This document shows positions 1 to 64,000 of a stretch of 64,000 nt of DNA, piece after piece (positions within the stretch are counted from its first letter, which is position 1; each line of letters begins with the position of its first letter). Below the pieces are notes generated by a model. That model was not told the origin of the DNA and did no database searches. It saw nothing but the letters and a program-made list of their open reading frames with translations. The DNA is taken from the NCBI RefSeq assembly GCF_024807655.1, contig NZ_JANUCR010000001.1, positions 372,001 through 436,000 of the forward strand, written 5' to 3'. Both the position numbers and the translations under genes were made by a program. The DNA is from Methanococcus voltae. Its GTDB lineage: Archaea > AGJL01 > Methanococci > Methanococcales > Methanococcaceae.

Positions 1-148
1 ATTTAATATAGATTTAATATAAATTTAATGTAGAACTAAATAATAGAGTTATAATATTGTAAATACCCAATATTGTAAAAATGAAAAATAATTATTATTT
101 TAAATTATTTTTTAACAATAACCTATTAAAATATATTTTCTTCAAATA

Positions 149-913
149 TTATTCTTCATTTTCTTCTTGAATTTTATTTTCATCTTCGATAGCTTTTGAA
201 ACGTATTCAATAACTGATTCAATTTCTTCAACTGATTTTTTCTCAACCAATTTCTCACTATCTTTTACAATTGCCATATCTACGCTAATAGCATTTAATT
301 CAGGATTTATTTTGTTTAAAATATATATTGCCAAGTCCATACCTTCTTTGACAGTGATATTTTCATCGTATTTTTCTTCAAGAAGTTCCATTGCTACATG
401 TCTGCCTGAACCGATTGCAGAAGCTTTGTATTCGATTAAAGCACCGCTTGGGTCTGTTTCAAATAATCTGGCACTGTGCTTATCAATTCCGGTAATTAAA
501 AGTGCTAAACCAAATGGTCTTGCTCCACCGTGCTGTGTATAAGCTTGTTTAATATCACAGATTTTTTTAGAAAGTGCCTCGACAGTTATTTTTTCACCAT
601 AGGTGATTCTGTTTATTTGAGCTTCTGTTCTTGCCCTGTCTATTAAAACTCTTGCGTCAGCGACTAAACCTGATGTAGCAGCAACGATATGGTCATCGAC
701 TTGGAATATTTTCTCAATTGATGATACTTCGACTAACTTGTTTGAAATTCTTCTGTCGACTGCTAAAACTACACCATCTTTACATTTGATACCTACGGCT
801 GTAGTGCCTCTTCTAACAGCTTCTCTTGCATACTCAACCTGGTATAATCTACCTTCTGGGCTGAATATTGTAATTGCTCTATCGTATCCTGATGCTCCTG
901 GAACCATTTGCAT
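149..913 (-). CDS. psmA: Proteasome subunit alpha
   Basis: Alpha subunit of the archaeal 20S proteasome. It forms the outer heptameric rings that gate the proteolytic chamber and dock the PAN ATPase. The N-terminal part reads GYDRAITIFSPEGRLYQVEYA (residues 9-29), the alpha-type signature that sets these subunits apart from the processed, catalytic beta subunits. The gate region and the conserved RRGTTAVGIK strand follow. At 254 residues it has the usual family length. The ATG at 913 is preceded by AGGAGG, a strong ribosome binding site. The tail is rich in Glu and Lys. No proteasome partner gene is adjacent, so it looks monocistronic. Confidence 0.96.
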   Translation of the reverse strand: MQMVPGASGYDRAITIFSPEGRLYQVEYAREAVRRGTTAVGIKCKDGVVLAVDRRISNKLVEVSSIEKIFQVDDHIVAATSGLVADARVLIDRARTEAQINRITYGEKITVEALSKKICDIKQAYTQHGGARPFGLALLITGIDKHSARLFETDPSGALIEYKASAIGSGRHVAMELLEEKYDENITVKEGMDLAIYILNKINPELNAISVDMAIVKDSEKLVEKKSVEEIESVIEYVSKAIEDENKIQEENEE

Positions 914-1552
914 AATCTTCCTCCTGTATACGCAATATTTTATTTTATTTTAGTCTAATTGTCAACCAAAATTAAATTACATAATTTTAATAATAAATTT
1001 TAATAATAAATTTTAATAATAAAATACAAATTTATCAGCATATTTTGTTTTAGTTTTCATATTGGTTATTACACTATTATTTTCTCAATTGTATTTATCT
1101 ATTTCTTTTTTATTAGATTTAAATACATAATATCTTACCTTATTTTAGAATATATGATATAATTTAGTTTATAAATATCTTATAATATTGAATATAGTCC
1201 TTTATATAATTTTATATTTTAAAGTTATTTATTAACTTATATGTGTATCATCTATAATATTTATTCGTATGTTTTTAAGAGTATTATTATGTTATTGTAT
1301 TGTCATATTACTTTACTATTGTACTATTATAATTATTAATAATTTTAGAATAATTTATTTACCTCCAATAATATAGGATAATACAAAACAATATAAAATA
1401 TTAATACCATAGGATACAAATTATTATATGAGATACAGATTAAAATTTAACATCCTTAATTATCGATATTTAAAATTAAAAAGTAATACGATAATATACC
1501 ATATTATAACATAAAGATGAAAATAGGACATAAAAAGAAAAATGGTGATGTA
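914..1552. other. AT-rich intergenic region, psmA to gap
   Basis: Divergent intergenic stretch of about 640 bases between psmA (minus) and gap (plus). It is almost pure A and T, with many TATA-like strings on both strands, as expected for two back-to-back promoters. I see no ORF with a ribosome binding site, no GC-rich island and no convincing hairpin. Confidence 0.5.
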
Positions 1553-2575
1553 ATGACAGCAAAAATATTAATAAATGGGTATGGGTCGATTGGTAAAAGA
1601 GTAGCTGATGCAGTAGCTTGCCAAAAAGATATGGAAGTAATTGGTGTTACAAAAACAAAACCTGATTTTGAAGCAAAAATGGCTTTAGAGAAGGGTTATA
1701 AATTATATGCTGCAGTGCCTGAAAGAGCTCACCTATTTGAAGAAGCAGGTTTGGAAATATCCGGAACAATTGATGATGTGATTCAAGATGCTGATTTAGT
1801 AGTAGATGGAGCCCCTAAAAAGATAGGAAAACAAAATCTTGAAAATCTTTACAAAAAGAATAATGTAAAAGCCATTATTCAGGGTGGAGAAAAAGCAAAC
1901 GATGCAGAAGACTCTTTTAACTCATTGTGGAGCTACGATAGATGTTATGGCAAAGATGCTATTAGATTAGTTTCATGTAATACAACAGGATTATGCAGGT
2001 CATTATATGCCATAGATTCCATTACAGACGTTTTAAAAGCAAGAGTTGTATTAATAAGAAGAGCGGTAGACCCTAACGACTCTAAAAAAGGTCCTGTTAA
2101 CGCAATTATACCATCAACAGATGTACCTTCACACCACGGCCCAGATGTAGAATCAGTAATCAAAAAATTCAAAGGAAAAATTATTTCATCAGCTGTTATA
2201 GTACCTACAACATTAATGCACATGCACTCATTAATGGTTGAAACTACAGGAGCTACAAAAGACGATATAGTAGATGCAATTGCTAAAACGCCAAGAATTT
2301 TCACCGTGAAAGCTTCAGAAGGTTTAGATTCAACAGCAGCTTTAATTGAAATGTCAAGAGATATGGGAAGATTGAGATACGATTTAAACGAAATTCCTGT
2401 TTGGGAAGAAAGTATAAACGTAATTGACAATGAAATCTTTATGATGCAAGCAGTACACCAAGAAAGTGATGTGATTCCTGAAAACGTAGATTGTATAAGG
2501 GCTATGTTGCAAATGGAAGAAGATAACATTAAATCAATTGAAATGACAAATAAAGCAATGGGTTTATTAAAATAA
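1553..2575 (+). CDS. gap: Glyceraldehyde-3-phosphate dehydrogenase, archaeal type II
   Basis: Phosphorylating GAPDH of the archaeal type II family, interconverting glyceraldehyde-3-phosphate and 1,3-bisphosphoglycerate in glycolysis/gluconeogenesis. The N-terminal Rossmann motif is [15 protein letters not shown], and the catalytic cysteine sits in SCNTTGLCR at about residue 140. The C-terminal catalytic domain includes the HHGPDVE stretch. The reading frame is open from 1517, but the ATG at 1553 has a GGTGAT ribosome binding site three bases upstream and gives the canonical [14 protein letters not shown] start and 340 residues, so I place the start there. It is a stand-alone gene. Confidence 0.95.
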
Positions 2576-2738
2576 TATATCCATATTTTTAATACTTTAA
2601 TTTTATATACCACTATTCTTTTTATTTTTTAGATTTTTTTAGATGTTAAAACATTTTATAAAATAATATTAAAAATATTTTAAAAAAATGTTTAAAAATA
2701 TAAAAGATGTTTAAAAAAATGTTTAAAAATTAAAAAAG

Positions 2739-4583
2739 TTAGAGATATGAAGCTATTGTAATCCCATATCCCCAATCAGAGTTATTTATTCCTGTCAACA
2801 TATCTACAATTGATGGACTTGTAGGGTTTTCTACAAATACGGCATTAGAACCGCCTAACTCGTATGATTCAGAATAAGATGGCGGTGATATATAAACTAA
2901 ATTATTTCCTAATGTCCAACCTGAAACATAAGGTTCAGGATTTGCATATTTTCTTACCCTAAAATTATCATAATGTAATTCAGGGTTATTATCATTATCT
3001 CCGTTTGAACTACCCAATACGAAATAAGAACCCTCTGCATTTAAAGCTTTTTTCACATCATTATTTACTGAAAACTGGAATATTTTTGGATAAGCACTAA
3101 ATTGAAGAGGCACTTCTCCATTTTGAGATATGTAATTATTTAGGGTATTCAAATAAAAACTCGTATATTCTGTTTTATGGTCCAATACAAGTTTAATCCT
3201 ATACCATTGGTCATCATAAGTCGTATATTCGTGATAAGTTCCAGATTTAACATATTCAATACGTTCTAATAATCCACCTTCATCCCATAAATTTTCATAT
3301 TCCCAACCTAATTTTAAGTCATTCATATGGCCATTGGAATAGAGGAAATCTGCCAAATTATTTGTAATGCTCCAATAATTATAGATACCCCATCTACCAC
3401 CCAATTCTGCAGTGTTAAATATTACTATATCGTTTCCATCGTGATATCTACCATAATATCCCATTAACATTTGTGGGGCAGTGTATCCATCTTCTTTACC
3501 CATTAAATCCACTTCTGCAATGTATAATTTTCCCTGCACGGGGTGAAATAAATCATCAGGTACTAAAGAATTTAATTCAGTGTATGTTATCATTTTAGGA
3601 GGCTGATTATCTGCCATTGAATAAGTCATATTTATATTATATAATGAGTTAGAAAATGGGCTCGTAGATGATTCATAATCCCATTGATTATTATTAATAT
3701 GGATATATTTTTTAAATAATGTGTCATCGCTATTCTCGAATCCATCAAACATTGTAAACACGGATTTCCCATCTGAAACACCTGTGCCGGAGTAATAAAT
3801 ATCTACTTGTTCAACAGAATTCGCACTTAAATTCATTTTTAACCATACAAATGCTTTAGGGTTTGGTTCTGATGAATTCCAATATTCTACCCAATAATTT
3901 AATTTTACACCATTATGGTAAAAATCTAATCCATTACCGTCACTATTTTTGATAAAATTATAATTTGAGTTATTTAATACAATTAGTACAGGGAAATTTT
4001 CCAAATTTTCAGTGTTTGGATTTTTTATATATATTGAATCTTTTGTATCACTTTTTACATAGTGGAATGCACTAATTATTGTTTTAACAGTTATGTTTTT
4101 TGAATTTTCATAAGATTTACTTCTTAAAGCACCTGCTTTCGATAGATTATAATCTAAAGTATAATCTACATTAAAAGTAAATCCGTTTACCATTGAAATA
4201 TTTGTTATTTCGAAATTATAATTTAATTCATAACCTGCATTTTCATAAGTAGTTTTAATTGCATTTATATCATTTTGAATTTCTGATTCGGTGTGATTTT
4301 CTAAATAATACAGCACACTATCCGTATTATCAAAAAATGGAGTAGAACTACCCGAGTTATAATCGTTTATCACTTGAAATTCTGCATCATTTAAAACTTT
4401 ATTAAAAACCTTGGGCAATGAATTAGAAACTAAAATTTCTAAAGAATCTGCTTTTAACCCTAAAGTATCAGCATTGGCTTCTTCTAATGCGCTATTCTTA
4501 TACGTATCCAGCATTGTAAATGATATTACGCCGAACAACATTATTAAAAGTACCAGTGTTGTTGTAGAGTGGGAAAGATACAT
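2739..4583 (-). CDS. DUF2341-type secreted/membrane protein at the end of the pilus locus
   Basis: A 614-residue protein with one N-terminal hydrophobic segment (about residues 9-25) and a long extracytoplasmic part. Around residues 190-290 it carries features of DUF2341, a concanavalin-like beta-sandwich found on archaeal surface proteins: IKNPNTENLENFPVLIVLNN, then GLDFYHNG, WVEYWN, VWLKM and VDIYYSGTG. A second large beta-rich region follows. The N-terminal hydrophobic stem resembles a pilin-like anchor but lacks a KGQ processing site. The ATG at 4583 has GTGATATA upstream. As the last gene of the minus-strand pilus cluster it could be a minor pilin, tip adhesin or surface-anchored partner. 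The specific role is inferred only. Confidence 0.6.
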   Translation of the reverse strand: MYLSHSTTTLVLLIMLFGVISFTMLDTYKNSALEEANADTLGLKADSLEILVSNSLPKVFNKVLNDAEFQVINDYNSGSSTPFFDNTDSVLYYLENHTESEIQNDINAIKTTYENAGYELNYNFEITNISMVNGFTFNVDYTLDYNLSKAGALRSKSYENSKNITVKTIISAFHYVKSDTKDSIYIKNPNTENLENFPVLIVLNNSNYNFIKNSDGNGLDFYHNGVKLNYWVEYWNSSEPNPKAFVWLKMNLSANSVEQVDIYYSGTGVSDGKSVFTMFDGFENSDDTLFKKYIHINNNQWDYESSTSPFSNSLYNINMTYSMADNQPPKMITYTELNSLVPDDLFHPVQGKLYIAEVDLMGKEDGYTAPQMLMGYYGRYHDGNDIVIFNTAELGGRWGIYNYWSITNNLADFLYSNGHMNDLKLGWEYENLWDEGGLLERIEYVKSGTYHEYTTYDDQWYRIKLVLDHKTEYTSFYLNTLNNYISQNGEVPLQFSAYPKIFQFSVNNDVKKALNAEGSYFVLGSSNGDNDNNPELHYDNFRVRKYANPEPYVSGWTLGNNLVYISPPSYSESYELGGSNAVFVENPTSPSIVDMLTGINNSDWGYGITIASYL

Positions 4584-4795
4584 TATATCACAACGTTATC
4601 TTTATTTTAATAATTATAATAATTATAATAATTAGGATAATAGGATAATAGGATAATTTTATAATAATATCTTATATCGAATATAAAATACAAATATACC
4701 ATATAAATCTAAATATTAAATTTTAAAATATGAAATATGAACTATAATATTATTTAATTTGAATTTTAATTATAAATTACTGAATAAATATAAAA

Positions 4796-5335
4796 TTAAT
4801 TAGGATATAAAATCAAAGATGCATTTATTGGCACTCCAGATTTATGATAATATATTATTTTTTTACGGTCAGCAGATATTGCTTCAGATGCGATAAATGC
4901 GGTATCTTCATCAGAAAAAGGACCCATTGTATTAATATTCTTAGGGCCAAAAATTACATTCCAATATACCACATACCAGCCACTTGACCTGTTTATTTGT
5001 ACTACAGTGTGAGCTATTGCAAAATTATCATTTACAGCACCCTTTGAATAGCTATAATTCCCGACAGCCACCTTATAATTATCATAATCTATTCTACTGT
5101 CAATATACGAGTCAATTATTGAAGAATCTATGTTGGTGTTTAATAATACGATTACATTTTCCAAAGTACCTTCAGATAACAAAGATTCCATTGCAGATAT
5201 TGCTTTATTATTCAAAACGTTGAATTCTACTGCTTCAGTGTATCCTTCAGTGTCCTCAAAAACTGCAACCGTATATATTGATGTTCCCACAATTAAAATC
5301 AAAATTGCAAAAAGAACATCGTAATCAAATATCAT
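4796..5335 (-). CDS. Small membrane-anchored pilus-locus protein
   Basis: A 179-residue protein with an N-terminal transmembrane helix starting almost at residue 1 (MIFDYDVLFAILILIVGTSI), followed by an extracytoplasmic domain with several potential N-glycosylation sequons (for example NYS and NRS). It begins like a processed pilin but has no class III signal motif. A GGTGATTT ribosome binding site precedes the ATG at 5335. It sits between two other pilin-like genes on the same strand, which suggests a minor pseudopilin or assembly component. I do not recognise a named family. Confidence 0.55.
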   Translation of the reverse strand: MIFDYDVLFAILILIVGTSIYTVAVFEDTEGYTEAVEFNVLNNKAISAMESLLSEGTLENVIVLLNTNIDSSIIDSYIDSRIDYDNYKVAVGNYSYSKGAVNDNFAIAHTVVQINRSSGWYVVYWNVIFGPKNINTMGPFSDEDTAFIASEAISADRKKIIYYHKSGVPINASLILYPN

Positions 5336-5475
5336 AGTTAAATCACCGACGGTATCTTTAATGTAATATTATTAGTTAATTAGAGCTTATTTTAATTTTT
5401 GTTTTATTTTAATTTTTTTAGTTTTGATATCCCATAATAAAACAATTACTTGATTGATACTTGATTGATAATTTA

Positions 5476-6384
5476 TTAAGCGCCAATACTCAACGTAATA
5501 TTATGTGATTCTAATTTAAGACCATAATTCATAATATTATAATCATTCGTAATTGTGAAATAAACTTTATTAGTTTCAGGACTATTACTTACACTTAATA
5601 ATTTAATTTCTAAGCAATTACCACCGTCATAATCCAAAAATTTCTCAAATTCAGAAAGTGATTCCGTTGAAGACAGGGTTCTATTTGTTATAACTCCATT
5701 TACTTCAAATATTGCATTTGTTGGTACATCAGAACTTAACGTAATATTACCCAGCACATATTCATCATTATTTTTGTAGTAGAAGATTTGACCCTGAGAC
5801 AGAGTAAAGTAGTACTTATAACCAATTTGTTTAGATAATGAAACCGGTACTAATTTTTTACGGTTAAAGTTATACACTTTTCTTTCAAATGTTCCCTCGT
5901 GTGTAGACGTATTTACTATAAGCGAATTAATATCTGAAACCTCAATGTTATTAAACTGGTATTCATATTCGTAATTATAAATATCTACACAATTAGGGTC
6001 ATAGCTACCTTTTATTTTATTACTGCTATAATAATGTCTTGTTAAATTTGTTAAAAAATCATAATAGTCCGATTCATAATTATCTGATGGGAATTCATAA
6101 TCTTTATAAATTTTTGTTGCGAGTAAGTTAACTTTTTGAATTTCCTGAGTCGAATGTATTTCATTTTGAGCTGTAAGCATAGATGACGATAGGTTAGACG
6201 TAATTATGAAAAAAATTATCAAGAACAACATTATTACGATTAATGCCTCATAACTGAATATATAACCTTTTTTAGACCCCAATTTACGAACTAATATATT
6301 TTGGTCATTATTAGTCAATCCGTCAATTGTTAACTGAATTTTGGATTTCTTTTTAAAATCTTTGTCTTTTTCGATAATTTTCAT
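5476..6384 (-). CDS. Pilin-like membrane protein of the pilus locus
   Basis: A 302-residue protein with a positively charged N-terminal cytoplasmic stretch (about 35 residues), then KKGYIFSYEALIVIM and a strongly hydrophobic helix, then a large exterior domain. The layout (K-G, a short polar run with Glu, then the helix) is that of a type IV prepilin. However, the usual Gln after the glycine is Tyr and the Glu falls one position later than in the neighbouring pilins. It may therefore be a minor pilin with an altered cleavage site, or uncleaved. A ribosome binding site AGGTAAATT precedes the ATG. By position it corresponds to the gene after epdC in M. maripaludis. Confidence 0.55.
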   Translation of the reverse strand: MKIIEKDKDFKKKSKIQLTIDGLTNNDQNILVRKLGSKKGYIFSYEALIVIMLFLIIFFIITSNLSSSMLTAQNEIHSTQEIQKVNLLATKIYKDYEFPSDNYESDYYDFLTNLTRHYYSSNKIKGSYDPNCVDIYNYEYEYQFNNIEVSDINSLIVNTSTHEGTFERKVYNFNRKKLVPVSLSKQIGYKYYFTLSQGQIFYYKNNDEYVLGNITLSSDVPTNAIFEVNGVITNRTLSSTESLSEFEKFLDYDGGNCLEIKLLSVSNSPETNKVYFTITNDYNIMNYGLKLESHNITLSIGA

Positions 6385-6485
6385 AATTTACCTTTAAAAA
6401 TGATTTTTCCACATTTTGATTATTGGGTTAATTAAAAATAACTAAATTGTCCAAAATTACTTTTAATACTATTAAGTTTATTTAA

Positions 6486-6920
6486 TTACGCCATTTCTAC
6501 ATTTAACTCCTTTGAAACGTAAAAATCATCAACTACGACTTTTAAGGAATTGCCCATATCTAATCCAGATGATACTGCGTTTTTAGTCATTATTTTAGTA
6601 CCATTTTTATAAAATGTTATGTTTGTTTTTCCAGTGATATGTATTACCTTATTCGCATAATATATGTCATAATTTTTTCCATATATCCTATCAAAACTTG
6701 AATCCAATACTATATCTTCATTATATGCCACAATCGCCGTATTTTCAAATATATTAAGTATAGCATCCGCTGAACTAACTATTTCAGATCTTTTAAATTC
6801 ATTTGCGGTATTGATAACAATATTCCCAATTATAGAAAATGTTATTATAATTAGAAGCATTGCTATTAAAAAATCATACGCAATTTGTCCTTTATTTTTT
6901 TTGAATTTATATACTTTCAT
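6486..6920 (-). CDS. epdC: Type IV-like prepilin, class III signal peptide (EpdC-like)
   Basis: A short (144 residue) prepilin. A basic leader of 11 residues ends in K-G and is followed by QIAYDFLIAMLLIIITFSIIG, so EppA would cleave between Gly11 and Gln12. The residue at +5 of the mature protein is Asp instead of the usual Glu. The hydrophobic helix that polymerises pilins follows, then a small exterior domain with sequons such as NIT and NGT. By gene order (peptidase, pilin, two accessory genes, pilin, pilin) it matches epdC of the M. maripaludis pilus locus. The symbol rests on synteny and motif, not on alignment. Confidence 0.65.
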   Translation of the reverse strand: MKVYKFKKNKGQIAYDFLIAMLLIIITFSIIGNIVINTANEFKRSEIVSSADAILNIFENTAIVAYNEDIVLDSSFDRIYGKNYDIYYANKVIHITGKTNITFYKNGTKIMTKNAVSSGLDMGNSLKVVVDDFYVSKELNVEMA

Positions 6921-7233
6921 AGTATCTACTTTTTGAATTGAGTCCCAATTTTTAGATTCTCATTTGATATGTAGTTTTAATTTAGATATATAATCATATC
7001 TTTTTTTATAAAGTATATTAAATTTTAAAATTGTTTTGATAATACTAGGCATTGTAAATAATTTTCTATTTTATGATATTAAATATATTCGAAAAAATAT
7101 ATATTTTTATGGATTATCTACTGTAAATTTTAAAAATAAGATTAAAAATTATAAAAAAGAATTTGTTTTGAAATCAAAGTATAATAAGATATTAATAAAT
7201 TAATAAATTATTTTGCTAACCATTACTAATTAA

Positions 7234-7722
7234 TTAAGGTATTACTTCGATTTTAATTCTATTGTCTTCTTTCAATAATTTAAAAGATAACAATTTTGAA
7301 GTATTAACATATATGGAACTTCCATTTAACATTTGAATATCACTATCAAAAGTTGCAACAACCTCAAAACCATCGCCTGAAACTGTAATATTATTAGTTG
7401 CAAAATTCCAAGTTGATTCAGAAGGTGATTTTACCCTAACTAATTTGTAAGAACCTTCATCAAGTGTATCCATCATTTGAATATTAGATTTCAAATTGGA
7501 TAAACTTCCATGTGCTAAACTTGCTTTAGCAACTTCTGTAGTTTTATCCAAACCAAATAAACCTGGAATTATAGTTGCCACTACAACAGAGGCCAATAAA
7601 GCTAAAAATAATATGGAAAACTCCATTGAGATTTGACCTTTACCATTTCTAACTTTTCTACCGAATATTTTTTTCGGATTAGCTTCAGGTTTAACAGATT
7701 TATTTTTAAGTTTAATCTTCAT
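7234..7722 (-). CDS. epdB: Type IV-like prepilin, class III signal peptide (EpdB-like)
   Basis: A 162-residue prepilin with a long, very basic 29-residue leader ending GKG, then QISMEFSILFLALLASVVVA. The expected EppA cut is between Gly29 and Gln30, with Glu at mature +5 as in canonical class III pilins. The frame is open upstream to a TTG at 7746, but the ATG at 7722 follows GGATGAT, a good ribosome binding site, so it is chosen. The exterior domain is about 110 residues. It lies between the secreted acidic protein and epdC in the same orientation. The name is by synteny with M. maripaludis. Confidence 0.7.
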   Translation of the reverse strand: MKIKLKNKSVKPEANPKKIFGRKVRNGKGQISMEFSILFLALLASVVVATIIPGLFGLDKTTEVAKASLAHGSLSNLKSNIQMMDTLDEGSYKLVRVKSPSESTWNFATNNITVSGDGFEVVATFDSDIQMLNGSSIYVNTSKLLSFKLLKEDNRIKIEVIP

Positions 7723-7880
7723 ATTATCATCCTTAGATTTTAGCAACTCGATAAAACAATTAAATTATGATAAGATAATAGAATAAGACTAATTGAAGTA
7801 ATTGAAGTAATTAAAAGATATATTGATAAAATTTATAATTATAATTAATAATAGATTAACTACTTTTTATTATATAATAA

Positions 7881-8921
7881 TTAAATAAACAAGTCTTCAG
7901 CTTCAAAACCTGAAGATTTTGGTTCCCATTTAACTACATAGTAAAATCCCACATCTTCCGGAGAATCTGTTGTATATGCAAACGCAGGAACGTCCATTGA
8001 ATTATCAATTAATGAATAATCATCAACTATAGGCAGTAAATAACTGTCTATTTGAGTATTTTTACTTGAAAGACCTTTAAATCTACTTACCCAATCATTG
8101 TATGATTCCATCCAAGCTTTTGGTCCATCTATAGCTTTATAAGTATCTATAGAAGAATAACCATTTATAATAATTGGTGCTGGCATAACTAATGAAACAG
8201 TGCCCCCTGCCAAATTAACTATATTACCACGCACGTAAAGACGAACGTTATCCAATGATATACCATTATTTTTGTATGCCGGTATAAATTCGTTTAAATC
8301 GATTACTTTTATATTTGAAAGAACCATTGGTCCTACAATCTCCATTTTGTCCTCTTCATAATCTAAACCCAAATCAGTACCTCGAGTAATATTAATAATT
8401 ACCTTAGAAGCAGTTGTCTGAATTACTGTATCTTCATCTTCTTCATCCTCGTCTTCCTCTTCATCTTCCTCGTCTTCCTCGTCTTCTTCGTAGTCCACTA
8501 TTAGATAATCAATTCCTGCACCATAAAATTTAAATGTTATTTTTGAATAAGGCGGTATCCAAAAACCCGTTCGACTATTTAATTCAGATAAAGGGTCTAT
8601 ATCTACATTTAACGTATCATATTCGTATCCATTATCATCATAATCTTCGTAATCCAAGGTTTTAAAATATTGAACTTTTTTTAATTCTTTAATTTCATAT
8701 TTAACATCAGTAGGAACGTTTACAAAAACAGAATATGGGTTGTTATTAGTCATATCTCCTTTGAATTCCCAATTTGTATATAAAGAAGCCACATTTGTTT
8801 CTGCAAATGTTGAATTTATGGATATTAAAATAAATAATACGAAAAAGAAGAGTAAGGAAATTTTAATTAAATTATTTCCTTTTAAATTTTTAGTTTTTGT
8901 ATCTTCCGATTTAGACTTCAT
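7881..8921 (-). CDS. Secreted pilus-locus protein with acidic low-complexity segment
   Basis: A 346-residue protein with an N-terminal signal-type helix (NLIKISLLFFFVLFILISI, ending near TFAETN) and an extracytoplasmic beta-rich body. About residues 140-165 are a run of almost only Glu and Asp. The start ATG at 8921 lies inside the end of the preceding gene (11-base overlap), and its ribosome binding site GGTGG is within that gene, so the two are translationally coupled. It occupies the place of the second accessory gene between epdA and epdB in M. maripaludis pilus loci. Function unknown; a periplasmic or surface assembly factor is plausible. Confidence 0.6.
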   Translation of the reverse strand: MKSKSEDTKTKNLKGNNLIKISLLFFFVLFILISINSTFAETNVASLYTNWEFKGDMTNNNPYSVFVNVPTDVKYEIKELKKVQYFKTLDYEDYDDNGYEYDTLNVDIDPLSELNSRTGFWIPPYSKITFKFYGAGIDYLIVDYEEDEEDEEDEEEDEDEEDEDTVIQTTASKVIINITRGTDLGLDYEEDKMEIVGPMVLSNIKVIDLNEFIPAYKNNGISLDNVRLYVRGNIVNLAGGTVSLVMPAPIIINGYSSIDTYKAIDGPKAWMESYNDWVSRFKGLSSKNTQIDSYLLPIVDDYSLIDNSMDVPAFAYTTDSPEDVGFYYVVKWEPKSSGFEAEDLFI

Positions 8922-10068
8922 CCAAACCACCTAATGTTCTTACAATCACGAGTTCTTCACTATCCTTTGAAATAAGTAATGGAATTTGTTCAGAAGGTAT
9001 TGATACAATCAATACATAATTAACGTTATCATCAAATATTTGAGTTTTCTCTTCAATTTCGTTTAACTTTTGACCATAACTCGAAAATTTACTGCTTACA
9101 CTGCTGTAATCCAATTTTCCTGCTACTGTAGCATGCAATATTCCTGGTACATTGTCAAGAGAATATGATACAGAAGAACTACTTTCTAAAGTATCTTTAT
9201 TACCATCATCTTCTACTGCAGAAGATACCATTTTTGTTTCAGAATATTCCAAATTAGATAATGCCATATATGAATTATCTACAATTGCGTATGTTAAGAA
9301 ATTAGTATCATTCTTTGAATATATTTTTATAAATTCACCAACCTCAGGTAATTTACCACATTGGTCTGAGGTTAACATTATCGTTACTTTATCCATTCCT
9401 TTAACGGAAGTTATAGAAAATCCATCTAAACTTCCCAAATTTAAAGATTCTACATATTTTTGTAAATTATCCCTATTAATAAATATTTTGGTTGTTTTTG
9501 TTTTAACGTAATAGTATTCATCACCAGATGAAAGCTGATAATCTACATAGCTATTTAATACGGTTGTTATTTCAGATTTTATATCAATCGTACTAAAGTA
9601 TTCATCTATTTCAGCAATACTATTTGCACTTTGTATTTTACGAACTAATTCAGGTGCTCTACTACTATAATCATAATAGGAGCCGTACATGGCAATAATT
9701 TGACCAATCGACGAATCTTTATATTCCTTCACCTGTATATAGTCAGTGGCTTCGTCAACCACATCATTTACTTCAGATATAGATTGACTGTTTTGTATTT
9801 TGGCAATAAATGACAACCTTCGATGGTCTGAAGGATAGGCTTCAAATAAATTATTTACTGTAACCATAGACGACTCTTTAGTTTGTTCTAATCTAACCTG
9901 GTCTTCGGCTTTTATGTTGGTATAGATATAGTAAGAACTAACAATAATAACCGTTATCAGCGCCAGTATTAAAACTGAACGAAGGTGCCTATAATAAATT
10001 CTTGAAGACTTTTTTGACTTAGACTTCAAAGACTTTACTTTATCGCTATACTCCTCAGCAGACATCAT
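8911..10068 (-). CDS. DUF515-like pilus-locus membrane protein
   Basis: A 385-residue protein with a short basic cytoplasmic N terminus, one transmembrane helix (about residues 31-50) and a long extracytoplasmic region predicted to start with helices and end in beta-rich sequence. Two segments look like internal copies: around residues 90-105 (IAKIQNSQSISEVNDVVDEA) and 140-160 (VRKIQSANSIAEIDEYFSTI). The family appears to be the Methanococcales DUF515 type, known mainly beside pilin genes. It lies directly after epdA, and its stop overlaps the next start. This suggests an inner-membrane assembly platform or alignment protein; no catalytic motif is visible. Confidence 0.55.
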   Translation of the reverse strand: MMSAEEYSDKVKSLKSKSKKSSRIYYRHLRSVLILALITVIIVSSYYIYTNIKAEDQVRLEQTKESSMVTVNNLFEAYPSDHRRLSFIAKIQNSQSISEVNDVVDEATDYIQVKEYKDSSIGQIIAMYGSYYDYSSRAPELVRKIQSANSIAEIDEYFSTIDIKSEITTVLNSYVDYQLSSGDEYYYVKTKTTKIFINRDNLQKYVESLNLGSLDGFSITSVKGMDKVTIMLTSDQCGKLPEVGEFIKIYSKNDTNFLTYAIVDNSYMALSNLEYSETKMVSSAVEDDGNKDTLESSSSVSYSLDNVPGILHATVAGKLDYSSVSSKFSSYGQKLNEIEEKTQIFDDNVNYVLIVSIPSEQIPLLISKDSEELVIVRTLGGLDEV

Positions 10069-10257
10069 TTCCCCCTTAAATATAACAATACTGTCAATAA
10101 TTAATAATAAATAATGAGTATCATAAATAAAATTGGATATATAAAATTAAATATGGTATAAAATCTCTTTTAATAAGGTAATCTATCTTTTACATTTTAT
10201 ATTAATTTATGGGTTTAGATTAACGATAAGTTTATTGTAAATTAAGTACAAATTCGT

Positions 10258-10719
10258 TTAATTCTCAAATTTTAAGGCAACCGTAGTATCTGCGGATACA
10301 TTATCTTCAATATAATCTTTCAAAAAATTTTTATCATTTTCAGATACTGGCGTATCATTAGCCAATACTATCGTAATATCATATTGCCCCTCCCGATTAA
10401 TTATTTCAGAACGTATGAAATATAAACTTGCTTCTGAACCATTATATCCAGAATTTAGCAGATTTACGGCAGATTTTGCAAGCACATCTACATCACCGAC
10501 TTTTTTAACCTGTTGGTCTAAAACTTCATCCATAAAATGAGAAGTCATTGCATAGGAAATTACAAGTATTGCTAAAACCATTACTGAAAATTCTAAAGAT
10601 AATTGACCTTTTTTACCTTTTTTACCTTCTTTTTGCTTTTTATATATATTAAAAGCAGTATTTTCAATTTTTTTCAAATTTTCACCGATTAATGTGAAAT
10701 TATTGAGAAACTTTTTCAT
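10258..10719 (-). CDS. epdA: Type IV-like prepilin, class III signal peptide (EpdA-like)
   Basis: A 153-residue prepilin with an unusually long leader. Residues 27-38 are almost all Lys and Gly, ending KKG, and are followed by QLSLEFSVMVLAILVISYAM. Predicted EppA cleavage is between Gly38 and Gln39, with Glu at +5. The mature exterior domain is about 90 residues. The ATG at 10719 has no strong ribosome binding site, so the true start could be internal and the leader shorter. It is the first gene after the peptidase gene in the transcription direction, as in the M. maripaludis locus, which is the basis for the name. Confidence 0.65.
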   Translation of the reverse strand: MKKFLNNFTLIGENLKKIENTAFNIYKKQKEGKKGKKGQLSLEFSVMVLAILVISYAMTSHFMDEVLDQQVKKVGDVDVLAKSAVNLLNSGYNGSEASLYFIRSEIINREGQYDITIVLANDTPVSENDKNFLKDYIEDNVSADTTVALKFEN

Positions 10720-10835
10720 AATATTTGATTAATTCTATTATAATATATTTTATTTTTTTTATAGTATATATGAATATAGTGATTAATTATATAAATTGAA
10801 TTATCTACGACAAATACCGATAAATACCAATTAAG

Positions 10836-11852
10836 TTAAATAGAACATATATTAAGATATTTTAACAGCAAAATGGTTATATAACTTAATAATACGAAAG
10901 GTACGAAAGGATAAGTCTTTAAAATATTTACATCGGTTATTTTGCCCTTCGAATTTAAATCTTTTATCAGGTCTATATCTTCATTCGACAAACCTTCCCC
11001 ATCTAAATTAATAACTTTACCTTCTATTTTACCAATTTGGGCATTAAACATTATTTTTATTCTCTTAAAGAGGCTCGAATTATTAACAGAAACATTATCT
11101 CCATTTATGATAATTATATCCCGTATAATATCCCCTTCTTTTAATTCCGAAATTGGTTTCTTAATAGATATCTCTGCACCAGTCAAAGCATAAATTACAA
11201 CAGAAAGTAAGCTTAATTCTAATCCATAAACTGCATAATTCAATAGTACGTTTTGAGTTAAAAAATATGAATTATCCATTGCGTAAATAGCTAATAAGTA
11301 TAATGGGGACATATAACCCAAATATCTTGCTAATTTTCCATATATTTCGAATTTTCTACCCAAAAGTATTGAAATAATTGCAAAACCCCAAACAAATATC
11401 GATTTATAAGGTAAAGCATATATATCCACCACATAAGTAATTAAACCAATTATCATTGCCATATAACCTGCAGAAGGCACAATTTCCTTCCAATATTTTA
11501 TAAATATGGTTTTCATTGGCCAAATACTTGCAAATATAAAACTTAATAGTATTATTGCAAATATAGGAATTGGAACATATAAAAAGCTTGAATATGCAAA
11601 TATAGGTGCTAATGTGGCAAAAAGCTTAATATCCCCTCCACCCATACCTACACCAAGTATTAAACCCAAAATAAGCGTAGATATTAATGCCGCTATGGAA
11701 TCAAATCCAAAATAATAAAATCCAACAGAAACATTTAACAAAAACATTATTATTGTGATATAATGCGGTATTATCTTTTCTTTTATATCAGTATATGTCG
11801 CCAATCCAATCAAAAAGCCATTTAATATATATGCAATAATCAAAAAATCCAT
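10836..11852 (-). CDS. eppA: Prepilin peptidase EppA (A24 family)
   Basis: Membrane aspartyl protease that removes the class III signal peptides of the downstream pilins. It shows multiple hydrophobic segments, an N-terminal Asp in TYTDIKEKIIP (about residue 22), and the second catalytic Asp in GMGGGDIKL, the GxGD motif of type IV prepilin and preflagellin peptidases. At 338 residues it is longer than the flagellin peptidase FlaK, as expected for EppA. The ORF opens at a GTG at 11861, but the ATG at 11852 follows GTGGAAATT and gives the usual MDFLIIAYIL start. It leads the minus-strand pilus locus. Confidence 0.88.
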   Translation of the reverse strand: MDFLIIAYILNGFLIGLATYTDIKEKIIPHYITIIMFLLNVSVGFYYFGFDSIAALISTLILGLILGVGMGGGDIKLFATLAPIFAYSSFLYVPIPIFAIILLSFIFASIWPMKTIFIKYWKEIVPSAGYMAMIIGLITYVVDIYALPYKSIFVWGFAIISILLGRKFEIYGKLARYLGYMSPLYLLAIYAMDNSYFLTQNVLLNYAVYGLELSLLSVVIYALTGAEISIKKPISELKEGDIIRDIIIINGDNVSVNNSSLFKRIKIMFNAQIGKIEGKVINLDGEGLSNEDIDLIKDLNSKGKITDVNILKTYPFVPFVLLSYITILLLKYLNICSI

Positions 11853-11990
11853 AATTTCCACTTTTAAAGTTTATAATCTATTTTAATTTATGGTATTTAA
11901 ATATATAAATTATTTAATTGTATTATTCTTTATTTTTTTATTATTTATCTTTGTATATACTCATTTATCCTTATTAGTGATATTTATCTT

Positions 11991-12359
11991 TTATTCATTG
12001 TTTTTTCCGAGTTTTTCTGCTACATTATTTTTAATATCTTCTAATATTGAAGGGTCTTCGTCTAATTTTTTAACTGCTTCCTCAATAGTGTCCATTTGAG
12101 TAATCTGCAATATTTGTTTTAGAACTTCTGAAGCTATTTCAGGTTTGTGAATCCACTTACAATTCATACAGCTCCATATTTTAGAACCATCTTTTCTCGT
12201 AATGCAATCACCTAATTCTTCATCATTGCAAGGATAAAATGGACAATAGCACCATAAACAAGACTGTCCTTCATAATGACAAGGATAATATTCACAATTT
12301 GTATTCGCACCAGATGTTTCTAATACTTTTTTTAAATGCTGTTTTGCAAGGTCTATCAT
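11991..12359 (-). CDS. Cysteine-rich small-domain protein
   Basis: A 122-residue protein with a dense cysteine cluster: CEYYPCHY, CLWCYCPFYPC, DCITR and CMNCKWIHKP (about residues 20-70). This resembles the archaeal and bacterial cysteine-rich small domain (COG2158), which probably binds zinc or an iron-sulfur cluster, followed by a helical C-terminal tail. An upstream ATG at 12371 is in frame, but the ATG at 12359 has GTGAT three bases before it, so I use it. The domain is often linked to cofactor-biosynthesis genes, but no function can be assigned here. It lies head-to-head with the HD phosphodiesterase gene and downstream of nothing related. Confidence 0.6.
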   Translation of the reverse strand: MIDLAKQHLKKVLETSGANTNCEYYPCHYEGQSCLWCYCPFYPCNDEELGDCITRKDGSKIWSCMNCKWIHKPEIASEVLKQILQITQMDTIEEAVKKLDEDPSILEDIKNNVAEKLGKNNE

Positions 12360-12592
12360 AATATCACACATTTATTGTTTATTACAAATACTTAGTATAT
12401 TAATTCTAAATTATTTATTAATTGCCATTTATTTTTGGATAATTTATACTATTAAGTATCTTAAATGTTTAAAATAGGTTATAATGATATGTTTATTACT
12501 TATGTAATACATAAGCATATTAAATTAAAATATACTTAAAATATAAAATTAAATAAACCTATTAATTAATTATTACAAATTGAGGAAATAAT

Positions 12593-13456
12593 ATGATAAA
12601 ACATACCTGTAATATGGATAATTTAACAGTTGACAGCCTATTTAAAGAAGCAGAAAAAATAAATGACCCCGTACTTAAAGAAAAAACTATTGAATTTTTA
12701 AAAAATCCCCTCCCAACACACAGTGAAATAGAATTGTCTAACGTTTCGTTAGAAGAGTCCCCTGCAAGTGTTAAAAGACATCACAAGTACCCAAAAGGAC
12801 TTTTGGAGCATACAATGGCAGTAACTAAACTTTCATATAATATTGCAGTAGCCTTGGAAGAAGTTTATGGCTTAGAATTAGATAAAGATTTAATTGTTGC
12901 AGGAGCACTACTCCACGACATAATGAAACCCCAAAATTACCAAATAAAAGAAGAAATAAAAGAATATAAAGTTAAAATTAATAATAATGACAAAAATTGT
13001 AAAGATTTTAAAGATAATGAAAATTCAGATGAAAAAACTGAAAAAACTGAAAAAACAGAATACATAACTGAAACTAAGGTCATTAGACGATTTGACCACA
13101 GTTCAGATTTTCATTTGGAACACTTGACTTTAGCGACTTCAGAGCTTTATAAAAGAGATTTTCCATTAAAATTAATCAAAGTTGTTTCAAGTCATCACGG
13201 TGATTATGGTTCTTCACGCCCTGATTCGATAGAAGCTTGGATTATACATCACGCTGATAATATGGACGCTAATTTAAACGATATAGCAATTAGAATTGGA
13301 AATTCAAGAGCAAGAGACTTGAATGTTGATGATAACAAATTATATGAAAAAATAACTCCTTTAAAAATATATGAATTACGTTCACATATTGGAAAAGAGA
13401 ATTTAATTGAATATTTAAAAAATATGATGAATTCAAATGAAGAAAATAAGAGATAA
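12593..13456 (+). CDS. mptB: HD-domain phosphodiesterase, probable dihydroneopterin cyclic phosphate phosphodiesterase MptB
   Basis: HD-family metallo-phosphohydrolase of 287 residues. Metal-binding motifs are visible: HHKYPKGLLEHT near residue 65, ALLHDIMKP near 105, and HHGDYG plus HHADNMD in the second half. It is likely MptB, which opens 7,8-dihydro-D-neopterin 2',3'-cyclic phosphate in the second step of methanopterin biosynthesis. This call rests on the conserved EESPASVKRHHKYPKGL block and size, with no decisive motif. A charged insertion rich in Lys, Asn and Glu (about residues 120-165) interrupts the domain and is probably a surface loop. GAGGAAATA precedes the ATG. A polyferredoxin gene follows 59 bases later. 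Confidence 0.6.
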   Translation: MIKHTCNMDNLTVDSLFKEAEKINDPVLKEKTIEFLKNPLPTHSEIELSNVSLEESPASVKRHHKYPKGLLEHTMAVTKLSYNIAVALEEVYGLELDKDLIVAGALLHDIMKPQNYQIKEEIKEYKVKINNNDKNCKDFKDNENSDEKTEKTEKTEYITETKVIRRFDHSSDFHLEHLTLATSELYKRDFPLKLIKVVSSHHGDYGSSRPDSIEAWIIHHADNMDANLNDIAIRIGNSRARDLNVDDNKLYEKITPLKIYELRSHIGKENLIEYLKNMMNSNEENKR

Positions 13457-13515
13457 AAGTAAGGAATTAAAAATAAATAAATATATAACTCCTAATTTTA
13501 ACTTTTAGGGATAAT

Positions 13516-14202
13516 ATGTTAAAAAAAACAGTTCAAAAAGGAATTTCAAAAAGCAAATTATTAAAAAACATTCTTTCAAACGTTTTAAGTCCAAAAGAAT
13601 TTGATAAACAAGCTCGAACTAAAAAACCCATAGTTATAGATTGTTTAGCTTGTGGTTTATGTGAAAAGGTATGTACTACAGAATCTATTAAAATATTTAA
13701 ATTTAAAGATATTATATGTGAAAACTGTGGTGCTTGTGCAAATGTATGCCCAGTAGATGCCATAAATCTTAATAGGTTTGATATAGATTCTGAAAAATGT
13801 ATACAATGCGGTTATTGTGCGTTATTTTGTACAATACCAATAATTATGAATGAAATACCTATAATAAATACCCCTCATATCACAAATGAATGTAATAATT
13901 GCGGGCTTTGTGTCCCAAAATGTCCAGAAAAAGCAATATCCTACGATAAATCATTATCAAAAATTGTAATATCTGATAATTGTAGATATTCCAAAAATAA
14001 TAATTTAGAAATAAATGAAAAAAACAAATTAAATGACGAATGTATGATTTGTAAAAATTATTGTCCAATGAATGCGATAATATTACCAAAAGATTACAAT
14101 AAAGCTTGCATTATAAAATTAGACATCAATTCGTGTATATTTTGTAAAGATTGTCAATATATATGTCCGTTAAATGAGAAAGGAATAGAATTCAATGAAT
14201 GA
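13516..14202 (+). CDS. Polyferredoxin-like 4Fe-4S protein
   Basis: A 228-residue soluble iron-sulfur protein. Complete CxxCxxCxxxC motifs are seen at CLACGLCEKVC, CENCGACANVC, CIQCGYCALFC, CNNCGLCVPKC and CIFCKDCQYIC. A sixth site reads CMICKNYC and lacks one cysteine at the normal spacing. It could therefore carry five [4Fe-4S] clusters and act as an electron relay. GGGATAATATG gives a clear start. It is followed at about 60 bases by the DUF2117 gene and then a TPP enzyme, all on one strand, so a co-transcribed redox unit is possible. The partner enzyme is unknown. Confidence 0.7.
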   Translation: MLKKTVQKGISKSKLLKNILSNVLSPKEFDKQARTKKPIVIDCLACGLCEKVCTTESIKIFKFKDIICENCGACANVCPVDAINLNRFDIDSEKCIQCGYCALFCTIPIIMNEIPIINTPHITNECNNCGLCVPKCPEKAISYDKSLSKIVISDNCRYSKNNNLEINEKNKLNDECMICKNYCPMNAIILPKDYNKACIIKLDINSCIFCKDCQYICPLNEKGIEFNE

Positions 14203-14259
14203 TGCAAAAATAACCCATATGATTTATTAAAATTATGTGAAATTATAAAATGTGAAATT

Positions 14260-15537
14260 ATGAAAAACAATTTTCAAAATAATAAAATTAAAATAGGAAT
14301 TGTAGTTCACGGCCCTGAAATTATTGATAGCAGATATGCTAAAAAAATAATCGATATAATTAAAAATTATAAATTTTCCTCCGAGTTAGAGTTTGAAAAA
14401 GAAATATATGTAAAATTAGGGGGTACAATGGGGAGGGTTGCCGTTATAGACAATAATTTGGAAGAAATAATCGATATTTCGGAAAAATTAGTACCTTCTA
14501 AGTCCCTTCAAAAACTCGGGGAATTCAATGATATATTATTTTTGCTAAATTATGGTAAATCCAAAATTACAGGTCATACCTTTGGTAAAATTGTTATAAA
14601 CAATTCCAAAGTTCACAAAACGGTTATTCAAATTGAAAGACCTGGTGAAAAAGATGGAACTATATTATTATGGAATAAAAAATATATTGGGGAAAATTTA
14701 AAAAATAAAAAAAATAATGCTGAAGATAATTTTAAAGATAATACCTATAATGAACGTTTTGAAAGTTTTGTCAATGGACTAATTAACGTTATTAGTACTG
14801 AATTTAACATATCCGTTGAAAACTGCATAAGTAAAGGTATGAATGTATATTATGACGAATTAGGAAATCAATGCCGTAAAATACACGGTGTAAGCCCTAA
14901 TGAATCAATAATGGTTAATGGGATAGTTGTAGGACGTTCAAAAGGCGAAGAAGTAATAATTATTTGCAAAGATGGTAAAATTATCGATATCAAAAATGCA
15001 GAAGTTAAATGGCACGGTGTTGAAAAATTGGGAGATATCGATTTGAACAACATAATTATTAAAACTGGTATGTTAAGACGACATAGTAATTTATGCGAAG
15101 ATTTAAACATTGACGTTAAATTAAACGATGTTAAAAATAAAAATACCGATGATAAAAAAGTTGGAAAGTTGATAGTTATACACCACGCTGGAGAAAATAC
15201 TTTGGAAATGCTAAAAAAAGGTCCTATTTCAGCAGTATTGACTATTGGCGATGATACAACCACAGTTTGTGGAGACATACTTGCAAGATTCGGTATTAAA
15301 ATAATTGGCATTACCGATGGCGATAAAGACGAAATTCTTGATAATCCTCGATTAACTAATGGTTCAAAAGTATTTAAAATATTAAACGCAAAAGATGATG
15401 ATGTAGGCGATTATATCATTGAAAATTCCACTTTTGAAGATTTAAAAAGTTTTGAAGAACATTTTATATCTATTTTTAAATTAATAGAAAATTATTCACC
15501 AAAATTGAAATACACTCTTGAAGAAATTAACAAATAA
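14260..15537 (+). CDS. DUF2117-type protein
   Basis: A 425-residue cytoplasmic protein of the methanogen-restricted DUF2117 kind. It starts with KIGIVVHGPEIIDS, has LGGTMGRVAV near residue 55, and a C-terminal half with HHAGENTLEMLKKGP and VLTIGDDTTTVCGDILARFGI, which looks like a nucleotide- or metal-binding Rossmann-like fold. A Lys/Asn-rich insertion occurs near residues 150-165. The ATG at 14260 is preceded by GTGAAATT. It lies between the polyferredoxin and the IlvB-like gene. No biochemical function is known to me, and the family name is from remembered sequence features. Confidence 0.55.
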   Translation: MKNNFQNNKIKIGIVVHGPEIIDSRYAKKIIDIIKNYKFSSELEFEKEIYVKLGGTMGRVAVIDNNLEEIIDISEKLVPSKSLQKLGEFNDILFLLNYGKSKITGHTFGKIVINNSKVHKTVIQIERPGEKDGTILLWNKKYIGENLKNKKNNAEDNFKDNTYNERFESFVNGLINVISTEFNISVENCISKGMNVYYDELGNQCRKIHGVSPNESIMVNGIVVGRSKGEEVIIICKDGKIIDIKNAEVKWHGVEKLGDIDLNNIIIKTGMLRRHSNLCEDLNIDVKLNDVKNKNTDDKKVGKLIVIHHAGENTLEMLKKGPISAVLTIGDDTTTVCGDILARFGIKIIGITDGDKDEILDNPRLTNGSKVFKILNAKDDDVGDYIIENSTFEDLKSFEEHFISIFKLIENYSPKLKYTLEEINK

Positions 15538-15618
15538 GGTTTTAAAATTAAAAAAGAATAAATAATAAAGAATAAAAAAGAATAAAAAAAAATTAACCAA
15601 GATTTAATGAGGGATTTA

Positions 15619-17277
15619 ATGAATAATTCAAATTCTAAAAAATTTGTGGACAAATTAGTTGATTTTTTAGAATACAATGAAATAAAAACCATTTTTTCAT
15701 ATCCTGGTGAACAAATATTACCATTTTATAGGGCAGTTGAAAATTCTAATATAAAATTAATAACTGTTAAACACGAGCAAGCTGCAGCCCATATGGCCGA
15801 TGGTTATTCTCGAATCACTAATGAAACGGGTGTTTGTTTAGTTACTGCAGGACCTGGTGCAACCAACATAACAACGGGTGTTGCTACAGCATATCGGGAT
15901 AATTCTTCTATTGTATGTTTTACGGGTCGATGTCCTTCAAAATACATCGGTACGGAATTTTTCCAAGAAATACCTATGAATTTCTTAGATTTTGAAGAAG
16001 GTTGTTATATTTGTGAATCAGACGATGAAAACCTATCAAATATAAAAAAGGTATTTGAAAAAAGCTTATTTACTCGAAAACCTATCCAAATAAATATTTC
16101 AAAAAATGTTTATGATTCGATTGATAAATCATTTGGTTCGTTAAAAATTACAAAGAATTATAAATCTTATGAAAAGTATATTAATAATCATAACAATAGT
16201 GAATTATGTAACAAACTACATACTAAATACTGCATAAATACTATGAATAATGAAATAGTTGAAAATCTTGAAATCATTGAATATTTTGAGAATTTAAAAA
16301 ATAATGAACTTGTTCAAAAATCTAAAAATCCTATGTTATTACTTGGGCAGGGTATTTTTGGACAACTTGATTATTCCGAAATAATTCATATTGACGAGAT
16401 ACTAAAAACCTTAAAAATTCCTATAGTTACTACATACCCTGCAAGAGGCGTTATTTCAGAAGAAAATGAGAAATGCTTCGGTATGATAGGAAGAAGAGGT
16501 TATTTTGCCAACAAATATTTAAAAAATTGTGATTTACTAATAAATTTAGGTTCAAGTTTATCGTACAATACAATACTTGAATCTTGGAATGATATTAACT
16601 CAAAAATTATTAATTTAGATATTAATATCAATTGCATTTCAGATATTGAAGTAATTGTTAAAAATTTCAACGAGATTTTTAATAACCCCGATATATTTCA
16701 AAAACATTGTAATTATGAAAAAAATAACAAAAATATATTTAAAAATATATTGGAATTTAAAGATTACTCAAAAAAAGTTAAAAAATTAATAGAATCAATC
16801 CCTAATGATTCGATTATAATAACAGATGCGGGAAATCATACTGTATTTACATCGCTATTTAAAAAGTGTACATTACCTAAAAGTATCATATCATCCCATA
16901 GTATGGGTACTATGGGTTTTGGGCTTCCTTGTTCCATTGGTGTCAAGTACGGGTGTATTGACAAAAATATAAACAGAGAAGTCATAAACATTAATGGAGA
17001 CGGCGGAATTCAGATGAATATCCAAGAATTAGCAACTGTTGCCAAAAATAACTTAAAAATATTAATAGTAATTATGAAAAATAGTAGATTAAACATTTTT
17101 TGTGATTTGGACAACCCTGACTATTTAAAAATTGGGGAAGCTTATGGCATAACGTCCAAATTAGTTAAATCAGAAAATGAAATAAAAAAATGTGTGGATG
17201 AATATTTAAAAGGTAGTGGTCCTTTAATTTTAGTAGTCGAATGTGAAGATGAAAGTTTACCGAAGCCTGAATATTAA
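15619..17277 (+). CDS. Acetolactate synthase-like thiamine pyrophosphate enzyme (IlvB paralog)
   Basis: A 552-residue TPP-dependent enzyme with the three-domain IlvB/pyruvate oxidase architecture. The N-terminal Pyr domain contains KHEQAAAHMADGYSR, with the Glu that activates TPP, and TAGPGATNITTGVATAYRD. The C-terminal PP domain has the GDGGIQMNIQELATV motif for Mg-diphosphate. It is probably not the true biosynthetic acetolactate synthase: no small regulatory subunit gene follows, and the central domain holds a diverged Asn-rich stretch (about residues 180-235). The chosen ATG has AGGGATTTA upstream; an in-frame ATG at 15607 is the alternative. The substrate is unknown; a 2-keto acid decarboxylase or synthase is likely. 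Confidence 0.72.
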   Translation: MNNSNSKKFVDKLVDFLEYNEIKTIFSYPGEQILPFYRAVENSNIKLITVKHEQAAAHMADGYSRITNETGVCLVTAGPGATNITTGVATAYRDNSSIVCFTGRCPSKYIGTEFFQEIPMNFLDFEEGCYICESDDENLSNIKKVFEKSLFTRKPIQINISKNVYDSIDKSFGSLKITKNYKSYEKYINNHNNSELCNKLHTKYCINTMNNEIVENLEIIEYFENLKNNELVQKSKNPMLLLGQGIFGQLDYSEIIHIDEILKTLKIPIVTTYPARGVISEENEKCFGMIGRRGYFANKYLKNCDLLINLGSSLSYNTILESWNDINSKIINLDININCISDIEVIVKNFNEIFNNPDIFQKHCNYEKNNKNIFKNILEFKDYSKKVKKLIESIPNDSIIITDAGNHTVFTSLFKKCTLPKSIISSHSMGTMGFGLPCSIGVKYGCIDKNINREVININGDGGIQMNIQELATVAKNNLKILIVIMKNSRLNIFCDLDNPDYLKIGEAYGITSKLVKSENEIKKCVDEYLKGSGPLILVVECEDESLPKPEY

Positions 17278-17452
17278 ATATATCAAATAAACAACCATAT
17301 AATATGAAATATAGATAAATAATATTTAATTATTCAAAAATAAATAATTAAAAAAACGAAAAAACGAAAAAAACAAGAATTTAACAAATGTATAAACTTA
17401 AACTAATTTAAAATTAATGTTTTATATATTTGAATTATACCTCGGTGAAAAA

Positions 17453-18325
17453 ATGGGGCACGACTTATTTAAGGAATTAACAAAAAATATACACTTTAAC
17501 GTAACAGAATTGGATAAAAATAACTTTGGTCAAGATTGGCAAGTTCCAGAATGTTTAGTGTCAATGATTGGAATAAAAAATGGTAAAAAGCCAGTTTTCT
17601 ATTATGGAATTACTCAAAACTATAGAACTTCTTTCATAATTAAAAAAGGAAAATCTGAAAACGGAAATAACTTTATAAATGCAAGAGTTTATTTAAAATT
17701 TGACAAAGATTCATTAGTAGAAAAAGAAAAATATATCGTAAGTAATGGATTCACAGGATTGCTCTTAGCCGTCAAAATCAGTAAACCTGAATTCATAGCT
17801 ACATTTAAAAACCTATTGCTTGAAGATTATTCAAAGAATGATATTCACGTGAAAGATGTACTCGACAGGATTAAAGATAGGAACGAGTTAACCTCCATCG
17901 AAGAAAGTGCCGAGTACATTGCAAATAGAGATTATGAATGGCTAATCGGTAGAATTAAATATATGTCTAAAATGTTTAATTATTCAGGCGAAGGATTTTG
18001 GTTATTACCTTTAAAAACAGAGTCTGAAATCACTAAAGGAATGTGCCATAAAAACGATGAATTAATCATTGATTTAGAATATGCAAAGTTGTTTGAAAAC
18101 TATTTGGTTTACGTTGATGTCGAAAATGAAGTAATAAGGTACAATGGCGATAGATTGTGCAAAAATAAAAATACATTGACTGATGAACTAAAAAATAGAA
18201 GTGAAAATGTATGTCCTTGGTGCGGAAGTGCTTTAAGAAGTATCAGAACTAAAAAAGGAGAATTCTTAGGATGTACAGGATATCCAAAATGTTTATACAG
18301 GAGATATTTAAATAAAAAATACTAA
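17453..18325 (+). CDS. Uncharacterised protein with C-terminal topoisomerase-type zinc finger
   Basis: A 290-residue protein. The last 40 residues hold CPWCGSALRSIRTKKGEFLGC and then GYPKC, a four-cysteine zinc finger like the repeated C-terminal domains of type IA DNA topoisomerases. The first 250 residues match nothing I recognise and are mixed alpha/beta. The zinc finger suggests single-strand DNA or RNA binding. The ATG at 17453 has GGTGA five bases upstream and is preferred to the ATG at 17417, which lacks one. It is flanked by intergenic gaps on both sides, so it is probably monocistronic. Confidence 0.6.
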   Translation: MGHDLFKELTKNIHFNVTELDKNNFGQDWQVPECLVSMIGIKNGKKPVFYYGITQNYRTSFIIKKGKSENGNNFINARVYLKFDKDSLVEKEKYIVSNGFTGLLLAVKISKPEFIATFKNLLLEDYSKNDIHVKDVLDRIKDRNELTSIEESAEYIANRDYEWLIGRIKYMSKMFNYSGEGFWLLPLKTESEITKGMCHKNDELIIDLEYAKLFENYLVYVDVENEVIRYNGDRLCKNKNTLTDELKNRSENVCPWCGSALRSIRTKKGEFLGCTGYPKCLYRRYLNKKY

Positions 18326-18591
18326 TTAAAAATATTAAATAAATTATTTTTTTCTATTTTAAAACTTTTAAAATATTTAAGATTTTTAAAACTAATTACT
18401 TATTATGTATTTTAAAGTAGTTATTCTAAAATATAATATCTTAACATCTAAATATAATAATATATGAATTATATAAAATTAATTAAAAAGTAATTAATAA
18501 AGCTTTGAATTAATATATAATCAACATATATTGAAATTAAATATGATGCATTAGAGTTATAAGTTATTGTTTTTGTTAATTAAGTGATAAA

Positions 18592-21084
18592 ATGTTAAAA
18601 AAAATTTTTGTAAGTGGTATTGTTCAAGGCGTTGGATTTAGACCTTTTGTTTATAATATCGCAAAAAAAAATAATCTAAAAGGATATGTCAAAAATAAAG
18701 GGAATTTTGTGGAAATAGTAGTTAATGGTAATTTAAAAGATATAAACAACTTTTTAATAAATTTAAAAGAGGAAAAACCTGTGTTATCAAAAATAAATAA
18801 ATTAGAAATAGAAGATATTGATACAAATAATGATTTAGATAATGATTTAAATAATAAATTAGATGGATTAGAAGAATTAAATAAAGAATTTCATATATAT
18901 TCGAGTCAAAATGTAAATAATGAAGTAGCCGGTACAATACCGCCCGATATAGCATTGTGCGATGATTGTATAAAAGAATTGAAGGATAAAAAAGATATTC
19001 GATATGAATATCCGTTTATTGCTTGCGTAAACTGTGGTCCAAGGTTTACAGTTATAAAAAAACTACCTTATGACCGAGAAAACACTTCGATGGACAAATT
19101 TCCATTATGTGAAAATTGTGAAAAAGAATATAAAAATCCAAATGATAGAAGATTCCACGCTCAAGCGAATTGTTGCGATAAATGTGGTCCAAAAGTATTT
19201 TTAACAGATTCGAATGGAAATAAATTATTAGAAAAAGAATCAGCAATTAAAAAAGCCGTTGAACTATTGGAAGATGGTAAAATACTTGCAATAAAAGGAA
19301 TTGGTGGCACACACTTGGTATGTGATGCAAATAACGATGATGCTATATTAGAACTTAGAAAACGGTTAAATAGACCTACGCAAGCTTTTGCAATTATGAG
19401 TACTGAAGAAAAATATCCATTATTTTCAAAATTCACAAAAATAGAAGAAGAAGCCCTAAATTCATATAGGAGACCAATAGTGGCTTTAAAGAAAAAAGAA
19501 AACGGTTATAATAAATACATTTCTGAAAATATTTCTAATTTAGACACTGTAGGCGTAATGTTGCCATATTCTGGCTTACATTATTTATTATTTGGCAAAT
19601 GTACTGCATATGTAATGACTTCTGCAAATCTACCAGGATTACCGATGGCAATTACAAATGACAAAATTATCGAAAGTTTAAAAGATATTGCAGATTATTT
19701 CTTATTACACAACCGAGATATTGTAAATAGATGCGATGATAGCGTTTTAAAATTAATATCTAATAGAATGATGATATTAAGACGTTCAAGAGGCTATGCT
19801 CCAGAACCTATTGAAATAGATTTCTCAAAAATGGCAGAATTTGAAAATAAAAATAAATATAAAAATAAAGATGAAAATGAAAATGAAAATAAAGAAATTA
19901 TAAATGAGTTAAATAATAAAAAAATTGAAAAAAACATAATATCTGTTGGAGCTGAATTAAATTCTGTAGCTTGCTTAACTAAAGGAAATAAGTTTTATAT
20001 GACTCAGTATATCGGAAATACGTCAAAATATGAAACTTACAACTATTTAAAAGATGCTGTACATAATATCCTTAGATTAACAAATACAAATAAGTTAGAT
20101 ACGATTGTTTGCGATTTGCACCCTCAATTTAACTCCAAAAAATTTGCTAATGAACTAACAAAAGAATATGATGCACCTATGTTTGAAATACAACATCATG
20201 CTGCTCACGTATATTCATTAATGGGCGATAATGGGTTTTTTGAACCCAACATAACCATTGCCCTTGATGGACTTGGATATGGTAAAGATGGCAATATTTG
20301 GGGTGGAGAATTATTATATTGCGATAAAAACTATGAAATACATCGTATAGGTCATTTAGAAGAACAGTTGCAATTGGGTGGTGATTTATCCACAAAATAC
20401 CCCCTTAGAATGTTGTTTTCCATACTTAGCAAAAAAATGAGTCTTGATGAATCATTTGAATTTGTAAAAAAATACATTGGAAAATACCCCGAATTAACAG
20501 AAAAAGAATTAAAATTAATTAAAATGCAAATAAAAAGTGGATTAAATACTGCAATTACCACATCAACCGGTAGAGTATTAGATAGCGTAGCTGCTTTGTT
20601 ATCCGTTTGTTTCAAAAAAACTTATGATGGAGAACCGTCTATAAGATTAGAAGCTTTTGCAAATAGCTGTGATGAAAAAGAAAAAAAGCAAATATTAGAA
20701 TTTGTTGAAAATATGGATAACATTCGTTATTCAAGACTTATTGATTATGAAAATAATATTATAAAAACCTCCGAAATAGTTTATGATTGTTATACCCTGT
20801 TGCAAAATGAAGTATTTAGTAAAAAAGGGATAGCATACTATGCTCATTTAGTTTTGGCTAACTGTTTATGTATTATTTCCGAGAATTCTGCTAAAAAATT
20901 GAATATCAATACCTTGGGACTTACTGGAGGAGTTAGCTATAACAGAATAATAACAGAATATATGGTAATTAAATTAAAAAATAAAGGTTTTAATATACTT
21001 TTACATAATAATGTGCCAAATGGAGATGGAGGAATTGCATTCGGACAATCTGTAGGTTATATTTTGAAAAATGAGATAAATTAA
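18592..21084 (+). CDS. hypF: Carbamoyltransferase HypF, NiFe hydrogenase maturation
   Basis: HypF uses carbamoyl phosphate and ATP to load a carbamoyl group on HypE, the precursor of the CN ligands of NiFe hydrogenases. At 830 residues, the domains read in order: acylphosphatase (VSGIVQGVGFRPFVYNIA, residues 4-21), two zinc fingers (CDDCIKEL, CVNCGPRF, CENCEKEY, CDKCGPKV, about 125-205), a YrdC-like domain (about 215-410) and a Kae1-like domain with HHAAHVYSLMGDNG and TGGVSYNR. A charged linker rich in Asn, Lys and Glu sits near residues 420-445. GTGATAAAATG gives the start. It would serve both Vhu and Ehb in this window. Confidence 0.97.
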   Translation: MLKKIFVSGIVQGVGFRPFVYNIAKKNNLKGYVKNKGNFVEIVVNGNLKDINNFLINLKEEKPVLSKINKLEIEDIDTNNDLDNDLNNKLDGLEELNKEFHIYSSQNVNNEVAGTIPPDIALCDDCIKELKDKKDIRYEYPFIACVNCGPRFTVIKKLPYDRENTSMDKFPLCENCEKEYKNPNDRRFHAQANCCDKCGPKVFLTDSNGNKLLEKESAIKKAVELLEDGKILAIKGIGGTHLVCDANNDDAILELRKRLNRPTQAFAIMSTEEKYPLFSKFTKIEEEALNSYRRPIVALKKKENGYNKYISENISNLDTVGVMLPYSGLHYLLFGKCTAYVMTSANLPGLPMAITNDKIIESLKDIADYFLLHNRDIVNRCDDSVLKLISNRMMILRRSRGYAPEPIEIDFSKMAEFENKNKYKNKDENENENKEIINELNNKKIEKNIISVGAELNSVACLTKGNKFYMTQYIGNTSKYETYNYLKDAVHNILRLTNTNKLDTIVCDLHPQFNSKKFANELTKEYDAPMFEIQHHAAHVYSLMGDNGFFEPNITIALDGLGYGKDGNIWGGELLYCDKNYEIHRIGHLEEQLQLGGDLSTKYPLRMLFSILSKKMSLDESFEFVKKYIGKYPELTEKELKLIKMQIKSGLNTAITTSTGRVLDSVAALLSVCFKKTYDGEPSIRLEAFANSCDEKEKKQILEFVENMDNIRYSRLIDYENNIIKTSEIVYDCYTLLQNEVFSKKGIAYYAHLVLANCLCIISENSAKKLNINTLGLTGGVSYNRIITEYMVIKLKNKGFNILLHNNVPNGDGGIAFGQSVGYILKNEIN

Positions 21085-21667
21085 TCCAAATAATCTGAAA
21101 TTAGATAATTTACTTTATTATTTTATTATTTTATTATTTTATTAGTTTACATTATTATTTTGTAGAATGCATATTCTTTATCCATTATAATACTTTCAAA
21201 ATTTTTAGATTCCGCAATACGCTAATTATGAGCATTAAATCGTAAGCTATATATATTACGGAAGTACTATAATGTAATGTGCATTAGTTGCACATAACCA
21301 CTTAATTAAGGTCACCCTATTAAATACCAGTATTTAATAATTTGAATTCATTTAGTTGATATTTTAAAATATATGGATTATGTTATATGTTAATACTTGA
21401 TAAAACACCGTTATATTTACCAAGTTAGCATGAACGATTTATATAAGCTTAAATCTTATTTAATAAAAATATTATCATATATTTTTATTAATCGTTAGAT
21501 ATTTTTTAAATTATTTGAATTTACTAAATTCTTTTAATGTTTTAACATTTTAAGTTAATTAACATTAAAGTCTATTTTAAAAAAATTAAAAAAGTATTAT
21601 TTTTGTATATTATTATTATTATTATTATTGTATATTATCATATAATAGTATATATGAACCCATAAAC
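21085..21667. other. Convergent intergenic region with short inverted repeats
   Basis: About 580 bases between the convergent hypF and deoxyhypusine synthase genes. Most is low-complexity A/T, including a TTA-type triplet run at about 21609-21629. The part at 21200-21320 is less AT-rich than its surroundings and has inverted repeats: TTCCG with CGGAA about 45 bases later, and GTGCA with TGCAC. No ORF with a ribosome binding site is seen. It could hold a small RNA or merely the two 3' ends. Confidence 0.35.
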
Positions 21668-22693
<1,026 letters not shown>

Positions 22694-22705
22694 TCACCCA
22701 TATAA

Positions 22706-22736
<31 letters not shown>

Positions 22737-22898
22737 TTAGTATTATTTTATTATGTTATATTGTTATTAGTATTATTGGTTGAATATTTTATATCATTAA
22801 CCAAAGTGTTTTTAAGTAAATTATTGTTAAAAATTAAAAATAAAAATAAATAAGTATTATTTAAAAAAATTAAAATTCTTTAAGTAAGTGAACTAAAA

Positions 22899-24113
22899 TT
22901 ATTCTTCAATTACTTTCTTTAAAATTTCCATATCGCATTCAATTTCAGAAGGTAATGTACTTGCTTTGATTGCTGCGTCAGGGTCTTTTAAACCGTTTCC
23001 AGTAGTAATACATACAATTTTTCCTTCTTTATCGATTGCACCCATATCTAATAATTTTATTAAACCTGCGATTGAGGAAGCTGATGCTGGTTCTACGAAA
23101 ATACCTTCTGTTTGAGCCAATAATTTTTGAGCCGCAGTTATTTCTTCATCACTTACAAATTCAGCTAAACCATTTGATTGATAAATAGCTTCGAGAGCCT
23201 TTACAGCATTTACAGGGTTTCCAATTCTTATTGCGGTTGCTATTGTTTCAGGATTGTCTTCTGGATTGATATTATCTTTTTGAGCTTTATAAGCCTTAAC
23301 AATTGGTTGAGCACCTTCTGCTTGGATACCTATCATTTTTGGTAAGCTATCAATTAAGTCTGTTTCTTTAAACTCTTTGAAACCTTTCCATATTGCACTT
23401 ATATTTCCTGCATTACCAACTGGTAAAATAACAGTACTTGGAGCTTCAAAATCCAACTGGTCGCAAATTTCGAAACCGATTGTTTTTTGACCTTCTAATC
23501 TAAATGGATTTACTGAGTTAAGTAAGTAAAGTTTGTTTTCGAGTGCTAAGTTTTTAATCATAACTAAAGCTTGGTCAAAGTTTCCATTGATTTGAACTAC
23601 TTTTGCACCGTAAAACATAGCTTGAGCCAACTTACCGAGTGCTACTTTACCACCAGGTAATAAAACGATACATTTTTTACCAGACCTTGCTGAATAAGCT
23701 GCTAATGATGCTGAGGTATTACCTGTTGAAGCACAACCAACTACGGGAGCGCCCAATTCATTTGCTCTTGTCACACCTACAGTCATTCCTCTATCTTTAA
23801 AACTACCGGTTGGGTTTGCACCTTCGTTTTTAATATAAAGTTCCTTTAAACCTAACTTTTTAGCTAAGTTGTCGCATTTATATAATGGAGTTCCGCCTTC
23901 CCAAAGACTAACGATTTTATTTGTATCTTTAACTGGCAAATATTCCAAATATCTCCAAACACCGCTTCTTCTTTCCCTTAATTGTTCCTTTGAAACTTCA
24001 TTTTTAATTTTTTCGAGGTCATATTTAATTTCTAAAAGACCGCCACATTCACAGTTGTATATTATTTCATCTACGTCGTATTCTTTTCCACATTCTCTGC
24101 ATCTTTGTATCAT
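22899..24113 (-). CDS. thrC: Threonine synthase
   Basis: PLP enzyme converting O-phosphohomoserine to threonine. The 404-residue protein begins with a zinc-ribbon-like CRECGKEY and CECGG, typical of archaeal threonine synthases. The PLP lysine lies in NPTGSFKDRGM (about residue 106), and the phosphate-binding loop is LPVGNAGNISAIWKG. GTGAAATC precedes the ATG. The upstream enzyme of this pathway, homoserine dehydrogenase, is elsewhere in the window at about 51-52 kb. Confidence 0.95.
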   Translation of the reverse strand: MIQRCRECGKEYDVDEIIYNCECGGLLEIKYDLEKIKNEVSKEQLRERRSGVWRYLEYLPVKDTNKIVSLWEGGTPLYKCDNLAKKLGLKELYIKNEGANPTGSFKDRGMTVGVTRANELGAPVVGCASTGNTSASLAAYSARSGKKCIVLLPGGKVALGKLAQAMFYGAKVVQINGNFDQALVMIKNLALENKLYLLNSVNPFRLEGQKTIGFEICDQLDFEAPSTVILPVGNAGNISAIWKGFKEFKETDLIDSLPKMIGIQAEGAQPIVKAYKAQKDNINPEDNPETIATAIRIGNPVNAVKALEAIYQSNGLAEFVSDEEITAAQKLLAQTEGIFVEPASASSIAGLIKLLDMGAIDKEGKIVCITTGNGLKDPDAAIKASTLPSEIECDMEILKKVIEE

Positions 24114-24384
24114 GATTTCACTTTTAAGAATTTATACTGGATTAATATATAAGAGATATAAGTTATTGAATTTGATTTAATTGATTTTCAATGTTTTCAA
24201 ATCTAAATTTATAGATTCATACTTAATTCAGTATATAGTATTAAATTATAGGATATAAAGCTTACCTTGAATATATTAAAAAATGAGATAATAGGAGATA
24301 ATTAAAAATAATAATAATAATAATAATAGTATAATAAAATTAAAATTATAAAATACTTATTAAAAAGTAGGATAAATTAAAGTA

Positions 24385-25164
24385 TTACTTCATTGCTTCT
24401 TTTTTTAAATCCTTAGGCATTTTTTCAATAGCATATCTTAATGTAGTCCTAGTCATATTATTTTTATTTTCTAAAACATAATTATAAACTTCTTCTTGAT
24501 ATTTATCAGCAGTAACTTTTAAAAGCCAACCGATGCCTTTTTCGACCATATCATCACGAACCAGGATTAAAATATCTGCAGTTTTAAAAACCCTATCTCT
24601 AATATCCACTTTTCTTATGTGGGGTATCAACACAGTTGCACTTATTCTTTGTTCCCATCGGTTTTTAGAATCTGTAAATTTAAATAAATCATCTAATAAC
24701 TCCGGATATTTTTTAGTTAGTTCATAAAATGCGTGTATTGAAAATTCATCCGAATATGCCCAATTTGTTATATAATTCGATGCAATGTATTTAAAAAATT
24801 CAAAATCTTCTTTTTCATAATATTTTTTAGATTTATGCAACATTATGAGTCCCAAATTCTTATATTCAAAAATAGGATTATCCAAAAGTTTTTTACAAAT
24901 ATCATATAAATCATTTTTTATTAATTTATTTACTTCTTCATTATTTAAATTAGTGTTTTCTCGATAATATTCTTTTAAATAAGTTTCTAACTTTTTATAA
25001 TATTCATTAGAAATTTTTCTCAAAATAGGTACACGTATACCAATTGATTCACCAATATCTTCCTTAAAAAAGTTTTTTACAGATGTTTTGTAGGCATTAG
25101 AACAATTTGACATTATTTGATTGTCCATTTCAGCATTTAAATCATTTATAAATTTATCTTTCAC
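24385..25164 (-). CDS. AlkD-like DNA alkylation repair protein
   Basis: An all-helical HEAT-repeat-like protein of 259 residues resembling the AlkD/AlkC DNA glycosylase family, which excises alkylated purines without base flipping. Characteristic blocks are GIRVPILRKISNEY near residue 40, NWAYSDEFSIHAFYEL near 135, and WEQRISATVLIPHIRK followed by VEKGIGWLLKVTADKYQEEV. The start is a GTG at 25164 with GGGGCGGAATT before it; a later ATG (Met13) is the alternative. It stands alone on the minus strand. Family membership is fairly clear; glycosylase activity is not proven. Confidence 0.75.
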   Translation of the reverse strand: MKDKFINDLNAEMDNQIMSNCSNAYKTSVKNFFKEDIGESIGIRVPILRKISNEYYKKLETYLKEYYRENTNLNNEEVNKLIKNDLYDICKKLLDNPIFEYKNLGLIMLHKSKKYYEKEDFEFFKYIASNYITNWAYSDEFSIHAFYELTKKYPELLDDLFKFTDSKNRWEQRISATVLIPHIRKVDIRDRVFKTADILILVRDDMVEKGIGWLLKVTADKYQEEVYNYVLENKNNMTRTTLRYAIEKMPKDLKKEAMK

Positions 25165-25286
25165 AATTCCGCCCCATTATTTAAAATTAGAATAAATAAA
25201 ATAGTAAAATAGATAATATCATAAAAAAATATAATTTATTTAGTATTTATTTAGTATTTATTTAGTATTTATTAATTAGTTATTAA

Positions 25287-25727
25287 TTATTTATTTCCTA
25301 AATCTTCCAAAAATAAAGCTATCTTTTTAACAATTACTGTTGCATCTTCGTCTGATTCGGGGTATTCCAAATTTAATATTGGTACTTCAGACCTTCTAAC
25401 CAAATATTTTGTTAATTCGTTTGTTCTTTCACAACCAACGCATCCAAAACCCATTGGTGCTTTATTCATTATGATTGCGGCTTCTGCTTCGTCAATAAGA
25501 GGTCCTATCATAGACATCCTGCCCCTAACACCCGATGGAACTTCAATTGCTGCATATTTTAAACCTTTTTTAGGGTCTTCATCAGTGATATTCATAGGTG
25601 GGTGGTCAATTTCTGCATTCCTTACTTTTTCACCGATTGCATTATTAATCATTAATGGTTTATGACCAAATCGTTCAACCAAATCTGCTAATATAAGGCT
25701 GTTTGTGGGATAAATAAATACTTTCAA
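25287..25727 (-). CDS. Probable methanogenesis marker protein 5
   Basis: A small protein (146 residues from the preferred start) of a family I associate with methanogenesis marker 5, found only in methanogens and of unknown function. Seen features are FIYPTNSLILADLVERFGHK at the N terminus, RGRMSMIGPLIDEAEAAI in the middle and GFGCVGCERTNELTKYL with a CxxC pair. The longer ATG at 25742 has no ribosome binding site. A TTG at 25727 has GGTGA four bases upstream and gives MKVFIYP, so it is chosen. The marker number is from memory and could be off. Confidence 0.6.
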   Translation of the reverse strand: MKVFIYPTNSLILADLVERFGHKPLMINNAIGEKVRNAEIDHPPMNITDEDPKKGLKYAAIEVPSGVRGRMSMIGPLIDEAEAAIIMNKAPMGFGCVGCERTNELTKYLVRRSEVPILNLEYPESDEDATVIVKKIALFLEDLGNK

Positions 25728-25950
25728 ATTTTCACCATCCATAAAATAATTTTAATTATAAAATATCTTTGATTCTTAGGATATCAATATCTTATGCATA
25801 TATTTTATGTGTACTTCATATTTATTGTATATTTCTATTTTAAAATATAATATACTTTTCAATTGATTTTATTTTAAATTTATTTAGGACCTATGCATTA
25901 TTTATTTTTATTTTAAGCTTTTTGAACGTTCTCAAAAATAAGTTTCTTGA

Positions 25951-26000
<50 letters not shown>

Positions 26001-26007
26001 ATATAAT

Positions 26008-26595
26008 TTAACGACTAAATTCTTCATCAAATTTTAAATAAACCCTATGCAACATTTCTCTTGCTTTCATAAGTTTTAAATTACTTTCATTTAATAAAAT
26101 ATTTAAATAATTGTCGTCTACAACTAATTTACCATCAAATCCGATGGGGGCATCTAATTTCATAGTTGTCAAAAATTCTACAATATAACGTTTTTCAGAT
26201 AAAGATTTTATCGAAGAAGCCTTTAAACCATTGTGGTAAGCTATTTCTAAAAGTTTTTTCGCAGAAAAAGCATCTTTACAAGCTATATGCATTATTGGAG
26301 AATTTAAAACAAAATAAAGTCTGTCATAATCCGGTGATGCACTTTCTATGGCGATATTCATTTCGTCAGTTGTTGCATAGTGGTGCCATTTTCCCAGCCA
26401 TCTTGAATAAATTTTCGTATTCACGTTTTTTGGGAATTCCATAATCCCGCAACGACCTATACAGCTACTTGTCGTATAATACTCGTCTTCTTCGTTTATT
26501 CTATCTACAAAATACATTATTTCTTTATCAACAAGATTGTTATCTACAGCATACTGTAATTTTTTCATTTTATTGTATTTAGCTTCTAAAAACAT
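26008..26595 (-). CDS. taw3: tRNA wybutosine-synthesis methyltransferase Taw3/TYW3
   Basis: SAM-dependent N4-methyltransferase acting on the 4-demethylwyosine derivative at position 37 of tRNA-Phe in archaeal wyosine synthesis. The 195-residue protein has YYTTSSCIGRCGI (the SSC.GR block of TYW3), WLGKWHHY, and the central SPDYDRLYFVLNSPIMHI segment. GGTGAATT precedes the ATG. It is isolated from other tRNA modification genes, between marker 5 and the DsrE-like gene. Confidence 0.88.
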   Translation of the reverse strand: MFLEAKYNKMKKLQYAVDNNLVDKEIMYFVDRINEEDEYYTTSSCIGRCGIMEFPKNVNTKIYSRWLGKWHHYATTDEMNIAIESASPDYDRLYFVLNSPIMHIACKDAFSAKKLLEIAYHNGLKASSIKSLSEKRYIVEFLTTMKLDAPIGFDGKLVVDDNYLNILLNESNLKLMKAREMLHRVYLKFDEEFSR

Positions 26596-26836
26596 AATTC
26601 ACCAGATGAATAATTTAAAATTATAATAATTTGATTAATTTAGATATCTGTATACCCTTAAGGATATAAAAAATTGATTATGGAAATCGAGTATAAAAAG
26701 TTAGGAAAGTAAATAATACCCTATGAAAAAAGCTATATGAAAAATAAAAAAACTTAAAAAAATAATTAAAAAGAAAAATATTGTTAAATTAACCTGATGG
26801 TTAAGATAAATAAGTATTTAATTATAAAGTATTTAT

Positions 26837-27178
26837 TTAAAAAGTAATTGTTCTATCGGCATCTTTAACGAAATCTACTAAATCGTGCATTGTAGCCAGT
26901 TGAACGCCTTCAACTAAATCTTCAGAAACTCCTCTTGCCTTTGAACAAGGACCACAAGCTTTAACAACAGCTCCTGCATCAATTGCGCCAGTTAATAGCT
27001 CTAAATAGTTAGGAACGTCCACTGGGTTTTGAGTACCTTTTGCAACGTAAACTGCATCTTCTAATAAAAAGATGTTAACATCGATACCTTCCACAAGTGC
27101 TGTAAGGGCAAATCTTAATGCAGAATATGCTCTTTCTTGACCATATGGTGCAGTTGTAATAATTACAGTAAATTTCAT
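26837..27178 (-). CDS. DsrE-family protein
   Basis: A 113-residue DsrE/DsrF-like protein. The fold is indicated by KFTVIITTAPYGQERAYSALRFALTAL at the N terminus and by a conserved cysteine region VKACGPCSKARGV near residue 75. DsrE-like proteins carry sulfur as persulfides. It is only 19 bases downstream of a TusA-like gene on the same strand, so the two probably form a sulfur-relay pair. In an organism without a classical cysteine desulfurase route, this may matter for sulfur or selenium handling, but that is inference. GAGGTATATTT gives the start. Confidence 0.82.
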   Translation of the reverse strand: MKFTVIITTAPYGQERAYSALRFALTALVEGIDVNIFLLEDAVYVAKGTQNPVDVPNYLELLTGAIDAGAVVKACGPCSKARGVSEDLVEGVQLATMHDLVDFVKDADRTITF

Positions 27179-27197
27179 AAATATACCTCTTATTAAA

Positions 27198-27413
27198 TTA
27201 GTTTTTTAAAATAACTACTTTGAAACCGTCAGAATTTCCATCTGCAGAAACTATTTTATGTCCTTTTTCTTCTACGAATCTTACGATATTTTGTAATGCA
27301 GGTTTGTAATCACCAGTTACGGTTAATTCTTCTCCTGAACTCATTGCATCTAATGCCTTTTTAGTTTTCAAAACCGGCATTGGGCAAACTGTTCCGCTTA
27401 CATCTAAATCCAT
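27198..27413 (-). CDS. TusA/SirA-like sulfur carrier protein
   Basis: A 71-residue TusA-family protein with the conserved CPMPVLKTKKAL motif (Cys about residue 9) whose cysteine carries persulfide sulfur. The frame opens at 27446, but GGTGATAAAATG places the start at 27413 and gives the typical MDLDVSGTVCPMP beginning. It precedes the DsrE-like gene by 19 bases, an arrangement common for sulfur-transfer partners. The acceptor is unknown. Confidence 0.88.
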   Translation of the reverse strand: MDLDVSGTVCPMPVLKTKKALDAMSSGEELTVTGDYKPALQNIVRFVEEKGHKIVSADGNSDGFKVVILKN

Positions 27414-27618
27414 TTTATCACCAATATTAACATTATTAATAATCAATTTGGTTATTAAGTTATATAATACACAATTATGAATTTATAATTATAATTCATA
27501 TTTATTTATCATTATTGTTCGTATTATATATTAATTGTAATTTATGACATTATTTTTTATGATATATTAATTATATAAATATATTCATTAGTGTAATTAA
27601 TAACTAATCAATTATTAG

Positions 27619-28452
27619 TTAATCTAATAAGTCATAATATTCGTTGTCAATTATATAATCATTAACCATCCATAAATCATTGTTTGATTTAGATAAGTTT
27701 AAAAGTTTATGAATTACATCTTCATTTGAACGTTTAAATAACTCAGATATTAATTTGTGTAATATTTCTTCATAATATGAATCTTCTATGTCATAATAAT
27801 ATTTTGATTTTAAAAAATATTGTATAAATTCCATTATTTGTTCATCGGTTGCGTTATTTAAAAATTCATTTGATAAATAGGATTTAAATGTAAATATGTT
27901 CTTTTTTTCCAAATTTAATAATTTTAACATATTTTTAGCAAGTTCTAATTCATTTTTAATTCCATTACCATATTCAACATTATTATGTACTTTTGATTTA
28001 TCAGTTTTAACTTTCTTGTCAAAATAATCAACCCATAAGTAATTATCAACAATTATATTCTTCAAATGAATTAGTATCTCTTCTTTAGGCAATTTATCTA
28101 ATGAATTTAGTAATTTTTCACCATCAATGTATGTATCATTGAAATAAGATAAAATAAGTGCATATGCGTGCTTACAATTATTTTTATAACCGCACGTACA
28201 TTGCCCCGTTAAATTCTTCAAATCGACTTTAACTTTGTATTTTTGACCGCCTGCAACTACACCATACAAATAATTGTCATATCTTACATTATAGATTATA
28301 TTTCTATTCAGATAGTAATAATAACCCCTATCGATTACTTTTTCATTATATAAATTATTTAAAATTGTTTTATTTGATTCAATTCTCTTTTTAAAATTAT
28401 TTTTATTGTTATCATTGTTATTTTTATTAGTATACTCTTGAAAATTACCCAT
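27619..28452 (-). CDS. SWIM zinc-finger protein
   Basis: A 277-residue protein with a SWIM-type zinc finger: CTCGYKNNCKHAYALIL (about residues 80-96), that is CxC then CxH. The finger is preceded by the usual basic beta segment GVVAGGQKYKVKVDLKN. SWIM domains bind DNA or proteins. The rest is helical, Asn/Lys-rich and shows no other known domain. No helicase or transposase partner is adjacent. GGGATATTATG gives the start. Function unknown. Confidence 0.7.
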   Translation of the reverse strand: MGNFQEYTNKNNNDNNKNNFKKRIESNKTILNNLYNEKVIDRGYYYYLNRNIIYNVRYDNYLYGVVAGGQKYKVKVDLKNLTGQCTCGYKNNCKHAYALILSYFNDTYIDGEKLLNSLDKLPKEEILIHLKNIIVDNYLWVDYFDKKVKTDKSKVHNNVEYGNGIKNELELAKNMLKLLNLEKKNIFTFKSYLSNEFLNNATDEQIMEFIQYFLKSKYYYDIEDSYYEEILHKLISELFKRSNEDVIHKLLNLSKSNNDLWMVNDYIIDNEYYDLLD

Positions 28453-28782
28453 AATATCCCAACATTATGCCCTTAATACATAAACACCGAAGATTAAAAT
28501 AAATTTAATTAAATTTATTATGATATATAATTAGTATTAAATCTTATCAGTTTTCATTGATTTTTTTGATTTTTTCACATTTTTTAGAATAGGTAATATA
28601 TAGTTCCAATACATATATACAATATGAAATTATGGAAATAATTTATACATTTAAATATATTTGCTAAAAAAATTTTTAAATATATTTATTTTATAAAGAT
28701 ATGAATTATATAATTCGGGATTCATAATATAATTTATTAACTTATATTTGATATTAACTTAATATCTGATGTGTGTGATATG
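28453..28782. other. AT-rich divergent intergenic region
   Basis: About 330 bases between the minus-strand SWIM gene and the plus-strand AGOG gene. It contains TATA-like elements for both directions and otherwise only low-complexity sequence. No ORF, repeat or strong hairpin was found. Confidence 0.5.
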
Positions 28783-29688
28783 ATGAAAAAAATTACAATT
28801 AACAAATCAACAGAACATAGCGACGAAAATAAAAAGAACGAATTAATTAATTTACTTAAGAATTTTGACATTAACACAGCGAGAAAATTTGAAGAAGAAA
28901 TTGATATCCAATACAAAATGTTAACCAACCTATATAATAGTTTAATAGAACAAGTTGAAGAAGAAATGCAAGATTTTTACGAAGATTTAGCGGTAGAAGT
29001 ATTTGTTAAATTGGTAATTATGAATTCACTTATTAGCTATCAACTTTCTGGGACGGGGGAAGCGTGGTGGACGGAATTTAGTCAATATTGGTCCAATAAA
29101 GAGAATAAAATATTAGAAAAGTATTCGGGTAATAAAGAGCTATTACTTGAAGAATTTATCAATTTCTTGAAAAATTCTAAAGGAAATAGACGATTTCACA
29201 TTACAAAAATAAAGAGACTTGAAAAAATATATGAATTTTTAAAGGATTTGACTTTCGAAGAAATAAAATATTACTATGAAAATATGGAAGAATTAAGAAA
29301 TATCGTTTCTAAAAATTTAGATACGCAAAAAAGTGCTAAAACAGTTGTTTTTTCCATTAAAATGTATGGATATGCCTGCAGAATTTCACTTAAACAGTAT
29401 ATTGCATACCCTATGGATATTGAAATACCTTTGGACAGTAGAATTGAAAAGTATACTAAAAAAATATTAGATATTAATTTAAAAAATCCTAAAAAAATAC
29501 AGGGCGTTAAATTAACTGATAAATATATGTTAGAATTTTGGAAAGAAGTTTCTAGAACAACAGAGATTCCACCATTACACATTGACTCAATACTATGGAC
29601 TGCGTTAGGTAAATCATTTGATATCGAAAAATTGACCGATTCGGAAAAAACAAATATCGAAAAATTAATGGCATTTAACCAGGAATAA
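28783..29688 (+). CDS. Archaeal 8-oxoguanine DNA glycosylase/AP lyase (AGOG type)
   Basis: Probable N-glycosylase/DNA lyase that removes 8-oxoguanine. The HhH-GPD-like helical protein (about 301 residues) shows GEAWWTEFSQYW near residue 90, a Lys-rich region where the Schiff-base lysine is expected (SAKTVVFSIKMYGYACR), and IPLDSRIEKYTKKI with the conserved Asp. The C terminus has IPPLHIDSILWTALGK, as in AGOG enzymes. Two adjacent ATGs follow GTGTGTGAT; I take the second for ribosome binding site spacing. It is followed by a rubredoxin gene. Confidence 0.75.
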   Translation: MKKITINKSTEHSDENKKNELINLLKNFDINTARKFEEEIDIQYKMLTNLYNSLIEQVEEEMQDFYEDLAVEVFVKLVIMNSLISYQLSGTGEAWWTEFSQYWSNKENKILEKYSGNKELLLEEFINFLKNSKGNRRFHITKIKRLEKIYEFLKDLTFEEIKYYYENMEELRNIVSKNLDTQKSAKTVVFSIKMYGYACRISLKQYIAYPMDIEIPLDSRIEKYTKKILDINLKNPKKIQGVKLTDKYMLEFWKEVSRTTEIPPLHIDSILWTALGKSFDIEKLTDSEKTNIEKLMAFNQE

Positions 29689-29817
29689 TTTAAATTATTA
29701 TTTAATAATATATTAAAATAATTAAATAAGTAAATATATATAATATCTTAATAATAATTTAATTATGTACAATAAAAGCTAAAAAAGCTATAATTATTAA
29801 AACAGAGGGGTGGTAAT

Positions 29818-29952
29818 ATGGCAATTTGGCAATGTACTGTTTGCGGATATAAGTATGATGAAGATAAAGAAAAAAAGAAGTTTGAAGACTTGCCTGCAGA
29901 TTGCAAATGTCCTGTTTGTGGGGCCAAAAAAGAAATGTTTAAAAAATTATAA
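29818..29952 (+). CDS. rub: Rubredoxin (short)
   Basis: A 44-residue mononuclear iron electron carrier. The reading is [18 protein letters not shown] at the N terminus and [13 protein letters not shown] at the C terminus, so both CxxC knuckles (CTVCG and CPVCG) are present. It is shorter than typical 52-54 residue rubredoxins: the segment between the two knuckles is trimmed. GGGGTGGTAAT precedes the ATG. Its partner could be a flavodiiron protein, rubrerythrin or superoxide reductase encoded elsewhere. It is about 130 bases after AGOG, so it could be co-transcribed or have its own promoter. Confidence 0.92.
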
Positions 29953-30060
29953 TAATGTATAAAATAGATAAAAATAAAAAATAACTATATAATAAACATA
30001 AAATATCTATAAATTAACACATCAATTTTATTATTTTATTATTTTATTATTTTAGTAAGT

Positions 30061-30441
30061 TTATTCTTCATCGTCAAATTCAATTATGGCATTTTTAATA
30101 TTAAACTCTTTTCCACCTTTTATTTTTAAGTGCATACTGTTGCATTTTGGACAATAAACGCCTATTTCGTCTTTTGGCATCGCATCACCCTCATAACCAC
30201 AATCCTTACACAATATATGTGGCTTTATGTATTCTACATTAAATTTCATACCTTCACAGATTGTATTTTCAGCAATAACTTCAAAAGCAAATTTTAATTG
30301 TTCCATTTGAATTAATGTCAATTCCCCAACTTCAAGATTTATTTCAGAAACTTTTAATGGATTTTTACCAAGTTCTTTCTGATTTTCTACCGCTTCCATT
30401 AAAGCATTTAGTATCGAAGTTGCATAGGATAATTCGTGCAT
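30061..30441 (-). CDS. hypA: Hydrogenase nickel-insertion protein HypA
   Basis: Nickel chaperone delivering Ni to NiFe hydrogenase large subunits. The 126-residue protein starts MHELSYA, whose first residues bind Ni, and has a structural zinc site CKDCG and CPKCNS (about residues 75-110). Archaeal HypA inserts extra residues between the two zinc pairs, as here. GGGAGTTATT precedes the ATG. Unlike in bacteria, no hypB is adjacent. It serves the Vhu and Ehb hydrogenases of this window. Confidence 0.95.
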   Translation of the reverse strand: MHELSYATSILNALMEAVENQKELGKNPLKVSEINLEVGELTLIQMEQLKFAFEVIAENTICEGMKFNVEYIKPHILCKDCGYEGDAMPKDEIGVYCPKCNSMHLKIKGGKEFNIKNAIIEFDDEE

Positions 30442-30555
30442 AATAACTCCCTCTAATCGTCAATAAAGATAAAATGAACTGAATAAATTGAATAAATTGA
30501 ATAAAATGAATGAAGTATATAATTAATAAATAATTATATAGATGGTAAATAGTAA

Positions 30556-31017
30556 TTAAAAAACAGATTTAGAATCTAAACGTTCTAAAAACAATCTTTT
30601 AACTTCTTCTTCTTTTCCACTGGGTTTAAAAAGCTTAAATTTTATCAAAACTCTTACGGTATCGTCCCCCTCTGAAAGAATACATTCATTTAAGTAAGCT
30701 TTTTGTTTATCAAATCTTAAATATATTGCATTTTTTTCAATTCTCAAATCTAAATCATTTTTTAAATCTTCGACATTTTTAGTGTTTTGCTTTAACATAT
30801 CGACTATGTAATCATAAGTTATTTTTGCTTTTTTATTTTTAAGTTTAGCAGAGAATATATTTATTGGATTCTCAAAACAACCCTCTGTTTCAGTTATTTC
30901 TAAATCCACATCTTCGTCGTCAATTATATCTGGTATGAAAAAAGAAATTGCATCGAGAACTTTTTCCTCGTCTTCGGTCGCATTTGCGATTGTAGATATT
31001 TTTATACTATTAACCAT
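30556..31017 (-). CDS. Predicted RNA-binding protein (COG1325 type)
   Basis: A 153-residue protein resembling the archaeal COG1325/PF01877 family, described as a predicted RNA-binding protein or exosome-linked subunit. Seen features are ISTIANATEDEEKVLDAI at the N terminus, the short acidic ITETEGCFENPI, and LYLRFDKQKAYLNE-like residues in the centre (IYLRFDKQKAYL). GGGGATACA precedes the ATG. It lies next to the ribosomal protein L15e gene on the same strand, as in many archaea, consistent with a role in RNA metabolism. Confidence 0.8.
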   Translation of the reverse strand: MVNSIKISTIANATEDEEKVLDAISFFIPDIIDDEDVDLEITETEGCFENPINIFSAKLKNKKAKITYDYIVDMLKQNTKNVEDLKNDLDLRIEKNAIYLRFDKQKAYLNECILSEGDDTVRVLIKFKLFKPSGKEEEVKRLFLERLDSKSVF

Positions 31018-31301
31018 TGTATCCCCAAAAATCTTGTTATTATATTGTTGAATATTTAAATATAAAATAGTATTCTTTTAAATTTCAAAATATGTATTAA
31101 TTAATATATAACCATATATTTAAATATATGATATTATTATTCAACTAAACTACTAAATTATTACGTATAAATTACAAATTAAAATTTCAATAGTACTATG
31201 AAAAATAAATATAAAAAATAATAATTAAATAAATAATTAAAAAAATTAGATTAATAATATTTAATAATATTTAATTATTTTAATTATTTTAATTATTTTA
31301 A

Positions 31302-31886
31302 TTATTTTGTTCTTTTTTGGTTAGCTCTTACACCAGGTCTTACTTTTTCAGCACCTTTACCTTTGTACATAAGACCTCTACCTTTCTTACCTGCAGAAGT
31401 TAATCCTCTGTAAACTCTACATTTGTTAGCACCGTCAGCTAAGAAACTGTACTTTTTATCATTTTTGATGGTTGGACAGTTTATATCTACCAAAATTACT
31501 TCGTACCATTTTCTTTTACCGTCTTCACCTACCCAGTAAGAGTTTAAAACTTCCATGTTAGGGTATCTTTTAGCAGCTCTTTCCTCAGCAATTCTCTGAA
31601 TTGATTTTGCCATTGTGATTTTTTTAACTGCCATTGTTGCTGGTTTTTTAGAGTGTTTTGGTCTTGGTTTTCTCAAACCTCCTCTTCTTACAGCAACTCT
31701 AACTACGATAACGCCTTGTTTTGCCTTGTAGCCTAAGTTTCTTGCTCTGTCAATTCTTGTAGGTTTTTCTAATCTTACAACGGTTGGCTCTTTTCTCCAA
31801 TCTTGCATTCTTACCCATTGTAAGTCTTTAACATATGATTCAGCAGGCTTTTTCCATGCTTCTTGGATATGTTTGTACATACTCAT
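31302..31886 (-). CDS. rpl15e: Ribosomal protein L15e
   Basis: Large-subunit ribosomal protein L15e, a basic protein that threads through 23S rRNA. At 194 residues it begins [14 protein letters not shown] and contains [16 protein letters not shown] and the C-terminal [24 protein letters not shown], all typical. The frame extends to a TTG at 31907, but GTGATAAAATG at 31886 is the standard Methanococcus start and gives the family length. The leader upstream is GC-rich and structured (see the ncRNA entry), which may be autoregulatory. Confidence 0.96.
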
Positions 31887-31910
31887 TTTATCACTCACTG
31901 TAGTCAATAT

Positions 31911-31984
31911 TTTGTTTCCGGGTTCGGCATTCGCTACATTCCCTACGGGATTACTCCCGTTAATGTGAGAACCTTTTAGGTTAT
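31911..31984 (-). ncRNA. Structured GC-rich leader RNA upstream of rpl15e
   Basis: A GC-rich island in very AT-rich surroundings, just upstream of the L15e start on the same strand. Seen helices (plus coordinates): 31921-31925 with 31969-31973 (outer), 31936-31940 with 31962-31966 (middle) and 31946-31949 with 31956-31959 (apical). A second hairpin, 31970-31982, uses the same bases as the outer stem, so the two are mutually exclusive. This looks like a regulatory leader or a small RNA. No known riboswitch class was recognised. Confidence 0.5.
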
Positions 31985-32164
31985 CTTACCTAATTAAGAC
32001 ACTCAAGTATATTAAGTTAACGTTCAAAAAATATATTGTTAAAAATTTTTAATTAATTATGTTTATAAGTATTGGAATTAAAATTATAATTCCATAATAT
32101 AAAAAATAATATAAAAAATAAGTAAATGAAAAAGAAAATTTAAAGATAAATGTCATAATTCGTA

Positions 32165-33139
32165 TTAAATTCCCATTATTGCCAATATTAAACCGATTAA
32201 ACCGATTACAGTGCCCAATAAAGATAAGGGATAAACTTGCTTAAATGTTAAAACTGGCGTATATGCACTAATTACAGAAGCCATTAGTGGGAACAATAGT
32301 GCTACTGCAAAATTCAACACGATAGTTATCGGATTTAATAAATCCGGTGCAATTCCCAAATACAATGTTGCGAAAAGACTTCCTAATGTTATCATTAACA
32401 TTTCCCGAACTGCCAAATACAGTGCCCTGTATCGTCCTGAAAGTTCCATAGTAGGGCCTTCCAAAACGTCTGCCTTTGAGTGCATTATTGAGAAAGGATA
32501 TTCTTTCAACATTATCATATATCCTATGAAATATGCCAAAGCCCCTAATATACCACCTAAGCTAAACAAAAAGGTGTTTCCTACAACCGTATTTAACATT
32601 ATCGAACCATGGGGTATAAAGGGTAATAAAGTGGCAATGTAAAAAGGGAACGAACCTACAGTTATCATTTTAAAAGCCCTAACTGCACCCAACTGTTCCA
32701 AAGTCATCCTTAAAGATAGTTCTCCTTTACCACCTTTACAGAGGTCTTTGAATGGCATCCTAATCCCCATTACTGTTGAAGATAATGCCCCCATAATAAT
32801 ATAAGTCATTTCTTCAATTTTTAAGAGACCTACGATACCTATCTCATTTGACAGTATGTGAAAATGAGTTAAAGATGTCATCGCCAAAATAACCCATATT
32901 GTTAAGAAACTTAATACTGGCATAAAATGGTATAATTTAGGCATAGTTGAAACTGGTGTTATTGTTTGCTTATATAAAGCCTTAAAAAATCCCCAATATC
33001 CTATTGATGCTAAAGAAGGTCCTTTTCTTTGCTGAATTCTGGCCTGAATTTTTCTTTGAATACCTGGTATCCATGTTGATATCGCAAATGCAATCAATGG
33101 AATTCCCAAAATTGATGCCAATTCCTGAAATAATACCAT
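32165..33139 (-). CDS. ehbO: Energy-converting hydrogenase B subunit O (NuoH-like)
   Basis: Membrane subunit related to complex I NuoH that links the hydrogenase module to ion flow. At 324 residues it has about eight hydrophobic helices, the RIQQRKGPS motif after helix 1 and EYPFSIMHSKADVLEGPTME, resembling the NuoH quinone-cavity loop. The ORF opens at 33190, but GGTGATTTTATG marks 33139 as the start. It is the last gene of the minus-strand ehb cluster, after ehbM. Confidence 0.88.
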   Translation of the reverse strand: MVLFQELASILGIPLIAFAISTWIPGIQRKIQARIQQRKGPSLASIGYWGFFKALYKQTITPVSTMPKLYHFMPVLSFLTIWVILAMTSLTHFHILSNEIGIVGLLKIEEMTYIIMGALSSTVMGIRMPFKDLCKGGKGELSLRMTLEQLGAVRAFKMITVGSFPFYIATLLPFIPHGSIMLNTVVGNTFLFSLGGILGALAYFIGYMIMLKEYPFSIMHSKADVLEGPTMELSGRYRALYLAVREMLMITLGSLFATLYLGIAPDLLNPITIVLNFAVALLFPLMASVISAYTPVLTFKQVYPLSLLGTVIGLIGLILAIMGI

Positions 33140-33286
33140 AAAATCACCGAACATAATAATTTGAATATAATTTGAATAAATGATGTACAATACAAGAATT
33201 AATTTGAATAAAGATATAAGATAAACAATGCAATAAATAAATTAATTTTAAAATATTTATTTGACAAATAAAGCTTTTATAAACGT

Positions 33287-33730
33287 TTATTTTTCTAATA
33301 ATTTAGGAATTGCTTTAACTATTCCCGTAATTACATCTTCAGGTCTTGGAGGGCACCCTGGAACATTTACATCTACAGGGATTATATTTTTAACAGGTCC
33401 ATCTATGAAGTCCGATGTACCTAAATCTGCCCCTATATTGCCGTAAACTCCACCCATTAGTGCACAAGCCCCTGCAGCTACAACCGCTTTCGGTTCAGGC
33501 ATTTCCTCATATATTTTTTTCAAAGAAGCTGTGATGGTTTTTGTAACACAACCAGTAACAACTAAAATATCCGCTTCACGAGGATTCCAAGTTAAAAACA
33601 CGTTGTACTGTTCAGCGTCGTAATATGGGGATAATACACAGTTTACAACCTCTATATCACAGCCGTTGCAACCCCCCGTATATACTAACATTACATGGAT
33701 ACATTTTTTTCTACTTATTTCTTTTAACAT
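33287..33730 (-). CDS. ehbM: Energy-converting hydrogenase B subunit M (small subunit, NuoB-like)
   Basis: Small electron-transfer subunit of Ehb, homologous to NuoB, expected to carry the proximal [4Fe-4S] cluster. The 147-residue protein shows [14 protein letters not shown] (first cysteines), VVTGCVTK, and [11 protein letters not shown] at the C terminus, the cluster-ligand pattern of the family. A GATGGGTAGCA region precedes the ATG. Normally its partner EhbN (large subunit) follows; here ehbO follows instead. Confidence 0.9.
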
Positions 33731-33782
33731 TGCTACCCATCTCTTTATTTTTAGTAAAAATATTTCAAATTATTTCAATATA

Positions 33783-34292
33783 TTATGCTTTATTTTTATT
33801 TTTTATTACATTATCTAAATTAATAGACAATATTTTCATAATTGATTGTATTTTTTCTTCTGAAATTTCCACAGGTTTTTCAAGAACTTTCGAAACGTCA
33901 ATTTTTATATTCTTTGAATCACCCACGTGTCTTGGATGTATTGGAGAAATTTCATTAAATAATGCAAATATTGGGCAAAAATCATGGCAATATAAACAAT
34001 ATACACATTTTTCAGCATCTATTACAGGTATAAACTCTTTTGAATAATCTTCAGTTAATTTTATAGGTTCAATTTGCTCCATTGTGATGGCTTTGGTTGG
34101 ACAAGCATTTGCACAACCCCCACAGCCTATACATATATCTTTCAAAACATTTTCGGGTAATACAATACCTTTTAAAATGCTTTCAGTCATTTCTTTCGAA
34201 GTATATCTACCAGTACCGAAAATTATACGTTCTAAATTACGATAAAATCCAGAAATAAATATTTTTGATAATTCCCTAACTCCCGAGTCCAT
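33783..34292 (-). CDS. ehbL: Energy-converting hydrogenase B subunit L (ferredoxin-type)
   Basis: A 169-residue subunit with two [4Fe-4S] motifs, CIGCGGCANACPTKA (about residue 53) and CVYCLYCHDFCPIFA (about residue 92), similar to the NuoI-like arm of membrane hydrogenases. Helical extensions lie on both sides. It would pass electrons between the polyferredoxin EhbK and the small subunit EhbM. GGCGATATTATG gives the start. It is 52 bases upstream of ehbM and 125 downstream of ehbK. Confidence 0.88.
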   Translation of the reverse strand: MDSGVRELSKIFISGFYRNLERIIFGTGRYTSKEMTESILKGIVLPENVLKDICIGCGGCANACPTKAITMEQIEPIKLTEDYSKEFIPVIDAEKCVYCLYCHDFCPIFALFNEISPIHPRHVGDSKNIKIDVSKVLEKPVEISEEKIQSIMKILSINLDNVIKNKNKA

Positions 34293-34417
34293 AATATCGC
34301 CATATTATATATTTTTAAGCCTATTTAATTATAAAATGGTATTATATTACATTACATATTACTTTTTGTTATTAATGTATAATATGCTATAATATGCCAT
34401 AATATGTTATTAATATG

Positions 34418-36127
34418 TTATTTCCATGTTCTAAACGTTTTTATTGCGTTGGTTGGGCATATATTCGCACAAGCTGAACACAATTCACATTTTTCCGTAT
34501 CAATTGCTCCATAATCGATGCAATCATTTGGGCAAATTTTATTACACAAGCCACAGCTTACACAGTAGTCATATTCTGTATGGATATAAGAATATTCTTT
34601 ATCCACAGTCTTTTTTATGCCTGTAATATTTGGTAAAACGTCTCTTGGACAATACATTCCACATTTTTGACAGGATATACACGATTCATCAAACAAAACT
34701 TTGAAATCAGATGCCGTATTATCTTCAAGAGATAAATTGTTTATTAAAATGGTTAACGAATCATTTGGGCAAATTTCAGCACAAGTTCCGCAACCTATAC
34801 AAGATTTATCGATTACTTCGAAGGGTATTTCCCGTTTTACAATTTCGATTGCATCTTCAGGACATTTTGTAATACATTTTTCACATAAAACACAATTTCC
34901 TATCAATTTAGACTTTAAATCTTCCGAATCCTTGTTTATTACACGCCTAATACCTTGAGGACACGCTTTAACGCATTCCATACATAAAGTACAGTTATTT
35001 TTATTATACAATATTCTACCGTCTTTATATAGTAAAGCATTATTTGGGCACACATTTACACATGCTCCGCAATTTATACAGTAAACTTTAGGTTCGTAGT
35101 TGTTTTTATTATTAGTATCTTCGTCAATTGAAGTATTATCAGCTAATTTTCCTTTGTTAACTATTTTGAAGTTTTCAACATCTAAAACATTTCTTGGACA
35201 GACCTGTACACAACTCGTACATAATATACAGCCATCTCTAATCCTACCTTTGTAAATTGATTTAGGCGTTGTAGGACATACTTCTTCACACAAATTACAT
35301 TCAGTGCATAATTTAACCTTACTTTTTTCAATTTTTGGATTTAATTTACTATTGAGTGGATTAAATAGCATAGAATTTGAATTAATACATTCATTATTTG
35401 TTAAATTTTCCAATAACTCTATTGCGTTGGTTGGACATTCATATATACATCTATTACAATTTATACATTTTTCCGAATCTATAATTATAGAATATCTTTG
35501 TTCATCCGATAATTCATCTTTTGAAATTGATTTTTTAGATTTAACTTCAATTTTTGATTTTTTTGAGTTATTTAATGTATTTAAATTTTCTAACTTATCG
35601 GGCTTTAAATTTGTATTTAAATTAGCATTTAATACTTTATAGATGGTTGCATATCTTTTTGCCAACATCTCGTTTTTTGAAGTTCGTAATTCCTTCGGAT
35701 TAAAATAAATCCTTGCATTATCGCAGGCTTTAGTACATAAACCGCACATTACACACATGCCAGTAGGGTATTTCTCACTGGATACTGCAGATTTATTGCC
35801 TAATACGTTGCTTTTTCTGTCTTTTTCAGTTTTGGACTTTAAAGGATGTTCTTTATTTTCGTCAACCATTTTGATAATACCTATTGGACAATTCTTTTCA
35901 CATATGGCACAGCCTACGCACTTTTTCCTATCTACGTAGTATCCCCCATATTCATTTTCCAATATTGCGTTGGTCGGACATACTTCTGCACATTTACCAC
36001 AGGTAATACAAGATATGGCGGTTCCACCAATCATTTTTATTGCGTTGGTTGGACAAAGCTCCATACACTTTTTGTTGCAACCTTTTTCTTGCTCAGAAAT
36101 ACACTTATCCAAATTAGTTATTATCAT
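34418..36127 (-). CDS. ehbK: Energy-converting hydrogenase B subunit K (polyferredoxin)
   Basis: A 569-residue polyferredoxin. By eye I count 14 sites, of which 13 are regular CxxCxxCxxxCP motifs. The first is atypical, with wider spacing (CISEQEKGCNKKCMELC). Two of the inter-motif linkers are long and Lys/Ser/Asn-rich (near residues 90-110 and 165-210). The protein acts as a molecular wire between soluble ferredoxin and the membrane complex. Its start (GGCGATAAAATG) overlaps the 3' end of ehbJ by four bases, so they are coupled. Confidence 0.9.
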   Translation of the reverse strand: MIITNLDKCISEQEKGCNKKCMELCPTNAIKMIGGTAISCITCGKCAEVCPTNAILENEYGGYYVDRKKCVGCAICEKNCPIGIIKMVDENKEHPLKSKTEKDRKSNVLGNKSAVSSEKYPTGMCVMCGLCTKACDNARIYFNPKELRTSKNEMLAKRYATIYKVLNANLNTNLKPDKLENLNTLNNSKKSKIEVKSKKSISKDELSDEQRYSIIIDSEKCINCNRCIYECPTNAIELLENLTNNECINSNSMLFNPLNSKLNPKIEKSKVKLCTECNLCEEVCPTTPKSIYKGRIRDGCILCTSCVQVCPRNVLDVENFKIVNKGKLADNTSIDEDTNNKNNYEPKVYCINCGACVNVCPNNALLYKDGRILYNKNNCTLCMECVKACPQGIRRVINKDSEDLKSKLIGNCVLCEKCITKCPEDAIEIVKREIPFEVIDKSCIGCGTCAEICPNDSLTILINNLSLEDNTASDFKVLFDESCISCQKCGMYCPRDVLPNITGIKKTVDKEYSYIHTEYDYCVSCGLCNKICPNDCIDYGAIDTEKCELCSACANICPTNAIKTFRTWK

Positions 36128-36402
36128 TTTATCGCCTTTAAATTAGATTTACATATATTTCCAACCAATACGCCAACAATTCCTGCCAAAAAGATATGGG
36201 AAAAAGGAATTTCCTGATAGTAAGGGGTTGAGCCTAATAAAAAAGCTACAAAAAGTCCCAAAACAAGCCAATGCAACAATTTAAGTTTTTCATTTATTTT
36301 TAAACCCAATATAAATCCTACGATAATTCCTATTATTGATATATACATAATATCAAGCGAAGATATCGTACTTAAGAGGGTATTTGAAATATCTAAATTC
36401 AC
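36124..36402 (-). CDS. ehbJ: Energy-converting hydrogenase B subunit J
   Basis: A small membrane protein with two to three hydrophobic helices (IMYISIIGIIVGFILGL, LLHWLVLGLFVAFLLG and a C-terminal one). In this cluster position it corresponds to EhbJ. The start is uncertain: the ATG at 36432 has no ribosome binding site, whereas a GTG at 36402 follows GGTGATAAT, so I use the latter (92 residues). Its end overlaps ehbK by four bases. The family has no known catalytic role; it probably stabilises the membrane arm. Confidence 0.7.
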   Translation of the reverse strand: MNLDISNTLLSTISSLDIMYISIIGIIVGFILGLKINEKLKLLHWLVLGLFVAFLLGSTPYYQEIPFSHIFLAGIVGVLVGNICKSNLKAIK

Positions 36403-36658
36403 ATTATCACCGAAATAATGCCAAAGTTCCATAATTCAATATAATCATTGATTTAACCTATTTAAACGTTATTTATAGTTAAATCTTAACATATGTATAT
36501 AAATACACATATTTTTATATGCACATATTTTTGATATTCTATAATTTTATCTCATAGTTATCCTGTTTTCATATTATATAATATTTATAGATTTGAATAA
36601 TTATATAATTATCACTCAGTTTATAGGTTAATTCTGATAAATTATACTCTAAATCTAA

Positions 36659-37459
36659 TTAAAATTTAGAATTTTTCAAATCAGCATTTATAAATATTTT
36701 TTTAGTACTTAGAAGTAAAGTAATTGAGGATAAACCGGCTAAAACCTTAAAACCTACTGCAATATTCAAATAAGGTATTAAACCCACACTTCCCATAGAT
36801 TCAGGTGATGGAAATAGTGGAATACCATTAAGCACAGAAATATTAAGCAAGTAATAACCAGATACAAACATACCTAAAGCACCCATTATCATAAAAAATA
36901 GGGCGCCATAGGTTTCCAATTTTTCCAAGAAATGATGAGTAAAGCATAATGGTGAAGTTATCCCATAACCAACGATTCCCAAAATATATGCTACAGCAAT
37001 TAGAGCTCCACCCTGAAAACCACCGCCTGGTGTTATATGACCCGCCAAAATTGTTATAATGCCCAAAACCATTATTATTATACTTAAAGGCATCGTAATA
37101 ACTTTTATTATGGAAGTAAATCCTAAATCAATACTATCAACGTTCTTATTCGTATCATTAGCCGTATCTACGTTTTCATAAAATATCGATTTTAAAAAAT
37201 CCGTATTATACATACCTCTTCCAAATACCATTCCAGTAACCATTACTGACGTTACAAGAATTAAACATTCTCCCAATGTGTCAAAAGCCCTCCAATCAAA
37301 TAGTACGGCCGTCACAAAGTTAGGAACGATGTAAGTACTCGTATAAACTGCATTTATTCCTTGTACTACATTAATATTGAATATAGAATACAATATGGCA
37401 ACTCCAAAGAATAAGAAAGATAAGAACACTGCAATATCTCTTGTTATAAAGTTTCTCAA
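36659..37459 (-). CDS. ehbI: Energy-converting hydrogenase B subunit with MnhB domain (EhbH/EhbI-like)
   Basis: A 266-residue membrane protein. The N-terminal part (residues 8-85), with [18 protein letters not shown], resembles the MbhE/EhbH-type subunit. The C-terminal part (from about residue 120) is an MnhB/MrpB domain with [13 protein letters not shown], a motif of antiporter subunits. It looks like a fusion of EhbH and EhbI, which would fit the gene count of the cluster. The start is TTG with GGTGATTTAA before it. It follows ehbG by 15 bases. Confidence 0.75.
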
Positions 37460-37474
37460 TTAAATCACCTTATA

Positions 37475-37783
37475 TTAGTGAGCAAAATATAATACAATAG
37501 ATATACCACCACAAAACATGGATAACCAAAACAATTGTGTTGAAATATCGTTTGAATTTTCTTTTTCAAATTTAAATACCAAAGGCAATTGCGATAATAA
37601 TAAAGCCGTTAAAGAAATGCCTATTAATCCATAAAGCACATTGCTGTAAATTCTAAAAATCATAACTGCCAAAAGTACGATAAAGCCATATAGTGTAAAT
37701 TCAGCTGTTAATACTGCACCTACCGATACACCATCACCATGCTTTTTTTTGTCCAATTCTTTTCCATATTTGTCATAACTCAT
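37475..37783 (-). CDS. ehbG: Energy-converting hydrogenase B subunit G-like membrane protein
   Basis: A 102-residue protein with a charged N-terminal stretch (SYDKYGKELDKKKHGDG) and three hydrophobic helices. No motif is diagnostic; the assignment as EhbG is by position between EhbF and EhbI. The ATG at 37783 has TTTGGTGTTTTT upstream and is preferred to 37804. The 15-base gap to the next gene supports an operon. Confidence 0.6.
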   Translation of the reverse strand: MSYDKYGKELDKKKHGDGVSVGAVLTAEFTLYGFIVLLAVMIFRIYSNVLYGLIGISLTALLLSQLPLVFKFEKENSNDISTQLFWLSMFCGGISIVLYFAH

Positions 37784-37913
37784 AAAAACACCAAATAATA
37801 TCATGTTTTTTGATTTTTAAGATGAATATTTAATTAATTTATGAATAATATTGTACTAATATTGTACTAATATTATAATAATATGAATATCATTAATAAT
37901 TAAAATTAAACAC

Positions 37914-39365
37914 CTATAAAGTGCTTAAAAAATTGTCAAATGAATTATATAACGTATTTGTAATAATTTCTGGGAAAATACCCAATATTATACACAAAAT
38001 TGTTAATATAAGTAATGAAAATTTAGGATATTTTAACATAGGGTTGTTATAATCCTTTTTAAGTTCTTCTAAATCTTTTAATCCATTTGGTTTTAAATAT
38101 ATCATATAAAATGCCTTCATCATAGACACAAAGGTACCAATACTTACCAATATCATAATAACTGTTAATTCAGGTAAATTTGCATTTATAGAAGCTTCTG
38201 CAAGTAATAATTTACTTTGGAAACCATTAAATGGGGGTACACCACTAATTGCCAATTTTGCACAAAGTACCATAAAAGCTACAAATGGCATTACTGGCAA
38301 TAAATTACCCATTTTATCTAATTTACTGGTTTTATTTTCATTTGATACGATATGAGCCCCTAAAAAGAGTGCACTTTTATAAATAACGTGATTTATAGCG
38401 TGAAAAATACCTGCAACAAATCCTAACGGAGTTCCCAATGCTAAACCTGCAGCCACATACCCACCTTGACTTATTGCGTGGTAAGAAAGCAATTTCCTAT
38501 AATCGGTTTGTAAAAGTGCCATTACTACACCAAATACCATACCTAAAATTGAAATTACAATTAATAATACTTGCAAATTTGCAAATAATGGTAATCCATA
38601 GAATAATTTAAATAATAATAACATAAGCGCAACTAATACAAATTTAGAAAATGTTTGCAAGACTGCTGAAATAAATGGCTTTGCACCAGCGTAAACTTCG
38701 GATTTTATTGTGTGGAATGGTGGCAATCCACTACCATAGCAAAGTCCGATTATTAACATTAAAGCACCGCCATAAATAACCGGATTTGTAGGATTTGCCA
38801 ATAAATTAGCATGTATTTCAGGAATAAACAAAGTTCCCGTAATAGACAGTAATAAACCAATACCTAAGAGTAATATGGAACCTGCAAAATTACCCATTAT
38901 AAGATATCTAAGAGCTGATTTGTAAGAATTTTCAGTACCTGTTGCTAATAATAGCCCAGTTTGAGATATAGCGGTTATTTCATAAAATACGTACATATTA
39001 AACAAATCTTCAGATAATACAACTGCCGTAACACTTGCCAAACCCATTAAAACTAATGAAGTAACTAATCCGCTTTGTTTTTCACCTGCCGATGAAATAA
39101 GGGTTAAAGATGCAATTAAAGTAAGCACTATTAAAATAAGTTGCTTAGCAGGATTAAACAGGTACGCAATGCCTGAAGTCATAGCTTCCACTAACCCATG
39201 ATTTCCAAAGAAATAATAACCATAATTTGGGATAAATGGTAAAGTCATTAAAATTATTGCTAATGCGATTGAGGAATATTTAATTAATTTATCCTTTCCG
39301 TGCAAAAAATTTAGCACAATTGCCATAAACATAGGGAAAACTACCAATAATGGAAGTAAATTCAT
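37914..39365 (-). CDS. ehbF: Energy-converting hydrogenase B subunit F (antiporter-like, NuoN/MrpD type)
   Basis: A 483-residue membrane protein with 13-14 hydrophobic helices of the proton-translocating NuoL/M/N and MrpD family. Conserved features are YVFYEITAISQTGLLLATG (Glu of helix 5), LPPFHTIKSEVYAGAKPF with a key Lys, TDYRKLLSYHAISQGGYVAAG, and HAINHVIYKSALFLGAH. GGTGAGTAAAATG gives the start at 39365. It pumps ions coupled to ferredoxin reduction or oxidation. It is preceded by ehbE. Confidence 0.9.
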   Translation of the reverse strand: MNLLPLLVVFPMFMAIVLNFLHGKDKLIKYSSIALAIILMTLPFIPNYGYYFFGNHGLVEAMTSGIAYLFNPAKQLILIVLTLIASLTLISSAGEKQSGLVTSLVLMGLASVTAVVLSEDLFNMYVFYEITAISQTGLLLATGTENSYKSALRYLIMGNFAGSILLLGIGLLLSITGTLFIPEIHANLLANPTNPVIYGGALMLIIGLCYGSGLPPFHTIKSEVYAGAKPFISAVLQTFSKFVLVALMLLLFKLFYGLPLFANLQVLLIVISILGMVFGVVMALLQTDYRKLLSYHAISQGGYVAAGLALGTPLGFVAGIFHAINHVIYKSALFLGAHIVSNENKTSKLDKMGNLLPVMPFVAFMVLCAKLAISGVPPFNGFQSKLLLAEASINANLPELTVIMILVSIGTFVSMMKAFYMIYLKPNGLKDLEELKKDYNNPMLKYPKFSLLILTILCIILGIFPEIITNTLYNSFDNFLSTL

Positions 39366-39484
39366 TTTACTCACCGAAATAACTTGAAAGATTATAAACA
39401 ATATAAGAATGATAACAATTATTAATAAGGGAAAATATTATTAGTTAGTTGTTATTTTAATTAATATTTTAGTTATTTTTTAAT

Positions 39485-39844
39485 TTAATCAGTCTTTTTT
39501 AAAAGTATTGACGATTTTAAAGTACCATATTTTTTAAATAAAACTATTGCAATTCCGAGCATTATTGCCAACATAGATGCTTCAATTACTATATTAGTAA
39601 GTACCAAAGCTTGAGGCAATGGATAAGCACTTGTAGTGGAAAAAATCGGCATAGAAACTTCCAAAGTCTTAATAGGCACTATTCCTTGAGTATACCCTAT
39701 TGCAATTAAAATTAAATTTACGCCTCCGCCAATTGCCGAAAGTGCCATTATTTTTTTAATTACATTATCGACAAAAAACATGCCGTAAATTCCTATTACA
39801 ATCAAAAGACCTGCAGTAATAAATGAAGCCATCTGTAATTCCAC
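39485..39844 (-). CDS. ehbE: Energy-converting hydrogenase B subunit E (NuoK/MrpC-like)
   Basis: A 119-residue, three-helix membrane subunit related to NuoK/MrpC. Seen features are IGIYGMFFVDNVIKKIMALSAI at the N-terminal half and PLPQALVLTNIVIEASMLAIMLGIA, the PLPQALVLTAIVI signature of MrpC/MnhC proteins. The start is GTG at 39844 with GGTGTTATT before it; Met5 is the alternative. This is the first ehb gene on this strand in the window; ehbA-D are not seen upstream. Confidence 0.85.
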   Translation of the reverse strand: MELQMASFITAGLLIVIGIYGMFFVDNVIKKIMALSAIGGGVNLILIAIGYTQGIVPIKTLEVSMPIFSTTSAYPLPQALVLTNIVIEASMLAIMLGIAIVLFKKYGTLKSSILLKKTD

Positions 39845-40047
39845 AATAACACCTGCATTATATTTTATAGTGGTTATATAATCCTTTTTTAATTTTATAA
39901 ATCTTTATTAATTCATAAATTACACTTAAACAGTTTTTAGTTATTTTTTATAATTTTTAAAATAACTTGTGAAACTGTCATTATAATTAATGATAAATAT
40001 CTTTAAAAATATCTATATAAAGATTATGGTATTTGTACTATTTCTAC

Positions 40048-40064
40048 AATATGATACGTTTAAA
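40048..40064 (+). repeat. 17-base direct repeat, copy 1, upstream of atwA
   Basis: First copy of AATATGATACGTTTAAA, exactly repeated at 40235-40251. The two copies lie in the divergent ehbE/atwA intergenic region, 187 bases apart. The sequence contains ATACGTTT, less AT-only than its surroundings, so it is a candidate operator for a shared regulator. Confidence 0.7.
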
Positions 40065-40234
40065 TATATTATAATATCGATATTAAAATTATTTATAGAC
40101 CAATAGAATTATTAATTAAGAATTAATCGACACCAAAATAAAGTAAATAAAGTAAATAGATTAACTGAATTTATAACTATGAAATATAAATATGAAATAA
40201 ACGTAATATGATATAAAATTATAATAGAACCAAT

Positions 40235-40251
40235 AATATGATACGTTTAAA
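40235..40251 (+). repeat. 17-base direct repeat, copy 2, upstream of atwA
   Basis: Second exact copy of AATATGATACGTTTAAA, 44 bases upstream of the atwA start codon, where a repressor would overlap the promoter or leader. Confidence 0.7.
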
Positions 40252-40294
40252 AAATTTGATAAAATAAGGGATAATTAATAACTTTGGTGTTAAA

Positions 40295-41950
40295 ATGAGT
40301 ATTGTAGTTAAAAATCTAACAAAAAGATATGATGATGGAAAAATAGCATTAAAAAACGTTAGTTTTGAAGTAGAACCTAAAAAAGTCCTTGGAATTATAG
40401 GAAAATCTGGTGCTGGAAAAACCACACTAATTAGGATATTAAGGGGTTCTGAAAAATTTAACGAAGGAAGTATTGAAGTTTTCGGAAAAAAAGAAAATTT
40501 AAGAGATATAACTGCAATACACTTGCAAAGAAACTTCGCATTATGGGCAGAACCTGCCATAAATAATATTATAAGAAAATTACACGCAATAAGAGACCAA
40601 TCTGATGAAAGCTTGCCTATTGAGGAAGATATGCCAGAATATACCAAAGATGCCATGGAAATTCTTAAATTAGTTGGTTTAGAACATAAAGCAAACACCT
40701 TTTCAAACATTTTGAGCGGTGGAGAAAAACAACGTTTAATAATGGGTAGACAACTTGCTAAGATATATGAAAAAGGCGAAGGAGTTTTATTATTAGATGA
40801 ACCGGTCACAATGTCTTGCCCCGCATCTCAAAAGATGATATTAGAAATCATAAACAATGTAAGAAAAAAATTGAACATTACTGTGATTATATCATCCCAT
40901 TTACCCGAAATACACAAATACCTATGTGATGAATGTATAATATTAGAAAATGGGGAAATTAAATCAAAAGGAAAGCCTGAAGAAATTGTTAATGAATTTT
41001 TAAAGGATATGAACGAAGAATATATAAGAAAAAATACCATAGATTCTAAAAAAGACGTAATTTATCAAGTAAAAGATGTTTCAAAAAGGTATTTCGTAAT
41101 AAATGGCGGAGAAACGTTAAATTTAAAAGATATATCTTTTGAAGTAAAAAAAGGAGAAATAGTATCAATACTTGGAGCAAGTGGTACTGGAAAATCAGTT
41201 TTATTGAGAATACTTGGCGGTTTAGAATTACCTGATTCTGGAAAAGTAATATTAAATGGTATAGACTTATCCCATTTTGGTTGGGAAAGAATGAATTTAC
41301 GTTCAAAAATGGGTATTATGCACCAAGAATTTTCATTGGCTCATTATTCAACAGTTCGTGAATTATTAAAATATAGAAGAACAATTAAAAGTGCCAAGGT
41401 TTTATTAGATGCAAAAGAAAAAGCAAAAACGTTTGATATTCCTGAAACAGTTGTGGACGCCCTTTATCAACTTTTAGACTTACCAGATACTGAAAGAAAT
41501 AACAAACTTGAAAAATTGGGCATATCTCAACAGCTACTATTAGCTTTGTTTAACCCGTCTGGAGAAGATTTATACTCATATGATGAATTAATGAATGCTT
41601 TGGATTTAGATTCTGAAATATTGAACAAACATCCTAATGAATTAAGTGGCGGTCAAAGGGTAAGGGTTGCCATTGCACTCCAATTAGTTAATCAACCGGA
41701 AATATTATTATTAGATGAACCATTTGGAGATTTAGACCCTATTACGTTGAGAGACGTTTCAAACTACTTAAAAAAGATAAATGATATGTATGACACTACA
41801 ATTATATTAATTAGCCACCATATAGACTTTGTTAATGAAATAAGCGATAGGGCAATCCTTATTGATAATGGTACTATTGATTCAGAAGGAAAACCGGAAG
41901 AAATTTGTGGAAAATTCATTGAAAAAAGTACTTTAAAATTCTGTAAATAA
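40295..41950 (+). CDS. atwA: Methyl-coenzyme M reductase activation component A2
   Basis: ATP-binding protein needed for ATP-dependent reductive activation of the nickel cofactor F430 in methyl-coenzyme M reductase. The 551-residue protein holds two ABC ATPase domains. In the first: GKSGAGKTT, LSGGEKQR and LLLDEP (residues about 36, 143 and 165). In the second: GASGTGKS, LSGGQRVR and LLLDEP (about 296, 448 and 468). There are no membrane segments, which fits a soluble AtwA and not a transporter. GGTGTTAAAATG gives the start. It is not clustered with mcr here. Confidence 0.92.
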   Translation: MSIVVKNLTKRYDDGKIALKNVSFEVEPKKVLGIIGKSGAGKTTLIRILRGSEKFNEGSIEVFGKKENLRDITAIHLQRNFALWAEPAINNIIRKLHAIRDQSDESLPIEEDMPEYTKDAMEILKLVGLEHKANTFSNILSGGEKQRLIMGRQLAKIYEKGEGVLLLDEPVTMSCPASQKMILEIINNVRKKLNITVIISSHLPEIHKYLCDECIILENGEIKSKGKPEEIVNEFLKDMNEEYIRKNTIDSKKDVIYQVKDVSKRYFVINGGETLNLKDISFEVKKGEIVSILGASGTGKSVLLRILGGLELPDSGKVILNGIDLSHFGWERMNLRSKMGIMHQEFSLAHYSTVRELLKYRRTIKSAKVLLDAKEKAKTFDIPETVVDALYQLLDLPDTERNNKLEKLGISQQLLLALFNPSGEDLYSYDELMNALDLDSEILNKHPNELSGGQRVRVAIALQLVNQPEILLLDEPFGDLDPITLRDVSNYLKKINDMYDTTIILISHHIDFVNEISDRAILIDNGTIDSEGKPEEICGKFIEKSTLKFCK

Positions 41951-42026
41951 TTAAAAAAAGAATACTAAAAAATAAATAAAGATAATTAAAAAGAATTAAT
42001 TATAAATAATAATATTTTTTTAAATA

Positions 42027-42058
42027 TTTACTTATTTACTTATTTACTTATTTACTTA
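42027..42058. repeat. TTTACTTA tandem repeat
   Basis: Four perfect copies of the 8-base unit TTTACTTA between the convergent atwA and thioredoxin-like genes, right at the minus-strand gene's 3' end. It looks like a simple slippage repeat. Confidence 0.85.
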
Positions 42059-42073
42059 CTAATTTATGTATTA

Positions 42074-42334
42074 TTATTCAATCGCATTGATTTTCTCAAG
42101 CAATTTATTCTTAAAATCTTCTTCAGCAGGTGCACCCACAAATACGACATCTCCATCAATTGCAATTGCAGGAACTGCCATAATTCCTAATTCTATCGCT
42201 TTTTCAGGGTGTTCCATTACGTTTATGTGTATTACTTCTATATCGCTCATTTCTTTAACGACTTGTTCAACTACTCTTTTAGCTGCTGGACAGTGTGGGC
42301 AACTTGGGGATGAAAAAACTTCTACCTTCACCAT
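42074..42334 (-). CDS. Thioredoxin/glutaredoxin-like protein
   Basis: An 86-residue small thioredoxin-fold redox protein. The active site is CPHC in VFSSPSCPHCPAAKRVV (residues 5-21), and the cis-proline is in AVPAIAID. This size and motif match the small thioredoxin of Methanocaldococcus (MJ0307-like), which is intermediate between thioredoxins and glutaredoxins. It probably reduces disulfides in methanogenesis enzymes. GGTGAACGT precedes the ATG. Confidence 0.9.
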   Translation of the reverse strand: MVKVEVFSSPSCPHCPAAKRVVEQVVKEMSDIEVIHINVMEHPEKAIELGIMAVPAIAIDGDVVFVGAPAEEDFKNKLLEKINAIE

Positions 42335-42610
42335 ACGTTCACCTTAAACCTGATAATTTGATACATACGAACAGGATACGACATTTTTCCACTTGGGATA
42401 TATACATATTCTGTTTAAATTAATAGGTATATTCATTTATAATTCCTTACATTATTCATTATGTATTTACAGATTATATATACTATATTATTTAATTTCA
42501 AAAATATAAAAGTTGTTTATTAAGATTACAAATACATAATCAATTTAGTTAAAAAAAATAGAAAAAAATTAAAAGGAATGTTTAACATATCATTAAATAA
42601 ATAAAAGTAA

Positions 42611-43294
42611 TTAACCCCAAATTTCTTTAAAGTGTTCTAAAGCTTTTATAACATTTTCTAAGTCTTTTGGAGGGAATGAAAATATTAACTCATCTGCTTC
42701 AATTTCTCCGTATTTTCTTGAACCGTTGCATGCTAAGGTAGCGTTTGCCTTTCCCCTCATTTTAACAGCTGCTACGGCATCTGCACATAAAGATTGGATA
42801 CCTGAAAAGTCTGCTTCAAACCTTCCGCCTTCTACATAGTTTATTGCCTGTGTTAATCTTAATGCTTGTTTTGGAGTACATAATACGATTATTGCGTCAG
42901 GTTCAAAATCTACGCTATTTACTGGCGAGTAAACTGCGGCAAACATTGGCTCTTTCACTTTAGGTATTGCGTTTATGGTTTTTATTGCTGCTTCCTCAGT
43001 TTCAAAGTTTCCTAACTTATGGTATAAAACTCCTGTTTCGAGTGCTTTAGGAGGATTTTGTAAAATTCCCATAGCATATGCGCCACCTTTACACATTTGC
43101 TTTTCTACAGGTGCGTAGTACTTTTTACCTTCTTTTCTTGATGTTTGAACTAATTCACAGTGTCTTGCTTCTGATTCAACTTCTTCATAGCCTTCAGGGA
43201 TTTCTTCTTTGCTTTTAACTAATTTAACAGCTACTGCAGGGTACTTTAAACTTAATAAATCTTGAAGTTTGTCCCCCATTTCTGTAATATCCAT
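42611..43294 (-). CDS. DUF169 family protein
   Basis: A 227-residue protein of the DUF169 family, common in anaerobic archaea and bacteria with unknown function. It has conserved cysteines in ARHCELVQTSRKEGKKYY, KQMCKGGAYAMG, IQSLCADAV and NATLACNGSRKYG, a pattern suggesting metal or iron-sulfur binding. The frame opens at 43354, but GGTGATTATATG at 43294 is the better start. It stands alone, with a 540-base gap to the next gene. No substrate can be proposed. Confidence 0.8.
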   Translation of the reverse strand: MDITEMGDKLQDLLSLKYPAVAVKLVKSKEEIPEGYEEVESEARHCELVQTSRKEGKKYYAPVEKQMCKGGAYAMGILQNPPKALETGVLYHKLGNFETEEAAIKTINAIPKVKEPMFAAVYSPVNSVDFEPDAIIVLCTPKQALRLTQAINYVEGGRFEADFSGIQSLCADAVAAVKMRGKANATLACNGSRKYGEIEADELIFSFPPKDLENVIKALEHFKEIWG

Positions 43295-43833
43295 ATAATC
43301 ACCACTTGATAGTTTGATTAATTTAGCATTTGTATAGTTAATTATATTTTGCATAGTATTTATTATATATTACATATTAATTAGACAGTTAATCATTAGG
43401 TATATAATAAATATATTCAATTAGATATATAACATTTTTGATTTTTATCGTACAAAATTATTAAATATTCAATTAACGATATACTTGGTATTAAAAGTAT
43501 AAGTATAATTAAAATATCATTTAGAATTATGTAGATTTAGAATAATTTAATATACGATAAATTTAAACTATTGAATTATTCAATAATCTAACATTTTAGA
43601 TACTCTTTTTAAAGTGTTATAATCTACAGTCCGTATTAATTTAAAGATATTTCGGATAATATGCACATATGTGTTATTAAATATCAGTTTTATTGTATTT
43701 TAAGATTATGATTTAAATTTACTTATAAGATACCAACAATTTAAAAATTTAAAAAATAAAATGTATATAACTGTATATAACTGTATATAAATGTACATTC
43801 AACCGTGTAATTTAGAAATTATTATGTGATATT
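43295..43833. other. AT-rich divergent intergenic region with TGTATATAAC repeats
   Basis: About 540 bases between the DUF169 gene (minus) and the radical SAM gene (plus). Mostly low-complexity A/T. At about 43761-43790 the unit TGTATATAAC is repeated two and a half times, about 45 bases upstream of the radical SAM start. It resembles duplicated TATA elements. No ORF was found. Confidence 0.45.
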
Positions 43834-44703
43834 ATGAAAATAGTACTTAGAAATGACATTTGTGGAAAATTAGAAGACATAGTAAAGGACTTAAAAATAA
43901 CTAAGCATTGTATAGGCTGTGAAGGTCTTGATTTAAATAATAAAGACCCCCATCACCACCCATCTATTGAAATAACTCAAAAATGCAATCATAACTGTAT
44001 ATTCTGTTATTCTAAACTTTCCAAAGTCAAAGCGGGTTTATACGGAAATATAGACGAAAATAGCGCAATTACAATAAGTCAATATGGTGAACCTTTAACA
44101 TACCCTGAAAAAGTTAAAAAAGCTGTTGAATATGTAAAATCCAACAATAAAAGGTGCGATTTACAGACTAACGGTTCTTTGTTAAATAAAGAACTTATTA
44201 AAGAATTAAAAGAACTTGGGTTGGATATGATAATGATTAGCCTTAGTTCCGACTCTAAAAACCCGGAAAAACATTTCGAACTATCTCAATGTGATAATTA
44301 CAGTACGGTAGTTAAAAATATAAAATTATGTGCGGAAAATTTCCATACAATCGTTAGGAGCATATACATACCAAAATATAACGAAGAAGAATTAATAAAT
44401 CTTGCAAAAGAAATGGATAACATTGGTGTTCAGGAAATAATGGTTCATCAACTTATAGTTCATAAATCAAATGCTTCTGAAATTGAAAAAATAACAAATA
44501 TCGATGAAATAGGATATGTTAAAGATTTACTAGTACTTGTAAATAATATGAAAAAAGAAGCTCCAAACGTAAATATTACCATTAAAGGCTGTTTATTAGT
44601 TTACTTGCAAGATATGGATGGTTTTATACTAAATAATATAAAAACAGATTGTATTTCTGAAGTGCCTTCCATAAAGCGAGAATATACGGAATTAAATTTA
44701 TAA
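43834..44703 (+). CDS. Radical SAM protein of unknown function
   Basis: A 289-residue radical SAM enzyme. The cluster motif is CNHNCIFC, i.e. CxxxCxxC (about residues 50-57), following EITQK. Also visible are ISQYGEPL (the GE motif contacting the SAM amino group) and DLQTNGSLL. Two further cysteines upstream (HCIGCEGL, about residues 29-34) and one or two near the C terminus (IKGCLLVY, KTDCISE) could hold a second site, but no SPASM pattern is clear. GTGATATTATG gives the start. Flanking gaps give no partner. The substrate is unknown. Confidence 0.75.
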   Translation: MKIVLRNDICGKLEDIVKDLKITKHCIGCEGLDLNNKDPHHHPSIEITQKCNHNCIFCYSKLSKVKAGLYGNIDENSAITISQYGEPLTYPEKVKKAVEYVKSNNKRCDLQTNGSLLNKELIKELKELGLDMIMISLSSDSKNPEKHFELSQCDNYSTVVKNIKLCAENFHTIVRSIYIPKYNEEELINLAKEMDNIGVQEIMVHQLIVHKSNASEIEKITNIDEIGYVKDLLVLVNNMKKEAPNVNITIKGCLLVYLQDMDGFILNNIKTDCISEVPSIKREYTELNL

Positions 44704-45030
44704 ATAAACTATATTTAAAAATAATCATTTTAAATACTAATTTTAAGTTTTATAACATTGTTATAACTTTTATAATACCTTATAACTCCCATAACATTAA
44801 TATCTTATTTATTCTTTTTTTAGAGCATATTTAATAAATTAATTTATCGGAATATATGATTATATAACAACATTTCTCGTAATTAAGTCTACATTATAAA
44901 AACATAATTAAATAAAATTTTATATGAGTATATCCATAATATTATAAAAAACTGTATAAACGTTGATAAACAAATAAATTATTTAATCGATAATAACTTA
45001 CTAACTACCCTACATATTTGAGGTGCCTAC
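44704..45030. other. AT-rich intergenic region
   Basis: About 330 bases between the radical SAM gene and thiDN, with repeated TTATAAC-like words and TATA strings. No ORF, hairpin or RNA gene was recognised. Confidence 0.5.
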
Positions 45031-46707
45031 ATGAAAAATGTGCTTGCAATAGGGGGATATGACCCTACAGGTGGTGCTGGAGTAATTGCTGATGCTAAAA
45101 CCATTAAAGAAACGGGCAATAATCCATTAACCATTATAACCTCACTTGTACCTCAAAATAATAATAAAGTATACTCTAAAGAAGAAATATCTAAGGAAAT
45201 ACTTGAAGAACAATTTCAAGCTGTTTTCGAAGATTTTAATATAAAATGGGTAAAAACAGGAGTATTATCAAAACATGCAATCGAGTTAATTTTAGAATAC
45301 CATAAAGACTATGATTTCAAAATAATATGCGACCCCATAATAAAATCAACTACAGGTCAATTATTAACCGATAAAGAAACTTTGGATTTATACGTGGAGT
45401 TATTTAGTAAATGTTATCTAATAACTCCTAATTATGAAGAATTTAAATTTATAAAACATTTTATGTACAATAAATTAAAAAAAGAAAAATATTACGATGA
45501 AAATTTAAAAGAACTAAGTGTATTAGTTACTGGGATTAATGATACATTACAAAAGTATTCTGGAACTAAAATAGCTATATTTAACGGTAAAAAAATAAAT
45601 AGGGAAGTTCACGGTACAGGTTGTGTTTTTGCCTCCGCCATTGCAGGTTTCTCCACTCGTATGCCCATAATCAGTGCTATTAAAAATGCAAAAAAATTGG
45701 TACTTGGCTCTGTAATTTACGCAAAAAAAACAAGATACGGATATAATACAAATCCCATATTTATTAACGAAAAAACGATATATAAAAATCTTGAATATTC
45801 CTTATTTTTGCTAAACAATATTAAATATACCCTAATTCCTGATGTAGGGTCAAATATTGCAGAATGCACAATATTACCAAAAAATAGGTATGATGTTTGT
45901 GCATTATCTGGTAGAATTATAAAAGATAAGCATACTGGAGGATATCATAGAGCAGGCGAATTTAAGTTCGGAGCATCTAAAATATTAAGCGATGTGATAC
46001 TAACCGCCAATAAATATGACCCAAAAATAAGGTCTTCGATGGGCGTTAGATTCAATGAAAAACTTATGGAAAAACTTAAAGACGATGGAATATTTTGTAT
46101 TGGTCATTTTGATACGAAAAAACTTGACAATATTAGAAAAGTTGGTTTTGGGATAGATAATGCATTTAAAAGTCATTTATTGGATAAATATAAGCAGTTT
46201 ATGGAAAAAGACCATATGCATAACTTAGAAAATAGTTTTAGAAATGCTGAAGAAAACGTGGATAATTTAAAAATTGATGAAGAAGATTTAAAAATAAATA
46301 AAATAAATAAAATAAAAGAAGAAGTTGACAATATATCTAACATATTAACTAAAAATTTATTGGATAAATCAGGACATTTTTTACATAACGAAAAAATAAT
46401 TAATGAAACATTGATTAACAGTTCTGAAGAGATTAATGTTGAAAAAAACAAACTGGATGTAGAAATTGAGGATGAATGCACTAAAATAAGCCCCGAAGAG
46501 TATCGAAAATGTAATAACTGTGAATACTGCAAAAATGAAATAATACACAATTTTATTAAATTTAAGGAAGGTTATGATTTCACATTAGATATGATATATC
46601 ATAAAGGTGGTCATCAAATAGAGCCTACAATATGGATATTAGGTCAAAACTCCATAGAAATAGTTAAAAAATTAAGAATACTTGAAAAAACATACCGAAA
46701 ATTGTAA
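45031..46707 (+). CDS. thiDN: Bifunctional HMP-phosphate kinase / thiamine-phosphate synthase (ThiD-ThiN)
   Basis: Thiamine biosynthesis fusion of 558 residues. The N-terminal ThiD domain (about 1-245) phosphorylates hydroxymethylpyrimidine phosphate and shows IGGYDPTGGAGVIADAKTI, CDPIIKSTTGQLL and HGTGCVFASAIAG with the GTGC anion hole. The C-terminal part is ThiN, which joins HMP-PP and thiazole phosphate: SNIAECTILPKNRYDVCALSGRI and GGYHRAGEFKFGASKILSD. A long Lys/Glu/Asn-rich insertion (about residues 395-480) and a Cys cluster (CNNCEYCKNE) interrupt ThiN before its last part, GYDFTLDMIYHKGGHQIEP. GAGGTGCCTACATG gives the start. Confidence 0.9.
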   Translation: MKNVLAIGGYDPTGGAGVIADAKTIKETGNNPLTIITSLVPQNNNKVYSKEEISKEILEEQFQAVFEDFNIKWVKTGVLSKHAIELILEYHKDYDFKIICDPIIKSTTGQLLTDKETLDLYVELFSKCYLITPNYEEFKFIKHFMYNKLKKEKYYDENLKELSVLVTGINDTLQKYSGTKIAIFNGKKINREVHGTGCVFASAIAGFSTRMPIISAIKNAKKLVLGSVIYAKKTRYGYNTNPIFINEKTIYKNLEYSLFLLNNIKYTLIPDVGSNIAECTILPKNRYDVCALSGRIIKDKHTGGYHRAGEFKFGASKILSDVILTANKYDPKIRSSMGVRFNEKLMEKLKDDGIFCIGHFDTKKLDNIRKVGFGIDNAFKSHLLDKYKQFMEKDHMHNLENSFRNAEENVDNLKIDEEDLKINKINKIKEEVDNISNILTKNLLDKSGHFLHNEKIINETLINSSEEINVEKNKLDVEIEDECTKISPEEYRKCNNCEYCKNEIIHNFIKFKEGYDFTLDMIYHKGGHQIEPTIWILGQNSIEIVKKLRILEKTYRKL

Positions 46708-46712
46708 ATAAA

Positions 46713-46747
46713 TTATAACTTATAACTTATAACTTATAACTTATAAC
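46713..46747. repeat. TTATAAC tandem repeat
   Basis: Five perfect copies of the 7-base unit TTATAAC, starting eight bases... just after the thiDN stop codon. Degenerate copies continue for about 15 bases. Confidence 0.85.
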
Positions 46748-47063
46748 CTATAATTTATAATATAATACAATAAACTTAATAATTTACTATACTCTATTTT
46801 AGGATAATTTTAAATTTTAAATTTTAACTTAGTTTTAAAACTTTTGAAGATTTGAAATCATATTTTCAATAATTTTTCACAATTTTAATGTGTTTAGTAT
46901 ATATACTTTTAAGTATAGTATGTATTGAATATTTTAACAATTTAATAAAATAACAAATAATATATATAAAAATAGAATATACTATTAAAAGTTTAAAAAC
47001 AGTATTTTTAATAGTCTATAATTTTCAATGTTAAAAAATAGATTATTTTTATAGTAAAAATGA

Positions 47064-47096
47064 TATACAGGACTGGATTGTACAAACCCTGTAGTA
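47064..47096 (+). promoter_or_regulatory. Hairpin in the leader of the SAM synthetase gene
   Basis: TACAGG at 47066-47071 pairs with CCTGTA at 47088-47093, extended by a bulged G and two further pairs. The 16-base loop contains the palindrome TTGTACAA. It lies about 45 bases upstream of the ATG of mat and is more GC-rich than the surroundings. It may be an operator or RNA control element; the ligand is unknown. Confidence 0.4.
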
Positions 47097-47136
47097 TAAC
47101 AATTTACATCACTCCGTATCAATAAATGGTGATAAA

Positions 47137-48354
47137 ATGTCAAACATAGTTGTTAAAAAATTAGAAAGAGCTCCAATAAATGAAACCCCTATTGAAATTG
47201 TAGAAAGAAAAGGTATTGGCCACCCGGACAGTATTTGCGATGGTATTGCAGAAAGCGTTAGCGTTGCTTTGTGCAAAATGTACAAAGAACATTTAGGTGT
47301 AGTATTACACCACAACACAGACCAGGTTGAATTAGTTGGTGGGTACGCTTACCCTAAACTTGGTGGTGGAGAAATGATAACCCCTATCTACGTATTATTA
47401 TCCGGTAGGGCTACAATGGAAGTATTAAACAGAGAAACTGGAGAAATTACTAAATTACCAGTGAATTCAACAGCAGTAAACGCTGCAAGAGAATATTTAA
47501 AGAAAACAATCAGAAACGCAGACTTAGAAAGAGATATAATCGTAGATTGTAGAATCGGGCAAGGTTCAGTTGATTTAGTAGAAGTATTTGACAGGGAAAG
47601 AAATGCAATACCTCACGCTAACGATACATCATTTGGTGTAGGGCACGCTCCATTGAGTATTACTGAAAAATTAGTACTCGAAACAGAACGATTATTAAAT
47701 TCAGATGCTATGAAATCAGAAGTTCCTGCAATTGGAGAAGACATTAAAGTTATGGGATTAAGAGAAGATAAAAAGGTAATTTTGACAATTGCGATGGGTG
47801 CTGTAGATAGATACATTAATTCATGCGATGACTATATTAAAGTTAAAGAAATTGCAAAACAAAAAGTTGAAGAAAACGCTAAAAAATACGCTGGAGACTT
47901 TGAAGTTGAAGTATGTATAAACACAGCAGACGATGACAAAGATTGTATTTTCTTAACTGTTACAGGTACATCAGCAGAAATGGGTGATGATGGTTCAGTA
48001 GGTAGGGGAAACAGAGCAAACGGATTGATTACACCATTTAGACCTATGAGTATGGAAGCTACAAGCGGTAAAAACCCAATAAACCACATTGGTAAAATCT
48101 ACAACATTTTATCAAACATTATTGCGGAAGATGTTGCTAAAATCGAAGGCGTTCAAGAATGCCAAATCAGAATATTAAGTCAGATTGGTAAACCAATCAA
48201 CGAACCTAAAATGTTAAGCATTGAAATTATACCTGCAGAAGGCTTTACAGTTGAAGGTTTAAACGTTGAAATTGAAAAAGTAGCTCAGAAATGGCTTGAT
48301 AATGTACAATCAGTTACCGATAGTATCATTGAAGGAAAAGTAGGTACATTCTAA
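47137..48354 (+). CDS. mat: S-adenosylmethionine synthetase, archaeal type
   Basis: Archaeal methionine adenosyltransferase, which makes SAM from methionine and ATP. The 405-residue protein shows [20 protein letters not shown] near the N terminus, the archaeal form of the GHPDK motif, [14 protein letters not shown], and [36 protein letters not shown] is a textbook start. It is a single gene with a structured leader. It supplies SAM for radical SAM and methyltransferase enzymes such as Taw3. Confidence 0.97.
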
Positions 48355-48712
48355 CTAATGATACATTAAATACATTTGTTAAATTAAAATAAACTTTTTT
48401 TATTTTTAATATTATCTTTATTTTTAGTATTCCATTCTATTTTTTGATATTATTTCGATAAAATACTAAAAATCATATCATAAATTATTAATATTAATTA
48501 TATAGTATTATTTATCAATTCTATTTATATATTTATATATTTAATATATTTACAATGTTTAAACTTTAAAAAATAGTTTTATGTATATATCGAATAGTAT
48601 AAATTATATGATAATATATATTATATTAATTATGTAATATCGTAAATTATATAACCGTATAACTATCATAATTAACTATATAGATATAATATATATCAAA
48701 ATAGTGAAAAAA
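48355..48712. other. AT-rich intergenic region
   Basis: About 360 bases between mat and the GTPase gene, nearly all A and T, with several TATATA strings that could be promoter elements. I see no ORF, repeat of note or RNA gene. Confidence 0.5.
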
Positions 48713-49273
48713 ATGAATAACAATATTAAAAAGTATAAAATAGCAATGATGGGACCGGAAAATTCGGGAAAGTCATCTATTATCAATAAAATATTTGGAA
48801 AAAGTATTTCAGAAGTTTCTGAAGTGGGCGGTACTACAAAAAAACCTGTTAAAAAATTTTGGGGAAAGTTAAAAATAGGTAGATTAAAACAGAATCCAGA
48901 ATTTGCAGATATAACCTTTGCTGATTTGGGGGGATTATACTCTGGCGAAGATAAGTCTGTTGTAATGGTCGGTAATGTTTTAGAAAAAACTTTTGAAGAG
49001 ATAGATAGCTCAGATATGATTATACACGTCATTGATGCGAAAGAAGGTCTTTTTAAAAGCTTTGAAAAATTACACCATTTGCTAAAATATAGGTACCAAA
49101 AACCCATAATCGTTATTGTAAATAAATGTGATTTATTAACCCCTTCTGAAAGAAACTCCTTAAATGAAGCTATTGAGGAAAGACTTAATAATAAAGTTTA
49201 TTTCACATCTGCAATGTCATATGAAGGTATTAATGAACTAATAAACGTGATAATAACCATACTGAAGAGATAG
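48713..49273 (+). CDS. Small Ras/Era-like GTPase
   Basis: A 186-residue GTPase with GPENSGKSSIINKIFG (G1/P-loop near residue 12), the switch threonines in GGTTKKPVKKFWGK, DLGG (G3, replacing DxxG) near 65, VNKCDLL (G4, NKxD) near 139, and TSAMSYEGI (G5). It is a stand-alone G domain with no KH or other RNA-binding extension. The start is ATG at 48713 after AGTGAAAAA; a GTG at 48704 is possible. Ten bases separate it from the SepF-like gene, so the two are probably co-transcribed and may act together at the membrane. Confidence 0.85.
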   Translation: MNNNIKKYKIAMMGPENSGKSSIINKIFGKSISEVSEVGGTTKKPVKKFWGKLKIGRLKQNPEFADITFADLGGLYSGEDKSVVMVGNVLEKTFEEIDSSDMIIHVIDAKEGLFKSFEKLHHLLKYRYQKPIIVIVNKCDLLTPSERNSLNEAIEERLNNKVYFTSAMSYEGINELINVIITILKR

Positions 49274-49283
49274 GTGTCCTAAA

Positions 49284-49658
49284 ATGTTTAAAAAAATAAA
49301 AAAAATGATATCATCAACAGAAACCTTAAAACCAAGTAGTCCTGTACCAATTGAGGAATATATCGAATTACCAGTTAAAACGTATGAAGGAAACGAGTTA
49401 GTAAAAATAAAAGTTTGTGAACTCGAAGATTTTAAAGATTCCACGGAAATTTCAGTTTTAGTAGAAGCTGGTTATTTGGTAATTGCAAACACTATCGACC
49501 TTGAAAGAGATATTGATGATGATTACGCTAAAGTACTTACTGATTTAAAAAATAAATTAAAAAATAATGGTAAAATAGTAAGACTTTGCGAAACTAAGAT
49601 TATGGCAGTTCCGTCAAATACGATAATTGAAAAAATCGTAAAAGAGAAAAAAGATTAA
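49284..49658 (+). CDS. sepF: SepF-like cell division protein
   Basis: A 124-residue archaeal SepF. The N terminus MFKKIKKMI is an amphipathic membrane-targeting helix, followed by a Pro/Ser linker and the SepF core (about residues 42-120: VKIKVCELEDF, GYLVIANTIDLERDIDDDY, GKIVRLCETKIMAVP). In archaea SepF anchors FtsZ to the membrane. AGGTGTCCTAAAATG gives the start, within the 3' end of the GTPase transcript. Its pairing with a small GTPase is a lead for division control. Confidence 0.85.
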   Translation: MFKKIKKMISSTETLKPSSPVPIEEYIELPVKTYEGNELVKIKVCELEDFKDSTEISVLVEAGYLVIANTIDLERDIDDDYAKVLTDLKNKLKNNGKIVRLCETKIMAVPSNTIIEKIVKEKKD

Positions 49659-49988
49659 AATAATATTAACAAATAGATTACCCATTAAATGCCAATATTA
49701 AATATATTAATGTTTAATTTTATTTTTTTAGTTTATTTTTTTAGATTATATCTATACGGAATTATTAAATTTATAGCATTAATAAAATAATTTTTTCAAC
49801 AATTTTAAAATGAAAATACGCTATTTTTAGACCATCATTTTTAATTTATTTTTTTAGTTATTTAGTCAAATATAAGATTAAAATATTTAAAAATCTTATA
49901 TTAAACAGTTTTTAGATTATGGCACTATTCGGTAAATTTAAATAGTGATATACAATAATAATCATAGTCTTACATTTAGAGGGATTTT
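49659..49988. other. AT-rich intergenic region upstream of carS
   Basis: About 330 bases. A 7-bp inverted repeat (CACTATT at 49923-49929, AATAGTG at 49941-49947) lies 41 bases upstream of the carS start codon and could be an operator. The rest is low-complexity. Confidence 0.45.
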
Positions 49989-50528
49989 ATGGACTACTAT
50001 ATATTTTTATTATTGAGCTCGGTATGGTATATAATACCTGCTTATATCGCAAATGCTACAGCCTGTGTTTTTGGAGGGGGAACTCCAATAGATGGGGGCA
50101 AAAAGTTCATTGACGGTCATCGATTAATTGGGAATGGCGTCACAATAAAAGGAACACTCTCAGGAATACTTTGCGGAGTTGTAGCTTCAATAATCCAGTA
50201 TTTTATTGGTAATTATTTTAACTCTAGCTGGATGATATTAGATTTCGGATTATTACAATATATTGTATTAGGTCTCTTTTTATCCACGGGCGCTTTATTT
50301 GGCGATTTATTTGGAAGCTTTGTGAAAAGGAGAGTTAATATATCACAGGGCGGTTCTGCACCTTTATGGGACCAATTAACATTTATAGTATTTGCCCTAA
50401 TATTTGGTTATTTATATTTGCCTGTTTCTTATGATATGGCAATACTATTGATTATACTCTCACCAATTATTCATTTATTATCAAATATTATTGCGTATAA
50501 ATTAGGAATTAAAAAAGTATGGTGGTAA
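49989..50528 (+). CDS. carS: CDP-archaeol synthase
   Basis: Integral membrane CTP:archaetidic acid cytidylyltransferase that activates di-geranylgeranylglyceryl phosphate for polar lipid synthesis. The 179-residue protein has five hydrophobic helices and the DUF46/CarS motifs: YIANATACVFGGGTPIDGGK, GHRLIGNGVTIKGT, GALFGDLFGSFVKRR and PLWDQLTF. AGAGGGATTTTATG gives the start. It is six bases from the next gene and probably forms an operon with it. Confidence 0.93.
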   Translation: MDYYIFLLLSSVWYIIPAYIANATACVFGGGTPIDGGKKFIDGHRLIGNGVTIKGTLSGILCGVVASIIQYFIGNYFNSSWMILDFGLLQYIVLGLFLSTGALFGDLFGSFVKRRVNISQGGSAPLWDQLTFIVFALIFGYLYLPVSYDMAILLIILSPIIHLLSNIIAYKLGIKKVWW

Positions 50529-50534
50529 TAAAAT

Positions 50535-51017
50535 ATGATATTTCTTGATTTAGAATTGAAAGATTCACCTGGTGAATTATTAAAAGCTCTTGAACCCATA
50601 TCTTCTGCAAAAGGAAATATTATAAGCGTTATTCATATGCGGGAAGAAAGAACTGAAGATGGCAGATTGCCTGTAAAAGTGGTAATTGACAAAATTGACG
50701 ATGACGAATTATCATCCATTATTAAGAAATTAGAAAGTATAGATGTAATTGTTGCTAAAATAAACGAAAAAAGAAGAAAATTAGATTTAGATGTCGTACT
50801 TATCGGGCACGTTGTAGATACAGACGTTAGAGATACTATAGACAGAATAAACGAGATAGGTTTAGTACTTGATTTAGATTTGTCAATGCCTTCTCCTAAT
50901 GTAGAATCATCTGCGAGAATGAGAATAATTGTTGATATAGAAAAGATAGATGAATTATATGAAGAATTTGATACAATTTCAAAAGAAAAAGATTTACTAT
51001 TTGTAAAATCCTGTTAA
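50535..51017 (+). CDS. ACT-domain protein, probably regulator of homoserine dehydrogenase
   Basis: A 160-residue protein with an N-terminal ACT-like domain ([31 protein letters not shown]) and a second, similar half ([20 protein letters not shown]). ACT domains bind amino acids and control their synthesis. The gene next on the strand is a homoserine dehydrogenase that has no ACT domain of its own, so this is likely a detached regulatory subunit for threonine or methionine feedback. That is inference from context. GGTGGTAATAAAAT precedes the ATG. Confidence 0.8.
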
Positions 51018-51184
51018 AATAAAAATAACTGATAAAAACTGATAAATAAGGAACATATGCTTAAAGATAAAATAAATTAAATAAATAAAAGATAAAAAAT
51101 AAGATTAAAAATAAGATTAAAAAATAAAGAATAATCAAATTTAAAATGCTATAATTATCGGATATTTACTAATAGAGGTAAATT

Positions 51185-52243
51185 ATGTGTGAAAAGAGTC
51201 TTAGTAAAAATAACGACTTTAACGAACTTAAAGTAATTTTAGTTGGCTTGGGAGTTATTGGAAAAGGTGTTTTAAAGGTAATAAATACCAAAAACAATGA
51301 CTTATTTAAAAATTATGGATTTAAGATAAGTGTTGTTGCTGCTTGTGATAGTAGTGGTGCTACAGTAAACGAAAATGGTATTAACCCCCTTTCAATAATA
51401 AAAACCAAAGAAGAAACTGGAAAAATAGTTAATCACGAATTTGGCGTTCAAAAAAGCATACTTGAAGTAATTGAAACACTAGATGCCGATGTTGTAATTG
51501 AAGTAACCCCTACAAACATAGAAACCGGAGAACCTGCAAAATCATACACTTTGAAAGCTTTTGAAACTAAAAAACACGTTGTTTCTGCTAATAAAGGTGC
51601 TTTAGCAGTAGCATTTGCTGAATTAATGAATAGTGCTGAAAAAAACAATGTAATGTTTAGATATGAGGCTTCCGTAGGTGGTGCCATGCCAGTTATTAAT
51701 TTAGCAAGAGAAAGTCTTGCAGGCAATAGTATTAAAAACATTAAGGGAATATTAAATGGTACAACTAACTATATATTGACCAAAATGGAAAAAGAAGGAT
51801 TAGACTTTAATACTGTTTTAAAAGAAGCTCAAGAGTTAGGTATTGCAGAAACAAATCCTCATCAAGATGTAAGTGGATTGGATACTGCGGCTAAAATGGT
51901 TATCCTTGCAAATACACTTTTAGGTAAAAATTACACTATAAAAGACGTAAAACTTGAGGGTATTACAAAAATTACACCTGAAGCTCTTAAAATGGCTAAC
52001 AAAAGTGGTACAACCATAAAATTAATTGGCGAAGTTTCAAATAAAAAATTAGAAGTTTGCCCTAAGTTAGTACCAATTGACCACCCCATGAACGTTAAAG
52101 GTTCATTAAACGTTGCTATGTTCGATACAGATTTAGCAAAAGATGTTGTAGTCGTAGGTCGAGGTGCCGGGGATATAGAAACCTCTTCTGCAATATTAAG
52201 TGATTTAATATATATCGGCAATTCAAAAAGATGTAATAATTAA
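51185..52243 (+). CDS. hom: Homoserine dehydrogenase
   Basis: NAD(P)-dependent reduction of aspartate semialdehyde to homoserine, towards threonine and methionine. The 352-residue protein has VGLGVIGKGVLKVI (dinucleotide binding), HVVSANKGALAVAFAEL with the catalytic Lys, EASVGGAMPVINLARE, GILNGTTNYILTKME and GLDTAAKMVILAN. It lacks the C-terminal ACT domain of the bacterial monofunctional enzyme. AGAGGTAAATTATG gives the start. The tRNA-Sec gene begins 61 bases after its stop. Confidence 0.96.
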   Translation: MCEKSLSKNNDFNELKVILVGLGVIGKGVLKVINTKNNDLFKNYGFKISVVAACDSSGATVNENGINPLSIIKTKEETGKIVNHEFGVQKSILEVIETLDADVVIEVTPTNIETGEPAKSYTLKAFETKKHVVSANKGALAVAFAELMNSAEKNNVMFRYEASVGGAMPVINLARESLAGNSIKNIKGILNGTTNYILTKMEKEGLDFNTVLKEAQELGIAETNPHQDVSGLDTAAKMVILANTLLGKNYTIKDVKLEGITKITPEALKMANKSGTTIKLIGEVSNKKLEVCPKLVPIDHPMNVKGSLNVAMFDTDLAKDVVVVGRGAGDIETSSAILSDLIYIGNSKRCNN

Positions 52244-52267
52244 TTAACAAATTTTTTTAATAACCTT

Positions 52268-52276
52268 TTTATAGTA
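52268..52276 (+). promoter_or_regulatory. TATA box for tRNA-Sec
   Basis: TTTATAGTA, close to the Methanococcus stable-RNA box A, ends 28 bases before the tRNA 5' end. This is the usual distance and suggests the tRNA has its own promoter and is not just processed from the hom transcript. Confidence 0.4.
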
Positions 52277-52304
52277 CTTCTAAACAATATAAAAGAGTAG
52301 TCGT

Positions 52305-52394
52305 GGCACGGGGTGCTGGACTTGGTAGTTCAGGGCGGACTTCAGATCCGTCGAGTTCCATGGGAATTCGGGGTTCGATTCCCCCCCTATGCCG
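52305..52394 (+). tRNA. selC: tRNA-Sec (anticodon TCA)
   Basis: A 90-base tRNA with anticodon TCA at 52342-52344 in a seven-base loop (CUUCAGA) closed by CGGA/UCCG. The acceptor pairs the first nine bases (GGCACGGGG) with CCCUAUGCC, with one C-A mismatch and one G-U. The T arm has GGGGTTCGATTCCCC. The D arm pairs CTGGA with TTCAG, and a long extra arm is present. The size and long acceptor match archaeal tRNA-Sec. It decodes the five UGA codons in hdrA, vhuD, vhuU and fwuB nearby. It is followed directly by TTTTTT. Confidence 0.95.
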
Positions 52395-52400
52395 TTTTTT
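52395..52400 (+). terminator. Oligo-T terminator of tRNA-Sec
   Basis: Run of six T directly after the tRNA 3' base, of the type that ends archaeal stable RNA transcripts. Confidence 0.6.
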
Positions 52401-52447
52401 TAAAATAAATTTAAAATGAATATTATATATTATAGTTATTTTCAAAA

Positions 52448-53242
52448 TTATTTTTCGATTATAGTTCCATCTACGTTATTACTCATCGCTTTGTAAATAT
52501 TTCCAGCAGTATTTCCATTAAAAATAATGGATTTAACACCCGAATTAAAACATTCCATTACTTTTAAGTACATCCCACCCGTCACATCCTCTTTTGAAGA
52601 TGAAGATAAAGCTTTTTTTACATTTTCTATATTATTACTTGAAATAAGTTCTATTATATGTTTATTCTCATCCCAAACACCATTTACATCGGAAGCATGT
52701 AAACTTAAATCAGGTTTAAGCTCAATTGACAAATAGGGTAGTGCGTGGTCTCCAGAAAATATTTTATATTCATTTAATTCATCTAAAACGATATCTCCGT
52801 GTATTACAGGTACGAGGTCTTTTTCGAGCATTCTTTTAACTACTTCTAAATCAAAATGTAAACCTTCTTTTTTAAACATTATAAATGATGATGGTTGAAT
52901 TGAAACAGCAGATATGCCATAATTTTGCAATTCAGAAATTATAATATCATTAAACTTACGCATTGCCTTTTGAATTTCCCAATAGCCTGTTTCCATATTT
53001 ATAAACTTAGAATTACCGTTTTCGTCTTTTATAATATGTTTTTTTGCAACAGGGTGCCCAAATGAACCACCACCATGTATTATAATCAATTTTGGCTTTT
53101 CAGAGCCTTTTGAATGCAATTGTTTTTCATCAAAAAACTGTTTTATTTCTTTACATATTGTTGATAAATTATCCCATTTTACAGAATAAGGGATATTTTT
53201 ATCACACAAAATACTACCGCCAAGTTTTAACACGATTAACAT
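52448..53242 (-). CDS. ipk: Isopentenyl phosphate kinase
   Basis: Kinase of the archaeal mevalonate pathway that converts isopentenyl phosphate to isopentenyl diphosphate, supplying lipids. The 264-residue amino-acid-kinase-fold protein shows VLKLGGSILCDK at the N terminus, IIHGGGSFGHPVAKKH with the catalytic His and glycine-rich loop, SGDHALPYLSIEL and DVTGGMYLKV. GGTGAGATAATG gives the start. It is on the strand opposite tRNA-Sec, convergent. Confidence 0.92.
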   Translation of the reverse strand: MLIVLKLGGSILCDKNIPYSVKWDNLSTICKEIKQFFDEKQLHSKGSEKPKLIIIHGGGSFGHPVAKKHIIKDENGNSKFINMETGYWEIQKAMRKFNDIIISELQNYGISAVSIQPSSFIMFKKEGLHFDLEVVKRMLEKDLVPVIHGDIVLDELNEYKIFSGDHALPYLSIELKPDLSLHASDVNGVWDENKHIIELISSNNIENVKKALSSSSKEDVTGGMYLKVMECFNSGVKSIIFNGNTAGNIYKAMSNNVDGTIIEK

Positions 53243-53464
53243 TATCTCACCAAATTAAATAAAATTAAACTTTTGATAATAAATTATAACATATCTAAAA
53301 TTAAAAACTATCGTATGGAATAGATTATTAAAAATATATGCTAATTTGATATAAAATATAATATAATATAATATAATATATACGATAAAATATGATATTT
53401 AAAAATAAATAAAAAATAAATAAAAAATAATTTTTATTAAGTTTAGTAAGTTTATTAATTCATA

Positions 53465-54370
53465 TTATTGAGGCATTTCTTTAATTTCGGGTAAATTTTC
53501 GTTAGTAATTATATATATTGGTTTATTTAACTCTTTAAAACGTTCTAACAACAAATCCCTTCCCCAATTAGATAGTGCATAAATAGGTACGCTTTTTCCA
53601 GCCTGTACTTTTAAAACTTTTTTCAAATCTTCATCATTTTTCAATAAATTATAAAGACTCTTTGATGCACAACTTGCAATTAAGTCATATTCTGGAATTT
53701 CATCTTTATACTTATAGAAATCTACTCCTGTAGTATGTACTCCAAAAATACATATTTTTACAGGTTCTTTATCATTATGCTTTAAATTATAGTCTTTTTC
53801 TATTTGCCTTAGTTCATTTAATTGTTCAGGATATGCCACTGAAACGCCAATTTTCTTAAAACCCATTTCAATTGCCTTTAAAACACCTTTTACCTGGTCA
53901 ATTTCTGCAGTTTTTTCATCCAAAATAGCACCATTTGGATTTGCAATATTTACCCTTTCGATTACTTCTTTTATAGGAGTAGTTTGTACAATTCCAGATA
54001 TTCTGCCACATAAACCTTGAACTAAATAAGGATTTGGAGTTATTAAGGTCCCCGTACAATCACTAACGATTACCACCGCGTCTAACATTTTTTTACCCAG
54101 CGCAGTCATAAATATTTCAGAAGTTCCAAAACTAACAAATTGCTCTTTTTCTTCAATTACTCGGTCTTTTGTAAATAAACCAAAGCTTTGTATCCTAAAT
54201 TCAATATTTTTCTTAATTGTTTCTTCATTCAATTCTACTATATTTCTATGTTTTAAAAACAGAGGGCAAGTTTTTATTTCTGGTTTACTAATAGATATGA
54301 CCTTTCCATTTATTACGGTGATTTTTGCATTTCCTAAAGCTTCCATAATATGTATATCATTAGTTTTCAT
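53465..54370 (-). CDS. Methanogenesis marker protein 8 (DUF2099)
   Basis: A 301-residue protein of the DUF2099 family, found in methanogens and known as methanogenesis marker 8. Conserved segments are EALGNAKITVINGKV, FGTSEIFMTALGKKMLDAVVIVSDCTGTLITPNPYLVQGLCGRISG, and IFGVHTTGV followed by CASKSLYNLL. Function unknown, though presence across methanogens ties it to methanogenesis or methyl-coenzyme M reductase. GAGGAATAATATG gives the start. It lies at the left edge of the long region before hdrA. Confidence 0.85.
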   Translation of the reverse strand: MKTNDIHIMEALGNAKITVINGKVISISKPEIKTCPLFLKHRNIVELNEETIKKNIEFRIQSFGLFTKDRVIEEKEQFVSFGTSEIFMTALGKKMLDAVVIVSDCTGTLITPNPYLVQGLCGRISGIVQTTPIKEVIERVNIANPNGAILDEKTAEIDQVKGVLKAIEMGFKKIGVSVAYPEQLNELRQIEKDYNLKHNDKEPVKICIFGVHTTGVDFYKYKDEIPEYDLIASCASKSLYNLLKNDEDLKKVLKVQAGKSVPIYALSNWGRDLLLERFKELNKPIYIITNENLPEIKEMPQ

Positions 54371-54408
54371 ATTATTCCTCGAATATATTTGGATTATAAT
54401 ATAATTAT

Positions 54409-54436
54409 ATAGATAGATAGATAGATAGATAGATAG
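54409..54436. repeat. ATAG microsatellite
   Basis: Seven perfect copies of ATAG, 39 bases upstream of the marker 8 gene's start on the minus strand. Copy-number change here would move promoter elements. Confidence 0.95.
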
Positions 54437-54660
54437 TTCTAATAATTTAACATATGCATCTTATAAGTTATAACCTATAATTTATAAGTTATAGCATATT
54501 TTAAAATTGTTAAACGTAATAATATTAAAAATAATATTAAAAATCTTTGATTTAAAACTCGTATTATATAAATTTGTATAAAATACGCAATTATATATAC
54601 AATTTAATGATTTGTAAATTAACTTAAAATAAAACTTCCCTAAAAATAGCTTTTATTAAT

Positions 54661-54780
54661 ATGAGGGGTGGGAATGGGATAGGAGATAAAAATATCTCCC
54701 ACACGGTGTTATCAGTAGTGATGAGGGGGTATGAGGGGGTTAAAAATATCACTACTATCCCGCACCGTGCATAACATTAG
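54661..54780. ncRNA. Candidate structured RNA upstream of hdrA
   Basis: A GC-rich island in a nearly all-A/T intergenic region. Perfect complementary segments: 54676-54682 with 54755-54761, 54682-54688 with 54693-54699, 54702-54708 with 54763-54769, 54714-54722 with 54748-54756, and 54707-54712 with 54771-54776. Some cross or compete. The 3' part can be drawn as an archaeal H/ACA guide: lower stem, pocket, upper stem, then an ATA box 14 bases from the upper stem. The apical loop holds a tandem ATGAGGGGGT. The strand and class are not settled. Confidence 0.5.
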
Positions 54781-54839
54781 TATTAATTACTCGTATATAT
54801 AATTTACTATGAATGTACATATATAAATTTAGTTTATAT

Positions 54840-54897
54840 ACTAACTAAATATACTAACTAAATATACTAACTAAATATACTAACTAAATATACTAAC
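54840..54897. repeat. 13-base tandem repeat ACTAACTAAATAT
   Basis: Four perfect copies of ACTAACTAAATAT and a partial fifth, about 60 bases after the GC-rich island and 430 bases upstream of hdrA. No spacers, so it is not a CRISPR. Confidence 0.95.
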
Positions 54898-55243
54898 ATT
54901 TACAATATCAAATCTTAATATATCTATGATAGTATGAAAGACATATTTATAAAGATAATTAACTATCACCAAGAATATTAATCATTTTAATATCACATTA
55001 TGTATTTAGATAATCAATTTACTATTAACATTTTTTAAAATCATATTATCAAATTTAAAAAATAATGTATATATATTTGATTAAAAATATAATTAGTTGT
55101 AATTATTAAAAATAAAATTATAAAGACGCTATTTTAACATTTCAATAATATTTAACCATAATTAAATTAAAAGAACATTTTTTAAAAAACTATTTTATTT
55201 TATAATAACTAATAACACCCATTAAGAAAATTAAGAGTATATC

Positions 55244-55254
55244 CTTATATAATA
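55244..55254 (+). promoter_or_regulatory. Probable TATA element of the hdrA-vhu transcription unit
   Basis: CTTATATAATA lies 71 bases upstream of the hdrA ATG. This would give a leader of about 45 bases containing a 7-bp hairpin and the strong ribosome binding site GGAGGTGA. Similar strings are frequent in this AT-rich DNA, so it is a suggestion only. Confidence 0.35.
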
Positions 55255-55324
55255 ATGTGAGTGTATTATAAATGTATACATATTTGCACATACATTATTA
55301 TTTGTTTAATGTGGAGGTGAATCC

Positions 55325-57304
55325 ATGAGTGACCCCAAAGTGGGGGTTTTCGTTTGTTACTGTGGTTCTAATATCAACGGTGCAGTGGATTGTGAAGCAG
55401 TTAAGGACTTTGTTTCTAAACTCGATGGAGTTGTAGTTGCTGACACCTACCCTTTCATGTGTGCTGACCCTGGTCAAAATCTTATTAAAGATGCTATTAA
55501 AGAGCACGGGTTGGACAGAATTGTGGTAGCAGCATGTACTCCTAAAATCCACGAACCTACGTTTAGAGCTTGTTTATCAGAAGCAGGCATATCCCCATAT
55601 TATTTAGAGTTTGTGAACATAAGAGAGCACGATGCTTTCGTTCATATGAATGACGTAAAAGCTGCAACAGATAAAGCTAAAGAATTAATTGCAGCAGGTA
55701 TTGCGAGAGCTAAAAGACTTGAGGACGTACCTCAAAAAGTTGTGGATGTAGACAAGAGCTGTATGGTAATAGGTGCAGGTATTGCAGGTATCCAATCTGC
55801 ATTGGACCTTGCTGACCAAGGCTTTAAAGTATATCTTGTAGACAAAGACGAGTCAATCGGCGGAAGAATGGCACAATTAGCTAAAACTTTCCCAACCGAT
55901 GACTGCGCAATGTGAATTCTCGCACCGAAAATGGTTTCGGTGGCTAACCACCCTAACGTGGAATTATTGACTTACACAGAAGTTAAAGATATTGATGGAT
56001 ACATTGGTAACTTCAATGTAAAACTTGAGAAAAAAGCAAGATACATTGACGAAATTACCTGTACCGGTTGCGGTGCTTGTGCTGCAGTATGTCCTATAGA
56101 GATACCTAACGAATTTGATTTAGGTTTAGGTACCAGAAAAGCGATATACGTACCATTCCCACAAGCTGTACCTTTAGTATATACAATTGACATGGAACAC
56201 TGTATTAACTGTGAACTTTGTTCAAAAGTATGTGCTGCAAAAGCTGTAAGATATGACCAAAAACCTGAAGAAGTAGAAATTAAGGTTGGTACAATTATCA
56301 CAGCTACAGGGTACGATGAATTTGATGCTACACAAAAAGAAGAATACGGTTATGGAGTTTATGACAACGTTATCACAACCTTAGAAATTGAAAGGATGAT
56401 AAACCCAGCTGGTCCTACCGGCGGTCATGAAATCAGACCAAGTGATGGTAAACACCCTCACAGAACTGTATTTGTTCAGTGTGTTGGTTCAAGAGACGAG
56501 AAAGTGGGCAACCCATACTGTTCAAGAGTATGCTGTATGTTCGCACTCAAAAACGCTCAATTAATGAAAATGCACGACCCTAATGCAGAAGTGTACATTT
56601 GCTACATGGATATAAGAGCATTTGGTAAAGGCTATGAAGAATACTATAAAAGAGCACAAGAACAGTTCGGTGTTAGATTCATTAGAGGAAGACCTGCAAC
56701 TGTTATTGAAGACCCTGAAACTAAAAACTTAACCGTTAGAGTTGAAGATACGTTATTAGGCGAAATCTTAGAGATTGACGCTGACTTAGTTGTATTATCA
56801 GCTGGTTTAGTAGGTAAAAAGGAAACAAAAGACTTAGCTAAAATGATGGGCGTTGATGTAGGACCTGAAGGGTTCTTTAAAGAATCACACCCTAAGTTAG
56901 CTCCAGTTAACACAAAAGTTGACGGTATCGCAATTGCCGGAGTTGCACAAGGACCTAAGGATATTCCTGACACAGTAGCACAAGCAAAAGGTGCTGCAAG
57001 TGCTGTGGCTATCCCGATGTCACAAGGTAGCTTCAAAATTGAAATGATTAGAGCAACTGTTGACGAAGATGTATGTGGTGGATGTAAAGTATGTGCAATA
57101 ATGTGCCCATATAATGCAATTACATACGAGGAAAAAGAAGGTCATTTAGTGGCTATAACAGACGATGTTGCATGTAAAGGTTGTGGAGCATGTGCAGGTG
57201 CATGTCCAAGTGGTGCTATGCAGTTAAGATACTACAGAGACTCACAAATCTTAGATTCAATTGACGGAATGTTAGATGCAGCTAAAATGATTAATAACGA
57301 ATAA
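55325..57304 (+). CDS. hdrA: Heterodisulfide reductase subunit A, selenocysteine-containing
   Basis: FAD subunit of the CoM-S-S-CoB heterodisulfide reductase, where flavin-based electron bifurcation reduces ferredoxin. One 659-residue protein is read through UGA at 55913-55915 (Sec197), in DDCAMUILAPKM, where other HdrA proteins have Cys. Domains: N-terminal unit with FVCYCG, FAD motif VIGAGIAGIQSALDLADQG (about 152), and four [4Fe-4S] motifs, CTGCGACAAVC, CINCELCSKVC, CGGCKVCAIMC and CKGCGACAGAC. GGAGGTGAATCC precedes the ATG. Without Sec decoding it would look like two genes. No canonical SECIS is visible in its 3' UTR. Confidence 0.97.
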
Positions 57305-57346
57305 TTAATTAAATTTATTTAAAAATATCTTTAATTAATATCTTAT

Positions 57347-57388
57347 TTAATATTTAATAATATTTTAAACGATATTATTAAATATTAA
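57347..57388 (+). repeat. 17-bp all-AU hairpin after hdrA
   Basis: Perfect inverted repeat, 57347-57363 with 57372-57388, loop TTTAAACG. It lies 43 bases past the hdrA stop, where a SECIS is expected, but lacks the GAA/A internal loop and GC pairs of archaeal SECIS elements. It may be an mRNA-processing or stability element, or an unusual recoding element. Confidence 0.8.
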
Positions 57389-57494
57389 TGAAAAATGTAT
57401 GTAATTCAAAATAAAGTAATATTAATTAATATTAATCAATAATATTACTGAATAATCAATATTCTATAAAAATAAAATATAGGAAGGGATAACA

Positions 57495-57896
57495 ATGGCC
57501 GAACCTATAATTATGGCATTCATTTGCTATCAATGAGGTTATGGTGCTGCTGATTTAGCAGGTACCAGTAGGATGCAATACCCAGCAAGCGTTAGACCTA
57601 TAAGAGTTCCATGTACAGGTAAATTCGATATTACCTACGCATTGAGAGCATTCCAAAAAGGTGCTGATGCAGTATTTGTTGCAGGTTGAAAACCTAACGA
57701 GTGTGCATTCGAAACAGGTAACTTCAGAGCGGAAGAAAGGGTTAAAATGACCAAGCAAATTCTCGATGAAATGGGAATCGGTGGAGAAAGAATCGAAATG
57801 TTCTTCATGAGTGGAGCAGACGCAGGAAAATTCACCGAAGCTGTCAAAGAAATGACTGACAGAGCTAAAAAATTAGGTCCAAACCCATTAAAATAA
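57495..57896 (+). CDS. vhuD: F420-non-reducing hydrogenase subunit D, with two selenocysteines
   Basis: Small [2Fe-2S] protein linking the Vhu hydrogenase to HdrA. It is 133 residues when UGA codons at 57534-57536 (Sec14, in FICYQUGYGAAD) and 57687-57689 (Sec65, in FVAGUKPNECAFETGN) are read as Sec. Both replace cysteines of the MvhD/HdrD-type motif. Every ORF caller would break it, as no single ORF covers it. GAAGGGATAACAATG gives the start. A SECIS hairpin and a second GC hairpin follow the stop. Confidence 0.95.
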
Positions 57897-57923
57897 GTAA
57901 AGAAGTAAGAAAAAAGAGGATGA

Positions 57924-57954
57924 GTTTTACAGGAAACCTATGGACTTGTAAAAC
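57924..57954 (+). promoter_or_regulatory. SECIS element of vhuD
   Basis: Hairpin in the 3' UTR, 28 bases after the stop. GTTTTACA (57924-57931) pairs with TGTAAAAC (57947-57954), and the upper part GGAAACC-TAT-GGACT holds the purine-rich GAA/A internal loop and CC/GG pairs typical of archaeal SECIS. It must serve two UGA codons in this cistron and possibly the one in hdrA. Confidence 0.8.
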
Positions 57955-57959
57955 GACTG

Positions 57960-57972
57960 CCCCACGTTGGGG
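57960..57972 (+). promoter_or_regulatory. GC hairpin between vhuD SECIS and vhuG
   Basis: CCCCA (57960-57964) pairs with TGGGG (57968-57972) with a three-base loop. It is followed at once by ACCTT...AAGGT, whose 3' arm includes the first bases of the vhuG ribosome binding site GGTGAT. Translational coupling or masking of vhuG is possible. Confidence 0.45.
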
Positions 57973-58002
57973 AATATACCTTTAATATTATAAGGTGATT
58001 AC

Positions 58003-58866
58003 ATGGCAGATAAAGTTAGGCTCGGATTAATACAATTATGTGGATGTTCAGGATGCCATATATCACTACTTGATTTACACGAACAATTATTAGATGTTCT
58101 TCCACATTTGGACATCGTTTATGCCCCAATCATTGCTGATGCAAAGGAAATACCAGAATGTGACGTATTTCTTATTGAAGGTGGCGTAAGAAATGAACAC
58201 GATGAACATTTAGTTCATGAAATCAGAGAAAAATCAAAAGTAGTGATTGCTTGGGGTTCATGTGCTGTATACGGTGGAATTCCAGGACTTGGAAACTTAT
58301 ACAGTAGCGAACAATTAAAAGAAACAGTTTACGGAACTGTAACAACAGACAATATTGGAGAATTGCCATCTGATGAGATAGTACCTCCATTAACTGATTC
58401 AGTTATGCCTGTTCCAAGTATCGTAGATGTTGAATATGTAATTCCAGGATGTGCTCCAAAACCAGCTCTTAATGCTGCTGCAATAGTAGCATTATTAGAA
58501 GGTAGGGAACCAGAATTACCTAAAAAGATTGTTTGTGATGAATGTCCGAGAACAAAAGAAAATGTTATACCTGAAAAATTCAAAAGAACTTTTGAAGGTA
58601 AACCAGACCCAGATAAATGTTTATTTGAACAAGGTTATACCTGTGCAGGAATGGGTACGAGAGCAGGATGCGGTGCATTATGCCCAAGTGCAGGAGTTCC
58701 ATGTAGAGGTTGCTATGGTAAAACTGATGAAGTACTTGACCAAGGTTCATCTTTGGCAAATACATATGCTGCTGCAGGCGATGAATCTTTAAAAATTGCC
58801 GATAAATCAGCATTATTCAACAGATTCACATTACCGTCAGCTTTGATTTCGAAAAAACAAAAATAA
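58003..58866 (+). CDS. vhuG: F420-non-reducing hydrogenase small subunit (VhuG)
   Basis: Electron-transfer small subunit of the Vhu NiFe hydrogenase. The 287-residue protein has LIQLCGCSGCHISLLDLHEQLLD (proximal cluster CxxC), VIAWGSCAVYGGIPGLGNLY, VIPGCAPKP, and the distal cysteines CDECPRTKE, CAGMGTRAGCGALCPSAGVPCRGC, which match three [4Fe-4S] clusters. No Tat signal is seen, consistent with a cytoplasmic enzyme. GGTGATTACATG gives the start. Confidence 0.96.
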   Translation: MADKVRLGLIQLCGCSGCHISLLDLHEQLLDVLPHLDIVYAPIIADAKEIPECDVFLIEGGVRNEHDEHLVHEIREKSKVVIAWGSCAVYGGIPGLGNLYSSEQLKETVYGTVTTDNIGELPSDEIVPPLTDSVMPVPSIVDVEYVIPGCAPKPALNAAAIVALLEGREPELPKKIVCDECPRTKENVIPEKFKRTFEGKPDPDKCLFEQGYTCAGMGTRAGCGALCPSAGVPCRGCYGKTDEVLDQGSSLANTYAAAGDESLKIADKSALFNRFTLPSALISKKQK

Positions 58867-59021
58867 TGGAAAATAATAAATTTAAATTCAATTAATTTAT
58901 TATACCATTCCATTATCGAAATTATTAATTTACAGTTATTTAATTGTAATTTAATTTCATAAATAAGGATTAAATAATTTAGAATTAGACTGATTTAGAC
59001 TAAAATAAGGACGGTGACTCT

Positions 59022-60284
59022 ATGGGTAAGATTACAATAGAACCATTAACCCGTCTTGAAGGGCATGGTAAAGTTACCATCAAGTTGGATGATTCAGGTA
59101 AACCAACTGATGTAAAATTACATATTACTGCTCTCAGGGGTTTTGAACAATTTGTAATTGGAAGACCTGCCGAAGAGGTACCAAGAATAGTCCCAAGAAT
59201 ATGCGGTATCTGCCAAACAGCTCACCACTTAGCAAGTGTTAAAGCTGTTGATGCTGCATGGGGCGCACAAATTCCAAGCGCTGCGGAAAAACAGAGAGAA
59301 TTAATGCATATTGGTAATATGATTCATAGCCACGCATTACACTTCTATTATCTTGCAGCTCCAGATTTTGTTCTTGGACCAGATGCAGACCCTGCAATTA
59401 GAAACGTTATTGGAGTAATTGATGCGGCTCCAGAAGTAGCTAAAAAAGCTATCGCACTCAGAAGAGTAGGTCAATCAATGGTTGAAGCTACTGGTGGTAA
59501 AGCTATACACCCGGTAACTGCCATTCCAGGCGGTTTATCAAAATCATTAAGTGAAGAAAAAAGAGACGAACTTTTGGCTGAAATCGATACAATGATTCAA
59601 TACGGTCAAGATGGACTCGATTTAATGAAATCACTCAATGAAAAATACTTGGATACAATTAACACATTAGGTGTAATTGATACCTGGTATTTGGGTTTAG
59701 TTAAAGACGGTAAACATAACTTCTACGGAGACACTTTAAGATTTGTTTCACCAGACGGTTCTGAAAAAATTGATTTCAAACCTGCTGACTACTTAGACTA
59801 TCTTGCAGAGCACGTCGTAGAACACAATTATGTAAAATACCCCTACAACAAAAAAGTTGGCTATCCAGAAGGATTATACAGAGTAGGTCCTTTGGCTATG
59901 ATAAATGCTTGTGATTCAATGCCTACACCTCTCGCAGAAGAGGCAAGAAAAGAATTCGCAGAGACATTTGGAAGACCAGCAAATCAATCAATAGCATACA
60001 ACCAAGCAAGATTAATCGAATTACTTTCAGCTTGCGAAAGAGCAAAAGAACTTCTTGAAGACCCAGAAATTGTTTCAACAGACGTTAAAGCAGAAGTTGA
60101 ACCAAAAGCTGGAAATGGCGTTGGTGTTGTATATGCTCCAAGAGGTACATTATTCCATAATTACGAAACCGATGATAACGGTATTGTAACTAAGGCGAAT
60201 ATGATTGTTGCTACCACGCACAACGTACCTACAATGGAAAAAGCTATCCAACAAGCCGCAGAAGTGCTTTTCAAAGACAATTAA
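59022..60284 (+). CDS. vhuA: F420-non-reducing hydrogenase large subunit, N-terminal part (VhuA)
   Basis: Catalytic large subunit of Vhu. It holds the N-terminal NiFe ligand pair in RICGICQTAHHLASVKA (about residues 60-76) but not the C-terminal DPCxxCxxH pair: the 420-residue protein ends in TTHNVPTMEKAIQQAAEVLFKDN. The missing C-terminal motif is on the separate VhuU peptide encoded 15 bases downstream, so two chains form the active site. The start follows GGACGGTGACTCT. No C-terminal maturation protease site is needed on VhuA itself. Confidence 0.97.
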   Translation: MGKITIEPLTRLEGHGKVTIKLDDSGKPTDVKLHITALRGFEQFVIGRPAEEVPRIVPRICGICQTAHHLASVKAVDAAWGAQIPSAAEKQRELMHIGNMIHSHALHFYYLAAPDFVLGPDADPAIRNVIGVIDAAPEVAKKAIALRRVGQSMVEATGGKAIHPVTAIPGGLSKSLSEEKRDELLAEIDTMIQYGQDGLDLMKSLNEKYLDTINTLGVIDTWYLGLVKDGKHNFYGDTLRFVSPDGSEKIDFKPADYLDYLAEHVVEHNYVKYPYNKKVGYPEGLYRVGPLAMINACDSMPTPLAEEARKEFAETFGRPANQSIAYNQARLIELLSACERAKELLEDPEIVSTDVKAEVEPKAGNGVGVVYAPRGTLFHNYETDDNGIVTKANMIVATTHNVPTMEKAIQQAAEVLFKDN

Positions 60285-60299
60285 GCCTCTGGTGGTAAT

Positions 60300-60434
60300 A
60301 TGGTGGATGAAACAAAATTAAATTTAATAGAAATTGTATTAAGAGCATACGACCCTTGATATTCATGTGCTGCGCATATGATTGTGGAAGATGCTGAAGG
60401 AAACGTTGTATTTGAAATTGTAAATGAAGAATAA
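60300..60434 (+). CDS. vhuU: F420-non-reducing hydrogenase selenocysteine subunit (VhuU)
   Basis: A 44-residue peptide that is the detached C terminus of the large subunit. UGA at 60357-60359 encodes Sec20 in RAYDPUYSCAAHM, the DPUxxCxxH form of the NiFe ligand motif: Sec is a direct nickel ligand. The sequence after the His is likely removed by the maturation protease after nickel insertion by HypA. The start has CTGGTGGTAAT before it. The SECIS begins within the stop codon region. Without Sec decoding this gene is missed. Confidence 0.97.
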
Positions 60435-60470
60435 TTTTTTAACCGAACCCATTGGGAGGTAAAAAATTAT
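60431..60470 (+). promoter_or_regulatory. SECIS element of vhuU
   Basis: A strong archaeal SECIS. The stem of ATAATTTTTTAACC with GGTAAAAAATTAT (one bulged A) carries the GAA (60445-60447) / A (60457) internal loop, then CCC/GGG with an ATT loop. It begins at the last base of the final codon, so the ribosome finishing vhuU must melt its base. This fits the 3' UTR position of SECIS elements in methanogens. Confidence 0.93.
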
Positions 60471-60921
60471 TTCACAATTTTTTAATTTTTTAAAATAGTT
60501 GTAATAATTGTTAAAAACAAGATTATTAAAATATTAAATATCTATCAAAGATGTTAAATATAAAGTTTTAAATTTAAAAGGTTATATTTAATTAATATTC
60601 TGATAATTATAATAATTTAAGATAATTTTTTAAGTATTAAACTAATTATCAGATTTGATATTGATGAGATATTAAGTTATATTTGAATATAAAAATGAAT
60701 ATAACAACAAATAAAAAATTTACTAAACTAACCAAATATTTAGCTAAATTTAACAAATATTTATAATAAATAAAATACATATTTAAATTGTAATTGTCTA
60801 TTATAATTATCAATTATGATTAAAATGACCAAAGTATTGTAAAATCGTGGTTATTTTAATATTCACTTAAAAACCTTCATCAGAAGGCCCCATATTATTA
60901 AAAATTTAAAAGGGGTATCAA
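60435..60921 (+). other. Intergenic region between vhuU and vhuB
   Basis: About 490 bases. It starts with the vhuU SECIS, continues with plain A/T sequence and ends with a leader structure at 60874-60915 (CCTTC/GAAGG hairpin, then CCCC pairing with GGGG of the vhuB ribosome binding site). The gap is longer than between the other vhu genes, so vhuB may have its own promoter. Confidence 0.5.
60874..60915 (+). promoter_or_regulatory. Leader hairpins over the vhuB ribosome binding site
   Basis: CCTTC at 60874-60878 pairs with GAAGG at 60883-60887 (ATCA loop). Directly after, CCCC at 60888-60891 can pair with GGGG at 60912-60915, which is the vhuB ribosome binding site seven bases before the ATG. 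The second helix could limit vhuB translation. Confidence 0.4.
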
Positions 60922-62109
60922 ATGGCTGGAATTAAAATTCAAGAAGATGCGTGTCTTGTTTGTAATGCTTGTGCAAAAGCATGTCCAACCGAGGCAATAG
61001 AAATTGCCCCATTTAAGACCTGTAATTTGTGCTTTTCGTGCGCAAGTGCATGTCCAACAGGGGCGTTAGTAGAAAACAATGGTAAATTGATATACAACAG
61101 TAGCAAGTGTTTAAAATGTGGAAACTGTGCAACTGCTTGTCCAACAGGCATTAAAAAAGTTGATGATAGATTCCCATACTCAAAAGGACACTGTGTACTT
61201 TGTGAAAAATGTGTTGATGCTTGTCCTATCGATATAATTTCAATCCCTGGAAAAATTGATAAACCTGAAAAGGAAATCGCAATACCTCAAGAACCTATCA
61301 AAGTAACAGATGCTTGTGTAGGTTGTTCAGAGTGTGTTCCAGTTTGTCCAGTAGATGCTATTTCTATCGAAAATGAACTTGCTGTAATTGACACTGACAA
61401 ATGTATATACTGTACTGTATGTGCACAAACATGTCCATGGAACGCCATATATGTAGCAGGCAAAAAACCTTCAAAAAGACAAAAAGAAATTAAATCATTC
61501 ACTGTTACCGAAGAATGTATCGGTTGTGAAAAATGTGTTGAAGTATGTCCTGGTGATATGATTACATACAACGCAGAAGATTTAATCGTAAAATTGCCAG
61601 AAGCTTGTCCTGCATGTCATTTATGTGAACAAAATTGTCCAGTAGATGCTATTTCATTAGAAGTAGAATATGGAAGTGCTAAACCAGTTACAGAAGAAGG
61701 TTTGGTATGGTACGAAGACAAATGTAATTACTGCGGACCTTGTGCTATAAAATGTCCTACTAATGCAATTAACTTAGTTAATCAGAAAGGACTTGAATTA
61801 CCTTCAAGAACTAAAACAGATAAAGACCCAGAATTTAGAATGTGTATCAGATGTGGTGCTTGTGTTATGAAGTGTCCTACTGGTGCTTTGAAAATGGGTA
61901 AAATTACTCACGAAGGTAAAGAATACAATAGGATTGAATTTAGCCCTGCATTATGTAATCAATGCGGTGAATGTGTAGACGTATGTCCACAAAATACATT
62001 GAAACTTACAGGCGATGAGAAAAAACCACTTGAAGGATACTGTATCCTTTGTTTAAAGTGTATAGAAGCTTGTGCTAAAGCTAAAAGAAATGCTTTAGGA
62101 TTACAATAA
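60922..62109 (+). CDS. vhuB: Polyferredoxin VhuB
   Basis: Polyferredoxin of the hydrogenase operon with 12 four-cysteine motifs, by eye, from [11 protein letters not shown] to [11 protein letters not shown], giving a capacity of twelve [4Fe-4S] clusters over 395 residues. The last motif ends CAKAK and lacks the usual proline. It probably moves electrons between the Vhu/Hdr complex and formylmethanofuran dehydrogenase, whose gene follows. AAAGGGGTATCAA precedes the ATG. It contains no Sec codon. Confidence 0.94.
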
Positions 62110-62342
62110 TTAACTAAATATTATCAATTAAATAAGATAATTTAACATATCAACTAAAATAACCCTGAATCATTTAAATATTTAATATAACGGTTAAATA
62201 TTTAAAAAAAATGTTTTAAATATGTATTTTTGACCTTATACATATTTAAATTAATTATTTCATTAAATATCAATTAAATGAATTCAAATTAAATATTAAA
62301 CATACTATATTATATAATATATAATTACCGTAAATCTGGTAT

Positions 62343-62351
62343 CCCTTAGGG
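62343..62351 (+). promoter_or_regulatory. Short hairpin over the fwuB ribosome binding site
   Basis: CCCTTAGGG, where the GGG is the start of the GGGGTGA ribosome binding site. The helix is only three base pairs with a three-base loop, so it is weak on its own. Confidence 0.3.
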
Positions 62352-62360
62352 GTGAATAAA

Positions 62361-63668
62361 ATGGTAAAAGTGGTTAAAAACGTAGTATGTCCATTTTGTG
62401 GAACTCTATGTGATGATATCGAAGTTCTTGTGGAAGACGGCCATATTGTAGGTACAAGAAACGCTTGTAGGATTGGAAATGCTAAATTTATGCATTATGA
62501 AGGTTCTGTAAGATACGATAGTCCTTTAATGAGAGAAAATAAAAAGGACGATTTTAAGAAAGTAGACTACGAAACAGCTATCGAAGAAACCGCAAGACTT
62601 CTTGTAGAATCAAAACTTCCGTTGATATACGGATGGAGTTCAGCAGAATGTCATGCTCAACAATTAGGTGTATTATTAGGTGAAAAGGTTCACGGTGTAT
62701 TAGACAATACAGCGAGTGTATGACACGGACCTTCACTATTGGCAGTACAAGACGTAGGCTATCCAGTAGCCACATTAGGGGAAACTAAAAACAGAGCTGA
62801 TACAGTTCTATTCTGGGGTAGCAATCCAATGCACGCTCACCCAAGACATATGAGTAGGTACTCAGTATTTGCAAGAGGGTTCTTCCGTGAAAGAGGGAGA
62901 AAAGACAGACAAATGATTGTTGTCGACCCAAGAAAAACAGATACTGCAAAATTAGCAGATATTCACCTTCAGGTTGAACCCCATAAAGATTATGAACTCG
63001 TAAGTGCTATGAGGGCAGCTTTAAAAGGTTTCAAAATTGAAGCTGATTATGTAGCGGGAATTCCTACAGAAACAGTTTATGAAGCTATGGATATTTGTAA
63101 AAATACCCAATTTGGTACATTATTCTTCTCAATGGGTATAACAATGAGTAGAGGAAAGCACAGAATCATCGATAATGCTATCCAGTTAATCGTTGATTTG
63201 AATGCACATACCAAATTTAGTTTAATGCCTATGAGAGGTCATTATAACGTAAACGGATTTAACCAAGTTAGCACGTGGATAACTGGTTATCCATACGGTG
63301 TAGACTTTTCAAGAGGCTATCCAAGATACAATCCTGGAGAAACTGCTTCAAATGATTTATTACAGAGGGGAGAAACAGATATGATGCTAAACATTGCTTC
63401 AGACCCTGGTGCACACTTCCCTCAAAAAGCTCTACAACATATGGTTAAAATTCCATTAGTATGTATTGACCCACACCAAACACCTACAAGTGAGTTAGCT
63501 AACATCGTTATGCCTACTGCACTTACAGGTGTCGAAGTTGCAGGTACTGCATATAGGATGGATGGAGTACCAATCGAACTTAGAAAAGTTGTAGATGTTC
63601 CAGAAGGCTTACTTTCAGATGCTGAAATTATCGGTAAATTATTGAAAGAAGTTGAAAAAATGGAATAA
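62361..63668 (+). CDS. fwuB: Formylmethanofuran dehydrogenase subunit B, selenocysteine-containing
   Basis: Molybdopterin-type (tungsten) catalytic subunit of formylmethanofuran dehydrogenase, which fixes CO2 onto methanofuran. Read through UGA at 62721-62723 it is one 435-residue protein with Sec121 in DNTASVUHGPS, the metal ligand position that is Cys in Fwd/Fmd. The N terminus has [11 protein letters not shown] for an [4Fe-4S] cluster. Later motifs include [16 protein letters not shown] and [19 protein letters not shown]. The preferred start is ATG at 62361 with GGGGTGA upstream; the GTG at 62352 is unlikely. The tail lies 240 bases after vhuB. Confidence 0.96.
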
Positions 63669-63733
63669 AAAAATAAATGAGTAGTAAATAAAAATATTAA
63701 ATATTAAATATTAAAAATATGTAAGTTATAAAA

Positions 63734-63743
63734 TTCCCCTTTT
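63734..63743 (+). promoter_or_regulatory. Candidate anti-SECIS segment after fwuB
   Basis: TTCCCCTTTT is complementary to the 5' arm and GAA bulge of the fwuB SECIS (AAAGGGGAA, 63789-63797). Pairing would destroy the SECIS fold, giving an RNA switch. Only sequence complementarity supports it. Confidence 0.4.
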
Positions 63744-63786
63744 ATACTTACAAAATACGTCTTGAAGAATTAAACTCAATTATTTG

Positions 63787-63814
63787 TTAAAGGGGAACCT
63801 TTTGGACCCTTTAA
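63787..63814 (+). promoter_or_regulatory. SECIS element of fwuB
   Basis: Hairpin 119 bases after the stop. TTAAAGGG (63787-63794) pairs with CCCTTTAA (63807-63814), with the GAA (63795-63797) / A (63806) internal loop and CC/GG closing a TTTT loop. It is an almost ideal archaeal SECIS. Confidence 0.93.
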
Positions 63815-64000
63815 TAAAAAATATTTTTTTATAATTTTTTATTGCATATCTAAGATATATCAAACTTTTTTTAAGCATTTAATATCAATTTAATATCAAT
63901 TTTTAATTTATATATATTAAATTATATAATGTATAAAATAATAGAATAATAGAATAGTATCTAAAATATCCAATATAAAATAATATTAATTAATATTAGG

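Follow-up and report, generated by a model that had tools for sequence, protein, structure and literature searches.

The locus

The window, a stretch of 64,000 nucleotides from Methanococcus voltae, contains a GC-rich patch in the intergenic region that separates the selenoprotein gene hdrA from a 301-aa gene on the opposite strand (Table 1). As the first-pass annotation had claimed, this patch stands out from its surroundings, with a G+C content of about 40% (54650-54799) versus 11-18% across most of the intergenic flank. The six perfect complementary words that had been reported from it are all exactly placed (GGGATAG at 54676, CTATCCC at 54755, CACGGTG at 54702, CACCGTG at 54763, TGTTAT at 54707, and ATAACA at 54771), and two longer complementary pairs are present within the patch as well, namely AGTAGTGAT at 54714 with ATCACTACT at 54748 and GGAGATA at 54682 with TATCTCC at 54693. 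The fold is better than expected by chance on either strand. Compared with dinucleotide shuffles, the patch reaches z-scores of -2.96 on the plus strand and -3.88 on the minus strand, and on each strand only one of 200 shuffles folds as well as the native sequence or better. The cleaner structure is that of the minus strand, on which two separate hairpin domains are formed. The 5' end of the RNA would be located near 54770 and its 3' end near a U-run at 54646-54642, the exact position of the 3' end being uncertain.

Table 1. Coordinates within the window of the putative RNA gene, its structural elements, and the neighbouring genes
Feature	Position	Strand	Remark
hdrA, selenoprotein, divergent neighbour	55325..57304	+	in-frame TGA at 55913-55915
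TATA box TTATATATA	54794..54802	-	starts 31-32 nt ahead of the first paired base
Proposed small-RNA gene	54640..54770	-	covariance-model homologues in 24/36 genomes, structure, covariation, promoter position
Conserved core of the RNA	54660-54771	-	about 110 nt
P1 5' arm GCACGGTGC	54762..54770	-	partner 54701-54709; both-side changes in 6/9 pairs
Internal-loop strand GGGAT	54757..54761	-	GGGAY in every copy
P2 5' arm AGTAGTGAT	54748..54756	-	partner 54714-54722; three pairs altered on both sides
C-rich P2 hairpin loop, CCCCCTCATACCCCC in the window	54723..54747	-	alignment, 19 distinct copies
P2 3' arm ATCACTACT	54714..54722	-	covariation
Internal-loop strand GATA	54710..54713	-	all homologues except two (GATG, GAGG)
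P1 3' arm ACACCGTGT	54701..54709	-	covariation
P3 hairpin GGAGATA-TTTT-TATCTCC	54681..54701	-	clear in Methanococcaceae
C-rich single-stranded tail ATCCCATTCCCACCCCTCATA	54660..54680	-	near-invariant in the 14 copies of family f1 (Methanococcaceae)
301-aa gene downstream of the RNA	53465..54370	-	neighbour not conserved across clades

Distribution in the Methanococcales

Homologues were collected by a DNA search of 22 genomes of the family, which gave 14 single matches, every one beside hdrA. The minus-strand alignment of these matches was turned into a covariance model comprising the helices P1, P2, and P3, and the model was then searched against the entire order. One copy each is found in 24 of the 36 Methanococcales genomes, in both families. 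The matches in the second family have E-values between 1e-7 and 1e-5, and the next-best matches are at chance level. Divergent copies were found neither at hdrA nor anywhere else in the genomes that had given no match. One of the homologues lies at C1:1129084-1129195 of genome G025, which we take to be M. jannaschii. Because the class and phylum levels comprise the same 36 genomes in the genome set used, the spread outside the order was judged by pattern search only. Such a search of public genomes resulted in four archaeal matches, titled Methanothermococcus and Methanococci, and none in viral contigs. Two bacterial matches outside the order have no P1 stem and were taken as chance.

Secondary structure and covariation

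Two invariant words, GGGAY and GATA, set the register of P1 and P2, and therefore no alignment choice enters into the pairing count. In 15 distinct arm sets, 256 of 270 cells of P1 and P2 are paired, compared with a mean of 207 and a maximum of 241 if whole arms are shuffled among the species. Considering all 19 distinct copies, pairing amounts to 97.2% versus 80.4% in the shuffled control and 21-63% after slides of the partners by one to three columns, and the covariation score is 0.473 versus 0.188 in the control. Nine of the 17 pairs in these two main helices have changed on both sides, and a single P1 pair is seen as A-U, C-G, G-C, G-U, and U-A. The helices have thus been kept across species by compensatory changes, and the proposal of a structured RNA at this place is borne out.

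P3 and the tail are not alike in the two families. In the Methanococcaceae, P3 occurs in several variants with intact pairing (GGGAGA/TCTCCC, AGGAGA/TCTCCT, AGAGG/CCTCT), and in the second family it is short or lost. The counterpart of the tail in the second family is the C-rich ACCCCTCCCCCACA, directly followed by a U-tract. The P2 loop varies in length among the 19 distinct copies and always retains its C-run. In general, conservation is concentrated in the GGGAY/GATA internal loop and in the C-runs, which belong to the best-conserved unpaired segments, while the sequence of the helices drifts freely.

The first-pass annotation had also suggested that some of the complementary words cross or compete. 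In all or nearly all copies, GUGGGA is present at the internal loop and UCCCAC or CCCCAC in the tail, so that a tertiary contact of the GGGATAG/CTATCCC kind is plausible on sequence grounds. Because neither side varies, this pairing is only a candidate. The pair TGTTAT/ATAACA, which had been part of the same suggestion, is not conserved because ATAACA is upstream of the inferred 5' end of the RNA.

Strand and promoter

All 24 homologues have a TATA-like box at -29 to -32 relative to the first base of P1, and in many of them a CGAAAA-like BRE is found immediately upstream. A BRE and a TATA box in such order are the usual archaeal promoter arrangement. As far as can be told from sequence, the RNA seems to have its own promoter at the right distance and on its own strand. 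The wobble pairs point to the same strand. In the 15 distinct arm sets, about 25 cells are G-U pairs if the RNA is read from the minus strand (A-C if read from the plus strand) and only about five the opposite way. The mean z-score of the fold across relatives is -4.10 for the minus strand and -1.57 for the plus strand. Because the G-U pairs, the z-scores, and the TATA box all favour the minus strand, the earlier plus-strand reading could not be upheld. We are thus highly confident that a real minus-strand small-RNA gene is present at this locus, and its transcription is probable. A published transcript from the locus was not found in the literature that was searched.

Genomic neighbourhood

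The first-pass annotation had placed the element upstream of a selenoprotein operon, and this position holds throughout: in each of the 23 carriers that could be checked, the RNA lies divergently upstream of an hdrA gene containing the in-frame TGA (in G031 the contig breaks here). The distance to hdrA is 193-554 nt, except for G005 and G006 with about 1030-1050 nt. In these two genomes, the RNA gene is separated from hdrA by an additional ORF of about 160 aa (L003 1817-2293), which by eye resembles glyoxalase/VOC proteins.

The RNA is dispensable for the operon, because eight genomes keep a Sec-hdrA without it and have other sequence upstream of hdrA. G001, which alone among the complete genomes has no tRNA-Sec above the cut-off, encodes only a Cys hdrA and has no RNA. 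The RNA is present in all 12 genomes that have both Sec and Cys hdrA versus 12 of the 20 with Sec hdrA only, a contrast that was found post hoc and ignores kinship.

On the other side of the RNA, most Methanococcaceae have a carS-like gene, the window's clade has one of a different family, and the second family has one for a putative membrane protein. The RNA could be the 5' leader, a riboswitch or attenuator, of this downstream gene, which follows on the same strand after roughly 100-650 nt, and long 5' UTRs have been reported to be common in methanogens (PMC6705878). However, the gene at this position is neither constant nor related among the clades, so that the RNA appears to be independent of it, and the U-tract after the RNA in the second family also argues against a leader. 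We regard this explanation as improbable.

Comparison with known RNA classes

Neither at gathering nor at permissive thresholds does any family of Rfam 15, the hgc families included, match the locus in the window or in its relatives. The resemblance to the H/ACA guide RNAs of archaea consists in the two stems and the internal pocket. The first-pass annotation had proposed such a guide on the plus strand, and in the window alone this strand indeed offers a two-stem pocket in which ATA is separated from the upper stem by 14 nt. However, the ANA box that is expected directly after the lower stem is conserved on neither strand. At its plus-strand position, ATA or AAA is found in eight of the 24 species, and the other 16 have AAT, ATC, AAC, AAG, TAA, GAA, CGC, or CAT. 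In addition, no H/ACA family of Rfam scores, and the promoter and the G-U pattern belong to the opposite strand. An H/ACA guide has therefore practically no chance of being the correct explanation. By inspection of the 19 distinct copies, no k-turn or k-loop is found in the upper stem, whose loops are the C-runs. Similarly, a box C/D RNA would carry a C box (RUGAUGA) towards its 5' end and a D box (CUGA) towards its 3' end. By inspection, no 5' C box was seen, and the sole CUGA that is conserved lies within the RNA, where P2 ends. Attempts to read the internal loop as a k-turn or a UAA/GAN motif were rejected because some copies do not conform. An archaeal SECIS element, which would be located in the UTR of the selenoprotein mRNA and on its strand, was rejected as well, since the RNA strand is opposite to hdrA in all assessable copies.

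Klein et al. reportedly screened M. jannaschii and P. furiosus for GC-rich noncoding RNA candidates in 2002, and the locus shares with these candidates the position in a GC-rich island of an AT-rich genome. The copy in M. jannaschii may already be among those candidates, because such a homologue would be hard to miss in a GC screen. Ten candidates were described for M. jannaschii (PMC7823788; see also PMC3432209); no hgc family of Rfam matches our locus. The sRNA162 and sRNA154 of Methanosarcina mazei are similar in being stand-alone small RNAs of a methanogen with proposed mRNA pairing. They belong to another order, however, sRNA154 homologues are not known in Methanococcales (PMC9765008), and in the present case the target is a proposal from sequence.

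The flpD RNA (RF01737) is also found near the same operon in Methanococcales, but this 47-nt element directly follows hdrA on the coding strand and differs from the new RNA in position, strand, and structure. Its matches in G025 (C1:1131452-1131497) and G004 (C1:1013910-1013956) are located between the hdrA stop codon and vhuD, where the SECIS of hdrA is expected. RF01737 may thus represent an archaeal SECIS rather than a control element of flpD.

Proposed function

The locus appears to define a new family of archaeal small RNAs with conserved C-rich single strands, perhaps regulators. The minus strand would carry a stand-alone gene for a noncoding RNA that has an archaeal promoter of its own, ends in a U-rich stretch, and diverges from the Sec-hdrA/vhu operon. 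The predicted RNA folds, in this order, into P1, the GGGAY/GATA internal loop, P2 with its C-rich loop, P3 in the Methanococcaceae, and the C-rich tail. The exposed C-runs would pair with ribosome-binding sites that are rich in G, in one mRNA or several, and because the neighbourhood is so persistent the hdrA/vhu operon would be the foremost candidate target. We give this explanation as a whole, a stand-alone minus-strand RNA that regulates by pairing of its C-runs, a probability of roughly 60%. What the sequences themselves reveal is the conservation, structure, strand, promoter position, and order-wide spread; the regulatory role is deduced from the C-runs, and the base-pairing mechanism, taken by itself, is put forward only tentatively. 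The pairing of the tail was compared with start regions, with shuffled tails as control, for 58 genes of the window and about 200 genes each sampled from G004 and G025. In the window, the start regions of the hdrA/vhu operon show better pairing to the tail than those of other genes (permutation p-value 0.006), whereas the operon does not stand out in the sample from G004 (0.40) and does so only weakly in that from G025 (0.087). The proposal does not rest on this comparison.

It could also be that the RNA is a stable component of an RNP that binds a protein or another RNA, for example as a scaffold, a sponge, or an undescribed type of guide, and does not pair with mRNAs. The conserved internal loop and C-runs combined with freely drifting helices are what is seen in RNP-type RNAs, but none of the 4227 Rfam families matches even at permissive thresholds, and k-turn, C/D, and ANA box signatures were not found. 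We consider this unlikely. A special case of the regulator with pairing C-runs would be a selenium-responsive RNA dedicated to the switch between Sec and Cys enzymes. This is supported by the Sec-hdrA adjoining the RNA in every assessable carrier, by the joint lack of tRNA-Sec and RNA in G001, and by the RNA being present in all genomes with both types of hdrA. In addition, the hdrAU-vhu operon of M. maripaludis is down by 3.4-4.3 log2 without selenium (PMC11097638). However, the Sec/Cys contrast is small in addition to its other limits, the shared neighbourhood may be inherited linkage, and eight Sec genomes manage without the RNA. A dedicated selenium regulator is thus rather unlikely. For the control RNA responding to selenium or H2 that had been considered in the first-pass annotation, the link to selenium is one of position; with G001 having neither tRNA-Sec nor the RNA, but the RNA also missing from the same eight genomes, this linkage is suggestive at most.

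In the most far-reaching reading, an order-wide RNA transcribed divergently from the promoter region of Sec-hdrA/vhu would link the energy metabolism of the methanogens to their selenium state, its C-rich strands tuning the translation of the Sec operon or of its Cys twins. We regard this as a long shot. If true, it would fill an unexplained part of the selenium response beside the repressor HrsM, the known regulator, which acts on the Cys genes in M. maripaludis (PMC11097638). If the RNA acts on the neighbouring operon at all, this would be relevant to the way in which methanogens exchange their selenium enzymes for sulfur enzymes and vice versa. To our knowledge, archaeal small RNAs with a conserved structure throughout an order are few, and we know of no regulatory example in the Methanococcales. 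Because the RNA is single-copy, has relatives in the genetically tractable genus Methanococcus, and is naturally absent from a set of species, its role is directly testable.

Minor sequence features near the RNA gene

At the loci of family f1, a second C-rich block (CCCCTCCCC-RTTCTATTTTA) is found 40-110 nt past the RNA core in most Methanococcaceae, preceded in Methanococcus species by AATTTACA. In the window's clade only this AATTTACA word has been retained of the downstream block. The block is similar to the C-rich tail ACCCCTCCCCCACA of the second family, so that the RNA may be longer in most Methanococcaceae; the block could mark where such a longer RNA really ends, or it could be an element of its own. 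The window also contains 4.8 perfect copies of the 13-base unit ATATACTAACTAA immediately ahead of the RNA promoter (54836-54897), and no such repeat was seen in the 62 nt that precede the RNA in its relatives. Seven perfect ATAG tetramers at 54409-54436, upstream of the 301-aa gene, possibly represent a hypermutable tract.

Follow-up and report, generated by a model that had tools for sequence, protein, structure and literature searches.

Which RNA signal directs the insertion of selenocysteine (Sec) at the UGA codon of hdrA, when the region behind this gene holds no recognisable SECIS? In bacteria the Sec signal lies in the reading frame, whereas for archaea and eukaryotes it is described from untranslated regions (PMC11227280, PMC8211752, PMC9312934). 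The open-licence literature searched describes no archaeal SECIS in a coding region, placing these elements in the 3' UTR and, for fdhA1, in the 5' UTR. From comparison of sequences we think it probable that the ancestral SECIS of hdrA was lost and that a SECIS-like AAA/A hairpin, arisen within the ORF 97 nt past the UGA, is the candidate signal. Below, the window refers to the whole 64,000-nt stretch of DNA that was analysed.

The hdrA locus and the region behind it

The features of the locus, together with two SECIS elements that serve as controls, are as follows.

55325..57304, + strand: hdrA coding region (Sec-containing heterodisulfide reductase subunit A), one UGA read through
55913..55915, + strand: in-frame UGA of hdrA as Sec, context DDCAM-U-ILAPK, conserved in 32 of 32 loci
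55923..55942, + strand: UGA-proximal 8-bp hairpin CACCGAAA-AUGG-UUUCGGUG, 7 nt past the UGA (weak lead, possibly chance)
57305..57494, + strand: hdrA-vhuD gap of 190 nt, no SECIS (present at this place in 24 of 32 relatives)
57347..57388, + strand: all-AU hairpin, 17 bp, not a SECIS
57415..57449, + strand: second AU hairpin, 9 bp, not a SECIS
57495..57896, + strand: vhuD, with UGAs at 57534 and 57687
57915..57964, + strand: vhuD SECIS, core 57924-57954, AUGA 57920-57923, 64.3 bits (rival signal for the hdrA UGA)
60436..60466, + strand: vhuU SECIS (control), from the motif scan
63781..63820, + strand: fwuB SECIS (control), from the motif scan

The reading of the UGA as Sec, proposed earlier from the sequence alone, is borne out by the ORF at 55325-57304 with its in-frame UGA at 55913-55915. 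The same sequence-only reading had found no recognisable SECIS in the hdrA 3' UTR, and Rfam, a motif scan and a covariance model all agree with it. Rfam, which has no usable archaeal SECIS model, reported no SECIS in the 3' UTR at the gathering score and none permissively. The covariance model (R1), made from 22 hdrA SECIS elements of relatives, gave nothing above 8.7 bits over 54800-57950, compared with 47-73 bits in 24 relatives. Over the 64 kb, the motif scan placed the SECIS elements already noticed behind vhuD, vhuU and fwuB in its top three positions.

What does lie behind hdrA is a pair of AU hairpins. The 17-bp perfect hairpin with its 8-nt loop is present at 57347-57388 as described, and the second one exists as well, although it has 9 bp at 57415-57449 instead of the 8 bp at 57416-57448 originally given. 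Neither contains a GAA/A-type loop, so that both were correctly set apart from SECIS elements. Compared with shuffles, the hdrA 3' UTR folds more stably (z -3.9). We also considered the 17-bp hairpin as a repeat element and rejected this, the genome matches being partial and AU-rich and resembling low-complexity similarity. Close to the UGA, the fold at 55923-55942 is the most stable among the 32 hdrA genes; as a bacterial-type signal it was rejected, with a synonymous-codon test of p 0.013 and no uniqueness within hdrA. Upstream, a G-rich stretch with inverted repeats lies at 54663-54776, about 550-660 nt 5' of hdrA, and has no counterpart in the sister species G019 and G020.

The 3' UTR is best understood against its relatives. 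Our sample comprised 36 genomes of the order, 32 of which have a Sec-hdrA, and in 32 of 32 loci this gene is followed by a Sec-vhuD at a distance of 60-526 nt. The comparison gives a divided answer: a separate SECIS occupies the hdrA-vhuD gap in 24 of the 32, and there is none in this species and two sisters. In the 24 loci the element has GAA opposite A, with both-sided changes in 9 of 13 stem pairs (strong covariation). The motif scan missed the weak-stem gap elements of G016-G018 and the mismatched one of G004, which were recognised by eye and then included in R1. Five Methanocaldococcus-type species (G003, G008, G009, G013, and G014; this label and 'Methanococcus-type' are inferred group names) have a short truncated hairpin in the gap without a GAA/A loop. 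Its AUGA/GA flanks were found in four of the five by direct scan and in G013 by eye. These truncated loci (L070, L071, L076, L081, and L083) thus keep an AUGA-stem-GA hairpin from which the GAA/A loop has gone, a kink-turn without the recoding motif. Among the 32 loci, only those of this genome (G000), G019 and G020 lack any SECIS remnant in the gap. In a HdrA+VhuD tree these three group together with full support, nested within SECIS-bearing species. The truncated forms need three changes on this tree, bringing the total to four. The 3'-UTR SECIS of hdrA is therefore lost in this species and its two sisters. As a separate observation, G015 is a member of the genus without a Sec-hdrA locus, in which fdhA, fruA, sps and hesB still carry a UGA.

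A candidate SECIS inside the reading frame

The candidate that we favour lies within hdrA itself and consists of the following parts.

56013..56049, + strand: candidate in-ORF SECIS, 97 nt past the UGA, inside hdrA
56013-56020/56042-56049, + strand: basal stem, 8 bp
56021-56023, + strand: AAA of the internal loop, opposing A at 56041
56024-56027/56037-56040, + strand: apical stem, 4 bp, with loop 56028-56036

The stretch folds as UCAAUGUA-AAA-CUUG-(9)-CAAG-A-UACAUUGA, giving a core of the AAA/A type, at an energy of -8.6 kcal/mol (vhuD SECIS: -8.8). This is the minimum-energy fold, and its pair probability is 0.97 with 120-nt flanks. Measured against what defines an archaeal SECIS, it has the asymmetric NAA/A loop (AAA at 56021-56023 facing A at 56041) and an apical stem (4 bp) on a basal stem of 8 bp, for which 3 bp would be the minimum. 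Two usual but not defining features are absent, namely the two G-C clamps (the basal pairs are A-U and U-A, the apical ones C-G and U-A) and the terminal loop of 4-6 nt (9 nt here). It differs in location too, sitting in the hdrA reading frame instead of a UTR.

The earlier expectation of no SECIS model match within 55200-57494 held for R1, but the SECIS-like element lies inside that very interval. It was also overlooked by our first motif scan, which allowed loops of up to 8 nt and A, C, or G as the first base. The loop limit had to be raised from 8 to 9 nt before 56013-56049 appeared, and for the backgrounds the settings were equally wide or wider. On both strands of the window, the scan then gave only this element at -8 or better beyond the known vhuD and fwuB SECIS. 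The background of the genome itself is 2 such matches per 800 kb of strand sequence; random 317-nt stretches attain -8 in 0.2% of cases, and none of 400 synonymous recodings of hdrA reached -8.6. Among the 32 hdrA genes, only the three with no UTR element at all have a motif of clearly favourable energy in the 320 nt that follow the UGA (two others reach -1.0).

The protein sequence has changed at the positions that build the fold. T233K supplies the AAA, where all 29 other hdrA genes have T, and E231N and V241I supply opposite strands of the stem, the V at 241 being invariant in the 29 others. The element is identical in the three species, which is unremarkable since 23% of windows are as invariant. 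Because these species are so close, covariation cannot be drawn from the identity, and the three together amount to a single event.

We reconstruct the course of events as follows. The ancestral hdrA SECIS, 60-190 nt past the stop codon, disappeared in the common ancestor of G000, G019 and G020, and a SECIS-like AAA/A hairpin arose in the coding region, 97 nt past the UGA. A ribosome halted at the UGA should cover little of the downstream mRNA, so that a hairpin 90-107 nt away could remain folded. A putative archaeal SECIS-binding factor might read the two invariant adenines and help SelB deliver the Sec-tRNA. The ribosome would subsequently run through and unfold the element, which would refold behind it. 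Our best reading is that evolution in this group can shift a SECIS element into the ORF. Of the three ideas put forward from the sequence alone, that of a divergent SECIS comes nearest, save that the candidate is found inside the hdrA coding region and not in the 3' region.

Other possible sources of the signal

The most serious alternative is that hdrA lacks a separate element and depends on the vhuD SECIS, 2011 nt downstream on a polycistronic mRNA, which would then act on three UGAs, the one of hdrA and the two of vhuD. We regard this as unlikely, though worth weighing. The vhuD SECIS is present in 32 of 32 species, with a Sec-vhuD behind every Sec-hdrA, and nowhere from hdrA through vhuU (hdrA-vhuDGAU) do five or more U follow one another. 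In M. maripaludis, hdrA-vhuDGAUB-fwuB co-vary with selenium (PMC11097638), and in Asgard archaea hdrA and frhD mostly rely on one common SECIS, as has likewise been suggested for Methanococcales (PMC11227280). The five Methanocaldococcus-type species have neither a GAA/A gap element nor an in-ORF element, and for this reason sharing of the vhuD SECIS probably occurs there. A distance of 2011 nt, on the other hand, exceeds the range of 80-1300 nt (PMC2933860). Moreover, hdrA has retained its own SECIS in 24 of the 32 species despite the constant vhuD SECIS, which implies that sharing alone serves less well, and sharing leaves unexplained why an in-ORF element occurs just where the UTR element was lost (three species). 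Complementarity to hdrA in the sequences flanking the vhuD SECIS, in the manner of fdhA1, was looked for and rejected, being no better than in shuffles. The idea that the vhuD SECIS serves hdrA, raised from the start, is our preferred reading for the five truncated species and our second choice for the clade of the window, where this element may act in addition to the in-ORF one.

A 5'-UTR SECIS resembling that of fdhA1 is a very improbable source. Such elements exist and work (PMC11881835), and the three species share a conserved stretch of about 150 nt 5' of hdrA. In none of the three, however, do the 900-1500 nt upstream contain a SECIS-like motif of favourable energy, which speaks against the 5' element suggested earlier. 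It is just as improbable that the AU hairpin of the 3' UTR is itself a divergent SECIS. This hairpin is the longest perfect one in the 64-kb window, and, judged by eye, its stem has been kept through two double changes between G000 and the sisters; but it has no internal loop, the two adenines of the asymmetric loop are indispensable by mutagenesis (PMC11881835), and the AU hairpins of the sister species have a different form. Least credible of all is that the UGA is a stop in a decaying gene whose work is done by the full Cys hdrA paralogue in the genome, given the strong purifying selection past the UGA, where 44 codons differ from G020 synonymously and 3 by replacement, and the presence of both tRNA-Sec and SepSecS.

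Parallels in other genes and in known systems

The in-ORF element that we prefer for hdrA does not stand alone. A second FwdB-like gene with an in-frame UGA (L190, G000 C3:98962-100299) has no UTR SECIS and carries TATTGGGGAACCAATCCTATGGACTCAATG at UGA+90, an element of the GAA/A type. The literature searched names nine selenoproteins for M. maripaludis JJ, and this paralogue is not one of them. Six of its UGA orthologues have the in-ORF element, none of them with a 3'-UTR SECIS. In six others the 3'-UTR SECIS is strong (-16 to -20) and the ORF contains no such element. The in-ORF element of G023 takes a weaker G-U form, again without a 3'-UTR SECIS. Among relatives the two thus occur as alternatives, never both. 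The protein follows suit, reading WGTNPMDSMP in the in-ORF group and WGCNPMHSHP in the others. Compared across five species, no invariant run past the UGA is longer than this element (rank 1 of 277). In G018 (L205), the Sec codon is now TGT (Cys) and the element is kept with one loop change, like a pseudo-SECIS, and its conservation may for that reason be partly a matter of protein constraint.

For fdhA2, no UTR SECIS was found in seven species (L156, L159, L160, and L196-L199). All seven genus members have a GAA/A element at UGA+107, CAATACTTTT-GAA-GC.. ..GC-A-AGAAGTATTG, with a candidate terminal loop of 11 nt; in three of them the apical stem shows a compensatory swap from GCA/TGC to GCT/AGC. 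A motif at +204, seen in three species, is superseded by the conserved +107 element. As in-ORF controls, the first UGA of vhuD, fwuB and sps, which belong to genes with a UTR SECIS, showed no comparable element.

It seems rather likely, from these sequence patterns, that at least three genes of Methanococcus-type archaea (hdrA of this clade, the fwdB paralogue, and fdhA2) rely on an in-ORF SECIS some 90-107 nt past the UGA, that the protein yields to the RNA, that gain in the ORF goes with loss in the UTR, and that the SECIS position is mobile among 5' UTR, ORF and 3' UTR. If this is true, the archaeal Sec machinery can do without an untranslated signal, the Sec signal can jump in evolution, and the active-site neighbourhoods of methanogenesis enzymes have been rewritten to fit an RNA fold. 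Searches for archaeal SECIS elements restricted to UTRs would overlook such genes, of which the fwdB paralogue may be one.

Two further observations concern this clade. Its fdhA1 genes (L155, L157, and L158) have lost the 5'-UTR SECIS of G015-G018 and show a weak in-ORF candidate at UGA+74 (-1.5 kcal/mol), and the sps genes of G020 and G019 (L164 and L165) have a SECIS with UAA/A for GAA/A, a natural variant of the first base.

Among known systems, the closest to the hdrA element is the archaeal SECIS (the GAA/A, kink-turn-like type of fruA, sps and fwuB in M. maripaludis), with which it shares two stems around an NAA/A loop. AAA/A occurs naturally and is active in fwuB of M. maripaludis, and the spacing to the UGA is similar in fruA (88 nt in M. 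maripaludis (PMC9622424) versus 97 nt in hdrA). A reporter was functional when 520-679 nt separated the SECIS from its UGA (PMC9622424). The hdrA element deviates by its place in the coding region, its A-U/U-A basal pairs by the loop and its 9-nt terminal loop. In mutagenesis, an AAA/A loop was active, basal A-U pairs reduced but did not abolish activity, with about 60% left when the basal G-C clamp was changed to U-A, and the two adenines were indispensable (PMC11881835). The 5'-UTR SECIS of fdhA1, whose flanks may bring it to a point 43 nt past the UGA, is similar in lying outside the 3' UTR and maybe near the UGA; unlike fdhA1, hdrA has neither a 5' element nor flanking complementarity. The SECIS that Asgard archaea share between hdrA and frhD (PMC11227280) involves the same gene pair, but it is eSECIS-like and leaves hdrA without an element of its own, whereas most Methanococcales hdrA genes have their own SECIS. 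Bacterial SECIS elements, finally, lie in the reading frame past the UGA as the hdrA candidate does, but they have another fold, directly adjoin the UGA and are bound by the C-terminus of SelB, a part absent from archaeal SelB.
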